Shown here: positions 1 to 64,000 of the stretch, piece by piece
How positions within the stretch are numbered: position 1 is the stretch's first letter
How the letters are laid out: each line of letters begins with the position of its first letter
The notes under the pieces: model-generated
Seen by the model: the letters and a program-made list of their open reading frames with translations, nothing else
What the model was told of the DNA's origin: nothing
Database searches by the model: none
Source of the DNA: Roseomonas mucosa
GTDB lineage: Bacteria; Pseudomonadota; Alphaproteobacteria; Acetobacterales; Acetobacteraceae
Reading direction: 5' to 3'
DNA: 64,000 nt
NCBI GenBank assembly: GCA_945878375.1
Contig: CAMDWG010000006.1
Span: forward strand, 62,001 to 126,000
Made by a program: the position numbers and the translations under genes

Positions 1-163
1 GCCCTTCGGCATATCGGTCTTCACCGTGAAGGCGACGCTCAACGATCCCAAGGTCGGGATCGAGCAGATCTTCGCCGGCGCACTACCCTTCGTCGCCGTG
101 ATGGGCGCCGCGCTGGTGCTGATCGCGCTGATCCCGTGGCTTGCCACGGCGCTGGTGACCTGA
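1..163 (+). CDS. TRAP transporter large permease, C-terminal end (partial)
   Basis: The reading frame enters from the left edge (first full codon at position 2) and stops with TGA at 161-163, giving the last 53 residues. It begins PFGISVFTVKA and continues through a G/A/V-rich hydrophobic helix ending in ALIPWLATALVT. That PFG...F..K start, followed by a final membrane helix, is typical of the extreme C-terminus of DctM-type large permeases of TRAP transporters, which import organic and sugar acids using an ion gradient and a periplasmic binding protein. The other subunits must lie left of the window. The next gene starts 2 bases after the stop, so the cyclase is probably in the same operon. 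Family assignment rests on a short tail. Confidence 0.75.
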   Translation, partial: PFGISVFTVKATLNDPKVGIEQIFAGALPFVAVMGAALVLIALIPWLATALVT

Positions 164-165
164 CG

Positions 166-942
166 ATGCCGCGCCGCATCGTCGATCTCTCCGTCGCGCT
201 CGAAGCCGGGATCGCCTCGGACCCGCCGGGGCACACGCCGGAGATCACCTATATCGACCACCGCCAGAGCGCGGCGGATGTGGTGCGCTTCTTCCCGGGC
301 CTCGCGACGCAAGACCTTCCCGGCGGCGAGGGCTGGGCGATCGAACGGCTGAACCTGTCCACCCACACCGGCACGCATCTGGATGCGCCCTACCATTTCC
401 ATTCCACGATGGATGGCGGGAAGCGGGCCTGGACGATCGATGAGGTGCCGCTGGACTGGTGCTTCGGGCGCGGCGTGAAGCTGGATTTCCGCCACCTCCC
501 CGACGGCCATGTCGTGACCGCCGACGAGGTGGCGGCGGAGCTGGCCCGCGTGGATGTCACCCTGCAGCCCTTCGACATCGTGCTGGTGAATACCGCCGCT
601 GGCGCGCGCTACGGCCAGCCGGATTATGTCAGCCGTGGCTGCGGCATGGGGCGAGAGGCGACGCTGTACCTCACGGAACGCGGCGTGCGCGTCTGCGGCA
701 CCGATGCCTGGTCCTGGGACGCGCCCTTCATCCACACCGCGCGCCGCTATGCCGAGACGAAGGATGCAGGGCTGATCTGGGAAGGCCACCGCGCCGGCAT
801 GGTGCGCGCCTATTGCCATATCGAGAAGCTGGCGAACCTCGAAGCCCTGCCGGCGACCGGTTTCCAGGTCGCCTGCTTCCCCTTCAAGATCAAGGGCGCC
901 TCCGCCGGCTTCACCCGCGCGGTGGCGATCTTCGAGGAGTAG
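166..942 (+). CDS. cyclase family hydrolase (kynurenine-formamidase-like)
   Basis: 258 residues. The metal-binding signature HTGTHLDAPYHF lies at about residues 67-78 and is the hallmark of the cyclase family (PF04199), Zn/Mn-dependent amidohydrolases that include arylformamidase and isatin hydrolase. I chose the ATG at 166 because MPRRIVDLS is the usual N-terminus of the family and it follows the TRAP permease stop by 2 bases; an upstream in-frame ATG at 136 lies inside the permease. Family members next to TRAP transporters are common and usually of unknown substrate, so the substrate here is probably whatever the transporter brings in. It converges with the dehydratase gene 12 bases away. 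Kynurenine formamidase activity is not implied. Confidence 0.85.
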   Translation: MPRRIVDLSVALEAGIASDPPGHTPEITYIDHRQSAADVVRFFPGLATQDLPGGEGWAIERLNLSTHTGTHLDAPYHFHSTMDGGKRAWTIDEVPLDWCFGRGVKLDFRHLPDGHVVTADEVAAELARVDVTLQPFDIVLVNTAAGARYGQPDYVSRGCGMGREATLYLTERGVRVCGTDAWSWDAPFIHTARRYAETKDAGLIWEGHRAGMVRAYCHIEKLANLEALPATGFQVACFPFKIKGASAGFTRAVAIFEE

Positions 943-954
943 CCCCCCGCCGCC

Positions 955-2502
955 CTATCCAGTGATGCCGATCTGCCAGGGCGCGAATTCATGGCGCCCG
1001 AGGCCGAGTTCCTCGCTCTTGCTCTTCTCGCCCGACGCGACGCGCAGCATCAGGTCGAGGATGCGTTCGCCCATCTCCGGCAAGCTCGCCATGCCGTCCA
1101 GCACCTCGCCGCAATTGATGTCCATGTCGTCTTCCAGCCGGCGATACATGGGCGTGTTGGTCGCGAGCTTGATGGAGGGCACGGGCTTCGCGCCATACAT
1201 GGACCCGCGCCCGGTGGTGAAGGCGATCATGTTGGCGCCGCCCGCGATCTGCCCGGTGGCGGAGACAGGATCGAAGCCGGGCGTATCCATGAAGACGAAG
1301 CCCTTTTCCGTCACCGGCTCAGCGTAGCGATAGACGCCCATCAGCGGCCCGGTGCCGCCCTTCATCATCGCGCCCAGCGACTTCTCCAGGATGTTCGCAA
1401 GGCCCCCGGCCTGGTTGCCGGGGCTGACCACGCCGTTGATTTGCGTGTCCCGCCCCGCGGCATAGACATCCTTCCACCAGCGGATGCGCTCCAGCAGCTT
1501 CTCGCCGATCTCCTGGCTCGCGGCGCGGCGTGTCAGCGTGTGCTCGACGCCATAGATCTCCGGTGTCTCGGAGAGGATGCCGGTCCCGCCATGCCGCGCG
1601 AGCAGATCGATCGCGGCGCCGAGGGCGGGATTGGCGGTGATGGAGGAAAACCCGTCGGACCCGCCGCATTGCAGCCCGACACACAGGTGGCTGGCATCCA
1701 CCGTGCTGCGTGTCGCGCGGTTGGCTTCGGGCAGCATCTCCCGCACCGTGGCGATGCCGGCCTCGATGCTCTTCTTCGTGCCGCCGACCTCCTGCATCAC
1801 CATCGTCCGCAACATCGGCCCGGCTTCGAGCCGCTGGGATCCGAGTAGCGTCGCGATCTGGTTGCGCTCGCAGCCCAGCCCGACCACCAGCACGCCGGCC
1901 ACATTGGCGTGGCGCATATAGCCACCCAGCGTGCGGCGCAGCAGGTCCATCGGCTCCCCCGAAAGCTCCATCCCGCAGCCGGTGGAATGGGTGAAGGCGG
2001 CGACGCCATCGACGTTCGGGAAATCCGCCAGCCTCTCGGGCGTGAACCAGTCGGCGATGGCATGCGCCACGGTGGCGGAGCAGTTCACGGTGGAGACGAT
2101 GGCGATGAAGTTCCGCGTGCCCACGCGCCCATCGGCGCGGCGGATGCCCTGGAAGGTCTTGCGCTGCGCAAGCGGCACGGGATCGACGGGCCGGTAGTCG
2201 CGGCCGATGGCGGGATCGCGATGGAATTCCTGGAACTCGATGTTGTGGCCGTGCAGCATCGTGCCGGGCGGCGTGTCCTCGGCCGCGAAGCCGATCGTCA
2301 CCTGGTACTTCAGCACCGGGTCCCCCTTGCGAAGATGGCGGGTCGCGATCTTGTAGCCGGCCGGGGCCTTCTGCCGGGCGATGACGTTCTCACCGGGGAT
2401 GACGGCGCCGGGTTCGATATCCACCCGCGCGACGACGACGTTGTCGTCCGGATGCAGGCGGATCACCGGGCCGTCCATGCGCTTGGCGTTCAGGTCGATC
2501 AT
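955..2502 (-). CDS. UxaA family dehydratase (altronate/galactarate dehydratase type)
   Basis: 515 residues from the ATG at 2502, preceded by a GGGGAAA ribosome site. The open frame runs on to 2676, but that extension does not look like the family. Residues 1 to about 100 form a SAF-type domain (IRLHPDDNVVVA near the start), followed by the long D-galactarate dehydratase/altronate hydrolase core, with NFIAIVSTVNCSATVA, HSTGCGM and LQCGGSDGFS. The family removes water from sugar acids such as D-altronate or D-galactarate, using iron. The SAF and catalytic parts are fused, as in full-length UxaA/GarD. It sits opposite a PfkB kinase and near a TRAP permease, which fits sugar-acid catabolism. The exact substrate cannot be read from the sequence. 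Confidence 0.88.
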   Translation of the reverse strand: MIDLNAKRMDGPVIRLHPDDNVVVARVDIEPGAVIPGENVIARQKAPAGYKIATRHLRKGDPVLKYQVTIGFAAEDTPPGTMLHGHNIEFQEFHRDPAIGRDYRPVDPVPLAQRKTFQGIRRADGRVGTRNFIAIVSTVNCSATVAHAIADWFTPERLADFPNVDGVAAFTHSTGCGMELSGEPMDLLRRTLGGYMRHANVAGVLVVGLGCERNQIATLLGSQRLEAGPMLRTMVMQEVGGTKKSIEAGIATVREMLPEANRATRSTVDASHLCVGLQCGGSDGFSSITANPALGAAIDLLARHGGTGILSETPEIYGVEHTLTRRAASQEIGEKLLERIRWWKDVYAAGRDTQINGVVSPGNQAGGLANILEKSLGAMMKGGTGPLMGVYRYAEPVTEKGFVFMDTPGFDPVSATGQIAGGANMIAFTTGRGSMYGAKPVPSIKLATNTPMYRRLEDDMDINCGEVLDGMASLPEMGERILDLMLRVASGEKSKSEELGLGRHEFAPWQIGITG

Positions 2503-2678
2503 CGCGTTTCCCCGTGAGTTCTCGGTGGCGAGTTTCCCCAGCGCGTCCGGGATGTCCACCCCACCGGCTTGCGCGGCGCAATGGCCGCTGCACAGATGTC
2601 GGCCATCGAGGAAGCCGGCCACAGGGAAGCGCCACCGATGCCCCAGCCCCCCAGGGCATCGTCGCGCGGACGGCACGC

Positions 2679-3581
2679 ATGATGGCGAAGGTGGCCTGCG
2701 CCGGCGTCGCGGTGCTGGACCGCGTCTATCTGTTCGATGCGCTGCCGCTGACGCCCGGCAAGCATGTCGCGACCGGCTACCGGGAGAATGGCGGCGGCAT
2801 GGCCGCGAATGCCGCCGTGGCCATCGCCGCGCTGGGCGGTGCGGCCGTCTGGTGCGGCCGGCTCGGCGATGATGCGACGGGCAGGACCCTGTTGGCGATG
2901 CTGCGGCGCTGCGGTGTCTCGACCGAAGGCGCGACCATCACCCCCGGGGCGCAATCGCCATCCTCCGCGATCAGCCTCGACCCGGAGGGCGAAAGGCTGC
3001 TGGCCGTGCATCTCGGCGCCGGGCTGCCGGAGGATGCGCCGGTGCCGCCCATGGCGGTCGAGGGCGCGGGCGCCGTGTTGGCCGATCCGCGCTGGGTGGG
3101 CGGCGCGGAGCAGCTGTTTGCCCTTGCGGCGCATCACGGGCTGCCGCGCGTGCTGGATGCGGATGTCGCGCCGCCGCACATCCTGCATCGATTGGCACCC
3201 CAGGCGGATCACGTCATCTTCTCCGAAGGGGGCCTCGCGGCGTTCAGCGGCGATGCGGATCCCCGGATGGGCCTGGCCCAGGCGGCGCGCAGCCTGGACG
3301 CGATCGTCGCCGTGACACTGGGCCCGCGCGGCAGCCTGTGGTGGCGCGATGGGCGCGCCATCGCGCTGCCCGCGCCATCGGTGGCGGCGCGCGACACGAC
3401 AGGCTGCGGCGATGTCTTCCACGGCGCCTATGCGCTCGCGCTCGCGGAGCGCAGCACGATCGAGGAAGCCGCTCGCTTCGCCACCGCCGCCGCTGCCTTG
3501 AAGGCCACCCGCGGCGATGGCTGGGACGGCATGCCGCGCCGGGCCGAGGTCGCCGATCTCCTGCGCCGAGACTGGGCCTGA
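2679..3581 (+). CDS. PfkB family carbohydrate kinase
   Basis: About 300 residues. Two adjacent ATGs (2679 and 2682) are possible; the frame is open back to 2514, but that part has no family character. The N-terminal substrate-binding stretch GGGMAANAAVAIAALGG is near residues 33-50. The C-terminal anion-hole and catalytic motif appears as DTTGCGDVFHG (about residues 239-249), with Cys where most family members have Ala. PfkB kinases phosphorylate sugars, 2-keto-3-deoxy sugar acids or nucleosides. Divergent from the UxaA dehydratase with 176 bases between them, it could phosphorylate the keto-deoxy acid that enzyme makes; that link is inference. Confidence 0.87.
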   Translation: MMAKVACAGVAVLDRVYLFDALPLTPGKHVATGYRENGGGMAANAAVAIAALGGAAVWCGRLGDDATGRTLLAMLRRCGVSTEGATITPGAQSPSSAISLDPEGERLLAVHLGAGLPEDAPVPPMAVEGAGAVLADPRWVGGAEQLFALAAHHGLPRVLDADVAPPHILHRLAPQADHVIFSEGGLAAFSGDADPRMGLAQAARSLDAIVAVTLGPRGSLWWRDGRAIALPAPSVAARDTTGCGDVFHGAYALALAERSTIEEAARFATAAAALKATRGDGWDGMPRRAEVADLLRRDWA

Positions 3582-3829
3582 CCCTGGCTGCTGTCCCTTG
3601 CGGGAAGGGGTGCGCGGGTAGCCAGCCCCCCCCCCTCTCGGCGAATTGTGTTGCGTTGCGGCAGCGGCTCGTCCATCTTCCGGCTGTCAACCTCGTCTGG
3701 TTCGGCCTGCTCTCCTACTGCCCCGCCCCTGTGGTGGGTCAGCGCCGAGCCTTGGTTCCGTTTCCCCTCGAAGCTTGATCCGCTTCGCGGCGTTCGCGCA
3801 GCGGCAACTATGTTAAACGGAACAGCACC

Positions 3830-4036
3830 ATGGCCATCGGCACCGTGAAGTGGTTCAACGCGACCAAGGGCTACGGCTTCATCAAGCCGGATGACGGCTC
3901 GAACGACGTTTTCCTGCACATCTCCGACGTTCAGCGTTCGGGCCTGCAGGATGTGCGTGAGGGCGACAAGCTCGAATTCGACCTTCAGCGCGGCCAGCAG
4001 GGCAAGGTTTCGGCCTGCAACCTGAAGTCTGCCTGA
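3830..4036 (+). CDS. CspA-family cold shock protein
   Basis: 68 residues, a single cold-shock domain with both RNA-binding motifs visible: KGYGFIKP (RNP1, about residues 14-21) and DVFLHIS (RNP2, about 26-32). It opens with the typical GTVKWFNATKGYGF block. Such proteins bind single-stranded RNA and DNA and melt RNA secondary structure. The gene stands alone, with 248 bases upstream, long enough for the structured leader usual for csp genes, though I cannot identify a thermosensor by eye. The call is secure at family level; which csp paralog it is cannot be told. Confidence 0.95.
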   Translation: MAIGTVKWFNATKGYGFIKPDDGSNDVFLHISDVQRSGLQDVREGDKLEFDLQRGQQGKVSACNLKSA

Positions 4037-4043
4037 CCACACT

Positions 4044-4073
4044 CGGGCGGGTTGGTTTCGGCCGCCCCGCCCG
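4044..4073 (+). terminator. hairpin after the cold shock gene
   Basis: A perfect 8-bp stem (CGGGCGGG at 4044-4051 with CCCGCCCG at 4066-4073) and a 14-nt loop begins 7 bases after the csp stop. There is no clear T run, so it may instead be a 3'-end stabiliser. Confidence 0.4.
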
Positions 4074-4351
4074 GGACCTCCGCCCCCGTCCTGTTGGCCG
4101 GGGGTCTGCTACCGCCCAGGACATGGCGGCCGGACGGGCCATTGGCGCAACGCGCTGCTGCCCAGCGGCCGCAAAACCTCAGCTCCAAGACCGCTGAGGC
4201 TCAACCGGGCTTCCGACACTCATGGCGTGCCAATCGGCCGCCGAACACGGGTCCTTACTGGACCGGGATGCCGGCCGCGAAGACGGCGAGACGCATCCGG
4301 TCCGGCAGACCACAGGGCAGGCCCGCAAATGGGCCGCCACGAAAGACATTG
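4074..4351. other. gap with no convincing gene
   Basis: About 280 bases between the csp hairpin and the next small reading frame. Several open frames cross it, but none has a recognisable protein, a good ribosome site or consistent codon use. I see no RNA gene and no promoter clear enough to mark. Confidence 0.5.
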
Positions 4352-4504
4352 ATGCATATCCCACTCTACCGGGCCCCGGCGAAGCCGAACCCGAAGAACG
4401 TCTCCATCTCTGCGGAGCGTCCTGTCACTGCGCCTCGAACCCAGGACCTGCCAGGGCTCACGCGCGACGAGTTGCGGCAGATCGTGCTCGACCTTCTTGG
4501 CTGA
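4352..4504 (+). CDS. small hypothetical protein, 50 residues
   Basis: An ATG at 4352, weakly preceded by GAAAGAC, opens a 50-residue frame that ends in a clean amphipathic helix, LTRDELRQIVLDLLG. The first 30 residues are basic, Pro-rich and probably disordered (YRAPAKPNPKN). The C-terminal helix looks like a real protein end and the frame ends just before the next small gene (65 bases). I do not recognise a family. The longer in-frame extension back to 4052 looks non-coding. Confidence 0.5.
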   Translation: MHIPLYRAPAKPNPKNVSISAERPVTAPRTQDLPGLTRDELRQIVLDLLG

Positions 4505-4569
4505 GCGGATCCCGACGGGCCTTCCGGGCATACCCGTCGTCGCGCCACACCTGCCCGAGAGGATCCGCC

Positions 4570-4782
4570 ATGCCTCCCCACGGCTTCGCCATCGGCCAGA
4601 GCGTCGAACTCTCGCCCGGTCGGTTCGACGGGAATGTCCCGCGCGGGACCTACACGATCCTGCGCCTGCTGCCGAACGACGCCGCAGATCGCGAATACCG
4701 CGTCCGCAACGCGCGCGACGGACATGAACGCGTCGTGCGCGAAAGCCAGCTGCGCCCGGGGCCGAAATCCGTCTTCGAATAA
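4570..4782 (+). CDS. small conserved alphaproteobacterial protein, 70 residues
   Basis: The ATG at 4570 follows a good GAGAGGA ribosome site. The 70-residue product starts FAIGQSVELSPGRFDGNVP and ends DGHERVVRESQLRPG. From memory, short proteins with the pattern 'vGq.Vrf.p.rfd....GtY.IvrlLP...yRi....dgHERVvrEsqL' are widespread in Rhizobiales and Rhodospirillales, with no assigned function. It looks like a small beta-barrel (SH3/KOW-like) fold, but that is only an impression. A TGATCC-type hairpin repeat starts 78 bases downstream. Confidence 0.8.
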   Translation: MPPHGFAIGQSVELSPGRFDGNVPRGTYTILRLLPNDAADREYRVRNARDGHERVVRESQLRPGPKSVFE

Positions 4783-4860
4783 GCCTCCGGCCCAACGGCC
4801 GATCCGCGCAGGCGCAATCGCCGACACGGTGAAGCCGGCGTTCGAGCACATGGCCGGAGC

Positions 4861-4882
4861 CTGATCCACCGAACTGGATCAG
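4861..4882. repeat. TGATCC-family hairpin, copy 1
   Basis: A perfect inverted repeat: CTGATCC (4861-4867) and GGATCAG (4876-4882) around an 8-nt loop, ACCGAACT. The 20-nt core TGATCCACCGAACTGGATCA matches the hairpin at 16568-16587 at 18 of 20 positions, loop included, so both appear to be copies of one repeat family. It lies downstream of the 70-residue gene. Confidence 0.75.
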
Positions 4883-4890
4883 GCCCTGGC

Positions 4891-4940
4891 GCCAAGCTTG
4901 GCAACTCCGCCACCGACCCGCGCCGGCATGCCGGCGCGGG
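4891..4940. repeat. two perfect palindromes ahead of the DUF3606 gene
   Basis: GCCAAGCTTGGC at 4891-4902 is a perfect 12-bp palindrome. At 4917-4940 lies a perfect 24-bp palindrome whose left half is CCCGCGCCGGCA. The second is 31 bases before the GTG start at 4972 and could be an operator or a leader hairpin. Confidence 0.7.
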
Positions 4941-4971
4941 CCAGGACAGACAGAAGAACAGGAACCACCCG

Positions 4972-5160
4972 GTGGAACAGCGCCGCACGAAATCCCAGGA
5001 CTCTGCCCCGGTGGTCGAGGCGACCGAAGACGAGATCGCCTATCTCGCCAAGCGCCACCGCATCTCTCCCGCCATCGTGCGGGAGGTGGTGAAGCGCATC
5101 GGCTCCGCCGAGCGGAGCGCGGTGGAACGCGAGATCAAGCGCGGCATGATGCGGCGCTAG
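4972..5160 (+). CDS. DUF3606-like small protein
   Basis: 62 residues from a GTG start at 4972 with AGGA 7 bases upstream. The C-terminal two thirds, EDEIAYLAKRHRISPAIV followed by a basic helix, resemble DUF3606, a small domain common in Alphaproteobacteria with a W/L...F.vs.eel..av..vG...v.r.i pattern; its function is unknown. Its TAG stop (5158-5160) lies inside the left arm of a palindromic repeat (5157-5200), so the repeat abuts the coding sequence exactly. Confidence 0.75.
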   Translation: MEQRRTKSQDSAPVVEATEDEIAYLAKRHRISPAIVREVVKRIGSAERSAVEREIKRGMMRR

Positions 5161-5200
5161 ATCATGATGGGCGCCGATAGACGCGCCGATCATGATCTAG
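5157..5200. repeat. CTAG-bounded palindromic repeat, element 1
   Basis: 18-nt arms with one mismatch (5157-5174 and 5183-5200) around an 8-nt loop. The right arm, GCGCCGATCATGATCTAG, matches 17 of 18 bases at 60948-60965, marking a dispersed repeat. The left arm contains the stop codon of the preceding gene. Confidence 0.8.
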
Positions 5201-5259
5201 CTTCTTGTTTGATCGCGTGATTCACGCCTTCGGCCGTTACAGCCTACGGCGATCACGCT

Positions 5260-5312
5260 CTAGAGCACGTTTCGCCCGGCCGTAAACGGCCGGGCGAGAG
5301 GTCGTGCTCTAG
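5260..5312. repeat. CTAGAGCA palindromic repeat, element 2
   Basis: Outer arms CTAGAGCACG (5260-5269) and CGTGCTCTAG (5303-5312) enclose a perfect 12-bp inner stem (5272-5283 with 5286-5297) around AA. The terminal CTAGAGCA/TGCTCTAG octamer recurs at 5325 and in the cluster at 62494-62672. Confidence 0.85.
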
Positions 5313-5324
5313 AAAAAATGATTG

Positions 5325-5389
5325 CTAGAGCAGCTTATGCCCATACGGCGGAAACGCGCAGCGTTTCCACCCGTATGGGCGCTGCTCTA
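5325..5389. repeat. CTAGAGCA palindromic repeat, element 3
   Basis: Outer arms TAGAGCAGC (5326-5334) and GCTGCTCTA (5381-5389) enclose a near-perfect 19-bp stem, GCCCATACGGCGGAAACGC, pairing with its complement ending at 5379. Together with elements 1 and 2 it fills the gap between the DUF3606 gene and the dehydrogenase; no gene is visible there. Confidence 0.85.
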
Positions 5390-5401
5390 AGCGCCGCAGC
5401 G

Positions 5402-6493
5402 TCAGCCCGGGATCCGGGCTGCGATCGCCTTGGCGACTTCGGCGGTGCCCACGCCGCCGAAATCCGCGCTGCGCAAGCCGCCCGCAAAGGCGGCATCGAC
5501 CGCGCCTTCCAGCTCCGTCGCCGCATCCGTCCAGGCCTGGCCCGCGCCGCGCGCGCCCAGCCAATCGAGCATCAGCGCTGCCGAGAGAATCATCGCCGTC
5601 GGGTTCGCAATCCCCTTGCCCGCGATATCCGGCCCGGTGCCGTGGCTGGGCTGGAAGACCGCATGGGTGTCGCCAATATCGGCACTCGGCGCATAGCCCA
5701 TGCCGCCGATCAGCCCGGCCCCGAGGTCGGAGATGATGTCGCCGAACATGTTCTCCATCGGCAGCACGTCGAAATCCCAGGGCCGCCGCACCAGGTCGAG
5801 CGCGAGTGCATCCACATAGTGTTCGCCAGCCGGCACATGGGGGAATTCTGCCGCGACCTCCTGGAACACCTTCCGCATGAAGGCCATGGAGGTGAAGACA
5901 TTCGCCTTGTCCACCAGCGTCACCTTCTGCGCGCGGCCGAGGCGCTGCGCGCGGCGTTCCGCCAGGCGGAAGGCGAAGCGCGAGAGGCGTTCGGTGGTCG
6001 CGCGGGTGATGACCATCGTGTCGCGCGCCTCGGCATCGCCGATCACCTCGCCACGGCCGCGCGCCCAGAACAGGCCTTCGGTGCTCTCGCGCAGGATGAC
6101 CAGGTCCATCTTCGCCGCGCGCGGATCGGCCAGCGCCACCGGCACGCCCGGAATGGCGCGGATCGGCCGCACGCCGGCATAGAGGCCGAGGCGGAAGCGC
6201 AGATCGAGCTGCGGCGCAATCTCCGTCCCGTCCGGGTAGCGGATGCCGGGCCAGCCCATCGCGCCGAGCAGGATGGCATCGGCCGATTCGGCGCGGCGGA
6301 AGGCTTCCTCGCTGAAGGCCGTGCCGGTCTGCTGATAGGCGAAGGCGCCGGCCTGCACCGTCTCGGTCGAAAGCCCCAGCCCGTGGCGGCGCACCAGCTT
6401 GCCGAGCACGCCCATCGCCGCCTCGGTCACCTCCACGCCGATACCGTCGCCCGGCATGAGCGCGACATGGAGATCGTTCTTCGGGGACGCCAT
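5402..6493 (-). CDS. isocitrate/isopropylmalate dehydrogenase family protein
   Basis: 363 residues from the ATG at 6493; an upstream in-frame ATG at 6553 adds an unlikely 20 residues. The start VALMPGDGIGVEV is the family signature, followed by the substrate-binding DLVILRESTEGLFWARG and the Mg2+-binding GGMGYAPSADIGD region near residues 250-270. The family oxidatively decarboxylates 2-hydroxy acids with NAD(P). The 'REsTEGlf..RG' version is seen in tartrate/D-malate-dehydrogenase-like and tricarballylate-type members as well as LeuB paralogs. As no leuCD genes are nearby, a sugar-acid or malate-type substrate is as likely as leucine synthesis. Palindromic repeats lie directly downstream. 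Confidence 0.85.
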   Translation of the reverse strand: MASPKNDLHVALMPGDGIGVEVTEAAMGVLGKLVRRHGLGLSTETVQAGAFAYQQTGTAFSEEAFRRAESADAILLGAMGWPGIRYPDGTEIAPQLDLRFRLGLYAGVRPIRAIPGVPVALADPRAAKMDLVILRESTEGLFWARGRGEVIGDAEARDTMVITRATTERLSRFAFRLAERRAQRLGRAQKVTLVDKANVFTSMAFMRKVFQEVAAEFPHVPAGEHYVDALALDLVRRPWDFDVLPMENMFGDIISDLGAGLIGGMGYAPSADIGDTHAVFQPSHGTGPDIAGKGIANPTAMILSAALMLDWLGARGAGQAWTDAATELEGAVDAAFAGGLRSADFGGVGTAEVAKAIAARIPG

Positions 6494-6588
6494 CGGACAA
6501 GGCCCTATCGGTCGTGGATGCGTACCGATGCACGGAACGCGATGCGCCGGCACGATAGGCCAAGGCCCGAGCGGTGCCTACGCCGCCG

Positions 6589-8340
6589 CTATTTCATGTG
6601 GACATAGAGGCCCGGCGCAGCCTCTCGCGGGGTCAGGCCGCTGTCCGCCGCGCCCATCGGCGGCGGCGCGATGCGCTGTCCGCTGCCGGCCTGCACCAGC
6701 CAGTCCCGCCAGGCCGGCCACCATGACCCCTCATGGCGCGGCGCGAGCGTGGCCCAACTGTCGGGGTCCATGTAGCGCTGCCCATGCCGACGGGTCATCA
6801 GCTGGTAGCCACGCCCGGCGCGGCCGCCGGGTTCGCTGACGATGCCGGCATTGTGCCCGCCATCGACCAGCGCATAGGTCACGTCCGTGCCCGCGAACAG
6901 CGACACCTTGTAGACCGAACGCCAGGGCGCGATGTGGTCGCGCCGCGTGCCGAGCGCGAAGATCGGCGCGCGGATGTCGCGCAGCGCGACCACGCGCCCT
7001 TCCACCGCGAAGCGCCCCGCGCTCAAGCGGTTCTCCAGGAACAGGCCGCGCAGATACTCGCCATGCATCCGCGCGGGCATCCGCGTCTGGTCGGCGTTCC
7101 AGGCCATCAGGTCTGTCATGCCATCCTCCTCCCCCAGCACATAGCGGCGCAGCAGCCGCGGCCAGAGCAGCTCGTTGGAACGCAGCATCTGGAAGGCGCC
7201 GGCCATCTGGTGCGTATCCAGGTACCCCTGGTCCCACATCAGATCCTCGAGCCAGCCGACCTGCGCCTCATCGGCCAGCAGCATCAATTCGCCCGCATCG
7301 GCGAAGTCGGTCTGCGCCGCCAGCAGGGTCAGGGAGGCCAGCCGGTCGTCATGGTCGCGTGCCATCGTCGCCGCCGCGATGGCGAGAATGGTGCCGCCGA
7401 GGCAATAGCCGCAGCCATGCACCTTCCGCCCCGGCAGGATGGCGCCCACCGCATCCAGCGCCGCCATCACGCCGCGCCGCCGATAGTCGTCGAGGCTGGT
7501 CTCCCGGTCCCGCTCATCGGGGTTCTTCCAGGACAGCATGAAGACGCTGTGCCCCTGCCCCACCAGCCAACGCACCAGCGAATTGTGCGGGCTGAGATCG
7601 AGCACGTAGTACTTCATGATCCAGGCCGGCACGATCAGCACCGGCTCCGCCTGCACCGTCTCGGTCGCCGGCGCGTATTGGATCAGTTCCATCAGGTCGT
7701 TGCGGACCACCACGCGCCCCGGCGTCACGGCCAGGTCGCGCCCGATGACGAATTCCTCCGCCCCCGCCGGCGGCAGGCCGGCAAGCTGGCGATCCATGTC
7801 GTCGAGCCAATTCCCGAAGCCGCGCAGCAGGTTCGCGCCCCCCTCCTTCAGCGTGCGCGCGATAACGGTGGGGTTCAGCCAGGGGACGTTGCCGGGGGCG
7901 GCCATGGCCGCAAGCTGGCGCACCAGGAATTGCACCTGCGCCTCATGCCGGCGCGTTACGCCAGGGACCTGCCGCGCGGCCTCGATCCACCACGCCTCCG
8001 CCAGCAGGGAGGCCTGCATCACCGCGTTGAAGGGCCAGGCCTGCCAGGCGGGATCGGCGAAGCGTCGGTCGCCGGGCTCGGGTGCCACCGCTGGCGCCGC
8101 CGCTGGATCGCCCGCGGCGCGCGCCAGCCAGAGCGCATGGCGCGTTGCCGCCACCTGCAGCCGCAGTGCCAGCGCCATCTGCTTCCCGGGGGCGCAGGCC
8201 AGGTGGAAGGCCCAATCCGCGAGCGGCGCAGCGAGCGCAACCGGGGAGAGGCCCTGCGTCGCGCGGGCCTGCGCCGCGCGGATCGAACGATCGAGCGTGG
8301 CGAAGCTCGGCAGCGGTGCGTCGGGGACGGGGTTGGTCAG
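6589..8340 (-). CDS. phaC: class I polyhydroxyalkanoate synthase
   Basis: The enzyme polymerises hydroxyacyl-CoA into storage polyester. The lipase-like box GYCLGG carries the catalytic Cys (about Cys313), with the Asp in TRRDHIAPW and the His in GGHNAG completing the triad. The first in-frame ATG (8178) would drop a clearly family-like N-terminus (DRSIRAAQARATQGLSPVAL, then FHLACAPGKQMAL). The frame upstream holds no ATG, GTG or TTG before a stop; CTG at 8340, spaced after GAGGTG and overlapping the previous TGA as CTGA, is the only plausible start. It gives 583 residues, normal for class I. Translational coupling to the CBS gene is therefore likely. Function is secure; the start is inferred. 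Confidence 0.93.
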   Translation of the reverse strand: MTNPVPDAPLPSFATLDRSIRAAQARATQGLSPVALAAPLADWAFHLACAPGKQMALALRLQVAATRHALWLARAAGDPAAAPAVAPEPGDRRFADPAWQAWPFNAVMQASLLAEAWWIEAARQVPGVTRRHEAQVQFLVRQLAAMAAPGNVPWLNPTVIARTLKEGGANLLRGFGNWLDDMDRQLAGLPPAGAEEFVIGRDLAVTPGRVVVRNDLMELIQYAPATETVQAEPVLIVPAWIMKYYVLDLSPHNSLVRWLVGQGHSVFMLSWKNPDERDRETSLDDYRRRGVMAALDAVGAILPGRKVHGCGYCLGGTILAIAAATMARDHDDRLASLTLLAAQTDFADAGELMLLADEAQVGWLEDLMWDQGYLDTHQMAGAFQMLRSNELLWPRLLRRYVLGEEDGMTDLMAWNADQTRMPARMHGEYLRGLFLENRLSAGRFAVEGRVVALRDIRAPIFALGTRRDHIAPWRSVYKVSLFAGTDVTYALVDGGHNAGIVSEPGGRAGRGYQLMTRRHGQRYMDPDSWATLAPRHEGSWWPAWRDWLVQAGSGQRIAPPPMGAADSGLTPREAAPGLYVHMK

Positions 8341-8759
8341 CGCAGCACCTCGAAGAAACCCGTCTCCTCATCCAGCTTCGCGTGCTCCATCGCCCGGAAA
8401 TCGTAGCGGGAAACGATGCCGCGCAGATGGCCGTCCCGGCACACCGGCAGGTGGCGGAAGCCGCAATTGTCCAGGATCCGCAACGCCTCGATGGCCGGCT
8501 GGTCGGGCGAGATCGTCACGGGGTTCGGCGTCATGACCTGCCGCAGCGTCATGCCACGCCCGCCATGGCCCTGGGCGAGGCAGCGGATGGCGTCACGCCC
8601 GGTGAAGATGCCGACCAACCGGTCGCCTGGCTCCACGACCAGGACCGCGCCGACGCGGCGGGCATCCATGGCGGCGCAGGCCTCTGCCACGGTGGTGTCG
8701 GGACGCAGGGCCAAGGGCCTCTGATCCCGGATGATCTCGGCCATGGTCCGCTCGCGCAT
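8337..8759 (-). CDS. CBS-pair domain protein
   Basis: 140 residues from the ATG at 8759, with AGGGAC upstream. It has two CBS motifs: residues about 8-65 (PDTTVAEACAAMDARRVGAV ending in GIFTGRD) and about 75-130 (TISPDQPAIEALRILDNCGF to GIVSRYD). Stand-alone CBS pairs bind adenine nucleotides and act as energy-state sensors. It lies between a phosphoribosyltransferase (13 bases upstream) and phaC (4-base overlap), suggesting that one messenger links nucleotide status with storage-polymer synthesis; this role is inference. Confidence 0.88.
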   Translation of the reverse strand: MRERTMAEIIRDQRPLALRPDTTVAEACAAMDARRVGAVLVVEPGDRLVGIFTGRDAIRCLAQGHGGRGMTLRQVMTPNPVTISPDQPAIEALRILDNCGFRHLPVCRDGHLRGIVSRYDFRAMEHAKLDEETGFFEVLR

Positions 8760-8772
8760 CGTCCCTGGTTCC

Positions 8773-9459
8773 TCACAGGATCCTGTCGCCCGGCGCGCGC
8801 GGTGGGGACCGCGCCGCAAGCAGGTCGACCACCTCGTCATCCTTCAGCTGGTGGAAGTCCCGGTAGAAGGCGCCGATGCCGAAGAAGGGCGCGGGCACGA
8901 ACAGGCAGACGATCTCATCCGCCTCGCCGCGCAGCGCCTCCAGCGTATCGGCGGGCGCCACCGGCGTGGCGAGCACAAGCCGCGCCGCGCCGCGCCGGCG
9001 CAAGGCATGCAGCGCGGCCCGCGCCGTCGCACCCGTCGCGATGCCGTCATCCACCACCACGGCATCGCGCCCCGCCGGATCGACGCGGGAATGGCCTGCC
9101 AGGTAGCGCGTGCGGCGCCGTTCGATCTCGGCCAATTCGCGCCGACGCGCGGCCTCGATGAAGGCCACGCTCGCGCCGGTCGCCGCGACGATATGCGGGT
9201 TCAGCACCGTCTCCGGCGCATCGCCATCCACCACGGCCCCGAGCGCGAGTTCCGGCTGGCCCGGCGCGCCGATCTTGCGGACCAGCACGAGATCGAGCGG
9301 CGCGTGCAGCGCATCGGCCACCTCGGCGGCCACCGGCACGCCGCCGCGCGGCAAGGCGAAGACCACCGGATCCCGCAGCCGCAGCGTCGCGACGCGCGCG
9401 GCAAGCAGCCGCCCGGCTTCCTTGCGGCCGGCGAAGCACGGCATCTCAGGCACGAGCAT
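8773..9459 (-). CDS. phosphoribosyltransferase family protein
   Basis: 228 residues from the ATG at 9459, behind a strong AGGAGG site. The PRPP-binding loop is VVVDDGIATGATA (about residues 131-143), preceded by FALPRGGVPVA near residue 33. This is the type I PRTase subclass often annotated simply as 'phosphoribosyltransferase', found beside stress, CBS, Hsp20 and PHA genes in proteobacteria. The substrate is unknown; it is not a clear pyrE, apt or hpt. First gene of the PRTase-CBS-phaC operon. No FNR-type or other obvious operator is visible in the 71 bases upstream. Confidence 0.85.
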   Translation of the reverse strand: MLVPEMPCFAGRKEAGRLLAARVATLRLRDPVVFALPRGGVPVAAEVADALHAPLDLVLVRKIGAPGQPELALGAVVDGDAPETVLNPHIVAATGASVAFIEAARRRELAEIERRRTRYLAGHSRVDPAGRDAVVVDDGIATGATARAALHALRRRGAARLVLATPVAPADTLEALRGEADEIVCLFVPAPFFGIGAFYRDFHQLKDDEVVDLLAARSPPRAPGDRIL

Positions 9460-9530
9460 CGGCCGCCTCCTGTCCTGACATGCCGCAATTGGCCGCTGGC
9501 CGCGCCGCACGCAAATCACGGCCGGGTGCG

Positions 9531-12500
9531 CTATTCCGGCGCCCGCGCCTCCGCACGACCGAAAGCGGTAACGTAGAGCACCGGCAGGAAGATCAGCGTC
9601 AGAAGCGTCGCAACCAGCAACCCGCCCATGATGGCGAAGGCCATCGGCCCCCAGAACACGGTCGGCGCGATCGGCACCATCCCGAGCACGGTCGAAGCGG
9701 CGGTCAGCATCATCGGCCGGAAGCGCGAGGCCGCCGCGCCCACCACCGCATCGCGCAGCGCGAGCCCGGAGCCGCGCTCGGCCTCGATCTGAACGATCAG
9801 GATGACGGCGTTCTTCACGATCATGCCCAGCAGCGCGAGGATGCCGAGGATGGCGACGAAGCCGAGAGGCTGGCGGAAGGCCAGCAGCGCCAGCACCACG
9901 CCGATGATCCCAAGCGGCAAGGTGGCCACCACCAGCGCAAGCTTGCCGAAGCCCTGCAACTGGAACATCAGGACGGTGAGCATCACCGCCACCATCGCCG
10001 GCACCACCGCCAGCACCAGGGCGCGGGAGGTCGCGCTTTCCTCCGCGATGCCGCCCAGCTCGATGCGGATGTCGGGCGGCAGGGTCGCGGCGAGCTCCGC
10101 GATGGCGGGCGCGACGCGCGCCACCACGGCTTCCGGCAGCACGCCGGGCACGACATCGGACAGCACGGTCAGCGTCGGCACCCGGTCGCGGCGCCAGACC
10201 AGCGGGTATTCCTGCTCATCGCCGAAGGTCGCGATCTGGGCGAGCGGCACCGTCCTGCCATCCGGCAGCGGCACCGGCATGGCGCGCAGCGTGTCGATCG
10301 ACAGCCGCTCGGCCTCGGTCGCCCGGACAACCACGTCGATCAGGTAGATCGCATCGCGCAGCTGCGTGACGGTCACGCCCGTCAGCGTCGCCTCCAGCAT
10401 CGCCGCGACCTGCGCGGAACTCAGCCCGGCACGCCGGGCGCCGTCCTGGTCCAGCCGCACGCGCAGCCTCCGCGCCGGCTCCATCCAGTCGAAATTCGTC
10501 AGCCTGGCGCCAGGATCGGCCGCGATGCGGTCGGCGAGTTGCATGGCGACCTTCCGGATCGCCTCGATATCCGGGCCGGTGACCCGCCATTGCAGCGGCC
10601 AGCCCACCGGCGGGCCGAGTTCCAGCGGGGAGACGCGGGTGATCGCCTCGGGGAATTCCTCGGCCAGCTTGCGCTCCAGCCGGCGGTGCAGGCCCTCGCG
10701 CGCCGCAAGGTCGCGCGCCACCACGACCGCTTCCGCGACGAAGGGATTCGGAAGCTGGGCGTTGAGCGGCAGGTAGAAGCGGATCGCGCCCCGCCCGACA
10801 TAGGTGCTGAAGCGGGCCACATCCGGGTCCGCCGCCAGCGCCGCATCCAGCCGTTCCGCCGCCGCCGCGGTGGCGAAGATGGAGGCCGCCTGGGGCAAAC
10901 GCAGTTCCACCAGCAGCTCGGTCCGGTCGGAAGCGGGGAAGAATTGCTGCGGCACGAAGCGCGCCGCGAGCAGCGAAGCCGCGAAGGCCGCGGCGGTGAT
11001 GCCGATGGTCACCCATCGCCAGCGCAGCGCCGCGCCCAGCAGCGCGGCATAGGCGCGCATCGGCAGGGCCGGCCGCGCGGGCACCGCCACCGCCGCCGGC
11101 GGCCGCAGCGCCGCCATGCCGATCAGCGGCGCGAAGACCACCGCGACCAGCCAGGACACCAGCAGCGCAATCGCCACCACCGCGAAGATCGAGAAGGTGT
11201 ATTCCGCCGCGCTGCCATCGGCGAAGCCGATCGGCAGGAATCCGGCGATGGTCACCAGCGTGCCCGTCAGCATCGGTGCCGCCAGCGTGCGGTAGGCATG
11301 GGTCGCGGCCGCATCCTTGCTGTCGCCCGCGCCCAGCCGCCGCAGCATCGCATCCACCGTCGTCATCGCGTCATCCACCAGCAGCGCCAGCGCGATGATC
11401 AGCGCGCCGAGCGAGACGCGCTGGAGGTCGATGCCGAAGACCGACATCAGCGGAAAGACGATGGACAGCGTCAGCGGGATCGACAGCGCCACCACGATGC
11501 CGGGCCGCACACCAAGGCTCAGGAAGCTCGCCGCGATGATGATGGCGATGGCCTGCCAGAGGCTGGTGGTGAAGTCCCCGATGGCGACGTCCACGGTCTC
11601 GGCCTGGTCGGCCACCAGCACCGGCTCGATCCCCACCGGCAGGTCGCGCCGGATCTCGGCCATCTCCCGCGCCAGGTTCCGGCCGAGTTGCAGGATATCG
11701 CCCGCCTCGCGCATCGCGATGGCGACGCCGATGGCGGGTTGGCCATTGACGCGGAACATCGGCTGCGGCGGGTCGGCCATGCCGCGCCGGACCTCCGCCA
11801 GATCCTCCAGGCGGAAGATCCGCCCATCGACCACGAAATTGACCGCGCGCAGATCCTCCTCTCCGCCGAAGGCGCCGGAGACGCGGACGAAGACACGCTC
11901 CGCCCCCGTCTGCACGACGCCCGACGGCAGCACGAGGTTCTGCTGCCGCAGCACCGCGAGCAGCGCCGGGTAGTTCAGCCCAAGCCCGGCGAGCCTTTCG
12001 GTCGAGAATTCGATGAAGATGCGCTCATCCTGCGCGCCGAGGATCTCGACCTTCGCCACATCCGGCACGCGCAGCAGGCGGGATCGGACCTCCTCCACCG
12101 TGTCGCGCAGCTCGCGATGGGTGAAGCCATCGGCGGTGAAGCCGTAGATGATGCCGAAGGTGTCGCCGAAATCGTCGTTGAAGAAGGGGCCGGCCACGCC
12201 CTGCGGCAGGGTGTGGCGGATATCGCCGATGCGCTTGCGGACCTGGTACCAAGCGTCCGGCACGTCGCGCGCGGCGGCGGCGACATCAAGCTCGACGAAG
12301 ATCGTCGCCTGTCCCGCGACCGTGTAGCTGCGGAGGTTGCCGAGAAGCGGCGTCTCCTGCAGCGTCCGTTCCAGCCGTTCCGTGACCTGGCTCAGCATCT
12401 CGTCCACCGAGGCGCCGGGCCAGGCGGCGGAGACGATCATGGTGCGGAAGGTGAAGGCCGGATCCTCGGCACGGCCCAGGCGCTGGAAGCTCAGCGCGCC

Positions 12501-12581
12501 CGCCGCCAGCGCGAGCAGCATCAGGAACACGACCAGCGACCGCCGCCGGATCGCCCATTCCGAAAGGTTGGGCCCGATCAC
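9531..12581 (-). CDS. RND efflux transporter permease
   Basis: 1016 residues. GTG start at 12581, overlapping the adaptor stop as GTGA. It has the two-repeat RND plan: one N-terminal helix (VVFLMLLALAAGALSF), a large periplasmic loop, helices including the proton-relay pair LLVDDAMTTVDA, a second helix and loop, and a C-terminal membrane block ending FLPVLYVTAFG. Together with the upstream lipoprotein adaptor it forms an inner-membrane drug/proton antiporter of the hydrophobe/amphiphile type. No outer-membrane TolC-like gene is adjacent, so a distant one would be shared. Substrate unknown. Confidence 0.92.
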   Translation of the reverse strand: MIGPNLSEWAIRRRSLVVFLMLLALAAGALSFQRLGRAEDPAFTFRTMIVSAAWPGASVDEMLSQVTERLERTLQETPLLGNLRSYTVAGQATIFVELDVAAAARDVPDAWYQVRKRIGDIRHTLPQGVAGPFFNDDFGDTFGIIYGFTADGFTHRELRDTVEEVRSRLLRVPDVAKVEILGAQDERIFIEFSTERLAGLGLNYPALLAVLRQQNLVLPSGVVQTGAERVFVRVSGAFGGEEDLRAVNFVVDGRIFRLEDLAEVRRGMADPPQPMFRVNGQPAIGVAIAMREAGDILQLGRNLAREMAEIRRDLPVGIEPVLVADQAETVDVAIGDFTTSLWQAIAIIIAASFLSLGVRPGIVVALSIPLTLSIVFPLMSVFGIDLQRVSLGALIIALALLVDDAMTTVDAMLRRLGAGDSKDAAATHAYRTLAAPMLTGTLVTIAGFLPIGFADGSAAEYTFSIFAVVAIALLVSWLVAVVFAPLIGMAALRPPAAVAVPARPALPMRAYAALLGAALRWRWVTIGITAAAFAASLLAARFVPQQFFPASDRTELLVELRLPQAASIFATAAAAERLDAALAADPDVARFSTYVGRGAIRFYLPLNAQLPNPFVAEAVVVARDLAAREGLHRRLERKLAEEFPEAITRVSPLELGPPVGWPLQWRVTGPDIEAIRKVAMQLADRIAADPGARLTNFDWMEPARRLRVRLDQDGARRAGLSSAQVAAMLEATLTGVTVTQLRDAIYLIDVVVRATEAERLSIDTLRAMPVPLPDGRTVPLAQIATFGDEQEYPLVWRRDRVPTLTVLSDVVPGVLPEAVVARVAPAIAELAATLPPDIRIELGGIAEESATSRALVLAVVPAMVAVMLTVLMFQLQGFGKLALVVATLPLGIIGVVLALLAFRQPLGFVAILGILALLGMIVKNAVILIVQIEAERGSGLALRDAVVGAAASRFRPMMLTAASTVLGMVPIAPTVFWGPMAFAIMGGLLVATLLTLIFLPVLYVTAFGRAEARAPE

Positions 12582-13690
12582 GGCTGCGCGCCGAGCAGGC
12601 GCACGCGCTGCCCAGGCCGCAGCGCCTGCACACCCGCCGTGACCACGATGTCACCGCCCTCCAGCCCCTGCCCCACCACGACGCGCGCGGGGTCGAAGCG
12701 GATCACCTCCACCGGCCGCAGCGCCACCGCGCCGCTGCGCGGATCGACCACCCAGACGGCAGGGCGCGCCTCGGCGCGGGTGAGGGCGGAGGCCGGCACC
12801 TCCACCCCACCCGCCGCGCCGATCTCCATCCGCCCCGTCACGGCCGAGCCGAGCCGGAAGCCCGGCGGTGGATTGTCCAGGCCGACCCGGACGCGGAAGG
12901 TGCCCGTCACCGGATCGGCCTGGGGCGAAACCTCCCGCACCCGGCCCTGGGCGCGGGTGGAAGCGTCACCGGCCAGCGTCACCTCGATCACCGGGTTGGC
13001 CGGCGCCTGGTCCTTGACCTGCGCCGGCACGTCGAAGACCGCGTCGCGCCCGTCTTCCCGCGCCAGCCGGACGATCATGCGGCCCGCGGCCACGACTTCC
13101 CCTGGCTCCGCCCCGCGCGCCACGACGGTGCCGGGCGCATCGGCGTAGAGCACGGTGTAGGCCAGCCGGTCCGTCGCGATGGCCAGCTGGGCCTGTGCCG
13201 CATCCAGCTGCGCTTCTGCGCTGCGGAGCAGCTGCGTTGCCTGGTCGTAGCGCACCCGCGTGGTGAAGCCGCTGGCGAGCAATTCGCGCTGGCGTCCATA
13301 ATTGTTCCGCGTCTCGACCACCTGGGCTTGCGCCGCGCTCAGCGCCGCGCGGGCGGCGCGGAGCGCATTCTCCTCATCGGCGGGGTCGAGGCGTGCGACA
13401 GGCTGGCCGGCGCGCAGGCGGTCGCCGGGGTTCACCAGCCGCTCGACCATGCGTCCATTGATGCGGAAGGCGAGGCTCGCCTCCGTCTCCGCCTGCACCG
13501 TGCCGGTCAGCGTGACGACATCGCCCTCACGCCGCGGCTCCACCGCGACCACGCGGACGGGGCGAGCTTCCTCCGCAGCGGGCGGGGACGCGGGCTCGCC
13601 GCAGGCCAGCAGCAGAACCGGCAGAAGGGGGGCCAGGCCACACCACCCGCCGCAACGCGTCCGCAAGGACAGCATGCTGTCTCCCGACAT
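12578..13690 (-). CDS. RND efflux periplasmic adaptor lipoprotein
   Basis: 370 residues from the ATG at 13690, with GAGGAT upstream. A lipoprotein signal ends in LLLACGE (Cys near residue 30). Then come a biotinyl-lipoyl-like hairpin domain, a coiled-coil region rich in Ala/Gln/Glu (ALSAAQAQVVETRNNYGRQR, YDQATQLLRSAEAQLDAAQA) and beta-barrel and membrane-proximal domains. This is the membrane-fusion protein that couples the permease to an outer-membrane channel. Stop and permease start overlap by 4 bases, so the two are translationally coupled. Confidence 0.92.
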   Translation of the reverse strand: MSGDSMLSLRTRCGGWCGLAPLLPVLLLACGEPASPPAAEEARPVRVVAVEPRREGDVVTLTGTVQAETEASLAFRINGRMVERLVNPGDRLRAGQPVARLDPADEENALRAARAALSAAQAQVVETRNNYGRQRELLASGFTTRVRYDQATQLLRSAEAQLDAAQAQLAIATDRLAYTVLYADAPGTVVARGAEPGEVVAAGRMIVRLAREDGRDAVFDVPAQVKDQAPANPVIEVTLAGDASTRAQGRVREVSPQADPVTGTFRVRVGLDNPPPGFRLGSAVTGRMEIGAAGGVEVPASALTRAEARPAVWVVDPRSGAVALRPVEVIRFDPARVVVGQGLEGGDIVVTAGVQALRPGQRVRLLGAQP

Positions 13691-13786
13691 GGGCGATCCT
13701 CCGCGGCGCTGGAGCCTGACCGCCACAGGCTGCGACGGCGTGCGCCAAGGCGCAGCCAACGAAAGAGAGAGCCGGCGGGCCCTGCC

Positions 13787-14806
13787 CTAAACCCCTTCCA
13801 GCAGGCGCTCGATCGGCAGGGTGGAACGCTGTCCCAGCGCGTCGCCATGCGCGTGCAGGAACCGCTCCGCCGCGCCGCGCCCTTCCTGGCGGAGCATCTC
13901 GAGAAAATCCCACTCGGCGTTGAGCTTCGAGGAATAGCCGAACTCGCCCATCAGGGCATTGTCCACCGCATGCACGCGCATCGCGGCCCAGCGCGCGCCT
14001 TCGGCCGTGCCGGGGTCGGCGACTTGCCGCAGCAGCGCGATCATCCGCAGTTCCTTCAGCAGGACGGAGTTGAAGGAGACCTCGTTCAGCCGGTTCAGGA
14101 TCTCGCGCGCGGTGGTCGGCGTGCCCGGCCGTTCCACCGGGTTGATCGGCACGATCACGATGTCGCGGGACCCGCATTCGCGCACCAACGGCGTCATGGT
14201 CGGGTTGCCGGAATAGCCACCATCCCAGTAGCTCTCACCGTCGATCTCCACCGCCTGGAACATGGTCGGCAGGCAGGCCGAGGCGAGCAGCACCTGCGGT
14301 GTCAGGTCCGGGTTGCGGAACACCCGCCCCCGGCCGGTCCGCACATTCGTCGCTGTGATGAACAGCTTGATCGGGCCGGAGGCGAGCCGCGTGAAATCGA
14401 TGCTTTCGGCCAGCACCGCTTCCAGCGGGTTGGCGGCGAAGGGCGCGAGTTCATAGGGAGAGAAGACCCGCGACATCAGGTCCATCGCCACGAAGAGCGG
14501 CTGGTGGTCGAGCGTCCAGCGGCCCAGCGCGCGATCCAGCGGCGAGCGCTGGAACGGGCTGAACCGCGCGGCGCGGGAAACGCGGCACCAGAAGGCCTCA
14601 AGCGCCGCGCGCGCGCCTTCCCGCCCGCCTGCCGCGTAGCCATCGGCCATCACCGCCGCGTTCATCGCCCCGGCCGAGGTGCCGGAGATGCCGTCGAACC
14701 CGATCCAGGGCTCCTCCAGCAACCGCTCCAGCACGCCCCAGGTGAAGGCGCCGTGCGAGCCCCCGCCCTGCAAGGCCAGGTCGATCAGGACAGGTTCGCG
14801 GGTCAT
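13787..14806 (-). CDS. patatin-like phospholipase
   Basis: 339 residues. I chose the ATG at 14806 because the product then begins VLIDLALQGGGSHGAF, the oxyanion-hole glycine motif expected at a patatin N-terminus; the frame is open much further but is non-coding in style. The nucleophile elbow is GTSAG (about residues 42-46), and the catalytic Asp lies in DGGYSGN (about residues 201-207). This is a Ser-Asp dyad lipid acyl hydrolase of the RssA/YlbK type, probably cytoplasmic or membrane-associated, as no signal peptide is seen. A small membrane-protein gene lies 41 bases upstream on the same strand. Confidence 0.9.
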   Translation of the reverse strand: MTREPVLIDLALQGGGSHGAFTWGVLERLLEEPWIGFDGISGTSAGAMNAAVMADGYAAGGREGARAALEAFWCRVSRAARFSPFQRSPLDRALGRWTLDHQPLFVAMDLMSRVFSPYELAPFAANPLEAVLAESIDFTRLASGPIKLFITATNVRTGRGRVFRNPDLTPQVLLASACLPTMFQAVEIDGESYWDGGYSGNPTMTPLVRECGSRDIVIVPINPVERPGTPTTAREILNRLNEVSFNSVLLKELRMIALLRQVADPGTAEGARWAAMRVHAVDNALMGEFGYSSKLNAEWDFLEMLRQEGRGAAERFLHAHGDALGQRSTLPIERLLEGV

Positions 14807-14847
14807 GGCGGTTCGTTCCGGTTCGGTTCGGATTTGCGCGGCATCTG

Positions 14848-15426
14848 TCACAGCCCGCTGGGGCGCGACAAGACGACGACCTCGGCCACGGCGAGGCGCC
14901 GCAGCAGCCTCCGGCGACGCAGGATGGGGGCCCAACCATAGATGAAGGTCTCGGCTGGCCGCCACAGCGACACCCAGCCGAGGATCACCAGGCTCTCCTG
15001 CAGGATCCGCTGGCCGGGGCCAGAGGGCGCGAAGCCCGCGATCGAATAGGCGCCCAGCAGGCAGGACACGAGCACGGTGAGGCCGATGACCAGCGTCACG
15101 CGGCCGTCGCGGAACAACTCCCCGACCTCCTCGCTGGCCGCCTCGGCCTGCCGTCCGAAATGGGATGCGATGGCGGGGGCGATGCGCGCGGCATCCGGCC
15201 CGGCGGCCAGGGGGGCGGGCAGCAGCACATCCACGCGCAGCCTCGCCCTGGATGGGCGGCGCCTCGCCTCGGCGGCGATGAAGGCGGCCGCCTCGGGATC
15301 GAGCGCGTCGCCCCCAAGCGGCACCGTGGTCGCATCGCGCAGCAACTGGCGCGGATCGGCGATGGCCAGCTCGATCTCCGCAGCGCCATGCTGCCCAGGG
15401 ATGCCGGGCCGTTCCCGGAGGATCAT
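14848..15426 (-). CDS. conserved hypothetical membrane protein
   Basis: 192 residues. The first about 110 are soluble and mixed, with a segment rich in Ala and Arg. One strong hydrophobic segment (VTLVIGLTVLVSCLLGAY) and a weaker one (ILQESLVILGWVSLWRPAE) follow, then an Arg-rich tail (RRRRLLRRLA). Two-helix proteins with the 'EsLvIlGWVslWRP.e...y.w.pi.r...ll..l' ending recur in Proteobacteria with no known function. Probably cotranscribed with the patatin gene. Confidence 0.75.
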   Translation of the reverse strand: MILRERPGIPGQHGAAEIELAIADPRQLLRDATTVPLGGDALDPEAAAFIAAEARRRPSRARLRVDVLLPAPLAAGPDAARIAPAIASHFGRQAEAASEEVGELFRDGRVTLVIGLTVLVSCLLGAYSIAGFAPSGPGQRILQESLVILGWVSLWRPAETFIYGWAPILRRRRLLRRLAVAEVVVLSRPSGL

Positions 15427-15615
15427 GGGTCACCTCGCCGGCTTCCCTCCGAAGGCCGTGCCTTCGGCTGTGGTTGCCCAAGGCGCGCAACATGCGGCCT
15501 TCAGGGGGGCGCTGTCCCGGCAAGGGGTTTCACATCATCGCGGGCCTCGCGCGCCGCTTGACGCAGGCCGCCTGCGGCGTGCCAGTAGCGCGTCCACCTG
15601 CCAGGAGATTCCCGC

Positions 15616-16479
15616 ATGAGCACGCCGCCCGACTACGCGCCGCCCAAGGTCTGGAGTTGGAACAAGGCCAATGGCGGCCGCTTCGCCAGCATCAATCGCC
15701 CCATCGCGGGGCCGACGCATGAGAAGGACTTGCCGGTCGGCCGCCATCCGCTCCAGCTCTATTCGATGGGCACGCCCAACGGCGTGAAGGTCACGGTGAT
15801 GCTGGAGGAGCTGCTGGCGCTCGGCCATCGCGGCGCGGAATACGACGCCTGGTTGATCCGGATCGGGGAGGGCCATCAGTTCGGCAGCGGCTTCGTCGCG
15901 GTCAATCCGAATTCCAAGATCCCGGCGCTGCTGGATCGCAGCGGCCCGACGCCGATCCGCGTCTTCGAATCCGCCGCCATCCTGATGCACCTGGCCGAGA
16001 AATTCGGCGCCTTCCTGCCCACCGAGACAGCTGCGCGCGCCGAATGCCTGTCATGGCTGTTCTGGCAGATGGGCAGCGCGCCCTATCTCGGCGGCGGCTT
16101 CGGCCATTTCTACGCCTATGCGCCGACCAAGATGGAATACTCGATCGACCGCTTCACGATGGAGGTGAAGCGCCAGCTGGATGTGCTGGACCGCCGCCTG
16201 GGCGAAAGCTCCTATCTGGCCGGGGACGACTACACCATCGCCGACATCGCCACCTGGCCCTGGTATGGCGCGCTGGCAAAGGGCTGGCTCTATGGCGCGG
16301 CGGAATTCCTGCAGGTGCAGGAGTACCGCAACGTCCAGCGCTGGGCCGATGCGATCTTCGCGCGGCCGGCCGTGCAGCGCGGGCGGATGGTGAACCGCGT
16401 GAGCGGTGAGCCGTCCAGCCAGTTGCATGAGCGCCACGACGCCAGCGACTTCGACACCAGGACGCAGGACAAGCTGTAA
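15616..16479 (+). CDS. yghU: YghU-type glutathione-dependent disulfide-bond oxidoreductase
   Basis: 287 residues, ATG at 15616 after an AGGAGA site. It contains the long N-terminal extension of the nu-class GST family (YAPPKVWSWNKANGGRFASI), then the thioredoxin-like domain with LQLYSMGTPNGVKVTVMLEE and NPNSKIPAL, and the helical domain ending YTIADIATWPWYG. E. coli YghU and YfcG reduce disulfides using two bound glutathione molecules, with a Thr/Asn rather than Tyr active site. Stands alone; converges with era across 154 bases containing a hairpin. Confidence 0.93.
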   Translation: MSTPPDYAPPKVWSWNKANGGRFASINRPIAGPTHEKDLPVGRHPLQLYSMGTPNGVKVTVMLEELLALGHRGAEYDAWLIRIGEGHQFGSGFVAVNPNSKIPALLDRSGPTPIRVFESAAILMHLAEKFGAFLPTETAARAECLSWLFWQMGSAPYLGGGFGHFYAYAPTKMEYSIDRFTMEVKRQLDVLDRRLGESSYLAGDDYTIADIATWPWYGALAKGWLYGAAEFLQVQEYRNVQRWADAIFARPAVQRGRMVNRVSGEPSSQLHERHDASDFDTRTQDKL

Positions 16480-16564
16480 CCCTGCCGCCGCGACCGCCCC
16501 GGCGATCGAGGGGGATGGGTAACGGTCCGGGGGATCTGGCATCGTCCAGTCGAGCCAGCAAAGG

Positions 16565-16590
16565 GCGTGATCCGCCAAACTGGATCACGC
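16565..16590. repeat. TGATCC-family hairpin, copy 2 (possible bidirectional terminator)
   Basis: A perfect 9-bp stem, GCGTGATCC (16565-16573) with GGATCACGC (16582-16590), and an 8-nt loop GCCAAACT. It sits between two converging genes, a good place for a two-way terminator, though no T run follows. Its core matches the copy at 4862-4881 at 18 of 20 positions. Confidence 0.7.
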
Positions 16591-16633
16591 TGTTGCGCGG
16601 GCTCCGTTCCGTCATGACCGCAACCCGCAGCAG

Positions 16634-17563
16634 TCAGCCGACGTCGTCGAGCCCGATCGCCCTGAGGCGAGACCGTTCATCGTCCCAGCCGGCGCGTTCC
16701 TTGACGTTCAGGAACAGGTGGATGCGGCGCTCCAGCAGCTTCTCCAGCTCCGATCGCGCGCGCTGGCCGATCTCCTTGATCCGGGCGCCCTTGTCGCCGA
16801 TCAGGATGGCCTTCTGCGTCGCGCGGCTGACATAGATCGTGACATCGATCCGCGCGCTGCCATCCTTGCGTTCCTCCCACTGCTCGGTCTCGACCGTCGC
16901 GTGGTGGGGCACTTCCTCATGCGTCTGGCGCAGCACCTGTTCGCGCACGATCTCCGCCGCCAGCATGCGCTGCGGCAGGTCCGAAAGATCGTCCTCGGGG
17001 AACAGGTAGGGGCCGGGGGGCATCGCGGCGGCCAGAACGTCCAGCAGCCGTTCCAGCCCATCGCCCTTCAACGCGGAGATCATGAAGGTCTCGCGGAAGG
17101 GGAGCATCTCGTTCAGCTCTTTCGCCAGCGGCAGCAGCCGCTCGCGCGGGATCAGATCGGCCTTGGTCAGGGCCAGCAGCACCGGACGCTTCGACTTGGC
17201 GAGGCCGGTGACGATGCTGCGGACATCGTCCTTCAGCCCGGCGCGCGCATCGACCAGCAGCAGGGTCAGGTCCGCATCCTGCGACCCGCCCCAGGCGGCG
17301 GCGACCATCGCGCGGTCCAGCCGCCGGCGGGGGGCGAAGATGCCGGGCGTGTCCACCAGGATCAGCTGCGACGCGCCGCGCATCACCACGGCGCGGATGC
17401 GGAAGCGCGTGGTCTGCGGCTTGGGCGAGACAATGGTGACCTTGGTGCCCGCCAGCGCATTCACCAGCGTGGACTTGCCCGCATTCGGCGCGCCGACCAC
17501 GGCCACCAGGCCGCAGCGCGTGGCGGCCGGCACGGGAGTCGCTCCGGGGGATGTCTCGCTCAT
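16634..17563 (-). CDS. era: GTPase Era
   Basis: 309 residues. GTPase motifs are in order: GAPNAGKST (G1, about residues 24-32), DTPG (G3), TKAD (G4), followed by a KH RNA-binding domain ending IGDKGARIKEIG. Era binds the 3' end of 16S rRNA and helps mature the 30S subunit. The start overlaps the rnc stop as ATGA. The order lepB-rnc-era is conserved in Proteobacteria. Secure call. Confidence 0.98.
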   Translation of the reverse strand: MSETSPGATPVPAATRCGLVAVVGAPNAGKSTLVNALAGTKVTIVSPKPQTTRFRIRAVVMRGASQLILVDTPGIFAPRRRLDRAMVAAAWGGSQDADLTLLLVDARAGLKDDVRSIVTGLAKSKRPVLLALTKADLIPRERLLPLAKELNEMLPFRETFMISALKGDGLERLLDVLAAAMPPGPYLFPEDDLSDLPQRMLAAEIVREQVLRQTHEEVPHHATVETEQWEERKDGSARIDVTIYVSRATQKAILIGDKGARIKEIGQRARSELEKLLERRIHLFLNVKERAGWDDERSRLRAIGLDDVG

Positions 17564-18243
17564 GCCGCGCCAAGCCCCGCCAATAGTTGCGCGGCCGCGG
17601 CCTGTTCCGCCGCCCGCTTGTTCTCACCGGTGCCTTCCGCCGCCTGCCCCGCCGCCAGCACCCGCACGACGAAGACCGGGTTGTGCGATGGGCCGGTGGT
17701 CGAGACCGGCATGTATTCAGGCAGGCCGAGGCCGCGCCCGAGGGTCCATTCCTGCAGCCGCGTCTTCGGCGAGACCGGCGGCCGGGCCGAGGCTTCCAGC
17801 AGCGGCGCCCATTCCCGGCGGACCAATTCCCGCGCCGGGCCGAGCCCGCCATCGAGATAGATGGCGCCCAGGATCGCTTCCACCGCATCGGCGAGAACCG
17901 AGGCGCGGCCGCGTACGCCGGAGCGTTCCTCGGTCGCCGGAACCCGCAGCGCCGGGGCGATGCCCAGCGCGGCGGCGACCTTCGCCAGCGCATCCTGCGC
18001 GACCAGCACCGCCAGCCGCTTGCCGAGGTCGCCTTCGCGTTCGGCGGGGAAGCGTTCGGCCAGCCATTCGGCCATCAGCAGCGCCAGCACCCGGTCGCCC
18101 ACGAATTCCAGGCGCTCGTTGGAATCGAGCATCTGGTTGCGGGGATCGGCGGCGGACCGATGCGTCAGCGCGTGCAGGAGAAGCTCGGGGCGGGCGAAGA
18201 CATGCGGCAGGCGGGCCGCGAGAGCGGCCACGGGATCATCCAT
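17560..18243 (-). CDS. rnc: ribonuclease III
   Basis: 227 residues from the ATG at 18243. An alternative in-frame start at 18303 would overlap lepB by 49 bases and add 20 atypical residues. The catalytic signature NERLEFVGDRVL is at about residues 42-53, and a C-terminal double-stranded-RNA-binding domain ends AAEQAAAAQLL. It cleaves dsRNA in rRNA and mRNA processing. Overlaps era by 4 bases and follows lepB by 11. Confidence 0.96.
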   Translation of the reverse strand: MDDPVAALAARLPHVFARPELLLHALTHRSAADPRNQMLDSNERLEFVGDRVLALLMAEWLAERFPAEREGDLGKRLAVLVAQDALAKVAAALGIAPALRVPATEERSGVRGRASVLADAVEAILGAIYLDGGLGPARELVRREWAPLLEASARPPVSPKTRLQEWTLGRGLGLPEYMPVSTTGPSHNPVFVVRVLAAGQAAEGTGENKRAAEQAAAAQLLAGLGAA

Positions 18244-18254
18244 CGACGCGGTCG

Positions 18255-19007
18255 TCACCGCACCGCGCTGAACAGGCGCGACCAGCGGATCGCCATCGGC
18301 CAAGCCCAGACCTCCCAGATGCGCGCGGAGCCATCGACGGAGAAGAAGATGAACTCGGCGCGCCCCACCAGGTTCTCGACCGGGATGAAGCCGACCGCGT
18401 TCATCGCGCGGCTGTCGAGGCTGTTGTCCCGGTTGTCGCCCATGGCGAAGACATGCCCGGCCGGTACGACGAATTCCGGCGTGTTGTCGAAGGGCTGGTC
18501 GTCCGACATCTCGAGGATCAGGTGGGCATGCGGCACGATGCCCGGCTGCGGGGGCAGGATTTCCCGGAACTGGCGCACCACCATGCGCGGCCCGTCGCCC
18601 TCGACGGTGAAATTGCCCAGCAGCTCCCGCCGTGCCGGCTGCCCGTTCAGGTGGAGCACGCCGCCCCGCACCTGCACCCGGTCACCCGGCAGGCCAATGA
18701 TGCGCTTGATATAATCGGTAGAATTGTCCCGCGGCAGCTTGAACACCGCGACATCGCCGCGCGCCGGCAGGCTGCCCGCTATGCGGCCGTCGAACAGGTT
18801 CGGACTGAAGGGGATGGAGTGGCGCGAATAGCCGTAGGAATACTTGGACACGAACAGGTAGTCGCCCACCAGCAGCGTCGGGATCATGCTGCCAGACGGG
18901 ATGTTGAACGGCTCGAACGCCACCGTGCGGATGCCGATCGCGATCAGCCCCGCATAGACGATGGTCTTGATCGACTCGAGCCAGCCGCCCGACTTCTGCT
19001 TCGCCAT
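18255..19007 (-). CDS. lepB: signal peptidase I
   Basis: 250 residues from the ATG at 19007; an in-frame ATG at 19028 would add MPPKIPY and cannot be excluded. One N-terminal membrane anchor (TIVYAGLIAIGIRTVAF) precedes the catalytic Ser in IPSGSMIPTLLVGD (about Ser40). The general-base Lys lies in DYIKRIIGLPGD (about Lys101), and box E is GDNRDNSLDSR. It removes signal peptides at the periplasmic face of the inner membrane. Coupled to rnc and era downstream. Confidence 0.97.
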   Translation of the reverse strand: MAKQKSGGWLESIKTIVYAGLIAIGIRTVAFEPFNIPSGSMIPTLLVGDYLFVSKYSYGYSRHSIPFSPNLFDGRIAGSLPARGDVAVFKLPRDNSTDYIKRIIGLPGDRVQVRGGVLHLNGQPARRELLGNFTVEGDGPRMVVRQFREILPPQPGIVPHAHLILEMSDDQPFDNTPEFVVPAGHVFAMGDNRDNSLDSRAMNAVGFIPVENLVGRAEFIFFSVDGSARIWEVWAWPMAIRWSRLFSAVR

Positions 19008-19094
19008 GTAGGGAATTTTCGGGGGCATCCTGATTTCAGGCCCGCTCAGGGCCTTCGCTGCGCCGCCGGATAGAGCGCGGCAGGGCACGCTCTG

Positions 19095-19544
19095 TCAAGG
19101 AAGACCGCCCCGCCCCCCCGGAGGGAAGCCGAGCGCCGCAGGCAAGGGGATACCGCTGATCATCACCATGGCCTGGGCGTAGGGGAATTCGTCGGTCATG
19201 GTCAGGCTGACATGGGCCAGCATCCCAGCCGGCGTGATGGCCTTCAGCCGTTCCGCCGCGCCGCCGGTCATCCGCAGCGTCGGCTGGCCGGAGGAGAGGT
19301 TGACCACCCCGAGGTCCCGCCAGAACACCCCTGCCCGGAAGCCGGTGCCGAGCGCCTTGGAGGCCGCTTCCTTGGCCGCGAATCGCTTGGCGTAGGTGGC
19401 GGCGCGGATGCGCTCCGTCCGCTTTTCCGCCTTCGCGCGTTCCAGCGGCGTGAAGACGCGGTCGAGGAAACGGTCCCCGTGGCGGGCGATCACCGCCTCG
19501 ATCCGCCGGATATCCAGGATGTCGCTGCCGAGGCCGATGATCAT
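19095..19544 (-). CDS. acpS: holo-[acyl-carrier-protein] synthase
   Basis: 149 residues from the ATG at 19544, giving the canonical start [16 protein letters not shown]. The Mg2+/CoA site motif [15 protein letters not shown] is at about residues 54-68. It transfers 4'-phosphopantetheine from CoA to acyl carrier protein. The tail is about 20 residues longer than in E. coli and Gly/Pro-rich. Lies between rsh and lepB, as in related Alphaproteobacteria, where pdxJ often also occurs; pdxJ is absent here. Confidence 0.95.
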
Positions 19545-19556
19545 GGGGTGCTTCTG

Positions 19557-19638
19557 GCCATCCGAGTGAGACCTCCGGTGCTCGTTCGCATCTCGCCTGC
19601 GGCGCGCCGCACCCTGTGCCCTGCGGTCATCGGATGGC
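19557..19638. repeat. inverted repeat between rsh and acpS
   Basis: Perfect 9-bp arms GCCATCCGA (19557-19565) and TCGGATGGC (19630-19638), 64 bases apart, with a perfect palindrome GCGGCGCGCCGC inside. The span fills the 97-base gap between rsh and acpS and overlaps neither start codon. It could be an RNA stem-loop that tunes acpS expression or an mRNA processing site. Confidence 0.5.
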
Positions 19639-19641
19639 GGC

Positions 19642-21879
19642 CTACGCCTTCGCCCGCTCGGCCTGCGCGACGCCCTGCAGGGCGCGGAGCGCGGCGATGA
19701 TGTTGGACAGGTGCCGCAGATCCGTGACCTCGATATCGATCGAGATCTCCTGGAAATCCGGGCCGCGATGGTGGATGCGGAGATTCTCGATCGCGCCATC
19801 CTGCCGCGCGATGGCATCGGTCACCGCGGACAGCGCGCCACGATCGGCCGAGGTCACGACCTCCACCCGCCCGAGATGCGCCCCGCCCGCGCCGCCCTCA
19901 TAATCCCAATCGACATCGAGGAAGCGTTCCGGACTATCCGCGAAGCCGGAAAGGTTGGCGCAATCGGACTTGTGCACCGTGACCCCCTTCCCCGTGGTGA
20001 CGATGCCAACGATCCGGTCCCCCGGCAGCGGGTGGCAGCAACCGGCGAAGCCCACCTGCATCCCCGCCACCAACCCCGAGACACCCATCGCCACGTCGCG
20101 CCGCCCGCCCTTGGTCGGGATCGGCGGCACGGTGCGCGGGCGGGATCGCGCGATGGGCAGCGGGTCCACCGCGCGCGGCGGCCCCTTCAGCTCCGGATAG
20201 ACGGCGTACACGACATCCTTGCCCGTGAGCCCACTGGCGGCGACGACAAGGCACAGCTCCTCGAAGCTCGGCTGCTTGAGCTGCTTCAGCACCGGCTCGA
20301 TGGTCTTTTCGGAGAACTCCACGCCTTCCTGGCGGAAGGCCTTGGCGATGGCGGCGCGGCCTTCCTGGCGCTGCACGTCGCGCTGCTGGGCATGGACGAA
20401 GCGGCGGATGCGCGCCTTCGCCTTGCCGGTGACGACGAAGCGTTCCCATTGCGGGTTCGGCGTGCCGCCGCGCGCCGTGATGATCTCCACCTGGTCGCCA
20501 TTCTCGAGCGGGGTGCGCAGCGGCTTGATCTGGCCGTTGATCTTCGCGCCCACGCATTGGTCGCCCACCTGGCTGTGCACCTGGTAGGCGAAATCGACGC
20601 AGGTGGAGCCACGCGGCAGCGCGATCAGGTCGCCCTTGGGCGTGAAGCAGAAGACCTGGTCGCGATGGAGTTCCAGCCGCGTCGCATCCAGGAATTCCTG
20701 CGGCTCGGCGGCCTGTTCCAGGATGTCGAGCAGCGCCTTCACCCAGGGGAAGCGGTGCTGTTCGCGGCCGGCCTGTCCGCCCTGCTTGTAGATCCAATGT
20801 GCGGCGACGCCGTATTCGCCGACCTCATGCATCTCCCGCGTGCGGATCTGCACCTCGATCTTGGCGTTGCGCTTGTCGGGCACCGTGACGCCGGTGTGCA
20901 GCGACTGGTAGCCATTGGGCTTCGGCGTGGAGATGTAGTCCTTGAAGCGGCCGGGCACGACGCGATAGGCGCTGTGAAGCGCGCCGAGCGCCGCGTAGCA
21001 GGCGGCCTTGTCGGGGACGATGATGCGGAAGGCCATGATGTCCGAGAGCTGCTCGAACTCCACCTTCTTGCCGTGCATCTTCATCCAGATGGAATAGGGC
21101 GACTTTTCCCGCCCCATCATATCCAGCACCTCGACGCCGCCGTCGCGCATCACGCGGCCGATGTCGCCCTTGATCTCCTCGATCAGGTCGGCGCCCTGGC
21201 CGTAGAGGAAGGCGCGGCGCGCGGCGATGGTCTGGAAGGCGTCGGGGTCGAGTTCGCGGAAGGACAGCGTCTCGAGCTCGGTCTTCAGCGCGTCCATGCC
21301 GATGCGCTCCGCCAGCGGGGCGAAGATCTCCATCGTCTCCCGCGCGGTCTTCCGGCGGCGGGCTTCCTGCGGCACGTAATGCAGGGTGCGCATATTGTGC
21401 AGCCGGTCGGCGAGCTTCACCAGCAGGACCCGGATGTCCTCCGACATCGCGAGCACCAGCTTGCGGAAATTCTCCGCCTGCTTGGTGCGTTCGGATTGGA
21501 GTTCGAGCCGCGTCAGCTTCGTGACACCATCCACAAGCCGGGCGACTTCCTTGCCGAAGCGAGTCTCGATCTCGCCGAGACCGGTCTTGGTATCCTCGGC
21601 CACGTCGTGCAGCAGCGCGGTGGCGATGGAGGCGGTGTCCAGCCGGTATTGCGCCAGGATCTGGGCGACCGCGACCGGATGGGTGATGTAGGGGTCGCCA
21701 TTCTCGCGCGTCTGGCCGGCATGGGCGGCGGAGGCGAGTTGGAAGGCGCGCTCGATCAGGCTGGTATCGGCCCGCTGGTCATAGGCCGCGACACAGCGCG
21801 CGAGGTCGATGCCTGTCGTATCGGGCACGCCGAGGGCGGGGCCTTCCGGCACCCGCAAAGGTGTGATGCGCACGATCAT
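19642..21879 (-). CDS. rsh: bifunctional (p)ppGpp synthetase/hydrolase (RelA/SpoT homolog)
   Basis: 745 residues with the full long-RSH plan: an HD hydrolase domain ([21 protein letters not shown]; about residues 45-200), a synthetase domain with [19 protein letters not shown] and IEVQIRT (about 240-355), a TGS domain (about 400-460) and a C-terminal ACT domain. Both catalytic halves keep their key motifs, so it can make and destroy the alarmone (p)ppGpp. Located just after rpoZ, the usual proteobacterial arrangement. The omega subunit forms part of the ppGpp binding site in some bacteria, which gives this pairing a functional logic. Confidence 0.97.
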
Positions 21880-21958
21880 CGCCGGCGGGCCGGCGGGCAG
21901 GCCCCGCGGCGCCGTGGGTGGGATGCGGGGGCCGCGCCCCCGCTACAGCGGTCGCGCG

Positions 21959-22357
21959 TCAGCGCTTCCCGCCACCGAGTTCCGCGGCGATGGCGGCCTC
22001 GATGTCGTCGGCCGACAGATCCTCGAGGCCGGCGCCGTCGCCGATCGGCTCCTCATTCACATCCATCACGCCGAAGATGTTCTCATCGGTCGCGATGAGG
22101 TCGAGCACCTCTTCCTCGGCCGGCTCCGGCTCGGGCGCGCGCTGGAGGGACTTGATGAGGTCGGCCTGCAGCAATTCGAGGTCGAGCGTGCCGTCCGCGA
22201 TCTCCCGCAGGGCGACGACGGGGTTCTTGTCGTTGTCCCGCTCGACCGTCAGGTCTTCGCCGCGGCTGATGTTTCGGGCGCGCTGGGATGCGTGCAGGAC
22301 CAGCTCGAAGCGGTTCGGCACCCTGAGGACGCAGTCCTCGACCGTGACGCGTGCCAT
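21959..22357 (-). CDS. rpoZ: RNA polymerase omega subunit
   Basis: 132 residues starting MARVTVEDC, with the conserved [20 protein letters not shown] (about residues 14-33) that binds the beta-prime C-terminus. The acidic C-terminal extension, rich in Glu/Asp/Ala, is typical of alphaproteobacterial omega. It assists RNA polymerase assembly. rsh follows 79 bases downstream on the same strand. Confidence 0.97.
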
Positions 22358-22494
22358 GGCAGCTCCAGTTCAGATACGGCGTGGCGGAACCGGCTGGGCG
22401 CGGCTATGCCCGGGCAGCTCCGCCCCTGCTTGGTGAACCGCCCATGTAGCCATTGGCGCCCCCAGGCGCAAGGTCCGCGCGCCGCCCTGTTGGG

Positions 22495-23013
22495 TCACGC
22501 ATCCCGGCCGACAGGCCGGACCCCCTGCGGTGGCAGGCCGGCCAGCAGCCCGGCCGCCGTCAGCCCCAGGACCGGGTGCACCCAGCCGGGCGCAATGTCA
22601 CACAGGGGCGCGAGCACGAAGCCCCGCGCCTGCATCCGCGGATGCGGCAGCACCGGATCCGGCCCTTGCCGCACCAGCCCGCCCAGGTCCAGCAGATCAA
22701 GGTCGAGCGTCCGCGGCGCGTTGGGATAGGGGCGCACCCGGCCGAAGGCGGCCTCGATCCCCTGCAATGCGGCCAGCAGCCCGGCGGGTTGGGGCTCGGC
22801 CGCGCCGAGGCGCGGCGCCAGCAGCGCGACGCCGTTGATGTAGTCGGGCACCCCCGGGGTAGGCGGCACCGGCGCGGTCGCGAACCAGCGCGACAGCGCG
22901 CGTAGCCGAAAACCCGGCAGGGCATCGAGCGCCGCCGCCGCCCGCCGGCAGGTCTCACGCGCGGGGGCGCCATCCGGGCCCGGCAGATTCGCCCCGATCG
23001 CGACCAGGATCAC
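22495..23013 (-). CDS. folK: 2-amino-4-hydroxy-6-hydroxymethyldihydropteridine pyrophosphokinase
   Basis: 172 residues, GTG start at 23013. Family motifs: the start ILVAIGANLP, the central RPYPNAPRTLDLDLL (about residues 105-120) with the Asp pair that binds Mg2+, and LPHPRMQARGFVLAPL. It transfers pyrophosphate from ATP to the pterin in folate synthesis. Lies upstream of rpoZ on the same strand and divergent from the NYN gene. Confidence 0.95.
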   Translation of the reverse strand: MILVAIGANLPGPDGAPARETCRRAAAALDALPGFRLRALSRWFATAPVPPTPGVPDYINGVALLAPRLGAAEPQPAGLLAALQGIEAAFGRVRPYPNAPRTLDLDLLDLGGLVRQGPDPVLPHPRMQARGFVLAPLCDIAPGWVHPVLGLTAAGLLAGLPPQGVRPVGRDA

Positions 23014-23096
23014 GACGCGCCACCCGACCAGAAAGACCGGTGACGAATCATTCCTGTCCGGATATTGTTGCGGAAATTGCAGAGAAAGAGTCCCAC

Positions 23097-23735
23097 GTGC
23101 ATTTCGATCCCCAGGAGAGGCTCGGGCTGTTCATCGACGGTGTCCATCTCTATGGCGCGTCGCGGAACCTCGGCTTCGATGTCGACTACAAGAACCTTCT
23201 CGGCTTCTTCCGCCGCCAGGCGCGGCTGGTCCGGGCCAGCTACTACACGGCGCTGCTGGAGAACGACGAATACTCCCCGCTGCGGCCGCTGGTCGATTGG
23301 CTAGGCTACAATGGCTACTGCGTGGTGACCAAGCCGGCCCGGGAATACACCGACGCCAATGGCCGCCGGCGGGTCCGTGGCGATATCGCGGTGGAGATGG
23401 CGGTGGATGTGCTGACCCTCGCGCCACGGCTCGACCATGTCGTGGTGCTGGCCGGCGACGGCGATCTGCGGCGGATGATGGAAGCCACGCAGCAGCAGGG
23501 GATTCGGGTCTCCGTCCTGTCCACCATCCGGACCCAGCCGGCGATGATCGCCGATGACTTGCGCCGGCAGGCGGACCAGTTCATCGACCTCGCCGACCTC
23601 GCGCCCGACATCATCCGCCGGCAGGTGGAACCTCGCCCCCGCCCGGCGCCGGCCCGCACGCCGGAGCGCGCTTCCGACCGCCCCCGCGCCACCCCGGCCG
23701 AGCCCTTCCGGGACCCGGTCGAGCTGCCCGAATGA
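23097..23735 (+). CDS. NYN-domain (LabA/DUF88-type) protein, putative RNase
   Basis: About 212 residues from a GTG at 23097 (MHFDPQERLGLFIDG...). An in-frame ATG at 23040 would add 19 residues, but those codons are poor in third-position GC, unlike the rest, and look like a leader with an AGAAAGAG ribosome site at its end. NYN acidic residues are visible: LFIDG near residue 11, GDIAVEMAVDVL and VLAGDGDLRRMME, the PIN-like Mg2+ site. A Pro/Arg-rich, probably disordered tail of about 35 residues follows. NYN proteins are predicted or shown ribonucleases; the target is unknown. Confidence 0.85.
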   Translation: MHFDPQERLGLFIDGVHLYGASRNLGFDVDYKNLLGFFRRQARLVRASYYTALLENDEYSPLRPLVDWLGYNGYCVVTKPAREYTDANGRRRVRGDIAVEMAVDVLTLAPRLDHVVVLAGDGDLRRMMEATQQQGIRVSVLSTIRTQPAMIADDLRRQADQFIDLADLAPDIIRRQVEPRPRPAPARTPERASDRPRATPAEPFRDPVELPE

Positions 23736-23826
23736 GCAAAGCGAGGCGCTGAACCACGCGCCGGACGGTTGCGGTGGAAGATCGCCGCCGCTTCTATCCG
23801 CGCGGCCGATGGTCTATCCGCGCGAC

Positions 23827-24483
23827 ATGACGATCCCCGCCCCATCGGCCGGAGCCGACACGCCCGGCCGTGACTGCCCGCTTTGCCCCCGATTGGTGGC
23901 GTACCGCACGGCGAACCGGGCGAAGTGGCCGGATTGGCACAATGGCCCCGTGCCGTGCTGGGGCCCGCAGGACGCGCCGCTGCTGGTGCTGGGCCTGGCA
24001 CCAGGGGTGAAGGGGGCGAACCGCACCGGGCGCCCCTTCACGGGGGACCATGCGGGGAAGCTGCTCTACGCGACGCTCCTGAAATTCGGCCTCGCCCATG
24101 GCGCGTATCGCGAGGACCCGTCAGATGGGATGGCATTGACAGGCGTGCGGATCGCGAACGCCGTCCGCTGCGTCCCGCCCGAAAATCTGCCAACGCCGGC
24201 CGAGATCACCACCTGCAACCGCTATGTGGTCGCCGAACGCGCGGCGATGCCGGGGCTGAAGGCGGTGCTGGCGCTGGGGCTGGTCGCGCACAATGCGCTG
24301 CTGAAAAGCTACCGCATCCCCGTCGCGCGGATGAAATTCGCCCATGGCGCGGTGCATGTCCTGCCCGACGGCGTGCGGCTGGCCGATAGCTACCATGTCA
24401 GCCGCTACAACACCCAGACCGGCCGCCTGACGACCGAGATGTTCGAGGCGGTGGTGGCGGATCTGGTGCGCCGCCTGGGCTGA
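23827..24483 (+). CDS. uracil-DNA glycosylase, family 5 (UdgB type)
   Basis: 218 residues from the ATG at 23827; another in-frame ATG lies at 23809. Cys pairs for a 4Fe-4S cluster are visible (DCPLCPRL at the N-terminus; CVPPENLP and TTCNRYV in the middle). Active-site motif A, GLAPGVKGANRTGRPFTGD, and motif B, HVSRYNTQTGRL, match family 5 enzymes, which remove uracil and some deaminated purines from DNA. Motif B has His-Val-Ser-Arg-Tyr in place of the commoner HPS. Converges with the glutathione peroxidase gene 18 bases away. Confidence 0.9.
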   Translation: MTIPAPSAGADTPGRDCPLCPRLVAYRTANRAKWPDWHNGPVPCWGPQDAPLLVLGLAPGVKGANRTGRPFTGDHAGKLLYATLLKFGLAHGAYREDPSDGMALTGVRIANAVRCVPPENLPTPAEITTCNRYVVAERAAMPGLKAVLALGLVAHNALLKSYRIPVARMKFAHGAVHVLPDGVRLADSYHVSRYNTQTGRLTTEMFEAVVADLVRRLG

Positions 24484-24501
24484 CGCCGCCTCAGGCCCGC
24501 C

Positions 24502-25047
24502 TCAGGCCCCGTGGCGAGCCTCCAGCGCCGCGTTGATGGCGAGCAGCACCGGGGGGGCTTCCGGCGCGGTCGCGGTCGGGAAGGACCGGACGGTGCGGCC
24601 ATCCCGCGCGACCAGGAACTTGTGGAAGTTCCAGCCCGGCGGGCCGCCGCCCTGGCGGGAAAGCCAGGCATAAAGCGGATGCGCCCCCTGCCCCCGTACC
24701 CGCGTCAGCGCGGCCATGGGGAAGGTGATGCCGTACATCGTGTCGCAGAATTGCCGGATGCGGGCATTGTCCTCGCTCTCCTGGCGGAAATCGTTGGAGG
24801 GCACGCCGATCACCGCGAAGCCACGCGCTTCGAAGCGGTCATGCAGGCGTTGCAGCGCGGCATATTGCGGGGTGAAGCCGCAGAAGCTGGCGGTGTTCAC
24901 CACCATCAGCGGGCGGCCCCGGAACGCCGCCAGGGGCAGCTTGCCGCCTTCCAGCGCGTCCAGCGTGAAGTCGAAGATGGTCGGACTCGGGGATGCCGCC
25001 ATCAGCAGCGGGCTCGCCAGCAGGGCACGCCTTGCGATCTCAGCCAT
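24502..25047 (-). CDS. glutathione peroxidase family protein
   Basis: 181 residues from the ATG at 25047. A short basic, hydrophobic N-terminus (ARRALLASPLLMAASPSP) may be a weak signal peptide. The redox Cys is in NTASFCGFTPQY (about Cys56, where animal enzymes have selenocysteine). The Gln, Trp and Asn partners are in the following Gln and in GWNFHKFLV. Bacterial forms reduce lipid or hydrogen peroxides, usually via thioredoxin. Overlaps the upstream molybdoenzyme gene by 8 bases, so they are cotranscribed. Confidence 0.92.
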   Translation of the reverse strand: MAEIARRALLASPLLMAASPSPTIFDFTLDALEGGKLPLAAFRGRPLMVVNTASFCGFTPQYAALQRLHDRFEARGFAVIGVPSNDFRQESEDNARIRQFCDTMYGITFPMAALTRVRGQGAHPLYAWLSRQGGGPPGWNFHKFLVARDGRTVRSFPTATAPEAPPVLLAINAALEARHGA

Positions 25048-25714
25048 ACCGTTCCTCCGCCCAGGGGTTGCCGCGATGGTGGTAGCCGCGGACTTCCCAG
25101 AAGCCCGGCCGGTCGTCCCGCAGGAATTCGATGCGGGTGATCCATTTCGGGCTCTTCCAGAAATAGAGGTGGGGCACCACCAGCCGCACCGGCCCACCAT
25201 GCTGGCGTTCCAGCGGTGCTCCCGCCCAGGACTGTGCAAACAGGTTCTCGTCGCGGGAAAAGTCCTCGATGGCGAGGTTGGTGGTGTAGCCGTCATAGCT
25301 GGTCACCGCGACGAAGCGGGCCTCGTCCTTGGGCCGGGCCATCTCCAGCAGCGTGGCGACCGCCACACCCTGCCAGTCATTGTCGTAGCGCGACCATTGG
25401 GTGACGCAGTGGATGTCGTTCCGCCGCTCGGCCTGCGGCAACGCCATGAACTCGTCGAGCGTCAGGCGCAGCGGCGCCATCACCAGCCCTTCGAGGCGGA
25501 GGCGCCAATTCGCCCGGTTCACATCCGGCTGCACGCCGAGGTCGAGGACCGGAAAATCCTCCACCAGCCGCTGGCCGGGCGGCAGGCGATCCTTCTCCGG
25601 CGTGCTGGTGGCGCCGGTCAGAAGCCGGCCCGTCCGCGCCCAATCCTGCTTGGCTTCCACCAGCTTCTGCTTCACCGCGCCGGACAGGGGGATTTCGGGC
25701 TCACGCTCTGGCAT
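25040..25714 (-). CDS. sulfite-oxidase-like molybdopterin oxidoreductase
   Basis: 224 residues from the ATG at 25714. The Mo-coordinating Cys lies in NDIHCVTQWSRYDNDW (about residues 100-115). Pterin-binding features continue in TSYDGYTTNL and the C-terminal HLYFWKSPKWI. It lacks a Tat signal and a heme domain, matching the short cytoplasmic 'sulfite oxidase-like oxidoreductase' subgroup (YuiH-like) rather than MsrP or SorA. Substrate unknown. Coupled to a peroxidase gene, which suggests a role in oxidative repair. It needs molybdenum cofactor, linking it to modABC in this window. Confidence 0.87.
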   Translation of the reverse strand: MPEREPEIPLSGAVKQKLVEAKQDWARTGRLLTGATSTPEKDRLPPGQRLVEDFPVLDLGVQPDVNRANWRLRLEGLVMAPLRLTLDEFMALPQAERRNDIHCVTQWSRYDNDWQGVAVATLLEMARPKDEARFVAVTSYDGYTTNLAIEDFSRDENLFAQSWAGAPLERQHGGPVRLVVPHLYFWKSPKWITRIEFLRDDRPGFWEVRGYHHRGNPWAEERYG

Positions 25715-25785
25715 CGGGGCTCCTGGCCGCGTCCTCGCATCGATCACGCCCCAATTCGGTGGTGCGGCGGCGGATGCAAGGGGCG

Positions 25786-26907
25786 TCAGCCGCCCCAGAG
25801 CAGGGTCACATTCCCGCCGAGCCAATCGCTTCGGTAGGGGCGGAACGGCGCCAGCGCCTCGGGCGGGGTGACGCGCGGGCGTATGATCTCGAAGCCGTGG
25901 CCGTCGCGCAGCCAGGGGCGCGGATTGGTCAGGTGCCCCGGCGGTTCCCCGGCCAGGGCGGCGATGCGGGCGGTGTCCTGGGTCGCTGCGTAGGTGAAGC
26001 GGGCGAAGCGCGCCAGGGCGGCGGCCCGCGTGGCGTCGAAGGGCTGGCCGCCCGCCTCCCCCAGTCGCGCCAGGGCGGCCGCGCTGTGCAGCGCGAACAG
26101 GTGGTAGTGCAGCGCCATCCGCCCGCGGGCGAGTTCCTGCGGATGCGCGCCTTCTGGTGTCACCGCATCCAGGAAGACCGCGCCCTTGCCCATGCCCCAG
26201 GCCAGCAGGGCGGGATCGCCCGCCGCGACCCCCGCCGCCGCCACGGCCATCCCGGCCCAGACCACGTGGTTGTTCCGCAACTCGCTGGCGACCGCGGGGT
26301 CCGGGTTGCGCGGGCCGGGCCTGTCATAGACGGGCTGCACCTGCCGGGCGACCTGGGCCAGCCAGGCCCCGATGCGCGCGTTCCGCTCCGGCGTCGCCGA
26401 TGGCGCGTCCCGTACCGCGAGGAAGGCGAGCGCGGCGCCGCCCAGCGTCCATTTGCGATGGTAGCCGCCCTGGCGATTGAAGGTGCCGAGCAGGGCGCCG
26501 GCTTCCGCCCAGGCATCGAGCAGGCGCAGCGCGCAATCCGCTTCCGCATCCTGGCGCAGCGCCACCCAGCGTTCCGCCGGGCGCTGGATCGCCGCCATCC
26601 AATCCCGCATCGGCCGCGCCGCCGCCTGATCGGCGGCCAACCGGGCGGGATCGGGGATGGAGAAGCGCCCATCCGTGTAGAACGGCTCCGACATCAGGCT
26701 GTGGACCGGTTCGGGCGCCGTTGGGCAGGGCCGCGCGGAGAGCGGCGCGGCCGGGCCGGGGGAGCCGTAAGGGCCGGCGATGTGCCCCGTTGCCGGCGCG
26801 GCGCAGCCGCCCAGGACCAGAAGTGCGAGACAGGCCAGGACAAAGCGTGACCTGATTGCGATGCCGGTTCTATATAGCGGAGCTATGCGACGCCAAGACT
26901 GGATCAT
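25786..26907 (-). CDS. alginate-lyase-family lipoprotein
   Basis: 373 residues from the ATG at 26907, supported by AGGAG 7 bases upstream. A lipoprotein signal ends LLVLGGCAAP (Cys near residue 34). The remainder follows the alginate lyase (PF05426, AlgL-like) plan, an alpha/alpha toroid, with the catalytic-type NNHVVWAG in the middle and HYHLFALHSAAAL later. No other alginate or exopolysaccharide genes are nearby, so the natural polymer is unclear; it may remodel an envelope polysaccharide. Its first 23 bases overlap the start of a small gene on the other strand. Confidence 0.82.
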   Translation of the reverse strand: MIQSWRRIAPLYRTGIAIRSRFVLACLALLVLGGCAAPATGHIAGPYGSPGPAAPLSARPCPTAPEPVHSLMSEPFYTDGRFSIPDPARLAADQAAARPMRDWMAAIQRPAERWVALRQDAEADCALRLLDAWAEAGALLGTFNRQGGYHRKWTLGGAALAFLAVRDAPSATPERNARIGAWLAQVARQVQPVYDRPGPRNPDPAVASELRNNHVVWAGMAVAAAGVAAGDPALLAWGMGKGAVFLDAVTPEGAHPQELARGRMALHYHLFALHSAAALARLGEAGGQPFDATRAAALARFARFTYAATQDTARIAALAGEPPGHLTNPRPWLRDGHGFEIIRPRVTPPEALAPFRPYRSDWLGGNVTLLWGG

Positions 26908-27055
26908 CCTGACACTCCTGATCGGAGTTGCCTTGTTCTTCGGCTGGCCTCGGCTCCAGGAAACGCCGGTTGGCCGTTACCTTGCAGGGGAGTGTTCCTG
27001 GGGTCACCGCGGAGGCGGCTGCCGCGTCCTGGAGCACAGGCATCCAGGTCCGTAG
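26885..27055 (+). CDS. small single-pass membrane protein (56 residues)
   Basis: ATG at 26885, 4 bases after GGAG. One membrane segment, WIILTLLIGVALFFGW (about residues 6-21), is followed by RLQETPVGRYLAGE and a Gly/Cys/His-containing tail. Codon use is moderately GC-biased. It overlaps the divergent lipoprotein gene head-to-head by 23 bases and converges with smpB 3 bases away. I do not recognise a family. A TATATA box at 26872-26877 would have to serve both directions or only one. Confidence 0.55.
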   Translation: MRRQDWIILTLLIGVALFFGWPRLQETPVGRYLAGECSWGHRGGGCRVLEHRHPGP

Positions 27056-27058
27056 GCC

Positions 27059-27544
27059 CTACCCCCGGTCCCGCATCAGCCGCGCCTTGTCGCGCTGCCA
27101 ATCCCGGGCCGCGATGGCGGCGCGCTTGTCGTGCTTCTTCTTGCCCTCGCCGACGCCGAGCAGCACCTTCGCCACGCCACGTTCGTTGAAGTGGATGTCC
27201 ATCGGTACCAGCGTGATGCCTTCGCGCGTGATGCTGCCGATCAGTTCCCTCACCTGTTTCCGGTGCAGCAGCAGCTTGCGCGGGCGGCGGGGCTCGAACT
27301 TGGCGGCGAAGCTGCCGGCCTGCCATTCGGGGATGTAGCAGTTGAACAGGAAGATCTCGCCATTGCGCTCACCCGCCCAGGCCTCGCTGAGCGTGGCGCG
27401 GCCGGCGCGGAGCGACTTCACCTCCGGCCCGATCAGCATCACCCCGGCCTCGATCTCCTCGCCGATCTTGTAGTCGAAGCGCGCCTTGCGGTTCTGCGAG
27501 GCGATGCCGTGGCTGATCAGGCCCTTCTTGCGGGGTTCCGCCAT
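27059..27544 (-). CDS. smpB: SsrA-binding protein
   Basis: 161 residues. Typical features: the start KGLISHGIASQNRKARFDY, GPEVKSLRAGRATLSEAW (about residues 39-56), FLFNCYIPEW and a basic C-terminal tail KKKHDKRAAI...RDWQRDK. SmpB binds tmRNA and takes part in trans-translation on stalled ribosomes. dapA lies 7 bases upstream on the same strand, so they share a transcript, as in many Alphaproteobacteria. The tmRNA gene ssrA is not in this window. Confidence 0.97.
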   Translation of the reverse strand: MAEPRKKGLISHGIASQNRKARFDYKIGEEIEAGVMLIGPEVKSLRAGRATLSEAWAGERNGEIFLFNCYIPEWQAGSFAAKFEPRRPRKLLLHRKQVRELIGSITREGITLVPMDIHFNERGVAKVLLGVGEGKKKHDKRAAIAARDWQRDKARLMRDRG

Positions 27545-27551
27545 GTCGCGC

Positions 27552-28430
27552 CTAGTTCAGCAGGCCCGCGCCGGCCATCGCGTCCCGCACGCGGGCCCGC
27601 GTGCTGTCGGCGACCGGGGCCATCGGCAGGCGGCACAGATCGCGGCTGCGACCCAACAGGCTGGCCGCGACCTTCACCGGGCCGGGGGAGGTCTCGCAGA
27701 ACATCGCATCATGCACGGGCACCAGCCGGTCCTGGATGGCCATGGCGTCGCGCAGCCGCCCTTCCGCCCAGGCATCATGCATCTGCCGGCAGAGCCGGGG
27801 CGCGATATTGGCGGTGACGCTGATGCAGCCATGCCCGCCGGCGGCGAGATAGGCGAGCGCCGTGTGGTCTTCCCCCGACAGCTGGCAGAAATCCGGCCCG
27901 CAGGCGAGCCGCGTGTGCAGCGGCCGGGTGAGGTTCGCGGTCGCGTCCTTCACGCCCACGATGTTCGGATGGGTCGCGAGCCGCGCCATCGTCTCGACGC
28001 TCATATCCACCACGCTGCGACCGGGGATGTTGTAGATGATCAGCGGCAGTTCCACCGCATCCGCGATCGCCATGTAGTGGCGATACAGCCCTTCCTGCGT
28101 CGGCTTGTTGTAGTAGGGCGTCACCACCAGCGCCGCATCGGCGCCGTCCTGCTTCGCATGCCGCGTCAGGTCGATCGCCTCGGCGGTCGAATTGCTGCCG
28201 GTGCCGGCGATGACGGGCACGCGCCCGCGCGCGGCGGCGATGCAGGCGGCGACGACCTGGTGATGTTCCGCATGGCTCACGGTCGGGCTTTCGCCGGTGG
28301 TGCCGACCGGGATCAGGCCCTGGGTGCCTTCCTCGATCTGCCATTCCACGAAGTCGCTGAAGGCCTTGAGATCCAGGGAGCCGTCAGCCTGCATGGGCGT
28401 GATCAGCGCGACGAGCGATCCCCTGAACAT
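27552..28430 (-). CDS. dapA: 4-hydroxy-tetrahydrodipicolinate synthase
   Basis: 292 residues. TIM-barrel aldolase signatures: GTTGESPTVS (about residues 44-53), VVTPYYNKPTQEG with the catalytic Tyr, and the Schiff-base Lys in IVGVKDAT (about residue 161). It condenses pyruvate with aspartate semialdehyde in lysine and diaminopimelate synthesis. First gene of the dapA-smpB pair, divergent from the lytic transglycosylase by 100 bases. Confidence 0.96.
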   Translation of the reverse strand: MFRGSLVALITPMQADGSLDLKAFSDFVEWQIEEGTQGLIPVGTTGESPTVSHAEHHQVVAACIAAARGRVPVIAGTGSNSTAEAIDLTRHAKQDGADAALVVTPYYNKPTQEGLYRHYMAIADAVELPLIIYNIPGRSVVDMSVETMARLATHPNIVGVKDATANLTRPLHTRLACGPDFCQLSGEDHTALAYLAAGGHGCISVTANIAPRLCRQMHDAWAEGRLRDAMAIQDRLVPVHDAMFCETSPGPVKVAASLLGRSRDLCRLPMAPVADSTRARVRDAMAGAGLLN

Positions 28431-28530
28431 GGTCTTCTCAATCCCTGGCGTGTCGGACCGCGGAACCTAGGCGCGAGGGGCCCGCGCCGCAAGGCCGCGG
28501 CAAGGGCGCGACCGGGCAGGGAATCGCGCT

Positions 28531-30528
28531 ATGCTATGGCCCATGCGCCGCGCCCTTCCGATCCTCCTCGCGATATTCCTCGCCCTGCCCCTGTCCACCC
28601 TGCCCGCCACGGCCCAGCCCTGGGCCAGCGAGGCCCAGCGCGCCGCCGGGCGCCAGGCGCTGGCCGCCGCCCAGGCCAACCGCTTCGCGGATGCGGAATC
28701 GCTGGCCGCCAGCGCCGATCCGATGGCGCGCAAGCTCGTCACCTGGATGAAGGTGCAGTCCCGGACCTCGGGCGCCACCGGCGCAGAGATCGCCGCCTGG
28801 CTCGCCGCCAATCCGGACTGGCCCTTGCCCGAGACCATCGCCCGCCGCGCGGAGGAGGTGCTGGCCACCGACCCCGACGATACCGTGGTGCTGCGCCACT
28901 TCACGCGCAGCGCGCCTCGCACGATCCAGGGCGCGCAGCGCTTCGCCGAAGCCCTGTCTCGCAATGGCCGGGCGCCGCAGGCCGCGCCGATGCTGCGCGA
29001 GGCCTGGCGCAGCGCCCCGCCCGCCGATGCCCCTGCCGAGGCCGCCTTCGCCGAGCGGCACGCGCAGATCCTGACCGCCGATGACCATTGGCGCCGCTTC
29101 GACCGGCTGGTCTGGGACAACCAGGCCGGCGCCGCGTCCCGCCTGCTGCCGCGGCTCGATGCCAGCCGGCGCGCAGCGGCGGAAGCGCGGCTGGCGCTGC
29201 GCGGGGACCGCAACCCGGATGGCGCGGCGCGCATCCGCGACCTCGGCGTGCTCTACGAACGCGCCCGCCTGCTGCGCCGCCGGGACCGGGATGCGGAGGC
29301 CGCCGCGATCTGGGCCTCGGCCGAGCCGCTGCAGGCCGCCATCGCGGTCGGGGCCGCACGCGCGATCTGGGCGGAACGGCAGATCCTCGCCCGCAAGCTG
29401 CTGCGGCTGGGCGATCCCCGGGCCGCCTATCGCGTCGCCGCGAATCACGGCCAGGCGCAACCCGGCGAGCCGCGGCAGGAAGCCGAATTCCTGGCCGGCT
29501 TCATCGCGCTGCGCCGGCTGGATAACGCAGCCGGCGCCCAGCGCCATTTTGCCCGGGTGGCCGAAGGCAGCACGAGCGTCATCACCCGCGCCCGCAGCGC
29601 CTATTGGGAAGGGCTCGCCTTGGCCGCGATGGGCCGGCAGGCGGAGGCACAGGCGCGGTTCCAGGCGGCGGCCGGCTTCCCCGTGGCCTTTTACGGCCAG
29701 TTCGCGAGCCTCGCCTTGGGCGAGACGCCGCGCCAGCTCGCGGCCCGCATCAACGCCACCGCCCTGCCCCAGCCTGCGCCGGATGTGGCGCAGCTGTTCG
29801 GCGCGCGGGAACTGGCGCGGGCGGCGGTGACGCTGGCCGATCTCGGCCAGTCCGATCGCGCGCGGATGTTCCTGCTGCGGATGGAGGACATGTCCCCCGA
29901 CGCCACGGATCGCTGGCTGATCGCGCGGCTCGCCACCGTCATCGGGCGACCTGATCACGCGGTCTGGGTGGCGCGGCGGGCCGGGGCGGATGGGGTGGTG
30001 CTGCTGGAGGATGGCTGGCCGACCCCCTACCCAACACCTCGCGACGGCACGGAAGCCGCCCTGGTCAACGCCATCACCCGGCAGGAGAGCAATTTCGACC
30101 GCTCCGCCATCTCCTCGGCCAATGCGCGCGGGCCCATGCAGTTGCTGCCCGCCACCGCGCAATCCGTCGCGCGGCGGCTCGGCATCGCGCACAACACCGC
30201 GATGCTCACGACAGATCCGGCGCACAATATGCGGCTCGGATCGGCCTATATCGCGGATCGCATCAGCCGCTATGCCGGTGCGCTGCCGCTGGCGGCGGCG
30301 GCCTATAACGCCGGCGCGGCGCGGGTCGATGAGTGGCTTGTGACCTATGGCGATCCGCGCCTGCCCTCGGGGCCGGATGTGCGGGAGTGGATCGAGCTCA
30401 TTCCCTTCGCCGAGACCCGTAACTATGTGCAGCGGGTGATCGAGAACGTCGTCGTCTACCGCGCCCGCGATCCCGGGGCGCTCGACCTGCCGCATCCGCT
30501 GGCGGCGCTGCTGGAGGGCCGGCGGTGA
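28531..30528 (+). CDS. soluble lytic murein transglycosylase
   Basis: 665 residues. The ATG at 28531 is 8 bases after AGGGA; an alternative at 28543 lies 4 codons in. A signal peptide ends near TLPATAQPW. A long superhelical domain of alpha repeats (about residues 30-480) is followed by the Slt70-type catalytic domain, with the catalytic Glu in RQESNFDRSAIS (about Glu519), then GPMQLLPATA and AAAYNAGAARV. It cuts peptidoglycan glycan strands in the periplasm. dapA, divergent from it, supplies a peptidoglycan precursor. Followed by an overlapping hydrolase gene. Confidence 0.94.
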   Translation: MLWPMRRALPILLAIFLALPLSTLPATAQPWASEAQRAAGRQALAAAQANRFADAESLAASADPMARKLVTWMKVQSRTSGATGAEIAAWLAANPDWPLPETIARRAEEVLATDPDDTVVLRHFTRSAPRTIQGAQRFAEALSRNGRAPQAAPMLREAWRSAPPADAPAEAAFAERHAQILTADDHWRRFDRLVWDNQAGAASRLLPRLDASRRAAAEARLALRGDRNPDGAARIRDLGVLYERARLLRRRDRDAEAAAIWASAEPLQAAIAVGAARAIWAERQILARKLLRLGDPRAAYRVAANHGQAQPGEPRQEAEFLAGFIALRRLDNAAGAQRHFARVAEGSTSVITRARSAYWEGLALAAMGRQAEAQARFQAAAGFPVAFYGQFASLALGETPRQLAARINATALPQPAPDVAQLFGARELARAAVTLADLGQSDRARMFLLRMEDMSPDATDRWLIARLATVIGRPDHAVWVARRAGADGVVLLEDGWPTPYPTPRDGTEAALVNAITRQESNFDRSAISSANARGPMQLLPATAQSVARRLGIAHNTAMLTTDPAHNMRLGSAYIADRISRYAGALPLAAAAYNAGAARVDEWLVTYGDPRLPSGPDVREWIELIPFAETRNYVQRVIENVVVYRARDPGALDLPHPLAALLEGRR

Positions 30529-31367
30529 CGGCGCGGCGCATCGGGTTCCGGGCGCGGGATGGGCTCATGCTGTCCGCGGTCGACCATCCGGGGCCGGAGG
30601 GGCGCACGCCGATCCTCTGCCTGTCGGGGCTGACGCGCAGCTCGGGCGATTTCGCGGCGCTGGCCGCGCGGCATGCGGGCAAGCGGCGGGTGGTGGCGCT
30701 GGATCACGCCGGGCATGGCGACAGCGCCCGGCCCGCCGACATCGCGCGCTATGGCATCGCGCAGTCCCTGGGCGATGTCCTGGACACCATGTCCGCCCTG
30801 CATTGCCCGCGCGCCATCATCGTCGGAACCAGCTTCGGCGGTATCCTGGCCATGGTGCTGGCGGTGCTGCGGCCGAGCGCCATTGCCGGCGTGGTGCTGA
30901 ACGACATCGGCCCCTCGATCGAGGATGTGGGTCTCGATTTCGTGCAGGGCTTCGTCGGGCGCGATCCCGCGCTCGGGTCGCTGGCGGAGACGGTGGCGCA
31001 TCTTCGCTCGACGCTGCCGCCGCTGACGCTGGACGACGCCGGATGGGAGCAGTTCGCCGCGCTCACCTATGCGCCGGGTGCGGATGGGGCTTGGCATCCG
31101 CGCTGGGACACAAGGATCGCGCAGGCCTTGCGAGGCCAGGGCGCCCCACCGCCGCTCTGGGGCGCCTTCGGCGCCTTGGCCCACGCGCCCTTGATGCTGG
31201 TGCGCGGGGCGCTTTCGGACCTGCTCTCCGCCGCCACCGCGCAGCGTATGCGCAGGCTGCGGCCGGATATGGGATTCGTGGAAGTGCCGGGCTGCGGGCA
31301 TTGCCCGACGCTGAGGGAAGCGCCGGTCGTGGCGGCGGTGGACCAGTTTCTCGGGACCATCGCATGA
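30525..31367 (+). CDS. alpha/beta hydrolase
   Basis: 280 residues from a GTG at 30525 that overlaps the previous stop as GTGA. The nucleophile elbow is VGTSFGGIL (about residues 101-109), the oxyanion region is LCLSGLTRSSGDF, and the catalytic His is in GCGHCPTL near the end. No signal peptide, so cytoplasmic. The substrate cannot be inferred; the operon partners (transglycosylase, pgpA) hint at envelope lipids, but weakly. Confidence 0.88.
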   Translation: MTARRIGFRARDGLMLSAVDHPGPEGRTPILCLSGLTRSSGDFAALAARHAGKRRVVALDHAGHGDSARPADIARYGIAQSLGDVLDTMSALHCPRAIIVGTSFGGILAMVLAVLRPSAIAGVVLNDIGPSIEDVGLDFVQGFVGRDPALGSLAETVAHLRSTLPPLTLDDAGWEQFAALTYAPGADGAWHPRWDTRIAQALRGQGAPPPLWGAFGALAHAPLMLVRGALSDLLSAATAQRMRRLRPDMGFVEVPGCGHCPTLREAPVVAAVDQFLGTIA

Positions 31368-31834
31368 CCCGAGCCCGCTTCGTCGCCATGCCCCCCGCGC
31401 GCTTCGTCGCGACGCTGGGCGGCGCGGGGCTGCTGCGGCCGGGGCCCGGCACATGGGGCTCGGCGGTGGTGCTGCCGCTTGTGCTGCTTGGGCCCTTGGC
31501 CTGCCTGGTGCTGGCGGCGGCGATCACGGTCGCGGGGTTCTGGGCGGCACAACAAGTCCTGCAGGACGAGACCGAGGATCCGGGCTGGTTCGTGGCCGAT
31601 GAGGGCGCGGGGATGCTGCTCGCGCTCGCGGCGCTGCCGACGGCAAGCTGGGGGGGCGTTGCGCTGGCCTTCGCGCTGTTCCGCGTGCTGGACATCGCGA
31701 AGCCCTGGCCGGTGTCCTGGGCGGACAACCAGGGCGGCGCCTTCGGGGTGATGCTGGACGATATCCTGGCGGGTGCCATCGCGGCGGCGGCGCTGCTCGC
31801 CCTCCATGCCATCTTCCCCGGAGTGATCGGCTGA
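31364..31834 (+). CDS. pgpA: phosphatidylglycerophosphatase A
   Basis: 156 residues from the ATG at 31364 (ATGA overlap with the hydrolase). Family motifs: [12 protein letters not shown] (about residues 24-35), the acidic [24 protein letters not shown] and [14 protein letters not shown]. Hydrophobic segments lie between. It dephosphorylates phosphatidylglycerol phosphate at the inner membrane. Its stop overlaps the next ATG by one base. Confidence 0.94.
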
Positions 31835-32325
31835 TGCTGGACCAGACGACGCTGGATGAGGCCGCCGCGCTGCTCGGCGCGCTACAGGCGAAAGGGCTGA
31901 CCATCGCCACGGCGGAAAGCTGCACGGGCGGGCTGATCGCCGCGGCGCTGACCGCGATCCCCGGTTCCTCGGCCAGCGTGCTGGCGGGCTATGTCACCTA
32001 TTCCAACGAGGCCAAGGCGCGCATGCTCGGCGTGGCGGAGGCGACGCTGGCCAAGCATGGCGCGGTCAGCGAGCCCGTCGCGCGGCAGATGGCCGAAGGC
32101 GGGCGTGACGGGGCGGGCGCCGACATCGCCATCTCCTGCACCGGCATCGCGGGGCCGGGCGGCGGCAGCGCGGCGAAGCCGGTCGGGCTGGTCTTCATCG
32201 GCTGCGCCGCGCGCGGCCAGCCGACCCGCGTGGAACGCCACATCTTCGCGGGCGACCGCACCGCCATCCGCGCCGCCACCGTCGCGGCCGCCTTCGCGCT
32301 GATCCGGCGCACAATTCCGGAGTGA
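31834..32325 (+). CDS. pncC: CinA-family nicotinamide-nucleotide amidohydrolase
   Basis: 163 residues, the CinA C-terminal domain alone. Signatures: [17 protein letters not shown] (about residues 23-39) with the catalytic Ser, [15 protein letters not shown], and [20 protein letters not shown] (about residues 105-124). PncC deamidates nicotinamide mononucleotide in pyridine nucleotide recycling. The pgpA-cinA order is conserved in Proteobacteria. Confidence 0.93.
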
Positions 32326-33768
32326 ATGATGGACCTCACCGACAAGCTGCTCGCCGCCATCGACGCGGACCAGGACCAGGCCGTCGCGCGGCTGGTCGAT
32401 TGGCTGCGGATCCCCTCGGTCAGCGCGCAGCCGCAGCACAAGGCGGATTGCGTGGCCGCGGCCGAATGGGTGCGGGACCAGCTGGTGGCCATCGGCTTCA
32501 CCGCCAGCCTGCGGCAGACGCCGAACCATCCTGTGGTCGTCGCGCATCATCCGGGGTCCGGGGGCATGCCGTCCGATCGCCGAAGGGCGCAGACCGAAGG
32601 CGTGAATCGGCCGGCCGAAGCGCCGCCGCACCTGCTCTACTACGGGCATTACGACGTGCAGCCCGCCGATCCCTTCGATCTGTGGACCAGCCCGCCCTTC
32701 GATCCGCAGATCGTCCAGGGGCCGCATGGCCAGCGCGTGGTCGCGCGCGGCGCGGTGGACGACAAGGGCCAGACCATGATGTGGATCGAGGCACTCCGCG
32801 CCTGGCACCGCATCGCCGGCGGCCCGCCCTGCGCCATCACCGCCGTGATCGAGGGTGAGGAGGAGATCGGATCCCCCAACCTCGCGCCCTTCCTCGCGGC
32901 GCATGCGCCGGAACTGAAGGCGGATGTCGCGGTGATCAGCGATACCGGGATGTGGGACATCGATACGCCGGCGCTGTCCACGCGGCTGCGCGGCATGTGC
33001 TACGTCCAGCTCGACCTGAAGGCGGCCAGCCGCGACCTGCATTCGGGGATGTATGGCGGCAGCGCGCTGAACCCGCTGAACCTGATCACGAAGATCCTGG
33101 GCGAGCTGCACGACGCCGATGGGCGCATCCAGCTGCCCGGCTTCTACGATGGCGTGCCGGAGCTTTCGGCGGCGCAGCGAGCCTCCTGGCAGTCGCTCGG
33201 ATTCAGCGAGCATGACTTCCTGGGCGATATCGGGCTTTCGGTGCCGGTGGGCGAGAAGGATCGCGGCCCGCTGGAGCGGCTCTGGGCGCGGCCGACCGCC
33301 GATATCAACGGCATCTGGGGCGGCTATACCGGCGCGGGCAGCAAGACCGTGATCGCATCCGAAGCGCATGCGAAGGTCTCCTTCCGCCTCGTCCCCGGCC
33401 AGGACCATGAGAAGGTGTTCGAGAGCTTTCGGGCCTTCGTGCAGGCGCGCCTGCCGGCGGATGCGAAAGCCAGCTTCGAGGTGTTCAGCTCCTCCCCCGG
33501 CATCGAGGTGCCGGCGGATAGCCGCTTCATCCGCGCGGCGCAGACGGCGCTGGCCGATGAATACGGCAAGCCGGCCGCGATGATCGGCTGCGGCGGCTCG
33601 ATCCCCGTCGTGTCGAGCCTGAAGGACATCCTCGGGCTGGATACGGTGCTGATGGGCTTCGGGCTGGATGACGACCAGGTGCATTCGCCGAACGAGAAGT
33701 TCGACCTGCGCTGCTTCCATGGCGGCACGCGCAGCCACGCGCGGCTGCTGGCGAAGCTGGCGGGCTAG
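32326..33768 (+). CDS. M20 family metallopeptidase (ArgE/DapE-type dipeptidase)
   Basis: 480 residues; ATGs at 32326 and 32329 are both possible, with GGAG overlapping the pncC stop. Di-zinc site: LLYYGHYDVQP (His, Asp), GAVDDKGQTMM (bridging Asp), EGEEEIGSPN (Glu pair) and a late His in DDDQVHSPNEKFD. The length and spacing match the cytosolic-dipeptidase-like M20 group. Likely dipeptide or N-acyl amino acid hydrolysis. Ends at a strong hairpin shared with the converging gene. Confidence 0.92.
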   Translation: MMDLTDKLLAAIDADQDQAVARLVDWLRIPSVSAQPQHKADCVAAAEWVRDQLVAIGFTASLRQTPNHPVVVAHHPGSGGMPSDRRRAQTEGVNRPAEAPPHLLYYGHYDVQPADPFDLWTSPPFDPQIVQGPHGQRVVARGAVDDKGQTMMWIEALRAWHRIAGGPPCAITAVIEGEEEIGSPNLAPFLAAHAPELKADVAVISDTGMWDIDTPALSTRLRGMCYVQLDLKAASRDLHSGMYGGSALNPLNLITKILGELHDADGRIQLPGFYDGVPELSAAQRASWQSLGFSEHDFLGDIGLSVPVGEKDRGPLERLWARPTADINGIWGGYTGAGSKTVIASEAHAKVSFRLVPGQDHEKVFESFRAFVQARLPADAKASFEVFSSSPGIEVPADSRFIRAAQTALADEYGKPAAMIGCGGSIPVVSSLKDILGLDTVLMGFGLDDDQVHSPNEKFDLRCFHGGTRSHARLLAKLAG

Positions 33769-33779
33769 CCCCCCAAGGC

Positions 33780-33802
33780 GGGGAAGCGGTTAGCGCTTCC
33801 CC
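33780..33802. terminator. bidirectional terminator-like hairpin
   Basis: A perfect 9-bp stem, GGGGAAGCG (33780-33788) with CGCTTCCCC (33794-33802), and a 5-nt loop, between two converging genes. The loop and right arm overlap the last codons and TAA stop (33790-33792) of the minus-strand gene. No T run. Confidence 0.5.
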
Positions 33803-34110
33803 GTCAGCCGGTCGAAGACCATGAGGTCCTTGTTGTCCTGCATCAGCATGGTGATGCCCGGAATCGTCTCGAAGCCGAGACCGCGGGGCAGTCCGGTATC
33901 CTCATCGGCCACCACCGCGCCATAGGCCGCGCCGGCCACCTTTTCCCACTTGCCGGCGGGCTTCTTCACCTCAAGGTTCACCACCGTCGCCTTGAAGACG
34001 ATCCGCACGATGGCGTCCTTCGGGTTCGAAGGCTTCACCAGGCAGGGCGCGCCGGCCAGCATCTGCCAGCCATTCGCCAGCGCCCAGGCGGTCAGCGCGT
34101 CCCGGTCCAT
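33790..34110 (-). CDS. hypothetical protein, 106 residues
   Basis: A globular-looking soluble protein: a helical start (RDALTAWALANGWQMLAG), then alternating hydrophobic strands (IVRIVFKATVVNLEVKKP) and a C-terminal MFDRLTGKR. No known motif. The ATG directly follows the stop of the 45-residue upstream gene (TGAATG), so the two are translationally coupled and probably work together. I do not recognise a family. Confidence 0.8.
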   Translation of the reverse strand: MDRDALTAWALANGWQMLAGAPCLVKPSNPKDAIVRIVFKATVVNLEVKKPAGKWEKVAGAAYGAVVADEDTGLPRGLGFETIPGITMLMQDNKDLMVFDRLTGKR

Positions 34111-34248
34111 TCAGCCGCCGCCGGATTTGGGCGCGGGCTTCTTCGAGGAAGGCGGCTGGCTGAAGGGCGAAGGCGCCGGGCCGGCCGGCTTCTTGTCGGC
34201 CTTCGGCTTCTTCTTCTCGCGTCCGCTGCGAAGCTGTCCCTTGGCCAT
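34111..34248 (-). CDS. small Lys/Pro-rich protein, 45 residues
   Basis: ATG at 34248, preceded by AAGGA. The product starts MAKGQLRSGREKKKPKADKK and continues as a Pro/Ser/Lys-rich disordered tail ending KSGGG. From memory, similar 'MAKGQ.RSnrE.KKPK..K' micro-proteins are common but uncharacterised in Alphaproteobacteria. Very basic at its N-terminus, so nucleic acid or ribosome contact is possible; that is a guess. Coupled to the 106-residue gene. Confidence 0.75.
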   Translation of the reverse strand: MAKGQLRSGREKKKPKADKKPAGPAPSPFSQPPSSKKPAPKSGGG

Positions 34249-34272
34249 GTCGGTCGGTCCTTGCCGCTGGTT

Positions 34273-34400
34273 GAAGGCGCAGCATGCGCCTTCCGCCGCG
34301 CTTATACCAAGCGCACGAAGGTTTCACCTTCGTGCCCTCAGGCGCCGGCGCTTCGCTTGGCTCGCCGCATACGCGGCGGGCCGCATTCGCGACCTCGCCG
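34273..34400. repeat. cluster of nested hairpins (REP-like)
   Basis: Three successive stems: GAAGGCGCA/TGCGCCTTC (34273-34281, 34285-34293); GCACGAAGG/CCTTCGTGC (34313-34321, 34327-34335); GCTCGCCGC/GCGGCGGGC (34360-34368, 34373-34381, one G-T pair). The second is wrapped by CCAAGCG (34307-34313) and CGCTTGG (34354-34360). The rest of the 286-base gap before the Imm11-like gene shows no convincing intact gene. Confidence 0.65.
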
Positions 34401-34534
34401 GCCCACGGCGGGCGCAGGTCGAACCTTCATGCGCCGGGTATCAGATGCATGCGCGCACGGCCGGTGATGGTCTTGACGCGCTCGGTCGGGCTGAACCCCA
34501 CCGCGCGGCCTCTCCGCCTTGTCCAGCGTCGACA

Positions 34535-35359
34535 TCACATGCGTCCCTGGAAGCGCGCCGGACGAAGGGTCAACGTGTGCCAGTAGCCGTCACCCCAATG
34601 GAAATCGGCGCCGTAGATGCCGCGCGCGATCATGGCCTCTCGCACCGCCTCCGAGACCCAGATCGGTCCACCTCTGATAAAGCGGCGGTCGCGGAACAGA
34701 TGCACGCTCTCGGGCAGCGCCTTGTCGCGCAGGATGTAGATCGGAATATCCGGCTCGTCGGGGTTCGTCGGCCTTTGCCGAATCAGAACGAGCGGTCCTC
34801 CCTTCCACCCCGGCTCCCAGCGCCAGCCGCTCGCCTCCAGGTCCACCGCCGGGATGTCGCGCGTGACGTCGAACAGGTGGTAGCTGCCCTGCGGCAGGAC
34901 CTCGCCGGTGGCGAGCGTGATCTCGACCGGATAGGTGTCCATGGCGTCGGCGTCGAACTCCCGCAGCAGCGCCGCCGCCCGGTCGGAGACGAGGATCAGC
35001 GTGCCGAAGAGATCGGGACGGTGGAAATCCAGGATATGACCCGCCTTGCGTGCGCGGGACCGGAAGCGGATCGGCGCGGCCATGGCTTCGGGCGTGCGGA
35101 GCCGGTCCCAGCCGAGCCCGCCACCCCATCCATGCTGCTGCACGTTGGCGCCCAGCGGTGGGTGCGCCGGACTGGCAGGGCCGAGATACTCAAGGATGGA
35201 CTTCTCGCCACGCAGCCAAGGCGAATTGCTCGTGGCGCCCAGCTGCGAGTAGCGGCGCATCGCCGTGCCGGCGTAGCGCGCATCGGCCGCGCGCCGCTTG
35301 GGTGACCGCGAGTCGCCGACCACGCCCTCACCGGTGCTTCCGGCCGGTGTCTCGGTCAT
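34535..35359 (-). CDS. Imm11/DUF1629-like immunity-type protein (orphan)
   Basis: 274 residues from the ATG at 35359, with GGAGGGC upstream. The first about 90 residues are Gly/Pro/Ser/Arg-rich and low in complexity. The C-terminal about 170 residues have the order HILDFHRPDLFGTLILVSDR, YPVEITLATGE, YHLFDVTRDIPAVD, then an ARGIYGADF end. This order resembles the Imm11 (DUF1629) fold, an immunity family of polymorphic toxin systems: 'D......ilvS.rl...l......Ff.vel......Y.l.nv...d'. The resemblance is by eye and moderate. No toxin gene is next to it; a 30-codon frame is coupled upstream. Confidence 0.6.
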   Translation of the reverse strand: MTETPAGSTGEGVVGDSRSPKRRAADARYAGTAMRRYSQLGATSNSPWLRGEKSILEYLGPASPAHPPLGANVQQHGWGGGLGWDRLRTPEAMAAPIRFRSRARKAGHILDFHRPDLFGTLILVSDRAAALLREFDADAMDTYPVEITLATGEVLPQGSYHLFDVTRDIPAVDLEASGWRWEPGWKGGPLVLIRQRPTNPDEPDIPIYILRDKALPESVHLFRDRRFIRGGPIWVSEAVREAMIARGIYGADFHWGDGYWHTLTLRPARFQGRM

Positions 35360-35448
35360 CGCTTGCCCTCCGCCGGACGGCCGGCATCCAAACCCTCGAC
35401 GGTCAGGCGATACGCGGAGCGCGGTGCGATCATGTTCGGTCTGCTCAC
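35356..35448 (-). CDS. 30-residue reading frame coupled to the Imm11-like gene
   Basis: GTG at 35448 follows GGGGAG by 5 bases. The frame encodes a 30-residue basic peptide beginning SRPNMIAPRSAYRLTVEGLD, and its TGA overlaps the next ATG as ATGA. The good ribosome site and exact overlap suggest it is translated and feeds ribosomes to the next gene. It may be a leader peptide, a micro-protein or the remnant of a lost upstream gene such as a toxin tail. AT-rich bases at about 35470-35500, including TAATAT, may hold the promoter. Confidence 0.45.
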   Translation of the reverse strand: MSRPNMIAPRSAYRLTVEGLDAGRPAEGKR

Positions 35449-35625
35449 GTGGCTCTCCCCAACCACCAGTGGTGCGACCGATATTAACGAATGAAAACGA
35501 AAAACTCACGCCCATATCCTTCCGGATCATGGGCCGATCACAGGCTGCGGGCTGGCGCCAACCCGCGCGGCGTGCAGGGCGACGCGGTCGGGCGCTAAGG
35601 GAGCCGGGGGCGCTGCCCCCCCGCG

Positions 35626-36723
35626 TCACCCGCGCGCGACGGCCGCGCGCAGCAGTTGCAGCGTTTCCTCGATCATCGCCGCCGTGACGTCGAGATGCGT
35701 GCAGGCCCGGATGCGCCCGCCGAGGATCGAAAGCTGCACGCCCTGAAGCCGCAGCCGCTTCACGAGCTCCACCGCGCCAAGGCCGGTGCCAGCGGGATCG
35801 AAGAAGACGAGGTTGGTATCCGGTTCCTCCACCACCATCCCCGGCATCTGCGCGAGGCCGCGCGCGAGGGCCTTCGCATTGGCGTGATCCTCCGCCAGCC
35901 GGTCCACATGGTGATCCAGCGCGTAGAGGCACGCCGCCGCGCAGATGCCGCCCTGGCGCATCGCGCCGCCAAGCCGCTGCTTCCAGCGCCAGGCCTGGTC
36001 GATGAAGGCGGCGGAGCCGCAGAGCACCGCGCCCAGCGGCGCGCCGAGCCCCTTGGTGAAATCGAGCCAGACGCTGTCGAAGCCCGCCGTCATCTCGGCG
36101 GCGGGGATGCCGGCGGCGACGCAGGCATTCATCAGCCGCGCACCATCCATATGGGTCGCCATCCCATGGTGCCTGGCGATCGCCGCGACCTCATCCAGCT
36201 GCGCCTTCGGCCAGACGGCGCCGCCGCCGATATTCGCCGTCTGCTCGACTTCCAGCAGGCTCTGCGTCGGCGTGTGGCGCGACTTGCCGCGGATCGCGGC
36301 GCGCAGCGCATCGGGCGTGAACAGGCCGCGCGGGCCCTTCAGCGGGTGGATCTGGAAGCCGCCGAGCGCCGCATGCGCGCCGCCTTCGCTGGTCAGGATA
36401 TGCGCGGTCTCATGCGCGATGATCTCGTCGCCGGGGCGGCAATGCACGAGTGTTGCCGCGACGTTGCACATCGTGCCCGTCGGCATGAACACCGCCGCTT
36501 CCTTGCCCATCAGCGCCGCCATCCGGTCACACAGGGCCTGGACGCTGGGATCGTCGCCATTCTGCTCGTCGCCGACCTCGGCGCGCATCATCGCGTCCTT
36601 CATGGCGGGCGTCGGGCGCGTCTGGGTGTCGGAATAGAGGTTGATGCGCGGCGGCGGCAGCGCGGGATCGGGGCGCTGCGGGGTGTAGAGGCCAGCGGCC
36701 AACGGCAATTCGGATCCGGCCAA
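35626..36723 (-). CDS. threonine aldolase-like PLP enzyme
   Basis: 365 residues. The start is TTG at 36723 with AGGAG 8 bases upstream; the next in-frame ATG would remove the essential NLYSDTQTRPTPAM block. Fold-type I features: EVGDEQNGDDPSVQALC, the PLP-stacking region around AHETAHILTSEGG, MDGARLMNA, and the Schiff-base Lys in DFTKGLGAPLG (about residue 218). The family cleaves beta-hydroxy amino acids, such as L-threonine, to glycine and an aldehyde, or acts as a beta-eliminating lyase. Downstream of modABC in orientation, but 66 bases away with no clear link. Confidence 0.9.
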   Translation of the reverse strand: MAGSELPLAAGLYTPQRPDPALPPPRINLYSDTQTRPTPAMKDAMMRAEVGDEQNGDDPSVQALCDRMAALMGKEAAVFMPTGTMCNVAATLVHCRPGDEIIAHETAHILTSEGGAHAALGGFQIHPLKGPRGLFTPDALRAAIRGKSRHTPTQSLLEVEQTANIGGGAVWPKAQLDEVAAIARHHGMATHMDGARLMNACVAAGIPAAEMTAGFDSVWLDFTKGLGAPLGAVLCGSAAFIDQAWRWKQRLGGAMRQGGICAAACLYALDHHVDRLAEDHANAKALARGLAQMPGMVVEEPDTNLVFFDPAGTGLGAVELVKRLRLQGVQLSILGGRIRACTHLDVTAAMIEETLQLLRAAVARG

Positions 36724-36789
36724 GTCACGCTCTCCTGAAGGGCGGGTGCGGCCCGCGCGCGACAGGCTTATCCGGGCATGCCGCGCCTG

Positions 36790-37908
36790 TCACCCGCCCG
36801 GGCCGCGCGCCATGCCGGGCGCGGCCGCATGGTCGAAGACCACCGCCTTCACCAGCGCGAACAGCGCCATGCCGGGATGAAGGCCGAGCCGCGCGACGGT
36901 GTCCTGCATCACCCGCGCCAGGATCACGCTGCCGCCGACATCGAGTTGCAGGAAGGCCTCATGCGGCACACCCGCCGGCACGATCCCCGCCAGGATGCAG
37001 GGCAACGCGTTGCTGGTCGAGAGACCCTGCGGCGCCTGCGTCGCCACCGCGACATCGCGTGCCCGCAGGCGCAGGCGAAGCGGCGTGCCCGGCGGCTCCT
37101 CCCGCAGCGGCACCACCACGGCACCGCCCGCGAAGCCCAGCCGCGTCAGGCCGCGCGCGGCATCGTGGTCCAGCACGACGCAGCCCAGCACCGCGCCGCC
37201 ATCGCGGCGCTGCGCCAGCGGCAGGTCCGTGCGCGCGGTCAGCGCCTCCAGCAGGCCGGCGGCGCGCACACGCCCGTCCTCCAGCAGCACCAGCGTATCG
37301 GCCAACGCATCCACCTCATCCAGCGCATGGGTGACGTAGAGAATCGGCAGCCGTGCCACGTCGCGCAACCGCGCGAGGAAGGGCAGCACCTCCGCCCGCC
37401 TCGGCGTGTCGAGCGCCGCCAGCGGCTCATCCATCAGCAGAAGCCGTGGCCGCGACAGCAGGGCACGGCCGAGCGCGACGCGCTGCCGTTCCCCACCCGA
37501 CAGCGCGGCGGGGCGGCGCGCGAGCAAAGGCGCAAGGCCGAGCAGGGCCACGACTTCCTCGAAGCCAGGCCCGGTCGCATCGCGCGGGGCGCGGCGCAGG
37601 CCGTAGCGCAGATTGCTCTCGACGGTCAGGTGCGGGAATAGGCGCGCATCCTGGAACACCACGCCGCAACGCCGCGCCTCGGGCGGAAGACAGAGGCCGC
37701 GCGCGGTGTCCAGCAGCGCCACGCCATCCAGCGCGATGCGCCCTTCATCGGGGCGCAGCAGCCCGGCGACGGCGGCGAGGATCGTGCTCTTGCCGCAGCC
37801 GGAAGGGCCGAACAGCGCGGTCACGCCGGCCTCCGGCATCGCGAAGGCGGCGTCGAGCGAAAACCCATCCCGGCCGGCATAACGGTGGCGCAGCGCGACA
37901 TCCAGCAT
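36790..37908 (-). CDS. modC: molybdate ABC transporter ATP-binding protein
   Basis: 372 residues from the ATG at 37908, overlapping the modB stop by one base. Walker A GPSGCGKST (about residues 34-42), Q-loop FQDARLF, signature LSGGERQRVALGRALLSRPR, Walker B LLLMDEP. The C-terminal MOP/TOBE domain (about residues 300-360, including STSNALPCILAGIV) binds oxyanions, which distinguishes ModC from other importers. Powers molybdate uptake. Confidence 0.95.
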   Translation of the reverse strand: MLDVALRHRYAGRDGFSLDAAFAMPEAGVTALFGPSGCGKSTILAAVAGLLRPDEGRIALDGVALLDTARGLCLPPEARRCGVVFQDARLFPHLTVESNLRYGLRRAPRDATGPGFEEVVALLGLAPLLARRPAALSGGERQRVALGRALLSRPRLLLMDEPLAALDTPRRAEVLPFLARLRDVARLPILYVTHALDEVDALADTLVLLEDGRVRAAGLLEALTARTDLPLAQRRDGGAVLGCVVLDHDAARGLTRLGFAGGAVVVPLREEPPGTPLRLRLRARDVAVATQAPQGLSTSNALPCILAGIVPAGVPHEAFLQLDVGGSVILARVMQDTVARLGLHPGMALFALVKAVVFDHAAAPGMARGPGG

Positions 37909-38603
37909 CAGGCGCGGCCCAGCAGCATATGCATGCGCCGCGCGATCACCTCGGCCAGTAGCAGCCCCGCCACGGCCAGGGTGAAGGACACGAAGGCGAG
38001 CCTTGCCGCCACCGCCTCCCCGCCCGGCGTCTGGGTGGCGGCGTAGATCGCCAGCGGCAGGGTCTGCGTCTCGCCTGGGATGTTGGAGGCGAAGGTGATC
38101 ACCGCCCCAAACTCCCCGAGGCCGGCGGCAAAGGCCGTGACCGCGCCGGCGAGGATGCCCGGCGCCATCAGCGGCAGGGTGATGGTCACGAAGCGATCGA
38201 AGGGCCCGGCGCCGAGCGTGCGCGCGGCGGCCTCCAGCCCCGGGTCCACATTCTCCAGGCCGAGGCGCACGGCGCGCACGATCAGCGGGAAGGACATCAC
38301 CGCCGTCGCCAGCGCCGCGCCTTCGGTCGAGAAGACCAGGCGGATGCCGAACCAGTCGTGCAGCGGCGCGCCGATGGGACCGCGCACACCGAACAGCATC
38401 AGCAGCGCCCAGCCCACCACCACGGGCGGCACGACCAGCGGCAGATGCACCAGCGCATCCAGCAGCATGCGCCCCGGAAACCGCCCGCGCACCAGCAGCC
38501 AGGCGGTCGCGATGGCCGGCAGCAGCGACACGGCGACGGACCGCGTCGCGACTTCGAGGCTGAGCCGCACCGCCTGCCATTCCTCCGCACCCAGACCCAG
38601 CAT
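37908..38603 (-). CDS. modB: molybdate ABC transporter permease
   Basis: 231 residues with five or six membrane segments. The cytoplasmic coupling motif is EAARTLGAGPFDRFVTITLP (about residues 137-156), and FAAGLGEFGAVITFASNIPGE is the conserved ModB/CysTW end. Inner-membrane channel of the molybdate importer. Lies between modA (15 bases upstream) and modC (one-base overlap). Confidence 0.95.
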   Translation of the reverse strand: MLGLGAEEWQAVRLSLEVATRSVAVSLLPAIATAWLLVRGRFPGRMLLDALVHLPLVVPPVVVGWALLMLFGVRGPIGAPLHDWFGIRLVFSTEGAALATAVMSFPLIVRAVRLGLENVDPGLEAAARTLGAGPFDRFVTITLPLMAPGILAGAVTAFAAGLGEFGAVITFASNIPGETQTLPLAIYAATQTPGGEAVAARLAFVSFTLAVAGLLLAEVIARRMHMLLGRA

Positions 38604-38618
38604 CCGCCTTGCCCAGGA

Positions 38619-39386
38619 TCAGCGCGCGAGGGTGAAGCCGAAGCGCTGCCAGGTGACGGCGGCCTCCGGCCCGGTCAGGAAGGCGTGCAGCGCGCGGGCG
38701 TCCCGGTTGGCGGCGGCGCGGTGCGTGACGGCGAAGGGGTAGGTGATCGGCCTATGGCTCTCGGCCGAAAAGGTGCCGATCACGGCAACGCCGCGGCTGG
38801 CGGCGGCATCCGTGACATAGACAATGCCGAGCGGTGCCTCTCCGCGTTCCACCAGCAGCAGGGCGGCGCGGACATTCTCGGCACGTGCCAGGCGGGGCGC
38901 GACCGCCTGCCATTGGCCCAGCCATTCCAGCGCCGCCTGGGCATAGCGCCCGGCGGGGACATGGGCGGGATCGCCCACCGCGATCCGCCCGCCTTCCGCC
39001 AGCGCCAGCAGATCCACTCCACGGCCGAGTGCGACCTGCCGCGCGCGGTCGGACGGCGCGATCAGCACCAGGGCATTGCCGATCGGGCTGTGGCGCGTGG
39101 CGTTCTCGATCAGGTTGCGGTCGCGCAGATAGTCCATCCAGGCCTCATCGGCCGAGAGGAACAGGTCCGCCGGCGCCCCCTGCCCGATCTGCCGCGCCAG
39201 CGCCGAGGACGCCGCGAAGGAAAAGCGCGGGGCCGGGTTGCCGCGCGCCACCCAATCCTGGGCCAGCGCGCGGAGCGCATCCGTCAGGCTCGCCGCAGCG
39301 AAGACCGTGACCGGCTGCTGCGCGCTGGCGGGGAAGGCGGCGAGGGCCAGCCCCCCAAGGGCGGCCAGCAACGGGCGGCGATGCAT
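38619..39386 (-). CDS. modA: molybdate-binding periplasmic protein
   Basis: 255 residues from the ATG at 39386; an open-frame ATG at 39446 would overlap the regulator's promoter. A signal peptide ends FPASAQQ (about residue 24). Then VTVFAAASLTDALRALA and FSFAASSALARQIGQGAPAD supply the oxyanion ligands; the late block YPFAVTHRAAANRDARALHA is typical of ModA. It captures molybdate or tungstate in the periplasm. First gene of modABC, divergent from modE. Confidence 0.95.
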   Translation of the reverse strand: MHRRPLLAALGGLALAAFPASAQQPVTVFAAASLTDALRALAQDWVARGNPAPRFSFAASSALARQIGQGAPADLFLSADEAWMDYLRDRNLIENATRHSPIGNALVLIAPSDRARQVALGRGVDLLALAEGGRIAVGDPAHVPAGRYAQAALEWLGQWQAVAPRLARAENVRAALLLVERGEAPLGIVYVTDAAASRGVAVIGTFSAESHRPITYPFAVTHRAAANRDARALHAFLTGPEAAVTWQRFGFTLAR

Positions 39387-39403
39387 GGGGCTCCGGGTGG
39401 TCG

Positions 39404-39427
39404 CGTTATCGCCCGGTGACGATATCG
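39404..39427. promoter_or_regulatory. candidate ModE operator in the modA-modE divergent promoter
   Basis: In the 104 bases between modA and modE, CGTTAT (39404-39409) and ATATCG (39422-39427) form an imperfect inverted pair, each flanked by a GTCG/CGAC element. It resembles the two TAT-containing arms of known ModE boxes but is not a strict match. Position, not sequence, is the main support. Confidence 0.35.
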
Positions 39428-39490
39428 ACCGCTGAAGATAGATCAAGGGGGCGGATTCCCCGCCCCACCCTTCTGTGGTTCCCTTCCCCC

Positions 39491-39871
39491 ATGGCGCGCA
39501 TGACCCGCGCGGAGTCCGAAGATCGGCCAGCGGGCCGGCTCCGCATCCGTATCCTGCTGGCCGCCGGCGAGCCCTTCGGCCCCGGCAAGGCCGAATTGCT
39601 GGAGGCGATCCGCGACACCGGCTCCATCGCCGCCGCCGGTCGCCGGATGGGCATGTCCTACCAGCGCGCCTGGGACCTGGTGGCGGCGATGAACGCGCAT
39701 TTCCGCGAGCCCGTGGTGGCCGCCGCCAAGGGCGGCGCGCGGGGCGGCGGCACGGCGCTGACGCCCTTCGGGGTGGAGATCCTGGCCGCCTATCGGGAGA
39801 TCGAGGCGCTGGCCGCCGAGGCGACGGCCGAGAAGCTGGATTGGCTCAGGCGGCAATTGGCGCCTGGCTGA
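39491..39871 (+). CDS. modE: ModE-type molybdenum-responsive regulator, single domain
   Basis: 126 residues from the ATG at 39491; a second ATG lies at 39500. The winged helix-turn-helix reads GKAELLEAIRDTGSIAAAGR RMGMSYQRAWDLV (split here at residue 20), followed by FREPVVAAAKGGARGGG and TPFGVEILAAYREIE. This is the N-terminal domain of ModE. The C-terminal molybdate-binding (MOP) domains of E. coli ModE are missing, as in many one-domain alphaproteobacterial forms. It probably controls modABC from the shared promoter. How it senses molybdate without MOP domains is unclear. Confidence 0.9.
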   Translation: MARMTRAESEDRPAGRLRIRILLAAGEPFGPGKAELLEAIRDTGSIAAAGRRMGMSYQRAWDLVAAMNAHFREPVVAAAKGGARGGGTALTPFGVEILAAYREIEALAAEATAEKLDWLRRQLAPG

Positions 39872-39880
39872 AGCGCCAGC

Positions 39881-40375
39881 CTATCCAAGCCGCTTCCTGA
39901 GCAGGTAGCGGTGCCGGCCTTCCAGCACCAGCACGCCATGCTGGTTGTGCACCGTGCTCCGCAGCCCGATCACCCCGGTCGTGCGGTTCGGCGCGATCTC
40001 ATCCACTTCGAGGCACGCATAGAGCGTGTCGCCCACGAAGACCGGATGCAGGAAGCGGCTCGACTGGTCGAGGAAGGCCTTCAGCGACTGTTCCACCAGA
40101 TGCGGGAAGGTGCCGGCGCCGGCCGCGGTCTGGATCGCGACCAGGTAGCCATGGGCCAGCATGTCCGGCAGGCCGCGGGCCTGGCAGTAGGCACGGTCGT
40201 AATGGATCGGGTGGTTGTCGCCGCTGGCCGCCTGGAAGGCGAGGAAGATCGCCTCCGTCATCGTGCGGCTCGGCAGCGGGAAGCGTTCCCCGAGGCGGAA
40301 ATCCTCGAACCAACGCTGCTCCGCGACCATGCGGTGGCTGGCGGGGTCGAAGGCGGGCGGGGCGGTCTGGGTCAT
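39881..40375 (-). CDS. MaoC family dehydratase
   Basis: 164 residues, a single hot-dog domain. The hydratase motif is AFQAASGDNHPIHYDRAYC (Asp, His; about residues 47-65), followed by GLPDMLAHGYLVAIQTAAG. MaoC proteins hydrate enoyl-CoA thioesters in fatty-acid or PHA metabolism. On the same strand as ratA, 12 bases downstream of it, and converging with modE. Confidence 0.9.
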   Translation of the reverse strand: MTQTAPPAFDPASHRMVAEQRWFEDFRLGERFPLPSRTMTEAIFLAFQAASGDNHPIHYDRAYCQARGLPDMLAHGYLVAIQTAAGAGTFPHLVEQSLKAFLDQSSRFLHPVFVGDTLYACLEVDEIAPNRTTGVIGLRSTVHNQHGVLVLEGRHRYLLRKRLG

Positions 40376-40387
40376 GCGCCGGCCCGG

Positions 40388-40864
40388 TCAGGCCGTCGGC
40401 GCAGGTTCCGCCGGCGCGGCCGCGGCCGGGGCGCTGCGGCGGTAGAGCGCGTAGGCGCGGCGTTCGAAGGCGCGGACCATCAGGCGGACAGCCTCGTTGA
40501 AGACGGTGCCGATCACCGCCTGCAACAGGCGCGACTTGAATTCGAAATCGACGAAGAAATCGACCTCGGTTCCATTGGCGACAGGCCGGAAGCGCCAATG
40601 GTTGTTGAGGTAGCGGAACGGCCCCGTCAGGTAGCGCACATGCACATGGTGCGGGCTCTCCAGCGCGACATGGCTGCGGAAGGTCTCACGGAACATCTTG
40701 AAGCCGATGGTGAGGTCCGCGACCAGCTCCGTCTCGGTGCGAGAGATGATCCGCGCGCCGACGCACCAGGGCAGGAATTCCGGATAGCGGCGCACATCGG
40801 CCACCATGTCGAACAGCTGCTCCGAAGTGTAGGGCAGCACCTTCTTTTCGGCGTGGGTGGGCAT
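40388..40864 (-). CDS. RatA/COQ10-family START-like protein
   Basis: 158 residues with the family's start YTSEQLFDMVADVRRYPEFLPWCVGARI and central HVRYLTGPFRYLNNHWRF, an SRPBCC lipid-binding fold. E. coli RatA was reported to block 70S assembly, while the mitochondrial relative Coq10 binds coenzyme Q; in Alphaproteobacteria the quinone role is more likely. A short Ala/Pro tail is added. Lies 10 bases after lipA, the conserved lpd-lipA-coq10 order. Confidence 0.92.
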   Translation of the reverse strand: MPTHAEKKVLPYTSEQLFDMVADVRRYPEFLPWCVGARIISRTETELVADLTIGFKMFRETFRSHVALESPHHVHVRYLTGPFRYLNNHWRFRPVANGTEVDFFVDFEFKSRLLQAVIGTVFNEAVRLMVRAFERRAYALYRRSAPAAAAPAEPAPTA

Positions 40865-40874
40865 CGCGGCGGCC

Positions 40875-41876
40875 TTACGCGGCCCGAATCTTCAGCTGCG
40901 CTGCGCGCGCGTCGCGCAGCGCCGCGAAATCGCGGTCGGCGTGATAGGAACTGCGCGTCAGCGGCGTCGCGGACACCAGAAGGAAGCCCTTGCCGCGCGC
41001 GACCTTGGCGTAGTCCTCGAACTCTTCCGGCGTGACGAAGCGATCGACCGCCGCGTGCTTCACCGTGGGCTGGAGGTACTGGCCGATGGTGAGGAAATCG
41101 ACATCCGCGCTCCGCAGATCGTCCATCACCTGCAGCACCTCGATCCGCTTCTCGCCGAGGCCCACCATGATGCCGGATTTGGTGAAGATGGAGGGGTCGA
41201 GCTGCTTCACGCGGTCCAGCAGCCGCAGCGAATGGTAGTACCGCGCACCGGGCCGGATGGTGGGGTAGAGGCCGGGCACGGTTTCCAGATTGTGGTTGAA
41301 CACATCCGGCCTTGCCGCGACCACGACCTCCAGCGCGCCATCCTTGCGGAGGAAATCGGGCGTCAGGATCTCGACCGTCGTGGCGGGGGCGGCGGCGCGG
41401 ATGGCGCGGATCGTCTCCGCGAAGTGCAGGGCGCCGCCATCGGCCAAATCATCACGGTCCACGCTGGTGATGACAACGTGCTGCAGGCCGAGCTTCGCCA
41501 CCGCATCCCCGACGCGGCGCGGCTCATCGGCATCCAGCGCCTTGGGCACGCCGGTGGCGACGTTGCAGAAGGAACAGGCGCGGGTGCAGGTCTCGCCCAT
41601 GATCATCATGGTGGCGTGGCGCTGCGACCAGCATTCGCCGATATTCGGGCAGGCCGCTTCCTCGCACACCGTGACCAGCTTGTGTTCCCGCATCAGCGCC
41701 TGGGTTTCGCGATAGACCGGGCTGGTCGGCGCCTTCACCCGGATCCAGGCGGGCTTGCGCTGGATGGGGTTGTCGGGGCGCTTCGCCTTTTCGGGATGGC
41801 GGTCGGCGCCGCGCAACGGCTCGCCGGCCGGTTGGCCGGAGGGTTTGCGATGATCGATTTCCACGCGCGTGGTCAT
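40875..41876 (-). CDS. lipA: lipoyl synthase
   Basis: 333 residues from the ATG at 41876 (ATG at 41885 also possible). Both Fe-S clusters are visible: [13 protein letters not shown] (auxiliary cluster, about residues 72-84) and the radical-SAM [10 protein letters not shown] (about 99-108). The family block [17 protein letters not shown] precedes them. It inserts two sulfurs into octanoyl groups on E2 and GcvH lipoyl domains, and the substrate proteins PdhB and PdhC are encoded just upstream. Confidence 0.97.
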
Positions 41877-41924
41877 GGGCAACATCTGGCGGCGGTGCCG
41901 CCCCCCGTCAATCGCGGGATCGCA

Positions 41925-41949
41925 GGCAGGGCGGCCGCGGCCCCCTGCC
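41925..41949 (-). terminator. hairpin after lpd
   Basis: Stem GGCAGGG (41925-41931) with CCCTGCC (41943-41949), extended by the inner CGGCCGCGG. It begins 11 bases past the lpd stop on the minus strand. No T run, so termination versus attenuation ahead of lipA is undecided. Confidence 0.4.
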
Positions 41950-41959
41950 CCGCCACCCG

Positions 41960-43354
41960 TCAGATATGGATCACGCGGCCATAGGCGTCGAGCACGGCTT
42001 CATGCATCGTCTCGCTGACCGTCGGATGCGGGAAGACGGTGTGCATCAGCTCGGCCTCGGTCGATTCCAGGGTGCGGGCGATGCCGTAGCCCTGGATCAT
42101 CTCGGTCACTTCGGGCCCGACCATATGGGCGCCGAGCAGTTCGCCGGTCTTGGCGTCGAAGACGGTCTTCACCAGGCCTTCCGGCTCTCCCATCGCGATG
42201 GCCTTGCCGTTGCCGATGAAGGGGAAGCGGCCGACGCGGACCTCGTGGCCGAGTTCCTTGGCGCGCTTCTCCGTCAGGCCGACGCTGGCGACCTGCGGGC
42301 GGCAATAGGTGCAGCCGGGGATGTTCAGCACATCCATCGCATGCGGATGCTTGCCCGCGATGGCTTCCACCGTGATGATCGCCTCATGGCTCGCCTTGTG
42401 GGCCAGCCAGGGCGCACCGGTGAGGTCGCCGATGGCATAGACGCCAGGCTCGCCGGTGTTGCCGAAGGCGTCGGTGAGCACATGGGTGCGGTCCACCTTC
42501 ACCTTCGTGCCCTCAAGGCCGAGATCCTCGACATTGCCGACAATGCCGACGGCGGAGATCAGGCGGTCGGCGGTGATTTCCTGCACTTTGCCATTCGCCT
42601 CGATGATCGCGGTGACGCTGTCCGCGCCCTTGCGGACGCCCTGCACCCGCGCGCCGGTCAGCAGCTTCATGCCCTGCTTGGTGAAGGCCTTGGCGACGAA
42701 GGCCGAGATCTCCTCATCCTCCACCGGCAGGATGCGGTCCATCACCTCCACCAGCGTCACCTGCGCGCCCATGTTGAGGTAGAAGCTGGCGAATTCGGAC
42801 CCGATGGCGCCGGAGCCGACGACGATCAGCGACTTCGGCATCGCGGCCGGCGTCATCGCCTCCCGGTAGGTCCAGATCAGCTTGCCGTCCGGCTCCATCC
42901 CCGGGATCACCCGCGCGCGCGCGCCGGTCGCCAGCACGATGTGCTTCGCGGCGAGTTCGGCCACCGGCTTGCCATCCTTCGTCACGCTGAGCTTGCCGGG
43001 ACCGGCAAGCTTGCCGTGGCCGTCGAAGACCGTGACCTTGTTCTTCTTCATCAGGTGCTTGACGCCGCCCGAAAGCTGGGCGGCCACGCCACGGCTGCGC
43101 TTGATGACCTTCTGGAAGTCGAAGCGGATGTTGTCGGCCGCGAAGCCGTACTGGTCGAGCGTGTGGAGCAGATGGTTGATCTCGCTCGCGCGCAGCAGCG
43201 CCTTGGTCGGGATGCAGCCCCAGTTGAGGCAGATGCCGCCCAGATTCTCCCGCTCCACCAGCGCGGTCTTGAGCCCCAGCTGGCTGGCGCGGATCGCCGC
43301 GACATAGCCGCCGGGCCCACCGCCCACCACGACAAGATCGAAGGTCTCGGCCAT
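41960..43354 (-). CDS. lpd: dihydrolipoyl dehydrogenase (E3)
   Basis: 464 residues from the ATG at 43354. FAD motif [13 protein letters not shown], redox disulfide [13 protein letters not shown] (Cys42 and Cys47), NAD motif [12 protein letters not shown] (about residues 180-191), and the C-terminal His-Glu pair in [11 protein letters not shown]. It reoxidises the dihydrolipoyl groups of the pyruvate dehydrogenase complex. The long open frame upstream of 43354 is not part of the protein. Last gene of the pdh operon. Confidence 0.97.
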
Positions 43355-43356
43355 CT

Positions 43357-43839
43357 TCAGCCCCCTGCTGCTAGGCGCCGCAGCGCGTCGCCGGTCACAC
43401 GCATATCCGTCCAGCCATCGCGGGCCACCGCGCCCATGCTGCGATAGGCGGCAATCGCCGGCTCGTTCCAGTCCAACACATTCCACTCGACCCAGGGGCA
43501 GCCTTCGTCGATGGCGCGCTGCGCCACCATGCGGAAGGCCGCCTTCGCGATGCCCCGCTTCCGGTAGTCGGGCTCCACGAAGATATCCTCGATCCACAGC
43601 CCGACCCGGCCGGCGAAGCTCGAGAAGATGCGCGTCACGATGCAGACCGCGACCGCGCGCCCATCCGCCTCGCACAGCATCGCTTCCGCCACCGGCGAGG
43701 GGCCGAAGAAGGCCGCCTCATACTGCGCCCCCGTCGCCACGAAGTGGTCGGGGATGCGTTCATACTCCGCCAGCGCCCGGACGAGGCGCAGGACCTCCGA
43801 TATGTCGGCCTGCGTCGCCGGGCGCCAGGAAAAGCTCAC
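43357..43839 (-). CDS. GNAT family N-acetyltransferase
   Basis: 160 residues from a GTG at 43839 that overlaps the pdhC stop as GTGA. The GNAT core is [20 protein letters not shown] (acetyl-CoA loop, about residues 93-112), then [21 protein letters not shown]. It resembles diamine/thialysine acetyltransferases. It sits between E2 and E3, perhaps acetylating a metabolite or protein with the acetyl-CoA the complex makes; the insertion is seen in relatives, and its role is unknown. Its stop is 2 bases before the lpd ATG. Confidence 0.9.
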
Positions 43840-45116
43840 AGCATCAGGCTCAGCGGGTTCTCGACGATCCGCTTGAACTCCGCGATCCATTCGGCCGCCA
43901 GCGCGCCATCGACGATGCGATGATCGACCGACAGCGTGCAGGTCATCACCGTCGCGATGGCCAGCGCGCCACCCTTCACCACCGGCCGCTGTTCCCCGGC
44001 CGAGACCGCGAGGATGCCGGCCTGGGGCGGGTTGATGATGGCAGCGAAGTCGCGCACGCCATACATGCCCATGTTGGAGATGCTGAAGCCGCCGCCCTGG
44101 AATTCCTCGGGCTTCAGCTTGCCGGACTTCGCCCGCGCGGCGAGGTCCTTCATCTCGCTGCTGATCGCGGCCAAGCCCTTCAGGTCGGCCTTTCGGATGA
44201 TCGGCGTGATCAGGCCATCCGGGATGCTGACCGCGACCGAGATATCGACATCGTCGTAGAGGATCGTCGCGTCGTCGGTCCAGCTCGCATTCACCTTGGG
44301 AAGCCGCCGCAGCGTGACGGCGGCCGCCTTGATCACCAGGTCGTTGACCGAAAGCTTGAAGGCGCCCGGCCCATCCTTCGGGGATGCCGCGTTGAGCTCG
44401 CCGCGCAGCTTCAGCAGCGCATCCAACTCGATATCCATCGAGACGTAGAAATGCGGGACGTTCTGCTTGGAGTCCGACAGGCGGCGCGCGATCACCTTCC
44501 GCATCGTGCTGTGCGGCACGGCGGTGTGCGGCCCGAGGCCCGCCAGATTGACCGGCGCGGCCGGAGCCTTCGGCGCGGGCGCGGGCGCGGCGACTTGCGG
44601 CGCAGGCTTCGACGCGGTGCCCTTGGCCAGCGCAGCCTCGACATCCGACTTCACGATGCGGCCATTCGGACCGCTGCCCCGAAGGCTGGCGAGATCCAGC
44701 CCAGCCTGCTGCGCCATCCGCTTCGCGAGCGGAGAGGCAACGGCGCGGTCGCCGGATGCCGGCGCGGGGTGAGCGGGCGCAACCACGGCCTGGGCGGCGG
44801 GCACCGCGACGGGCGCGGGCGCGGCGGCGGGCGCCGCCGCCGGCTTCGCGGCAGGCGCGGCGCCGACGGCTTCACCGGGCTCGACCAGCACGGCGATCAC
44901 GTCATTCACCTTCACGCCGGCCGTGCCGCCGGGGACCAGGATCTTGCCAAGCAACCCCTCATCCACGGCTTCGACTTCCATCGTCGCCTTGTCGGTCTCG
45001 ATCTCGGCGATGATCTCGCCGGCCTTGACCTGGTCGCCTTCCTTCTTCAGCCAGCGCGCCAGCGTGCCCTCTGTCATGGTGGGCGACAGGGCGGGCATCA
45101 GGATGTTGGTGGCCAT
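43836..45116 (-). CDS. pdhC: pyruvate dehydrogenase E2, dihydrolipoyl acetyltransferase
   Basis: 426 residues. One lipoyl domain (Lys43 in [17 protein letters not shown]), an Ala/Pro linker, a peripheral-subunit-binding domain ([20 protein letters not shown], about residues 128-147) and the catalytic acetyltransferase domain ending [15 protein letters not shown], with the catalytic His and Asp. It transfers acetyl groups to CoA and forms the complex core. 13 bases before it lies pdhB. Confidence 0.97.
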
Positions 45117-45128
45117 GGGTCCCGCCTC

Positions 45129-46463
<1,335 letters not shown>

Positions 46464-46464
46464 G

Positions 46465-47499
46465 TCAGCGCGACTCCTCGATCAGCACGTCGGTGTAGAG
46501 CTCGCCCTCATCGGGCTCGGGCGAGGTCTGGGCGAAGTCGGCGCTGTCCTGGACGATGGCCTTCACCTCATCGTCGATCACCTTCAGCTCGGCTTCCTGC
46601 ACGCCGTGGGAGTCCAGCAGCAGTTTGCGGACCGTCTCGATGCAGTCGTTCTGCTCCCGCATCTTCTGCACTTCCTCCCGCGTACGGTACTTCGCGGGGT
46701 CGGACATGGAATGGCCGCGATAGCGGTAGGTCTTCATCTCCAGCAGGTACGGGCCGTTGCCGGCGCGGCAATGCGCCACGGCGCGCTCGCCCGCTTCCCG
46801 CACGGCGATGACGTCCATGCCGTTCACCTGCTCGCCCGGGATGCCCCAGGGGGAGCCGTTCTTCGACAGGTCCTTCGACGCGGAAGCGCGATCGACGGAG
46901 GTGCCCATGCCGTATTTGTTGTTCTCGATGACGAAGATCACCGGCAGCTTGAACAGGGCGGCGAGGTTCATGCTCTCATAGACCTGGCCCTGGTTCGACG
47001 CACCTTCACCGAAATAGGTCACGGCGACATGGTCGTCCCCGCGATACCAGTTGGAGAAGGCGAGGCCCGCGCCGAGCGAGACCTGCGCGCCGACGATGCC
47101 ATGCCCGCCGTAGAAGCCCTTCTCGCGGGAGAACATGTGCATCGACCCGCCCTTGCCGCGGGAATAGCCGCCGCTGCGCCCGGTCAGCTCCGCCATCACG
47201 CCGCGGGCTTCCATGCCGGTGGCCAGCATATGGCCATGGTCGCGGTAGGAGGTGATGACCTGGTCGCCCGGCTTCAGGCAGAGCTGCAGCCCCACCACCA
47301 CGGCTTCCTGGCCGATATACAGATGGCAGAAGCCGCCGATCAGCCCCATGCCGTAAAGCTGCCCCGCCTTCTCCTCGAAGCGGCGGATGAGCAGCATGTC
47401 GCGATAGGCGCGGACCAGGTCTTCGCGCTTCATGGAGGGCTCTCCGGCCCCCTTTGCGGTCCCTTTGCCGCGCGGCTTCCGGGTGGCGATTTCGGCCAT
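46465..47499 (-). CDS. pdhA: pyruvate dehydrogenase E1 alpha
   Basis: 344 residues from the ATG at 47499, with a strong AAGGAGG site. The thiamine diphosphate motif starts at [19 protein letters not shown] (about residues 169-187) and ends [10 protein letters not shown]; the phosphorylation-loop-like [11 protein letters not shown] is conserved. It decarboxylates pyruvate. First gene of pdhA-pdhB-pdhC-GNAT-lpd, probably transcribed from the AT-rich region at about 47570-47650. Confidence 0.97.
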
Positions 47500-47570
47500 G
47501 CCGTGATCCTCCTTGGGCGAGCTTAGCACTTCGCATCTACGCGGCCCGGCGAGGCAGCGCAAGTTCGGCC

Positions 47571-47650
47571 TTCTGGCAAAATCTGCTTATTGTGCAATGC
47601 GGTAGATTAATTAACCACAGATCGGTTAAGCGATTTTTCCGCGTTTAAAT
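47571..47650. promoter_or_regulatory. AT-rich control region upstream of the pdh operon with a palindrome
   Basis: Unusually AT-rich for this genome. It contains TTAACC (47611-47616) and GGTTAA (47624-47629), a perfect 6-bp inverted repeat with a 7-nt spacer, overlapping a second imperfect palindrome (GGTAGATTAATTAACC, 47601-47616). The position, 70-150 bases before pdhA, suits an operator and promoter. It does not match the PdhR box, and I cannot name the regulator. Confidence 0.5.
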
Positions 47651-47921
47651 GGCCTGCGCCGCGTGGCTATCCCTGCACTGGCGGCCAGCGCATCGCGTCC
47701 GGAGCCCGGAAAATCCAGATGATGGAATACGTTGCGCCCAGGAATGGGGCGGCTGGCCCGCGCAAGCCGGAGACCGGCCGGATCATGCCGCAACGGGGCG
47801 AGGGCAGCCGTTCAACACTTGCCGCCCGGCCCGGAAGGCAAGGGCGCGCATCGGAGGCGGAGGCTGGCGTCCACCCCCGGGACGCAAACCTCCGCGACCT
47901 GTTCTCGACAGCGAGGCCCTC
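47651..47921. other. non-coding stretch between the pdh promoter and the PEP-mutase-family gene
   Basis: GC-rich. Open frames exist on both strands, but none has a family resemblance or good ribosome site. On the minus strand, just after the stop at 47922, a hairpin (CGGAGG 47858-47863, CGTCC 47868-47872, GGACG 47880-47884, CCTCCG 47889-47894) could end the upstream transcript. I see nothing else in it. Confidence 0.45.
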
Positions 47922-48842
47922 TCAGCCCTGCGGCATGCCTTCGGGGATGATCGTCTTGGTCAGGCTGGCGTCCAGCGCCTCGTAGTCGTGGTAGCCGATG
48001 GTCTCGTACAGCTGCGCGCGGGTCTGCATGCGGTCGAGCATCCGCATCGTGCCGCCGGTCTGGCGGATGGTGGCGTAGAGATCCTCCATCGCCTTGTTGG
48101 CGACGCGCATGTGGCTGACCGGCCAGATCACCATGGCATAGCCCAGCGCCTCGAACTCCTTCGCGGTGAAGAAGGGGGTGCGGCCGAACTCGGTCATGTT
48201 GGCCAGCAGCTTCACGCCGGGCATGCGGGCGGCGAATTCGGTGAACATGTCGCGATTGTGCAGCGCCTCGGGGAAGATGCAGTCCGCGCCGGCTTCCAGG
48301 TAGAGCTTCGCGCGGTCCACCGCCGCATCCATCCCTTCGGAGGCCACCGCGTCCGTGCGCGCGATGATGACCAGGTTCTTCCGCGCCTTGCGCGCCGCGG
48401 CGACCTTCGCCGCCATGTCGCGCGCATCGGCCAGCTTCTTGTCGTTCAGGTGGCCGCACTTCTTCGGCAGCAGCTGGTCTTCCAGATGCACGGCGCCCGC
48501 GCCCGCTTCCTCGAAGACGCGGACCATGTGCATCACGTTCAGCGCTTCGCCATAGCCGGTGTCGCCATCGACCAGCATCGGCAGCCGCGCCGCGCGCGCC
48601 ACCTGGCGGACATAGAAGGCGACCTCATCCACCGTGATCATGCCGAGGTCCGGCAGCCCCATGGTCGCCGACATCGCGGCGCCGGACATGTAGAGCGCCT
48701 CGAACCCCGCCTTCTTCGCCAGCAGGGCCGCGATGCCGGTATGCGCGCCCGGCATCTCCAGGATCTGCGGCCGGTCGAGCAGCGCGCGGAAGCGCTGGCC
48801 AGCGGGGGCATCGGGCAGGTCGTCGGCAACGACATAGGGCAT
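47922..48842 (-). CDS. isocitrate lyase/PEP mutase family protein, methylisocitrate-lyase-like
   Basis: 306 residues. A TIM-barrel start LLDRPQILEMPGAHTGIAAL, the metal site LVDGDTGYGEALNVM (about residues 90-104), and the active-site loop QLLPKKCGHLNDK (about 122-134) with the catalytic Cys of the lyases. Length and KKCGH loop fit PrpB, which splits 2-methylisocitrate into pyruvate and succinate. No prpC, prpD or acnD is next to it, so an oxaloacetate or dimethylmalate-type lyase remains possible. Confidence 0.83.
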   Translation of the reverse strand: MPYVVADDLPDAPAGQRFRALLDRPQILEMPGAHTGIAALLAKKAGFEALYMSGAAMSATMGLPDLGMITVDEVAFYVRQVARAARLPMLVDGDTGYGEALNVMHMVRVFEEAGAGAVHLEDQLLPKKCGHLNDKKLADARDMAAKVAAARKARKNLVIIARTDAVASEGMDAAVDRAKLYLEAGADCIFPEALHNRDMFTEFAARMPGVKLLANMTEFGRTPFFTAKEFEALGYAMVIWPVSHMRVANKAMEDLYATIRQTGGTMRMLDRMQTRAQLYETIGYHDYEALDASLTKTIIPEGMPQG

Positions 48843-48884
48843 GGGTCTGGCCTCTCTCGGGTCTCAAGCGCGGGGCGGTCTCTT

Positions 48885-48906
48885 GGGGGGCGGGCCTCCG
48901 CCCCCC
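48885..48906 (-). terminator. hairpin after the NhaD-type antiporter gene
   Basis: A perfect 9-bp stem of G/C only (GGGGGGCGG 48885-48893 with CCGCCCCCC 48898-48906) around GCCT, starting 11 bases beyond the antiporter stop. No T run. Confidence 0.5.
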
Positions 48907-48916
48907 GCGATGCGCC

Positions 48917-50326
48917 CTAGAAGAAGATGAAGGTCACCAGCACGAACAGCGGCACCAGGAAGATGGCCGCCCAGGCGCAGTAGCCGAAGAAGGACGGCAT
49001 CCGCACCCCATTCTCCTCCACGATGGCCTTCACCATGAAGTTGGGCGCGTTGCCGATATAGCTGTTGGCGCCCATGAACACCGCGCCGCAGGAAATCGCG
49101 GCCAGCGTCAGCGCGCCCTGCGTCATCAGATGCACCGGATCGCCGCCGGCCAGTTCGAAGAACACGATGTAGGTCGGCGCATTGTCCAGGAAGCTCGACA
49201 GCACGCCGGACATCCAGAAATACACCCAGGGGATCGGCGCCCCGTTGGCATCCGATGTCAGCGCGACCAGCCCCGCCGCCGCCCCCGCGCTGCCGGCGCG
49301 CAGGATCGCCAGCACCGGCGCCATGCAGACGAAGATCGCCGCGAACAGCTTCGCGACCTCCAGGATCGCGCCCCAGGCGAAGCCATTCGCTTCGCGCAGC
49401 TGGGCGGATGTGAAGCGCACTGAGGCCAGGGTGATGGCCAGGAACAGGACGATGCCGATCCCGCGCTCCACCTCCATCTTCTGGCCGAGGACATAGAAGG
49501 TGCCGAGCTTCACATACCCCATGGCGATCACCACCGCGACGATCGCGCCGACCAGCCACACATTCACCCAGCCCTCGATCGAAAGCGGTTCCTTCCGCTC
49601 CTCCACCGGGGCCACAGGCTTCTCCCGGTTCCAGGCCAGGGTGTCGAGGACGTAGTAGAGCGCCAGCAGGATCACGGCGCAGAACGCGAACTCGGCGAAC
49701 AGATGAGTGGTCGGCCAGAAGAAGCCAACGCCGCGCAGGAAGCCGAGATAAAGCGGCGGGTCACCCACCGGGGTCAGGCTGCCGCCGATATTCGCGACCA
49801 GGAAGATGAAAAAGACGAAAGTATGGGTCTTCTGGCGGCGGAAGGCATTGGCGCGCAGCACCGGGCGGATCAGCAGCATCGCCGCCCCGGTGGTCCCCAT
49901 CAGGCTGGCCAGCACGGTGCCGACCGCCAGCAGCGCCGTGTTGGTCGCCGGCGTGCCGACCAGCGATCCCTTCAGCAGCACCCCGCCGCCGGCCGTGTAG
50001 AGCGCCAGCAGCAGCGCGATGAAGGGCACGTATTCCAGCACCATCACATGGGTCAGCTCGTACCATGCGCGGTCGATTCCGAAGACGATGGCCGCCGGCA
50101 CCAGCAGCAGCACGGCCCAGCCGGCGGCGATCTTGCCGTAATGATGGTGCCAGACATGGCCGGCGACCAGCGGCATCAGCGCGATGGACAGCAGGATGCC
50201 GATGAAGGGAACGGCCCAGATCAGGGACATCTCGGCCCCCGGCACGCCCCCGCCCGCCGCGAAGGCCGCCCCTGGCGCCAGGGCCGCCAGCCCACCGATC
50301 CCCGCCGCTCGCGCCCAGGCCCGCAT
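48917..50326 (-). CDS. nhaD: NhaD-type sodium:proton antiporter
   Basis: 469 residues with a signal-peptide-like start (IGGLAALAPGAAFA) and about 11-13 membrane segments. Family marks: VANIGGSLTPVGDPPLYLGF (about residues 185-204), SFLDNAPTYIVFFELAGGDP and GANSYIGNAPNFMVKAI, the conserved polar break helices of the NhaD/arsenite permease superfamily. It exchanges Na+ or Li+ for protons at the inner membrane. On the same strand upstream of the PEP-mutase-family gene, but a strong hairpin separates them. Confidence 0.88.
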   Translation of the reverse strand: MRAWARAAGIGGLAALAPGAAFAAGGGVPGAEMSLIWAVPFIGILLSIALMPLVAGHVWHHHYGKIAAGWAVLLLVPAAIVFGIDRAWYELTHVMVLEYVPFIALLLALYTAGGGVLLKGSLVGTPATNTALLAVGTVLASLMGTTGAAMLLIRPVLRANAFRRQKTHTFVFFIFLVANIGGSLTPVGDPPLYLGFLRGVGFFWPTTHLFAEFAFCAVILLALYYVLDTLAWNREKPVAPVEERKEPLSIEGWVNVWLVGAIVAVVIAMGYVKLGTFYVLGQKMEVERGIGIVLFLAITLASVRFTSAQLREANGFAWGAILEVAKLFAAIFVCMAPVLAILRAGSAGAAAGLVALTSDANGAPIPWVYFWMSGVLSSFLDNAPTYIVFFELAGGDPVHLMTQGALTLAAISCGAVFMGANSYIGNAPNFMVKAIVEENGVRMPSFFGYCAWAAIFLVPLFVLVTFIFF

Positions 50327-50463
50327 TCCCGTACTCCGCCCCGCAACTTCCTTGCCGAATGCCTACCCCGTCCAGCCGCCCGCGTCACGATGGGGACAGG
50401 CCGGGCCTTTCCGTCTTGGCCGGTCGGGCCTAATTACGCGCGACCGAATAAGGGAAGCGACAG

Positions 50464-51087
50464 ATGGAAATGACCGGAGAGCGGCAGATCGCCGCCCCGC
50501 GCCAGCGGGTTTGGGAAGCGCTGAACGACCCCGCCGTGCTCAAGGCCGCGATTCCGGGCTGCGACAGCGTCGAGCGCACGGGCGATGACAGCTTCGAGGC
50601 CAAGGTGTCGGTGAAGCTCGGCCCGATGTCCGCCAAGTTCGGCGGCAAGGTCCAGCTGACCAACATCAACCCGCCCGCCTCCTACACCATCTCGGGCGAA
50701 GGCTCGGGCGGCGCGATGGGCTTCGCCAAGGGCGGCGCCGATGTGTCGCTGGAAGACGTGGGGCCGAAGGCCACCGTCCTGCGCTACAGCGTCAAGGCCC
50801 AGGTGGGCGGCAAGATGGCGCAGCTCGGCGCGCGGCTGATCGACAGCACCGCCAAGTCCATGGCCGACCAGTTCTTCGACCGCTTCGCCGCCCAGGTCAG
50901 CCCGCCTGCCCCGGTCGAGGTCGTGCCCGCGGGCCCCGTGATGGCGCCGAGCGGCTGGGTCGCCGGCGGCCCGATGGACAAGGTGTCGCAGCTGCTCGCC
51001 ATGAAGGTGGCTGGCTTCCCCGTGCAGGTGCCGCTCGGCGTCGGCGCCATGCTGGTCGTGCTGCTGCTGATCTTCGCGTCGGGCTGA
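50464..51087 (+). CDS. coxG: CoxG-like SRPBCC protein of Mo-hydroxylase maturation
   Basis: 207 residues, SD AAGGGAAG. The SRPBCC domain starts MTGERQIAAPRQRVWEALND (residues 3-22) and includes NDPAVLKAAIPGCDSVE and VSVKLGPMSAKFGGKV, the CoxG signature. A C-terminal anchor (VPLGVGAMLVVLLLIFA) holds it to the membrane. In Oligotropha, CoxG recruits CO dehydrogenase to the membrane. First gene of a six-gene operon without the hydroxylase subunits. Confidence 0.92.
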   Translation: MEMTGERQIAAPRQRVWEALNDPAVLKAAIPGCDSVERTGDDSFEAKVSVKLGPMSAKFGGKVQLTNINPPASYTISGEGSGGAMGFAKGGADVSLEDVGPKATVLRYSVKAQVGGKMAQLGARLIDSTAKSMADQFFDRFAAQVSPPAPVEVVPAGPVMAPSGWVAGGPMDKVSQLLAMKVAGFPVQVPLGVGAMLVVLLLIFASG

Positions 51088-51092
51088 GGGGA

Positions 51093-51982
51093 ATGACCCC
51101 CGCCACCGTCGAGGCCACGCAGCGCCTGTTGGCGGAAGGCGGCTATGTCGCCGACCGCCAGCTGGCCACCACCGTCCACCTCGCGCTGCGCATGGGCCGC
51201 CCGATCTTCCTGGAAGGGGAGCCCGGCACCGGCAAGACCGAGATCGCCAAGGTCCTGGCCGCCCAATTGCCGCGTCGGCTGGTGCGGCTGCAATGCTATG
51301 ACGGCATGGATTTGGCCTCGGCCGCCTATGAGTGGAACCACGCCAGGCAGCTCATGGCGATCCGGCTGGCGGAAGCCTCCGGCGAGGCCACGGATCGCGC
51401 GGCGCTGGAACGCGGCATCTATGACCGCCGCTTCCTCCAGTCCCGGCCCCTGCTGGATGCGCTGGAAGGCGAACCGGCGGTCCTGCTGATCGATGAGCTG
51501 GACCGCGCGGATGAGCCCTTCGAGGCCTTCCTGCTGGAGATCCTGGCCGATTTCCAGCTGTCCATCCCGGAACTCGGCACGGTGAAGGCCGCCATCCCCC
51601 CCGTGGTCGTGATCACCTCCAACCGGACGCGGGAGGTGCATGACGCCATCCGCCGCCGCTGCCTCTATCACTGGGTGGACTACCCCGATGCGGCGCGGGA
51701 GAGGGCGATCCTGAAGCTCCGCGCGCCGGGGGTGGGAGAGAAGCTGACGGCCCAGGTCGTCGCCTTCGTGCAGGCCGTGCGATCCGCCGACACCTTCAAG
51801 CCGCCGGGTGTGGCGGAAACCATCGACTGGGCCGCCGCGCTGGCAGCCCTGGATGCGCGGGAACTGGAGCCGGCGCTGGTGGACGAAACGCTGGGCGCCC
51901 TGCTGAAATACCAGGACGACATCGCCAAGATCCGTGGCGCCGAGGCGGCGAAGCTGGTCGCCGAGGCGAAGCAGGCGGCTGG

Positions 51983-51986
<4 letters not shown>
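51093..51986 (+). CDS. coxD: CoxD-like MoxR AAA+ ATPase
   Basis: 297 residues, 5 bases after coxG with its ribosome site over the coxG stop (GAGGGGA). Walker A EGEPGTGKTE (about residues 41-50), Walker B AVLLIDELDRADEPFEAFLLE (split: AVLLIDELDRADE at about 129-141), sensor 1 VVVITSNRTRE. In O. carboxidovorans, CoxD is a chaperone that helps sulfurate and metallate the CuMo site. It works with the VWA protein encoded next. Confidence 0.93.
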
Positions 51987-53208
<1,222 letters not shown>

Positions 53209-53212
<4 letters not shown>

Positions 53213-53550
53213 CCCACACGGCAGACCCCTCCACCGACAGCGAGGACATCCTCGGCACCGCCGCCGCCTGGCACGCGGCGGGAGAGACGGTCGCCATCGC
53301 GACGGTGGTCGAGACCTGGGGCTCCTCCCCCCGCCCGGCCGGATCGCGGCTGGCGGTCACCGCCACGGGGCGGATCGCGGGCAGCGTCTCTGGCGGCTGC
53401 ATCGAGGGCGCGGTGGCGGATGTCGCGAAGCAGACCATGGCGAGCGGCGTGCCGCAGCTGCTCGATTTCGGCATCAGCGACGAACGCGCCTGGGAAGTGG
53501 GCCTCGCCTGCGGTGGTAAGCTCAAGGTCTTCGTGGAGAAGCTCGGTTGA
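53209..53550 (+). CDS. XdhC/CoxF family protein, N-terminal half
   Basis: 113 residues (ATGA overlap with coxE). It is the XdhC_CoxI domain alone: VAIATVVETWGSSPRPAGSR, then GSVSGGCIEGAVAD with the conserved Cys that in XdhC relates to sulfuration of molybdenum cofactor. In many bacteria this half is fused to the Rossmann half encoded by the next gene; here the two are separate, overlapping frames. Confidence 0.9.
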
Positions 53551-54266
53551 AGCTCGATCTGCTCCGGCGTCTCAGCGCAGCGCGCGCGGCGAAGCGCCCC
53601 GTCGCGCTGCTGACGCGCCTTCCCGATGGCGCGCAGCTGCTGTTCCCCGAGGATGCGGTGCCGGTGGCGCTGGCGGATGCGGCGCGCGCCGCGATCCTGG
53701 CCGATGCGGCGCGCAATGTCGCGGCGGATGGCGAGACCTGGTTCGTCGAACCGCACAATCCGCCGCTGCGCCTGATCGTGGTGGGCGCCGTCCACATCGC
53801 CCAGGCGCTGGTGCCGATGGCGCTCCCGCTCGGCTTCGCGGTGACGGTGGTGGACCCGCGCCGCGCCTTCGCGACCGAGGACCGCATGGGCGACCGCGTC
53901 GCCATTTCCACCGACTGGCCGGATGAGGCGATGGCGGCGCTCGCGCCCGATGCGCGCACGGCGGTCGTCACGCTGACGCATGACCCGAAGCTGGACGACC
54001 CGGCGCTGGAGGTCGCGCTGCGCAGCGAGGCCTTCTATGTCGGCTCCCTCGGCAGCCGCCGCACCCACGCCAAGCGCCTCGCGCGGCTGACGGAAGCGGG
54101 GCTGACCGAGGCGGAACTCGCGAAGATCCACGCCCCCGTGGGCCTCGATATCGGCGCGGTCACGGCGCCCGAGATCGCCGTCTCCATCCTGGCGCAGATC
54201 GTCGAAGCCAGGCGCGGCGGCCCGAAGAAGAAACCCTCCGCGGAGCGGCAAGAGGCATCCGCATGA
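53547..54266 (+). CDS. XdhC/CoxF family protein, C-terminal Rossmann half
   Basis: 239 residues from a TTG at 53547 that overlaps the previous stop as TTGA. The XdhC Rossmann domain is seen in LIVVGAVHIAQALVPMA, VDPRRAFATEDR, VVTLTHDPKLDDPAL, YVGSLGSRRTHAKR and IHAPVGLDIGAVTAPEIAVSI. XdhC proteins bind molybdenum cofactor and protect it until insertion into xanthine-oxidase-type enzymes. A Lys/Glu-rich tail ends it. Confidence 0.9.
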   Translation: MKLDLLRRLSAARAAKRPVALLTRLPDGAQLLFPEDAVPVALADAARAAILADAARNVAADGETWFVEPHNPPLRLIVVGAVHIAQALVPMALPLGFAVTVVDPRRAFATEDRMGDRVAISTDWPDEAMAALAPDARTAVVTLTHDPKLDDPALEVALRSEAFYVGSLGSRRTHAKRLARLTEAGLTEAELAKIHAPVGLDIGAVTAPEIAVSILAQIVEARRGGPKKKPSAERQEASA

Positions 54267-55909
54267 TCTTCGGCCCCACCCCGCTGGAGGATGCGCGCGG
54301 CGCGATCCTCGCGCATACGCTCCGCCTGCCCGGCAAGGTGCTGAAGAAGGGCATGGTGCTGGATGAGGCCGCCATCGCGGCGCTGCGCGACGCCGGGCGC
54401 CGCGATGTGATCGCGGCCCGGCTCGAAGCCGGCGATGTGCCGGAGGATGAGGCGGCGGACCGCCTCGCGAACCTGCTGATGAGCCCGCTGGTCGCACGCT
54501 CCCGCGCTTCCACCGGGCGGGTGAACCTGTCCGCGGAAAGTGCTGGGCTGTTCACCGCCGATGCCGGGCTGATCGACCGCATCAACCAGGTGGATGAGAG
54601 CATCACCGTCGCGACCCTGCCCAATCGCAGCGTCGTCGCGGCGAAGGAGATGCTGGCGACCATCAAGGTCATTCCCTTCGCCGTGCCCGGCGCCGTGCTG
54701 GGCGTGATCGAGGCGCTGTGCAAGGGCCGCCCGGCGATCACCGTGCAGCCCTTCCGCAAGCTGGCGGTCGGGCTGGTGCTGACGGAGCTGCCGGGCATCA
54801 AGGAAAGCGTCATGGAAGGCGCGGTGGAAGCCACCGCCGCGCGGGTCGAGGCGCTGATGGGCACGCTGCTGCCGGTGGAACGCGTGCGGCATGAGGAAGG
54901 CCCCGTCGCCGATGCGCTGACGCGGCTGCGCAAGGCGGGGGCGGAGGTGCTGCTGATCGCCGGTGCATCGGCCGTTGTGGACCGGCGCGACGTGGGCCCG
55001 GCCGCGATCACGCGCGCGGGCGGCGCCATCGAGCATTTCGGCATGCCGGTCGATCCCGGCAACCTGATCTGCCTCGGCCGGATCGCGGACATCCCGGCGC
55101 TGGTGCTGCCAGGCTGCGCGCGCAGCCCGAAGCTCAACGGCTTCGACTGGGTGTTGCAGCGCATCTTCGCGGGTAGCCGCGTGACCGCGCGCGACGTGAT
55201 GGGCATGGGCGTGGGCGGCCTGCTGAAGGAGATCGAGCTGCGCCCCCTGCCCCGTGCGGACGCGCCGCGCACGCCGACCTCCCCCATCGCGCCGCGCCGC
55301 GCGCGGCAGGTCTGCGCCATCGTGCTGGCCGCCGGGCGGTCGCGCCGCATGGCGCCGCTCAACAAGCTGCTGGTGGCGGACCAGAAGGGCCTGCCCATGA
55401 TCTCCCGCGTCGTGGACAATGTCCTGGCCTCGCGCGCGAAGCCGGTCATCGTCGTCACCGGCCATGAGCGCGACCGGGTGGAGGAAGCACTCGCCGGGCG
55501 CGGTGTGATCTTCGCCCATGCGGATGACTATGCGGAGGGTCTGTCGGCCTCGCTCAAGGCCGGGCTGCGCGCCGTGCCGCCGGAGGCGGAGGGGATCCTC
55601 GTCTGCCTCGGCGACATGCCGCTGGTGACCAGCGAGATGATCGACCGGCTGCTGTCCCATTTCGACCCCGAGGAAGGCCGCGCCATCGTGCAGCCCACCT
55701 TCCGCGGCAAGCAGGGCAACCCGATGCTGTGGTCGCGCGAATTCCTGGATCAGATGCTGGCGCTCAGCGGCGATATCGGCGCCCGCCACCTGGCCGCGAA
55801 ACACGCGGAGCGGCTGGTGGAAGTCGAGATGGCCGATGACGCGGTGCTGCGCGACTTCGACACGACCGACGCGCTGAAGACGCTGCCGGAGTTCGCCACC
55901 AAGAAGTGA
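54263..55909 (+). CDS. MoeA-like/MobA-like fusion, molybdenum cofactor biosynthesis
   Basis: 548 residues (ATGA overlap). Residues 1 to about 335 form a MoeA/MogA/CinA-like molybdopterin-binding region (LLIAGASAVVDRRDV, PVDPGNLICLG). From about residue 350 a MobA/MocA-type nucleotidyltransferase follows: CAIVLAAGRSRRMAPLNKLL (the LAAG.S.RM NTP site), LVCLGDMPLVTSEM, GKQGNPMLWSREF. Such fusions probably make molybdopterin cytosine dinucleotide, the cofactor of CO-dehydrogenase and xanthine-oxidase-type enzymes. Last gene of the operon; a strong hairpin follows. Confidence 0.9.
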   Translation: MIFGPTPLEDARGAILAHTLRLPGKVLKKGMVLDEAAIAALRDAGRRDVIAARLEAGDVPEDEAADRLANLLMSPLVARSRASTGRVNLSAESAGLFTADAGLIDRINQVDESITVATLPNRSVVAAKEMLATIKVIPFAVPGAVLGVIEALCKGRPAITVQPFRKLAVGLVLTELPGIKESVMEGAVEATAARVEALMGTLLPVERVRHEEGPVADALTRLRKAGAEVLLIAGASAVVDRRDVGPAAITRAGGAIEHFGMPVDPGNLICLGRIADIPALVLPGCARSPKLNGFDWVLQRIFAGSRVTARDVMGMGVGGLLKEIELRPLPRADAPRTPTSPIAPRRARQVCAIVLAAGRSRRMAPLNKLLVADQKGLPMISRVVDNVLASRAKPVIVVTGHERDRVEEALAGRGVIFAHADDYAEGLSASLKAGLRAVPPEAEGILVCLGDMPLVTSEMIDRLLSHFDPEEGRAIVQPTFRGKQGNPMLWSREFLDQMLALSGDIGARHLAAKHAERLVEVEMADDAVLRDFDTTDALKTLPEFATKK

Positions 55910-55912
55910 GGC

Positions 55913-55935
55913 GGGCGGTCCTGCAGGGACCGCCC
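55913..55935. terminator. terminator-like hairpin between the cox operon and the amidase
   Basis: A perfect 9-bp stem, GGGCGGTCC (55913-55921) with GGACCGCCC (55927-55935), loop TGCAG, followed by TTCCCCT. It starts 4 bases after the operon's last stop and lies between converging genes. Confidence 0.55.
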
Positions 55936-55940
55936 TTCCC

Positions 55941-57230
55941 CTACCCCATCGCCGCCTGCATCCAGCGCGCCCAGGCGAGTGTCTCGCGATCCGTGCCGAC
56001 GCGGCCGACCAGCTGCACGCCCATCGGCAGACCCTTCGGCCCCACCCCGGCCGGCACCGTGACATTCGGGCCGAGCAGCATGGTCCAGAGCAGGTTGAAG
56101 GCCGGATCGCCGGTCCAGGCGAGGCCTTCCGGCGCCTCGCCCGCCGCGCTCGGCGTCAGCAGCGCATCCATGTCGCCCATCAGCCCATAGAGCGCGGCAA
56201 CCGCCGTGGTCTGCGCCTGGCGGGCCTGTTGCAACAGCGCAGCCGGCTGGGCGCGGGCCCAATCCATCCGCTCCGCCAACACGGGCGAAAGCTGCGGGCG
56301 GGCTTCGTCGATCTCCCAGGCAATGGCCTGGGCGCTTTCCATGTTCATCATCGCCGGATGCAGTTCCGCCGCGCGCATCAGGATCGGCGGCAGGGCGAAT
56401 TCCACCACCTCCGCGCCCGCCTTGCGGGCGGCGTCGGCGGCGCGGTGCAGCAGTGCCACCGTCTCCGGCGCGGCCTTGTCGGGATCGGGGCCGAGGGTCA
56501 GGCCGAAGCGGGGGGCGCGGTCGGGCTTCGCTTCCGGGTCACCCCAGGGGGAGGACATGTCGCGCCCGCTCATCGCGCCCATCGCCAGGGCGCAATCGGC
56601 GACGGATCGCGCCAGCACGCCGATGGTGTCGAGGCTCTCGCTCATCACCTTCATGCCGGCGCGGTGCAGCGTGCCGAAGCTCGGCTTGAAACCGACCACC
56701 CCGCAATAGGCCGCCGGCCGCACGATGGAGCCCGCGGTCTGCGTGCCGAAGGCCAGCGGCACCATGAAATCCGCCACCGCCGCCGCGGAGCCGGAAGACG
56801 ACCCGCCCGGCGTGTGCGCGAGGTTAAGCGGGTTCGCGGTGGCGCCGGGATGGCGCGTGGCGAATTCGGTGGTGACGGTCTTGCCCATCACGACCGCACC
56901 CGCCGCCCGCGCCGCGGCCACCGAAGCCGCATCGCCCCGCGGCCGATGCCCGGCCCAGATCGGCGATCCATAGCCGCTCGGCATGTCGGCCGTGTCGATC
57001 ACATCCTTCACCGCGATGGGAATGCCGTGCAGCGGGCCGGGCCGCGCGCCGGCCGCGCCCCGCCGCGCCTGGGCCGGGTCCAGATGGACGAAGGCGCGCA
57101 CCGCGCCGTCCCGCGCCGCAGCGCGGTTGAGGCAGGCCTCCATCAATTCGGCGGGCGAAAGGCGGCCGGCGGCGATCGCGCGGGCGGCCTCGGTGGCGGT
57201 CAGGCGGTTCGGTTCCATGACAAGGATCAT
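55941..57230 (-). CDS. amidase (amidase-signature family)
   Basis: 429 residues from the ATG at 57230 behind GGGGAGG; an ATG at 57218 is the alternative. The Ser-cisSer-Lys triad is visible: Lys in GIPIAVKDVIDTA, cis-Ser in HTPGGSSSGSAAAVAD and the nucleophile Ser in FGTQTAGSIVRPAAYCGV. The family hydrolyses amides, including indoleacetamide, aryl amides and, in GatA, glutaminyl-tRNA. No gatB or gatC is adjacent, so this is a catabolic amidase of unknown substrate. Its promoter region holds the long inverted repeat. Confidence 0.92.
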   Translation of the reverse strand: MILVMEPNRLTATEAARAIAAGRLSPAELMEACLNRAAARDGAVRAFVHLDPAQARRGAAGARPGPLHGIPIAVKDVIDTADMPSGYGSPIWAGHRPRGDAASVAAARAAGAVVMGKTVTTEFATRHPGATANPLNLAHTPGGSSSGSAAAVADFMVPLAFGTQTAGSIVRPAAYCGVVGFKPSFGTLHRAGMKVMSESLDTIGVLARSVADCALAMGAMSGRDMSSPWGDPEAKPDRAPRFGLTLGPDPDKAAPETVALLHRAADAARKAGAEVVEFALPPILMRAAELHPAMMNMESAQAIAWEIDEARPQLSPVLAERMDWARAQPAALLQQARQAQTTAVAALYGLMGDMDALLTPSAAGEAPEGLAWTGDPAFNLLWTMLLGPNVTVPAGVGPKGLPMGVQLVGRVGTDRETLAWARWMQAAMG

Positions 57231-57264
57231 GCGACAGCCTCCCCGCCTTGCGAAGCCGCGCAAC

Positions 57265-57424
57265 AGACCATTTGAGAACACCGGACGGGTCGGTTCCGCG
57301 GGTCTTTTCCGCCCCTGCGGCGTCAGCGGACTTGCCGATGCAACCAGCATCGGCGGCGTCCGCTTCCTGGCATGGACGAAAAATCCCCCGCGGACCCTCA
57401 GCCGCCGGCATTCTCAAACGGTCT
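57265..57424. repeat. roughly 160-nt imperfect inverted repeat in a divergent promoter
   Basis: The outer arms AGACCATTTGAGAA (57265-57278) and TTCTCAAACGGTCT (57411-57424) pair with one mismatch. Inside, CCGCGGG (57296-57302) pairs with CCCGCGG (57387-57393). GCGGAC (57326-57331) pairs with GTCCGC (57358-57363), and GCCGATG (57334-57340) with CATCGGC (57348-57354). Reading inwards, the stems keep order and alignment, so the two halves look like diverged inverted copies. No protein is convincingly encoded across it. It may be a palindromic mobile remnant or the template of a structured RNA. Confidence 0.7.
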
Positions 57425-57477
57425 CTGAGCGGCGCCGGCCCTGGCGTGGCGTGGCGCGCGGTGCCACATCGGCCCCG

Positions 57478-57975
57478 ATGCCCGCGCCCCGTATCCGTGT
57501 GGCGGAGGATGCCGGCGGCGCCCTCGCCTACGCCATCCCCTTCCCGCCCGAAGCCACCCCGGCCGTGCGCCCGGCGGCGCTGCTGGATGCCTGGCAGGCC
57601 GCGCGGGACGCGGCAGCGGCCGGGCGCTGGGGACCGCCGCGCACCCTGGTCTTCGCGCGCGGCGACTCGGAGCCGACGGTACTGGCCATCGCCGACCGGG
57701 ACGCGCGCTGCTGGGCCGATGCGGTGGATCGCGACGCCAATCTCGGCACGCTGGCGGGCCTCGCCCTGTGCCTGCGGCTGCTGGCGCTGGTGGAATTGCT
57801 GCCCCGCGCGCCCTGGCTGTCGGCCCTGTTCCAGGTCACAGGCCAGGGGATCGATCTGCACCCGGCCTTGCTGCGCGCGGTGGCGACCAGCCCGCTCGAT
57901 GCAGCGGCGAGGTTCGACGCGGAGGCGTTGCGGGGTCTATTGTCGCACGCATTGCCGGCGCGGGCCTCCGCCTGA
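57478..57975 (+). CDS. hypothetical protein, 165 residues
   Basis: ATG at 57478. Soluble, Ala/Leu/Arg-rich, with one long helical region (LGTLAGLALCLRLLALVELL, about residues 93-112). No signal peptide, membrane segment or catalytic motif that I recognise. The start IRVAEDAGGALAYAIPFPPE and codon bias look genuinely coding. 41 bases before a small lipoprotein gene on the same strand. Confidence 0.75.
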   Translation: MPAPRIRVAEDAGGALAYAIPFPPEATPAVRPAALLDAWQAARDAAAAGRWGPPRTLVFARGDSEPTVLAIADRDARCWADAVDRDANLGTLAGLALCLRLLALVELLPRAPWLSALFQVTGQGIDLHPALLRAVATSPLDAAARFDAEALRGLLSHALPARASA

Positions 57976-58016
57976 GCCGGATCACCTGCCGCATCCCTTC
58001 CCGGAAGGCCGCCGCG

Positions 58017-58319
58017 ATGGTCCGCCCTGCTCTCCTGCTCCTGCCCCTGCTGATCGCCGGCTGTGCCGGCCCGGCGGGGAACGCGCCGACCGCGCCGGAC
58101 AATGCCCGGCTCGCCGCCTGCCAGGCGGAGGCGGAGCGGATGGTCCAGCGCCGCGAACGCGCCCAGGTGATGCGCGCCGATGAGGCAGAGAGCAGCCGCG
58201 GCTTCGTCACCGTGGCCCCCAGCGGCCGCGCCGCGACGGATCGCGGCTTCGCCCAGATGGACCGCGACCGGATCATCGCGGATTGCATGCGCGCCGACCC
58301 GCGCGCGGGCGGGGGCTGA
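58017..58319 (+). CDS. small putative lipoprotein, 100 residues
   Basis: ATG at 58017 with GGAAGG upstream. The signal LLLLPLLIAGCAGPAG carries a lipobox (Cys at about residue 16). The mature part is short, charged and helical (ACQAEAERMVQRRERAQVMR) with a second Cys near the C-terminus (IIADCMRADP). Typical of small uncharacterised envelope lipoproteins. Followed 15 bases later by an MFS gene. Confidence 0.8.
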   Translation: MVRPALLLLPLLIAGCAGPAGNAPTAPDNARLAACQAEAERMVQRRERAQVMRADEAESSRGFVTVAPSGRAATDRGFAQMDRDRIIADCMRADPRAGGG

Positions 58320-58334
58320 GCGGGACACGGGGCC

Positions 58335-59600
58335 GTGGCCGCGGGCAGCGCGCTGCGCCGGGCACTCTCGCATCGCGACAGCCGGATCTTCTTCTCCGGC
58401 TCCATCATCGCCTGGACCGGGCTTTGGATGCAGCGCATCGCCGTGTCCTGGCTGGCCTGGGAACTGACGGGCAGCGCCTTCTGGGTCGGCATGGTCGCCT
58501 TTTGCGACCTGGCGCCGGCGGTGCTGATAAGCCCGATCGCCGGCGCGGTGGCGGACCGGATGGACCGGGTCCGCGTGGCCACCATCAGCCAATTCGCCAT
58601 CGCGGCGCAGGCGGCGGTGGTGGCCGGCATCACCGCCACCGGGGGCATGACGATCGGCCTCCTCCTGGTGCTCGAGGTGCTGGGCGGCATCGCCGCGTCC
58701 TTCGCGCAGCCGGTGCGGCAGACCCTGATGCCGGGCATCGTGCCGCGCGCGGACCTGCCGGCGGCGGTGGCGGCCAATTCGCTCTGCTTCGCGGGGGCGC
58801 GTTTCATCGGGCCGGCGCTGGCGGGCCCTGTGATCGCGATCTGGGGCGTGGTGCCGGCGATCGCGGCCAATGCGGTGGCCTATTCCTTCGGCGCGGCCTC
58901 AATCCTCATGCTGCAGATCGCGACCGCCGACCGGCGCGGGCACCCGGCCGGGGCCAGCCTGTGGGGCGAGGTGGCGGATGGGCTGCGCTATGCGCGGCGC
59001 CATGCGGGGCTCGGGCCGCTGCTGCTCTATGCCGCCTTCGCCGCCCTGCTGATGCGCGGCGTGCAGGAAATCCTGCCCCCCTTCGTGGAACGCAGCTTCG
59101 GCCGCGGCGCGGATGCGCTGGCCGTGCTCACCGCCTCCATCGGCATCGGGTCCCTGGTGGCGGGGCTTTGGGTGGCGAATCGCGGGCGGATGGAGGGATC
59201 GACGCGGCTCGCGGTCTGGTCGGGCCTGGCCATGGCGGTGGCGACCGCTTCCTTCGCGGCGACCGACAATTTCGCCATCGGCCTGTTCTGCGGCGCGCTG
59301 ATCGGGGCGGCGGGATCGATCCACGGCATCAGCGTGCAGACGCTGCTGCAGAGCGCGACGGAGTCCGAATTCCGCGGCCGCATGCTGAGCCTCTGGGGCA
59401 TGATCACCCGCGCCTGCCCCGCGCTTGGCGCGCTGGCGCTCGGCGCGGCGGGGGAAGCCTTCGGGCTTCGTATCCCGACCCTGGTCGCGGTCGCGGTGTT
59501 CCTCGGCGTGCTGGCCTGGGGGGTGGCGCGGCTCGGGCGGATGGAGCAGGTGCTGGAAGCGACGCCGGCGGGACGCCGGCCAGGTAAGGATGACGGGTGA
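58335..59600 (+). CDS. MFS transporter (EntS/DHA3-like)
   Basis: 421 residues from a GTG at 58335. Twelve membrane segments; the start is IFFSGSIIAWTGLWMQRIAV, with the A-loop-like motif GAVADRMDRVRV (about residues 71-82) and FAQPVRQTLMPGIVPRADLP. This 'VRqtlmP.iv....l..A' pattern marks the enterobactin-exporter/DHA3 subgroup of drug and siderophore exporters. Substrate unknown. Its stop overlaps the start of the oxidoreductase gene. Confidence 0.88.
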   Translation: MAAGSALRRALSHRDSRIFFSGSIIAWTGLWMQRIAVSWLAWELTGSAFWVGMVAFCDLAPAVLISPIAGAVADRMDRVRVATISQFAIAAQAAVVAGITATGGMTIGLLLVLEVLGGIAASFAQPVRQTLMPGIVPRADLPAAVAANSLCFAGARFIGPALAGPVIAIWGVVPAIAANAVAYSFGAASILMLQIATADRRGHPAGASLWGEVADGLRYARRHAGLGPLLLYAAFAALLMRGVQEILPPFVERSFGRGADALAVLTASIGIGSLVAGLWVANRGRMEGSTRLAVWSGLAMAVATASFAATDNFAIGLFCGALIGAAGSIHGISVQTLLQSATESEFRGRMLSLWGMITRACPALGALALGAAGEAFGLRIPTLVAVAVFLGVLAWGVARLGRMEQVLEATPAGRRPGKDDG

Positions 59601-60574
59601 TGCTGGATGCAGCGATCGTGGGCATGGGCCGCTGGGGCCGCGTGCTGGTGGACAGTGTGCAGGGCCGGAATGACAGCCCGATCCGCTTCATCACCGGCTG
59701 CACCGGCACGCCCGAAAAGGCGCGCGACTACGCCGCCGCCAAGGGCATCCGGCTGGTGGATGGCTATGACCAGGTGCTCGCCGATCCGGCGGTGAAGGCC
59801 GTGGTGCTCGCCACGCCCCATGGCCAGCACGCCGCGCAGGTGATCGCCGCCGCCCGCGCGGGCAAGCATGTCTTCGTCGAGAAGCCCTTTACGCTCTCCA
59901 AGACCGATGCCGAAGCCGCGGTCGCCGCCTGCCGTGAGGCGGGCGTGGTCATGGCGCTCGGCCACAACCGGCGCTTCCTGCCGGCGGTGGCGCATATGAA
60001 GGCGATGCTGGCCGACGGCGCGCTGGGGACGCTGCTGCATGTCGAAGGGCAGTTCAGCGGGCCCGGCGCGCTGGCCTACAAGCCCGGCATGTGGCGCGCC
60101 GACCGGCAGGAAAGCCCGCTGGGCGGCATGGGCGGCATGGGCATCCACATGGTGGACATGATCATCAACCTCGCCGGCCGCTTCCGGGAGGTGACGGTCC
60201 GCAGCCATGCGCGCGTCTCCACCACCATTGACGACACCACCGCGATGCTGGGGTTGCTCGAGAGCGGCGTCACGGTCGGTTTCGCGACGCTCTCGCTCGC
60301 GCCGCGGCTGTGGCGGGTGGCGCTGTTCGGCAGCCAGGGCAGCCTGGAACTCTCGGGCCATGAGCGCCTGACCTTCACCCCGTTGGAGGGCGAGGGCTGG
60401 GTGAAGGACTACCCGAAGACCGACATCGAGGCGGCAGAGTTGGCCGCCTTCGCCGCCGCCGTGGCCGGCGGCGCGCCCTATCCGCTGCCGGTCGAGGACG
60501 CGATCCATGGCGTCGCGGTGTTCGAGGCGATGATCGGCGCAGCGGCCTCCGGCAGTAGCTACGCGGTGGCATGA
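59600..60574 (+). CDS. Gfo/Idh/MocA family oxidoreductase
   Basis: 324 residues from the ATG at 59600 (TGATG overlap); a GTG one codon upstream is possible. NAD motif AAIVGMGRWGRVLVD, then AVVLATPHGQHAAQVIAA, the conserved HVFVEKPFTL (about residues 92-101) and the substrate-domain GGMGGMGIHMVDMIINL with the catalytic-type His. The family oxidises sugars, inositols or their derivatives. Nothing nearby fixes the substrate. Confidence 0.9.
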   Translation: MLDAAIVGMGRWGRVLVDSVQGRNDSPIRFITGCTGTPEKARDYAAAKGIRLVDGYDQVLADPAVKAVVLATPHGQHAAQVIAAARAGKHVFVEKPFTLSKTDAEAAVAACREAGVVMALGHNRRFLPAVAHMKAMLADGALGTLLHVEGQFSGPGALAYKPGMWRADRQESPLGGMGGMGIHMVDMIINLAGRFREVTVRSHARVSTTIDDTTAMLGLLESGVTVGFATLSLAPRLWRVALFGSQGSLELSGHERLTFTPLEGEGWVKDYPKTDIEAAELAAFAAAVAGGAPYPLPVEDAIHGVAVFEAMIGAAASGSSYAVA

Positions 60575-60603
60575 GCGGGGTGGGATGCGGTAGGCTCGCG
60601 CGC

Positions 60604-60918
60604 ATGAACGCGATCCACCGCATCCGCCGCCGCCTGCTCGCCGCCGCCCCGCTCGCCCTCGCCCCCATTGGGGCGCAGGCCTTCCGGCTGGAGGCGGCCA
60701 CGCCCGCCCTCGCCGCCGGTTACGCGGCGTCGGCCTGCGAGGCGCCGGAGACGCATGAGGCGATCCGCATCGCGCTGGACCAGCTGATGGAAGGCCGCCC
60801 CGTGCCGCAGGAAGTGCCGCCCCGCCTTTCGGCGCTGGCGCGCTGCCCCTTCTGCGGCTGCGGCGTGGCGGCCGGCACGGCGGACCATGGGGAAGGCTTG
60901 GCGCCCCGGCCGGGTTGA
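60604..60918 (+). CDS. small secreted hypothetical protein with a CPFCGC motif
   Basis: 104 residues from the ATG at 60604 (TAGG 8 bases upstream); an ATG at 60571 overlaps the previous stop as ATGA and would add 11 residues. A signal peptide (RRRLLAAAPLALAPIGAQA) is followed by a helical segment and a cluster ARCPFCGCGVAAGT near the C-terminus, with a further Cys at SACEAPE. The Cys cluster suggests a metal or disulfide site. No family recognised. Confidence 0.65.
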   Translation: MNAIHRIRRRLLAAAPLALAPIGAQAFRLEAATPALAAGYAASACEAPETHEAIRIALDQLMEGRPVPQEVPPRLSALARCPFCGCGVAAGTADHGEGLAPRPG

Positions 60919-60934
60919 GCGGCTTTCCGGCCTG

Positions 60935-60970
60935 GCGCTTCTATCGGCGCCGATCATGGTCTAGAAGCGC
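60935..60970. repeat. palindromic repeat related to the 5157-5200 element
   Basis: Arms GCGCTTCTA (60935-60943) and TAGAAGCGC (60962-60970) are perfect, with TCGGCGCCGA at the centre. The stretch 60948-60965 matches the right arm of the element at 5183-5200 at 17 of 18 bases. 17 bases after the preceding stop. Confidence 0.7.
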
Positions 60971-61000
60971 GCGCGCCATTCACCAGGAAAGGCTCGCGCC

Positions 61001-61351
61001 ATGTCCAAGATCACCCGCCAGGGCAGCAACCAGATCCTCTCGACCTCGGTCGAGTACCACAACTTCGTCTACCTCGCCGGCCTGACCGCCGACGATCTCG
61101 GCAAGGATGTCGTCGGCCAGACGCGCGAGGTGATCGCCAAGATCGACGCCGCGCTGGAAGCCAACGGCACGGACAAGACCCGCCTGCTGCAGGCCCAGAT
61201 CTGGCTGAAGGACATCCGCGACCGCGACGCGATGAACAAGGTGTGGGTCGAGTGGCTCGGCGATGCCGGCCGCCCGGTGCGCGCCTGCGTCGAGGCCAAC
61301 ATGGCCGACCCGCGCCACCTGGTGGAGATCATGATCACCGCCTGCCGCTGA
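61001..61351 (+). CDS. RidA family protein
   Basis: 116 residues, SD AGGAAAGG. Features: YHNFVYLAGLTADD near residue 19, DKTRLLQAQIWLKDIRD and the C-terminal RPVRACVEANMADPRHLVEI, with the Arg that binds the carboxylate of imine substrates. RidA-type enzymes hydrolyse reactive enamines and imines. It ends in a shortened form of the consensus P...VEIe. Secure family, subgroup not assigned. Confidence 0.93.
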   Translation: MSKITRQGSNQILSTSVEYHNFVYLAGLTADDLGKDVVGQTREVIAKIDAALEANGTDKTRLLQAQIWLKDIRDRDAMNKVWVEWLGDAGRPVRACVEANMADPRHLVEIMITACR

Positions 61352-61369
61352 GGCGCCGCGCTGATCCAC

Positions 61370-61391
61370 GTCTGGGCCTTCGGGCCCGGAC
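61370..61391 (+). terminator. hairpin after the RidA-family gene
   Basis: A 9-bp stem with one G-T pair, GTCTGGGCC (61370-61378) and GGCCCGGAC (61383-61391), closed by a stable TTCG tetraloop, 19 bases past the stop. No T run. Confidence 0.55.
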
Positions 61392-61708
61392 GTCCCGCCG
61401 CAGGGCGGCCTGACGCCCCCTCTCAATGCGACCTTAGCATGACAGCCATGCGACACATCGAAGACTCAGCCTCTGCACCTCCGTTGCGTGTGTTAATTTT
61501 GTCGCAACAGCGTGGCCAATCAGTTTGATACCGGTCACGATAGGATGATTTCCGGATCCCGCGTCGCCCACCGCGCGCCCATCGCACGAATCACGCCAGA
61601 TTTCGCGGTGTAACAAGGTGGCGGGTTGGCAGCCCCCCTCCCCCCTTGTACCGCCGTGATCACGGGTCCGAAGGGTCCCGCGCGAGGCGAACCAAAAGGG
61701 GACACTGG
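61392..61708. promoter_or_regulatory. leader region of the CHAP-domain gene
   Basis: 317 bases with no gene. The part at about 61480-61550 is AT-rich and contains GTTGCG (61483-61488) and CGCAAC (61503-61508), a 6-bp inverted repeat around TTAATTTT-type sequence, which could be a promoter and operator. Otherwise I see nothing in it except a C-run/T-poor stretch at about 61636-61648. Confidence 0.35.
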
Positions 61709-62497
61709 ATGCGGGCTGAGCGCATGCTTGCCATGGTCGGTGCGGTTCTCGGATCCCTGTTGGCGGCCCCGGTCGCGATGGGCCAGAGCGCACAACCGGC
61801 CGTGCAGCAGACCGCGCTCCGCGCATCGGCCCCGAAGGCAACCGCTGCGGCCCAGCCCCGTCGCCCCGCCGCCGCCCCCGCGGCGCGTGCGGCGATCGCG
61901 CCGCAGCGCCAGGCCCAGCACGCCCTTCTCACGCCAGCCATTGCCCGCGCCCCGCTGGTCGGCGCCGGGACGCCGATCCTGCCGGTGGCGCGCACCAGCG
62001 GCCTGTCCTGCGTGCCCTTCGCCCGCATGGCGACGGGAATGAACATCAGCGGCGATGCGCGGATGTGGTGGCGCAATGCCGCCGGCACCTATGCGCGCGG
62101 CCAGGCGCCGGAACGCGGCGCGGTGCTCGCCTTCATGTCCTCGGGCAGTATGTCCCGCGGTCATGTCGCGGTCGTCAGCCGCGTCGTGAACCCGCGCACC
62201 GTACAGATCGACCATGCCAATTGGGGTGGCCCCGGGATCCGCCGCGGGACCGTGATGCGCGGCGTCACGGTGGTCGATGTCTCGGACCGGAACGACTGGA
62301 CCTCTGTACGGGTGCAGGTTGGCCACACGGCTCAGAGTTTCGGCCGCACCTACCCGACCCACGGCTTCATCTACAACCGCCCCGCCGGGTCCGGCCTGAT
62401 GATGGCCCGCGGGGCAGCGATGAGCGAAGTGGCCGAGGCACCCTCCCCCCACACGGCGCTGCATCTGCGCCTCGCGCTGGAGACGCTTGCGGACTAG
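61709..62497 (+). CDS. secreted CHAP-domain protein, putative peptidoglycan amidase
   Basis: 262 residues from the ATG at 61709 (AGGGGA upstream). A signal peptide ends near APVAMGQSAQ. Residues about 27-95 are an Ala/Pro/Gln linker. The CHAP domain has its Cys in GLSCVPFARMATG (about Cys101), its His in SRGHVAVVSRV (about His152) and the third polar residue in IDHANWGG (about Asn171). CHAP enzymes cleave peptidoglycan peptides or cross-bridges. No immunity-type partner is adjacent, so housekeeping wall remodelling is the first guess. Its TAG stop lies inside the first palindromic repeat that follows. Confidence 0.87.
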   Translation: MRAERMLAMVGAVLGSLLAAPVAMGQSAQPAVQQTALRASAPKATAAAQPRRPAAAPAARAAIAPQRQAQHALLTPAIARAPLVGAGTPILPVARTSGLSCVPFARMATGMNISGDARMWWRNAAGTYARGQAPERGAVLAFMSSGSMSRGHVAVVSRVVNPRTVQIDHANWGGPGIRRGTVMRGVTVVDVSDRNDWTSVRVQVGHTAQSFGRTYPTHGFIYNRPAGSGLMMARGAAMSEVAEAPSPHTALHLRLALETLAD

Positions 62498-62692
62498 AGC
62501 AGCGCCCGATCGAGTTGACCCGCTCCGCGGGTCAGCCGACCGAGCATAAGCTGCTCTGGACACGATGTTTTCTAGAACAAGAAATCAGATCTGACTGATT
62601 CAGTCAGATCGCATTTTGCTCTAGAGCAATAGGCGTTCAAGTGGAAACAACGGAACGCATTTCCTGCTCTAGACTCAATGATTTTTAGATTA
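62494..62692. repeat. cluster of three CTAGAGCA palindromic repeats
   Basis: Element A, 62494-62557: TAGAGCAGC paired with GCTGCTCT, with an inner perfect 8-bp hairpin TGACCCGC/GCGGGTCA. Element B, 62571-62624: a perfect 11-bp palindrome GATCTGACTGA/TCAGTCAGATC (62588-62610) inside CTAGAACA/TGCTCTAG. Element C, 62621-62672: CTAGAGCA to TGCTCTAG with GCGTTC/GAACGC inside. B and C share TGCTCTAGAGCA. Same octamer ends as 5260-5389. The remaining bases to 62817 hold no gene that I can see. Confidence 0.8.
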
Positions 62693-62817
62693 AACCTCGG
62701 CCCGCCCAAGCCACTCAGGTCGCATTTTTCGCTCCGCCGAGTACCGAAGCTGGTTCGGCCCGGGGGACCGGGAGGATGGCATCCGCCGAGCGCCGCGCCC
62801 GTGGCGCACGAAGGGCC

Positions 62818-63786
62818 TCAGCGGTCAGCGCGAAAAGCGTGCAGCATGAACCACTGCTCGGGATGCGCGCGCACAACGCCCTCGATCGCGGCGTCCAGGG
62901 CCGCAATGTCGGCCTTGATACCCATCCGGCCCCGGTCCGGCGTGCCCACCGGCACCTCTGGCAAGAAGGTCAGCCGGAACCGGGCCTCCTCGCCCAGGCG
63001 CAGCGCGTAGCAGGGCAGGACGGCCGCGCCCGTCTGGCTGGCCAGTCGCACCGCGCGCGCAATATTTCCCTCCACCCGCAGGGGCCGCCCCAACAAGGGG
63101 GCATGCACGCGCCCGCCAACGAATTCGTCGACATAGGTGAGCAACGCCGCTTCGCGACTCTCGAGAAGGCGATGCGCCTCGAACACCGCGCCGAGGGTCG
63201 GCGCGAGCGGAACGCCGGGGCCGTTGATGCGCTGGCTCCGCAACCGCGCGGAATCCGCGATGCGCATGCGGAAGCGGTTGGGCAGTCGCTGATAGATTCC
63301 GGAAAAGCGAATGCCGAGCGCACCGAGGCCGACATGCAGCGCCTCCCAACTGCCGACATGGATCCCCGCAACGACCAGCGGCCGTCCCGAGGCGATCGCG
63401 GCGTCCAGATGCTCCCGCCCCGCCACCTCGATCCGGCCCTCGCGCCAAAGCCGATGAAGGACCGAGAACTCCGCGAAGGTGCGGCCCAGATGGATCCAAT
63501 GGGCACGCACCAGCCGCTCCGCCTCGGCCTCCCCGATGTCGGGCCGCAGCAGCCGCAGGGTCTCTCGCGCAGTCGCCGAGGGGCCAGGCCGGCCCGCAAC
63601 CTGCCGCGCGCCCAGCCGCGCCCCGACGGCCGAGGTCACCGAGGTTGGCAGGAGGCGAAAAGCCTGGTGCGGCAGCCAGTCCTGCAGACCGTGCAGCGGA
63701 TCGCGGAGCCACCATCGGAACAGCGCGCGCCGGGCCTCTGGCGTGTCGAAGCGCCAGGGTGGCGCGCGGTGAAGATCAATCGACAC
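62818..63786 (-). CDS. LpxL/HtrB-type lysophospholipid/lipid A acyltransferase
   Basis: 322 residues from a GTG at 63786, overlapping the P450 stop by 11 bases; the frame also offers an ATG at 63813. The catalytic HX4E motif is in GIHVGSWEALHVG (His143 and Glu148). Other family marks are GIYQRLPNRFRMRI and a late TYVDEFVGGRVHAPLLGRP where the usual 'D......g..v.FfG' block sits. It adds a secondary acyl chain to lipid A or a related lipid at the inner membrane. The lack of a clear N-terminal membrane helix is unusual for LpxL. Coupled to a P450. Confidence 0.87.
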   Translation of the reverse strand: MSIDLHRAPPWRFDTPEARRALFRWWLRDPLHGLQDWLPHQAFRLLPTSVTSAVGARLGARQVAGRPGPSATARETLRLLRPDIGEAEAERLVRAHWIHLGRTFAEFSVLHRLWREGRIEVAGREHLDAAIASGRPLVVAGIHVGSWEALHVGLGALGIRFSGIYQRLPNRFRMRIADSARLRSQRINGPGVPLAPTLGAVFEAHRLLESREAALLTYVDEFVGGRVHAPLLGRPLRVEGNIARAVRLASQTGAAVLPCYALRLGEEARFRLTFLPEVPVGTPDRGRMGIKADIAALDAAIEGVVRAHPEQWFMLHAFRADR

Positions 63787-64000
63787 GCGGCATGACCCGC
63801 ATCGGCAGCGCATCGCCCGGTCGCAGCGTGAGCCGCGCGACGGGCATCACCTGGGTCCCCGGCCACAATTCGAGCTTCGCCGCCTGGAACAGGGTCGCGA
63901 GGCAGATCACCGCCTCGGCCAGGCCCAGGTGCTGGCCGGTGCAGACGCGCGGGCCGACGCTGAAAGGGATGTAGAGATGCCGGGAAGGACGCGGCGCGCC
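63776..64000 (-). CDS. cytochrome P450, C-terminal part (truncated by the window edge)
   Basis: The last 74 residues of a gene that begins beyond the right edge. The heme-binding loop YIPFSVGPRVCTGQHLGLAE has the axial Cys in the F..G.R.C.G signature; then ICLATLFQAAKLELW and the beta-rich end VARLTLRPGDALPMRV follow. Family and substrate cannot be assigned from this piece. Its TGA (63776-63778) lies 8 bases into the acyltransferase gene. Confidence 0.88.
   Translation of the reverse strand, partial: GAPRPSRHLYIPFSVGPRVCTGQHLGLAEAVICLATLFQAAKLELWPGTQVMPVARLTLRPGDALPMRVMPRVD

Follow-up and report, generated by a model that had tools for sequence, protein, structure and literature searches.

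We identified a 162-bp inverted repeat in Roseomonas mucosa that is probably a non-autonomous IS5-family transposon (MITE) with a conserved folded module and exchangeable ends. It has the ends, the target type and the copy pattern of elements that IS5-type DDE transposases move in trans, and a folded module of approximately 98 nt is recognisably the same in elements whose ends clearly differ. The copy described first lies in a 64,000-nt stretch of contig CAMDWG010000006.1 (positions 62,001 to 126,000; assembly GCA_945878375.1), hereafter the window.

A near-palindrome at 57265-57424 had been reported in a first-pass annotation made from the letters of the window, and the repeat is real. When 191 nt (57250-57440) were folded as RNA, the plus strand gave -104.3 kcal/mol (z -6.8) and the minus strand -126.3 kcal/mol (z -8.7), and none of 200 dinucleotide shuffles was as stable on either strand. 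The reported span was nearly right, falling one base short on each side when the ends were set by comparison with other copies, and the repeat does lie in a divergent promoter between an amidase and a hypothetical gene (Table 1). The window core scored 106.8 bits against model R2 (G000:C6:119296-119393), the window copy itself being among the model sequences.

Table 1. Positions of the element, its parts and its neighbours in the window
Feature	Position	Strand	Remarks
Complete MITE, 162 bp	57264..57425	-	Minus strand is the better folding one; ends from comparison with other copies
Left terminal inverted repeat CAGACCATTTGAGAA	57264..57278	+	2 mismatches to family consensus GAGACCGTTTGAGAA
Right terminal inverted repeat	57411..57425	-	Exact consensus GAGACCGTTTGAGAA on minus strand
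Left target-site position, CAA	57261..57263	.	Differs from right side
Right target-site position, TGA	57426..57428	.	TNA type
Conserved core hairpin module, ~98 nt	57296..57393	-	Model R2; common to elements with unrelated ends
Apical hairpin GCCGATGC-TGGTT-GCATCGGC	57334..57354	-	Within core
Amidase, left neighbour	start 57218 or 57230	-	PF01425
165-aa gene, right neighbour	start 57478	+	No Pfam or NCBIfam match

The annotation had proposed a search of this genome and its relatives, allowing that there might be no other copies; further copies were found in both. In the own genome, 29 matching rows included 14 long copies (88-100% identity, the window copy counted); a 90-bp deleted copy at C19:29970 (34 bits) came to light separately, through its terminal repeat. 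Five contig ends (C2 end, C13:1, C15:1, C21 end and C23 end) fall inside long copies; thus, the assembly was probably broken by the element, and the copy number is a lower bound. The terminal repeat was present with no more than two mismatches at 27 places of this genome, 25 of which coincided with the earlier element matches and one with the deleted copy on C19. One exact terminal repeat, at C13:103605 (L492:1306), stands alone near the end of its contig (109 bases away); no clear core follows it, and this unassigned repeat could belong to an unassembled insertion sequence (IS). The own genome also contains a second element type, represented by three copies; their ends are like GGGTCCAAACCC, and over short stretches their cores are 76-88% identical to that of the window copy.

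Among 59 genomes searched as relatives, 17 had a match: the own genome, 13 of the 14 others of the genus and 3 elsewhere in the family. A scan of public genomes with a 24-mer from the apex returned 83 stretches, from Falsiroseomonas, Roseomonas, Belnapia, Plastoroseomonas, Paracraurococcus, Roseococcus and several metagenome-assembled genomes; the same 24-mer had no match among viral contigs, and the window copy had none in a plasmid collection. Allowing up to 5 mismatches, we recognised both ends in 79 of the 100 loci fetched, with the consensus end GAGACCGTTTGAGAA. The element measured 161 or 162 bp in 62 of these 79 copies, and 10 formed a subfamily of 185-187 bp (L076, L080, L100, L108, L114, L116, L117, L122, L125 and L127) with an extra hairpin-like stretch of approximately 24 nt in one arm. 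Near contig starts of one genome (G012), L060 and L066 have one flank in common beside an end that does not match, a pattern expected if inverted copies had recombined or been misassembled.

Identical TNA trinucleotides were present on both sides of 34 of the 79 two-ended copies, often within CTNAG, and the two sides of the window copy are unlike. The orthologous amidase and neighbour gene were examined in 12 of the 14 other genus members, and in 11 of these the joined flanks aligned in a single piece over the junction, i.e., the site is empty. Since the junction is poorly conserved in relatives, the original target of the window copy is unreadable. Within 57248-57480, short blocks flanking the insertion, TTGCGAAG to its left and GTGCCACAT to its right, look conserved in several of the orthologous divergent promoters. 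A conserved role as the suggested cis-regulatory hairpin at this promoter is not supported, since 11 of the 12 relatives are without the insertion there. Another suggestion, a palindromic mobile remnant, proved right: there are multiple copies, terminal inverted repeats and TNA duplications, and relatives have empty sites and IS5-family elements with matching ends. The element has the properties of a MITE: it is under 500 bp, dispersed in multiple copies and bounded by terminal inverted repeats, and its copies show a target-site duplication (not in the window copy). At 162 bp it is too short for a transposase gene, and its interior evolves by base-pair compensation; the TNA target and IS5-type ends relate it to the IS5 family.

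Candidate partners were found among IS5-type loci. Element-like ends were present in 9 of 60 loci examined, compared with 2-3 of 60 for control end sets (reversed or shuffled), every one of the latter with 5-6 mismatches. Because the controls reach this level, L140, L142 and L159 are the only loci clearly beyond chance, and the six remaining matches, at 5 or 6 mismatches, carry little weight. The ends of the 895-bp L159 matched with 0 and 2 mismatches of 16, and the 16-mers at the ends of L140 and L142 with 0 and 1, and 1 and 2, mismatches, respectively. IS5-type DDE transposases are encoded by L159, L142, L140, L145, L149 and L286, some in two frames; the IS proteins match NF033580 (IS5 family), and a piece in L310 fell below the Pfam cut-off (L143 and L158 were left out of this family scan). 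L159 is 72% like the DNA of IS12528 of Gluconobacter/Acetobacter over 96% of its own length. No IS with matching ends was recognised in the own assembly.

Beyond the genus, the length of the element is mostly kept and its ends vary. A whole-element covariance model matched 42 of 249 sampled genomes of the family, in 23 of 102 genera. In the set of distant copies (n = 72, with L282 left out as a repeat of L231), 67 are 159-163 nt long, 51 different terminal 10-mers occur, and the two ends of a copy agree at 16 or more of 20 positions in 65; some target sites are of the TNA type and others lie between CTA and TAG. Several cores resemble the window core in primary sequence next to dissimilar ends, e.g., L251 (z 44.9; ends alike at 9 of 22 positions), L237 (z 20.9; 11 of 22), L262 (z 18.4; 7 of 22) and L281 (z 10.2; 9 of 22). 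Six of the 18 compared cores, all very distant (L227, L238, L243, L318, L319 and L322), were within the range of 200 shuffles and L316 equalled it; for these seven, homology of the core is suggested by the profile and the common architecture. In L317 (G041), a core-like hairpin was observed inside an element with long near-perfect terminal repeats around TACCAATGAGCGCTGATAATGACCC.

A model of the core alone matched 46 of 385 sampled genomes of the class, in 38 of 277 genera, often with at least several copies each among the best matches scored (up to 10 per genome). Two body plans were observed, one of approximately 161 bp with one hairpin and one of approximately 270 bp with two inverted hairpins. 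In the longer architecture, seen in most of the extra-family loci examined, terminal arms enclose two cores that lie on opposite strands and are separated by a small hairpin (CCC-TTCG-GGG in several). The model recovered this oppositely oriented second core in 20 of 26 loci. We measured 28 of 36 inspected loci, leaving out L408, L422, L423, L426, L427, L435, L439 and L441; with arms sought within a few hundred bases, 27 of the 28 two-core elements were 263-280 bp and one was 313 bp. The second core was confirmed by the model in 22 of these, and in L418, L430, L434, L438, L443 and L444 the second hairpin is a predicted fold. At terminal positions 7-26, the median identity between two-core elements was 0.30, and within most elements the two arms pair well; copies within one genome have ends that are alike or of few types. 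The two-core elements showed no clear strand preference (18 of 28), two of them had no match in the plasmid collection, and no partner IS was found for this form; in G035, an IS (L143) and a two-core element (L465) do not have ends in common. Core hairpins without recognisable terminal arms were observed in L422 (G495), which adjoins a CCTTCGACAAGCTCAGGGTGAGG stretch, and in L426 (G397). One genome outside the class, G785 (L440, L480-L482), has core elements with three end types.

The proposal of one long conserved RNA hairpin proved partly correct, in that the fold is kept by compensatory changes, more so on one strand, and the covariance analysis proposed with it found such changes between copies; the orthologous promoters themselves are without the element. 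In 78 aligned genus copies, gathered by sequence similarity, 31 of 47 consensus pairs showed changes on both sides that kept the pair, and so did all 23 pairs in 56 core sequences from many genera, a set mostly gathered with the structure model, which beyond the genus favours intact pairs. The observed covariation was above that of all 500 shuffles and above slid controls. No Rfam family was matched above its gathering score in the window or in six loci from other genomes, a known Rfam family was thus rejected, and E-value scans returned sub-threshold matches to the element plus true matches to adjoining tmRNA and tRNA, and nothing else.

The minus-strand sense folded better in 78 of 79 genus copies, which were oriented by sequence and are kin, not independent; the model strand folded better in 71 of 72 distant copies, a partly circular count given that orientation came from the fold-scoring model. 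When changes were placed on a tree of 73 copies, 102 turned Watson-Crick pairs into G-U and 43 turned them into A-C (p below 1e-6); after the pairs had been slid by 2 or 3 columns, both kinds were about equally frequent (48/39, 28/35, 38/34 and 41/31). Double Watson-Crick changes on single branches numbered 57 and fell to 0-3 with slid pairs. Compensated changes were relatively commoner on internal than on terminal branches (p 0.002), and the G-U excess was equal on both (p 1.0). These tree tests left out L060, L066, L134, L135 and L136, and alignment A1 left out L054, which has an internal deletion. That pairing is better kept on one strand suggests that what folds is an RNA or single-stranded DNA. 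A G-U excess that is uniform over branches would also result from a mutation bias of a looped strand. The strand bias is unlikely to stem from transcription-coupled mutation, since copies are found in either orientation to host genes (38/39).

The strongest competing explanation is that the palindrome is maintained by DNA-level events alone, i.e., by cruciform or template-switch repair that copies one arm to the other, the folded strand having no function. Such copying would account for ends that match each other closely even where they are lineage-specific, as in the two-core elements, and for the double changes on single branches; two-core elements, which have no clear strand preference, themselves amount to large inverted repeats. 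However, it would erase asymmetric internal loops, and such loops are conserved across genera; it is also blind to strand, yet G-U changes exceed A-C changes and this excess is absent with slid pairs. We consider this explanation unlikely, if still the most serious rival.

Placement relative to host genes was assessed for 138 copies whose neighbours on either side could be predicted with a simple codon-usage gene finder, for which the window served as training sequence; 7 further copies were unclassifiable, and the total holds at most three duplicates (L216/L096, L221/L134 and L223/L097 are the same places in both copy sets). By these predictions none is inside a gene: 77 are between tandem, 48 between convergent and 13 between divergent genes, the window copy being among the rare divergent cases. 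Sixty-three of the 138 abut a stop codon exactly, which, along with the low number (13) in divergent positions, might suggest an RNA kept for the benefit of the host, such as a 3' UTR hairpin or a small RNA. Yet in the window and the loci found with the apex 24-mer, CTNAG sites were at stops in 80 cases, at other non-coding places in 80 and in coding sequence in 262, so non-coding CTNAG sites are at stops equally often (80 of 160; p 0.49), and preferential insertion at stop codons was rejected. Copies are at stops because TNA reads TGA or TAA on one or the other strand, i.e., position follows the target motif. The orientation of copies between tandem genes (38 same, 39 opposite) led us to reject a host-orientation effect and, like the empty window site in 11 of 12 relatives, speaks against usefulness to the host. 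A host function of the element is not supported, and an explanation on this basis appears quite improbable.

In a sample of the phylum, 48 of 398 genomes had a match, 35 of them outside the class and many with low scores. The architecture was recognised in four of five inspected loci from outside the class (one core in L435; two hairpins in L440, L443 and L444), with L441 lacking it, and in four of five further loci within the class, with L439 lacking it. Beyond the class we accepted only loci with verified architecture, and weak matches opened in G754, G761 and the second one of G961 were not accepted. In the stretches L485-L487, which have weak core matches 1.6-5 kb apart and were not counted as members, no recognisable autonomous version was found among the open reading frames listed. 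These weak matches raise the question of whether the similarity of cores reflects convergence of GC-rich hairpins caught by a permissive covariance model: many outside-class scores are about 25-43 bits (e.g., G657, G754 and G761), and the opened matches in G754, G761 and one of G961, like L439 and L441 (2 of 10 phylum loci), are without clear architecture. Against this, features outside the model (near-constant length, matched ends and a second inverted core) recur with the matches, and the primary-sequence z of the core is 18-45 between some different end classes. We give convergence as little credence as a benefit to the host. The last alternative, a chance inverted repeat in a GC-rich region, is refuted by the fold scores and the many homologous copies.

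A non-autonomous IS5-family element with a conserved module thus remains the best explanation, and a possible mode of maintenance can be outlined. The element would be moved in trans by IS5-type transposases, and the module of approximately 98 nt would be its older, persistent part. The module may be kept because the folded strand serves the element; RNA is its likeliest form, which would fold when transcription of a neighbour gene runs through the element, and single-stranded DNA is the other candidate. By gaining the ends of another transposase, the element could outlast the loss of one, and new ends might be reached in two steps, a change at one end and then its copying to the opposite end by way of the hairpin. 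Two-core elements have one forward core per strand, such that transcription in either direction would yield one; this inverted form fits the RNA reading and is no proof of it. More speculatively, we can imagine the core as a novel structured RNA that is widespread among Alphaproteobacteria and also occurs outside them: a parasite of parasites that swaps terminal repeats and outlives transposase lineages as SINEs outlive their partners, with the inverted two-core form guaranteeing a functional fold in either direction of transcription. This broader proposal is tentative, and we would not yet favour it.

Several known systems resemble the element in part. IS5-family MITEs and IS5 elements are likewise short and non-autonomous, or have IS5-like terminal repeats and TNA or CTAG-type target sites; unlike such MITEs, the window element has as its interior an independent folded module found with several end types, not a deleted IS5 gene. 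NEMIS/Correia elements are MITEs whose transcripts form long hairpins. The same is described for QMITE1 and QMITE2 of Coxiella, some copies of which give small RNAs, and QMITE1 is reported to have no orthologues in other genomes (PMC5896051). In contrast to our element, a conserved core that changes its ends is not described for QMITE or NEMIS/Correia in the portions of PMC5896051 and PMC3733652 at hand, a comparison made by description only. REPs are intergenic palindromes of 20-40 bp, sometimes paired in inverted orientation and associated with RAYT, according to the accessible text of PMC3733652, which also reports CGTC-type repeats to be missing from Acetobacteraceae. REP/BIME elements are similarly palindromic, intergenic and sometimes inverted in pairs; the window element differs in its size (about 161 or 270 bp), its terminal repeats and, in the short form, its TNA duplication, and its copies, mostly 161-162 bp, are outside the 20-40 bp size of a REP palindrome. 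A further likeness, judged by description only, is to the Rhizobium intergenic mosaic elements (RIME) and AB/C palindromes, which are also alphaproteobacterial intergenic palindromic repeats (PMC2573895, in part); some two-core elements may be identical to RIME. A class-wide conserved folded core with exchangeable ends was not described in the available portions of the open-access literature (PMC3733652, PMC5896051, PMC10969869, PMC4666352, PMC2573895 and PMC2680597). A MITE is a known kind of element, and as far as the accessible descriptions go the new part is the conserved folded core that recurs with exchangeable ends.

Bacterial MITEs are usually viewed as stumps of one insertion sequence, with selection acting mainly on the ends. 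Here, the interior is conserved and the ends are replaceable. Annotators gain a model with which to recognise a repeat that disrupts assemblies and adjoins many genes. If our explanation is true, the element would offer a case, open to testing, in which a non-autonomous element has a folded module of its own under selection, can change its transposase and can spread through a class and outside it.
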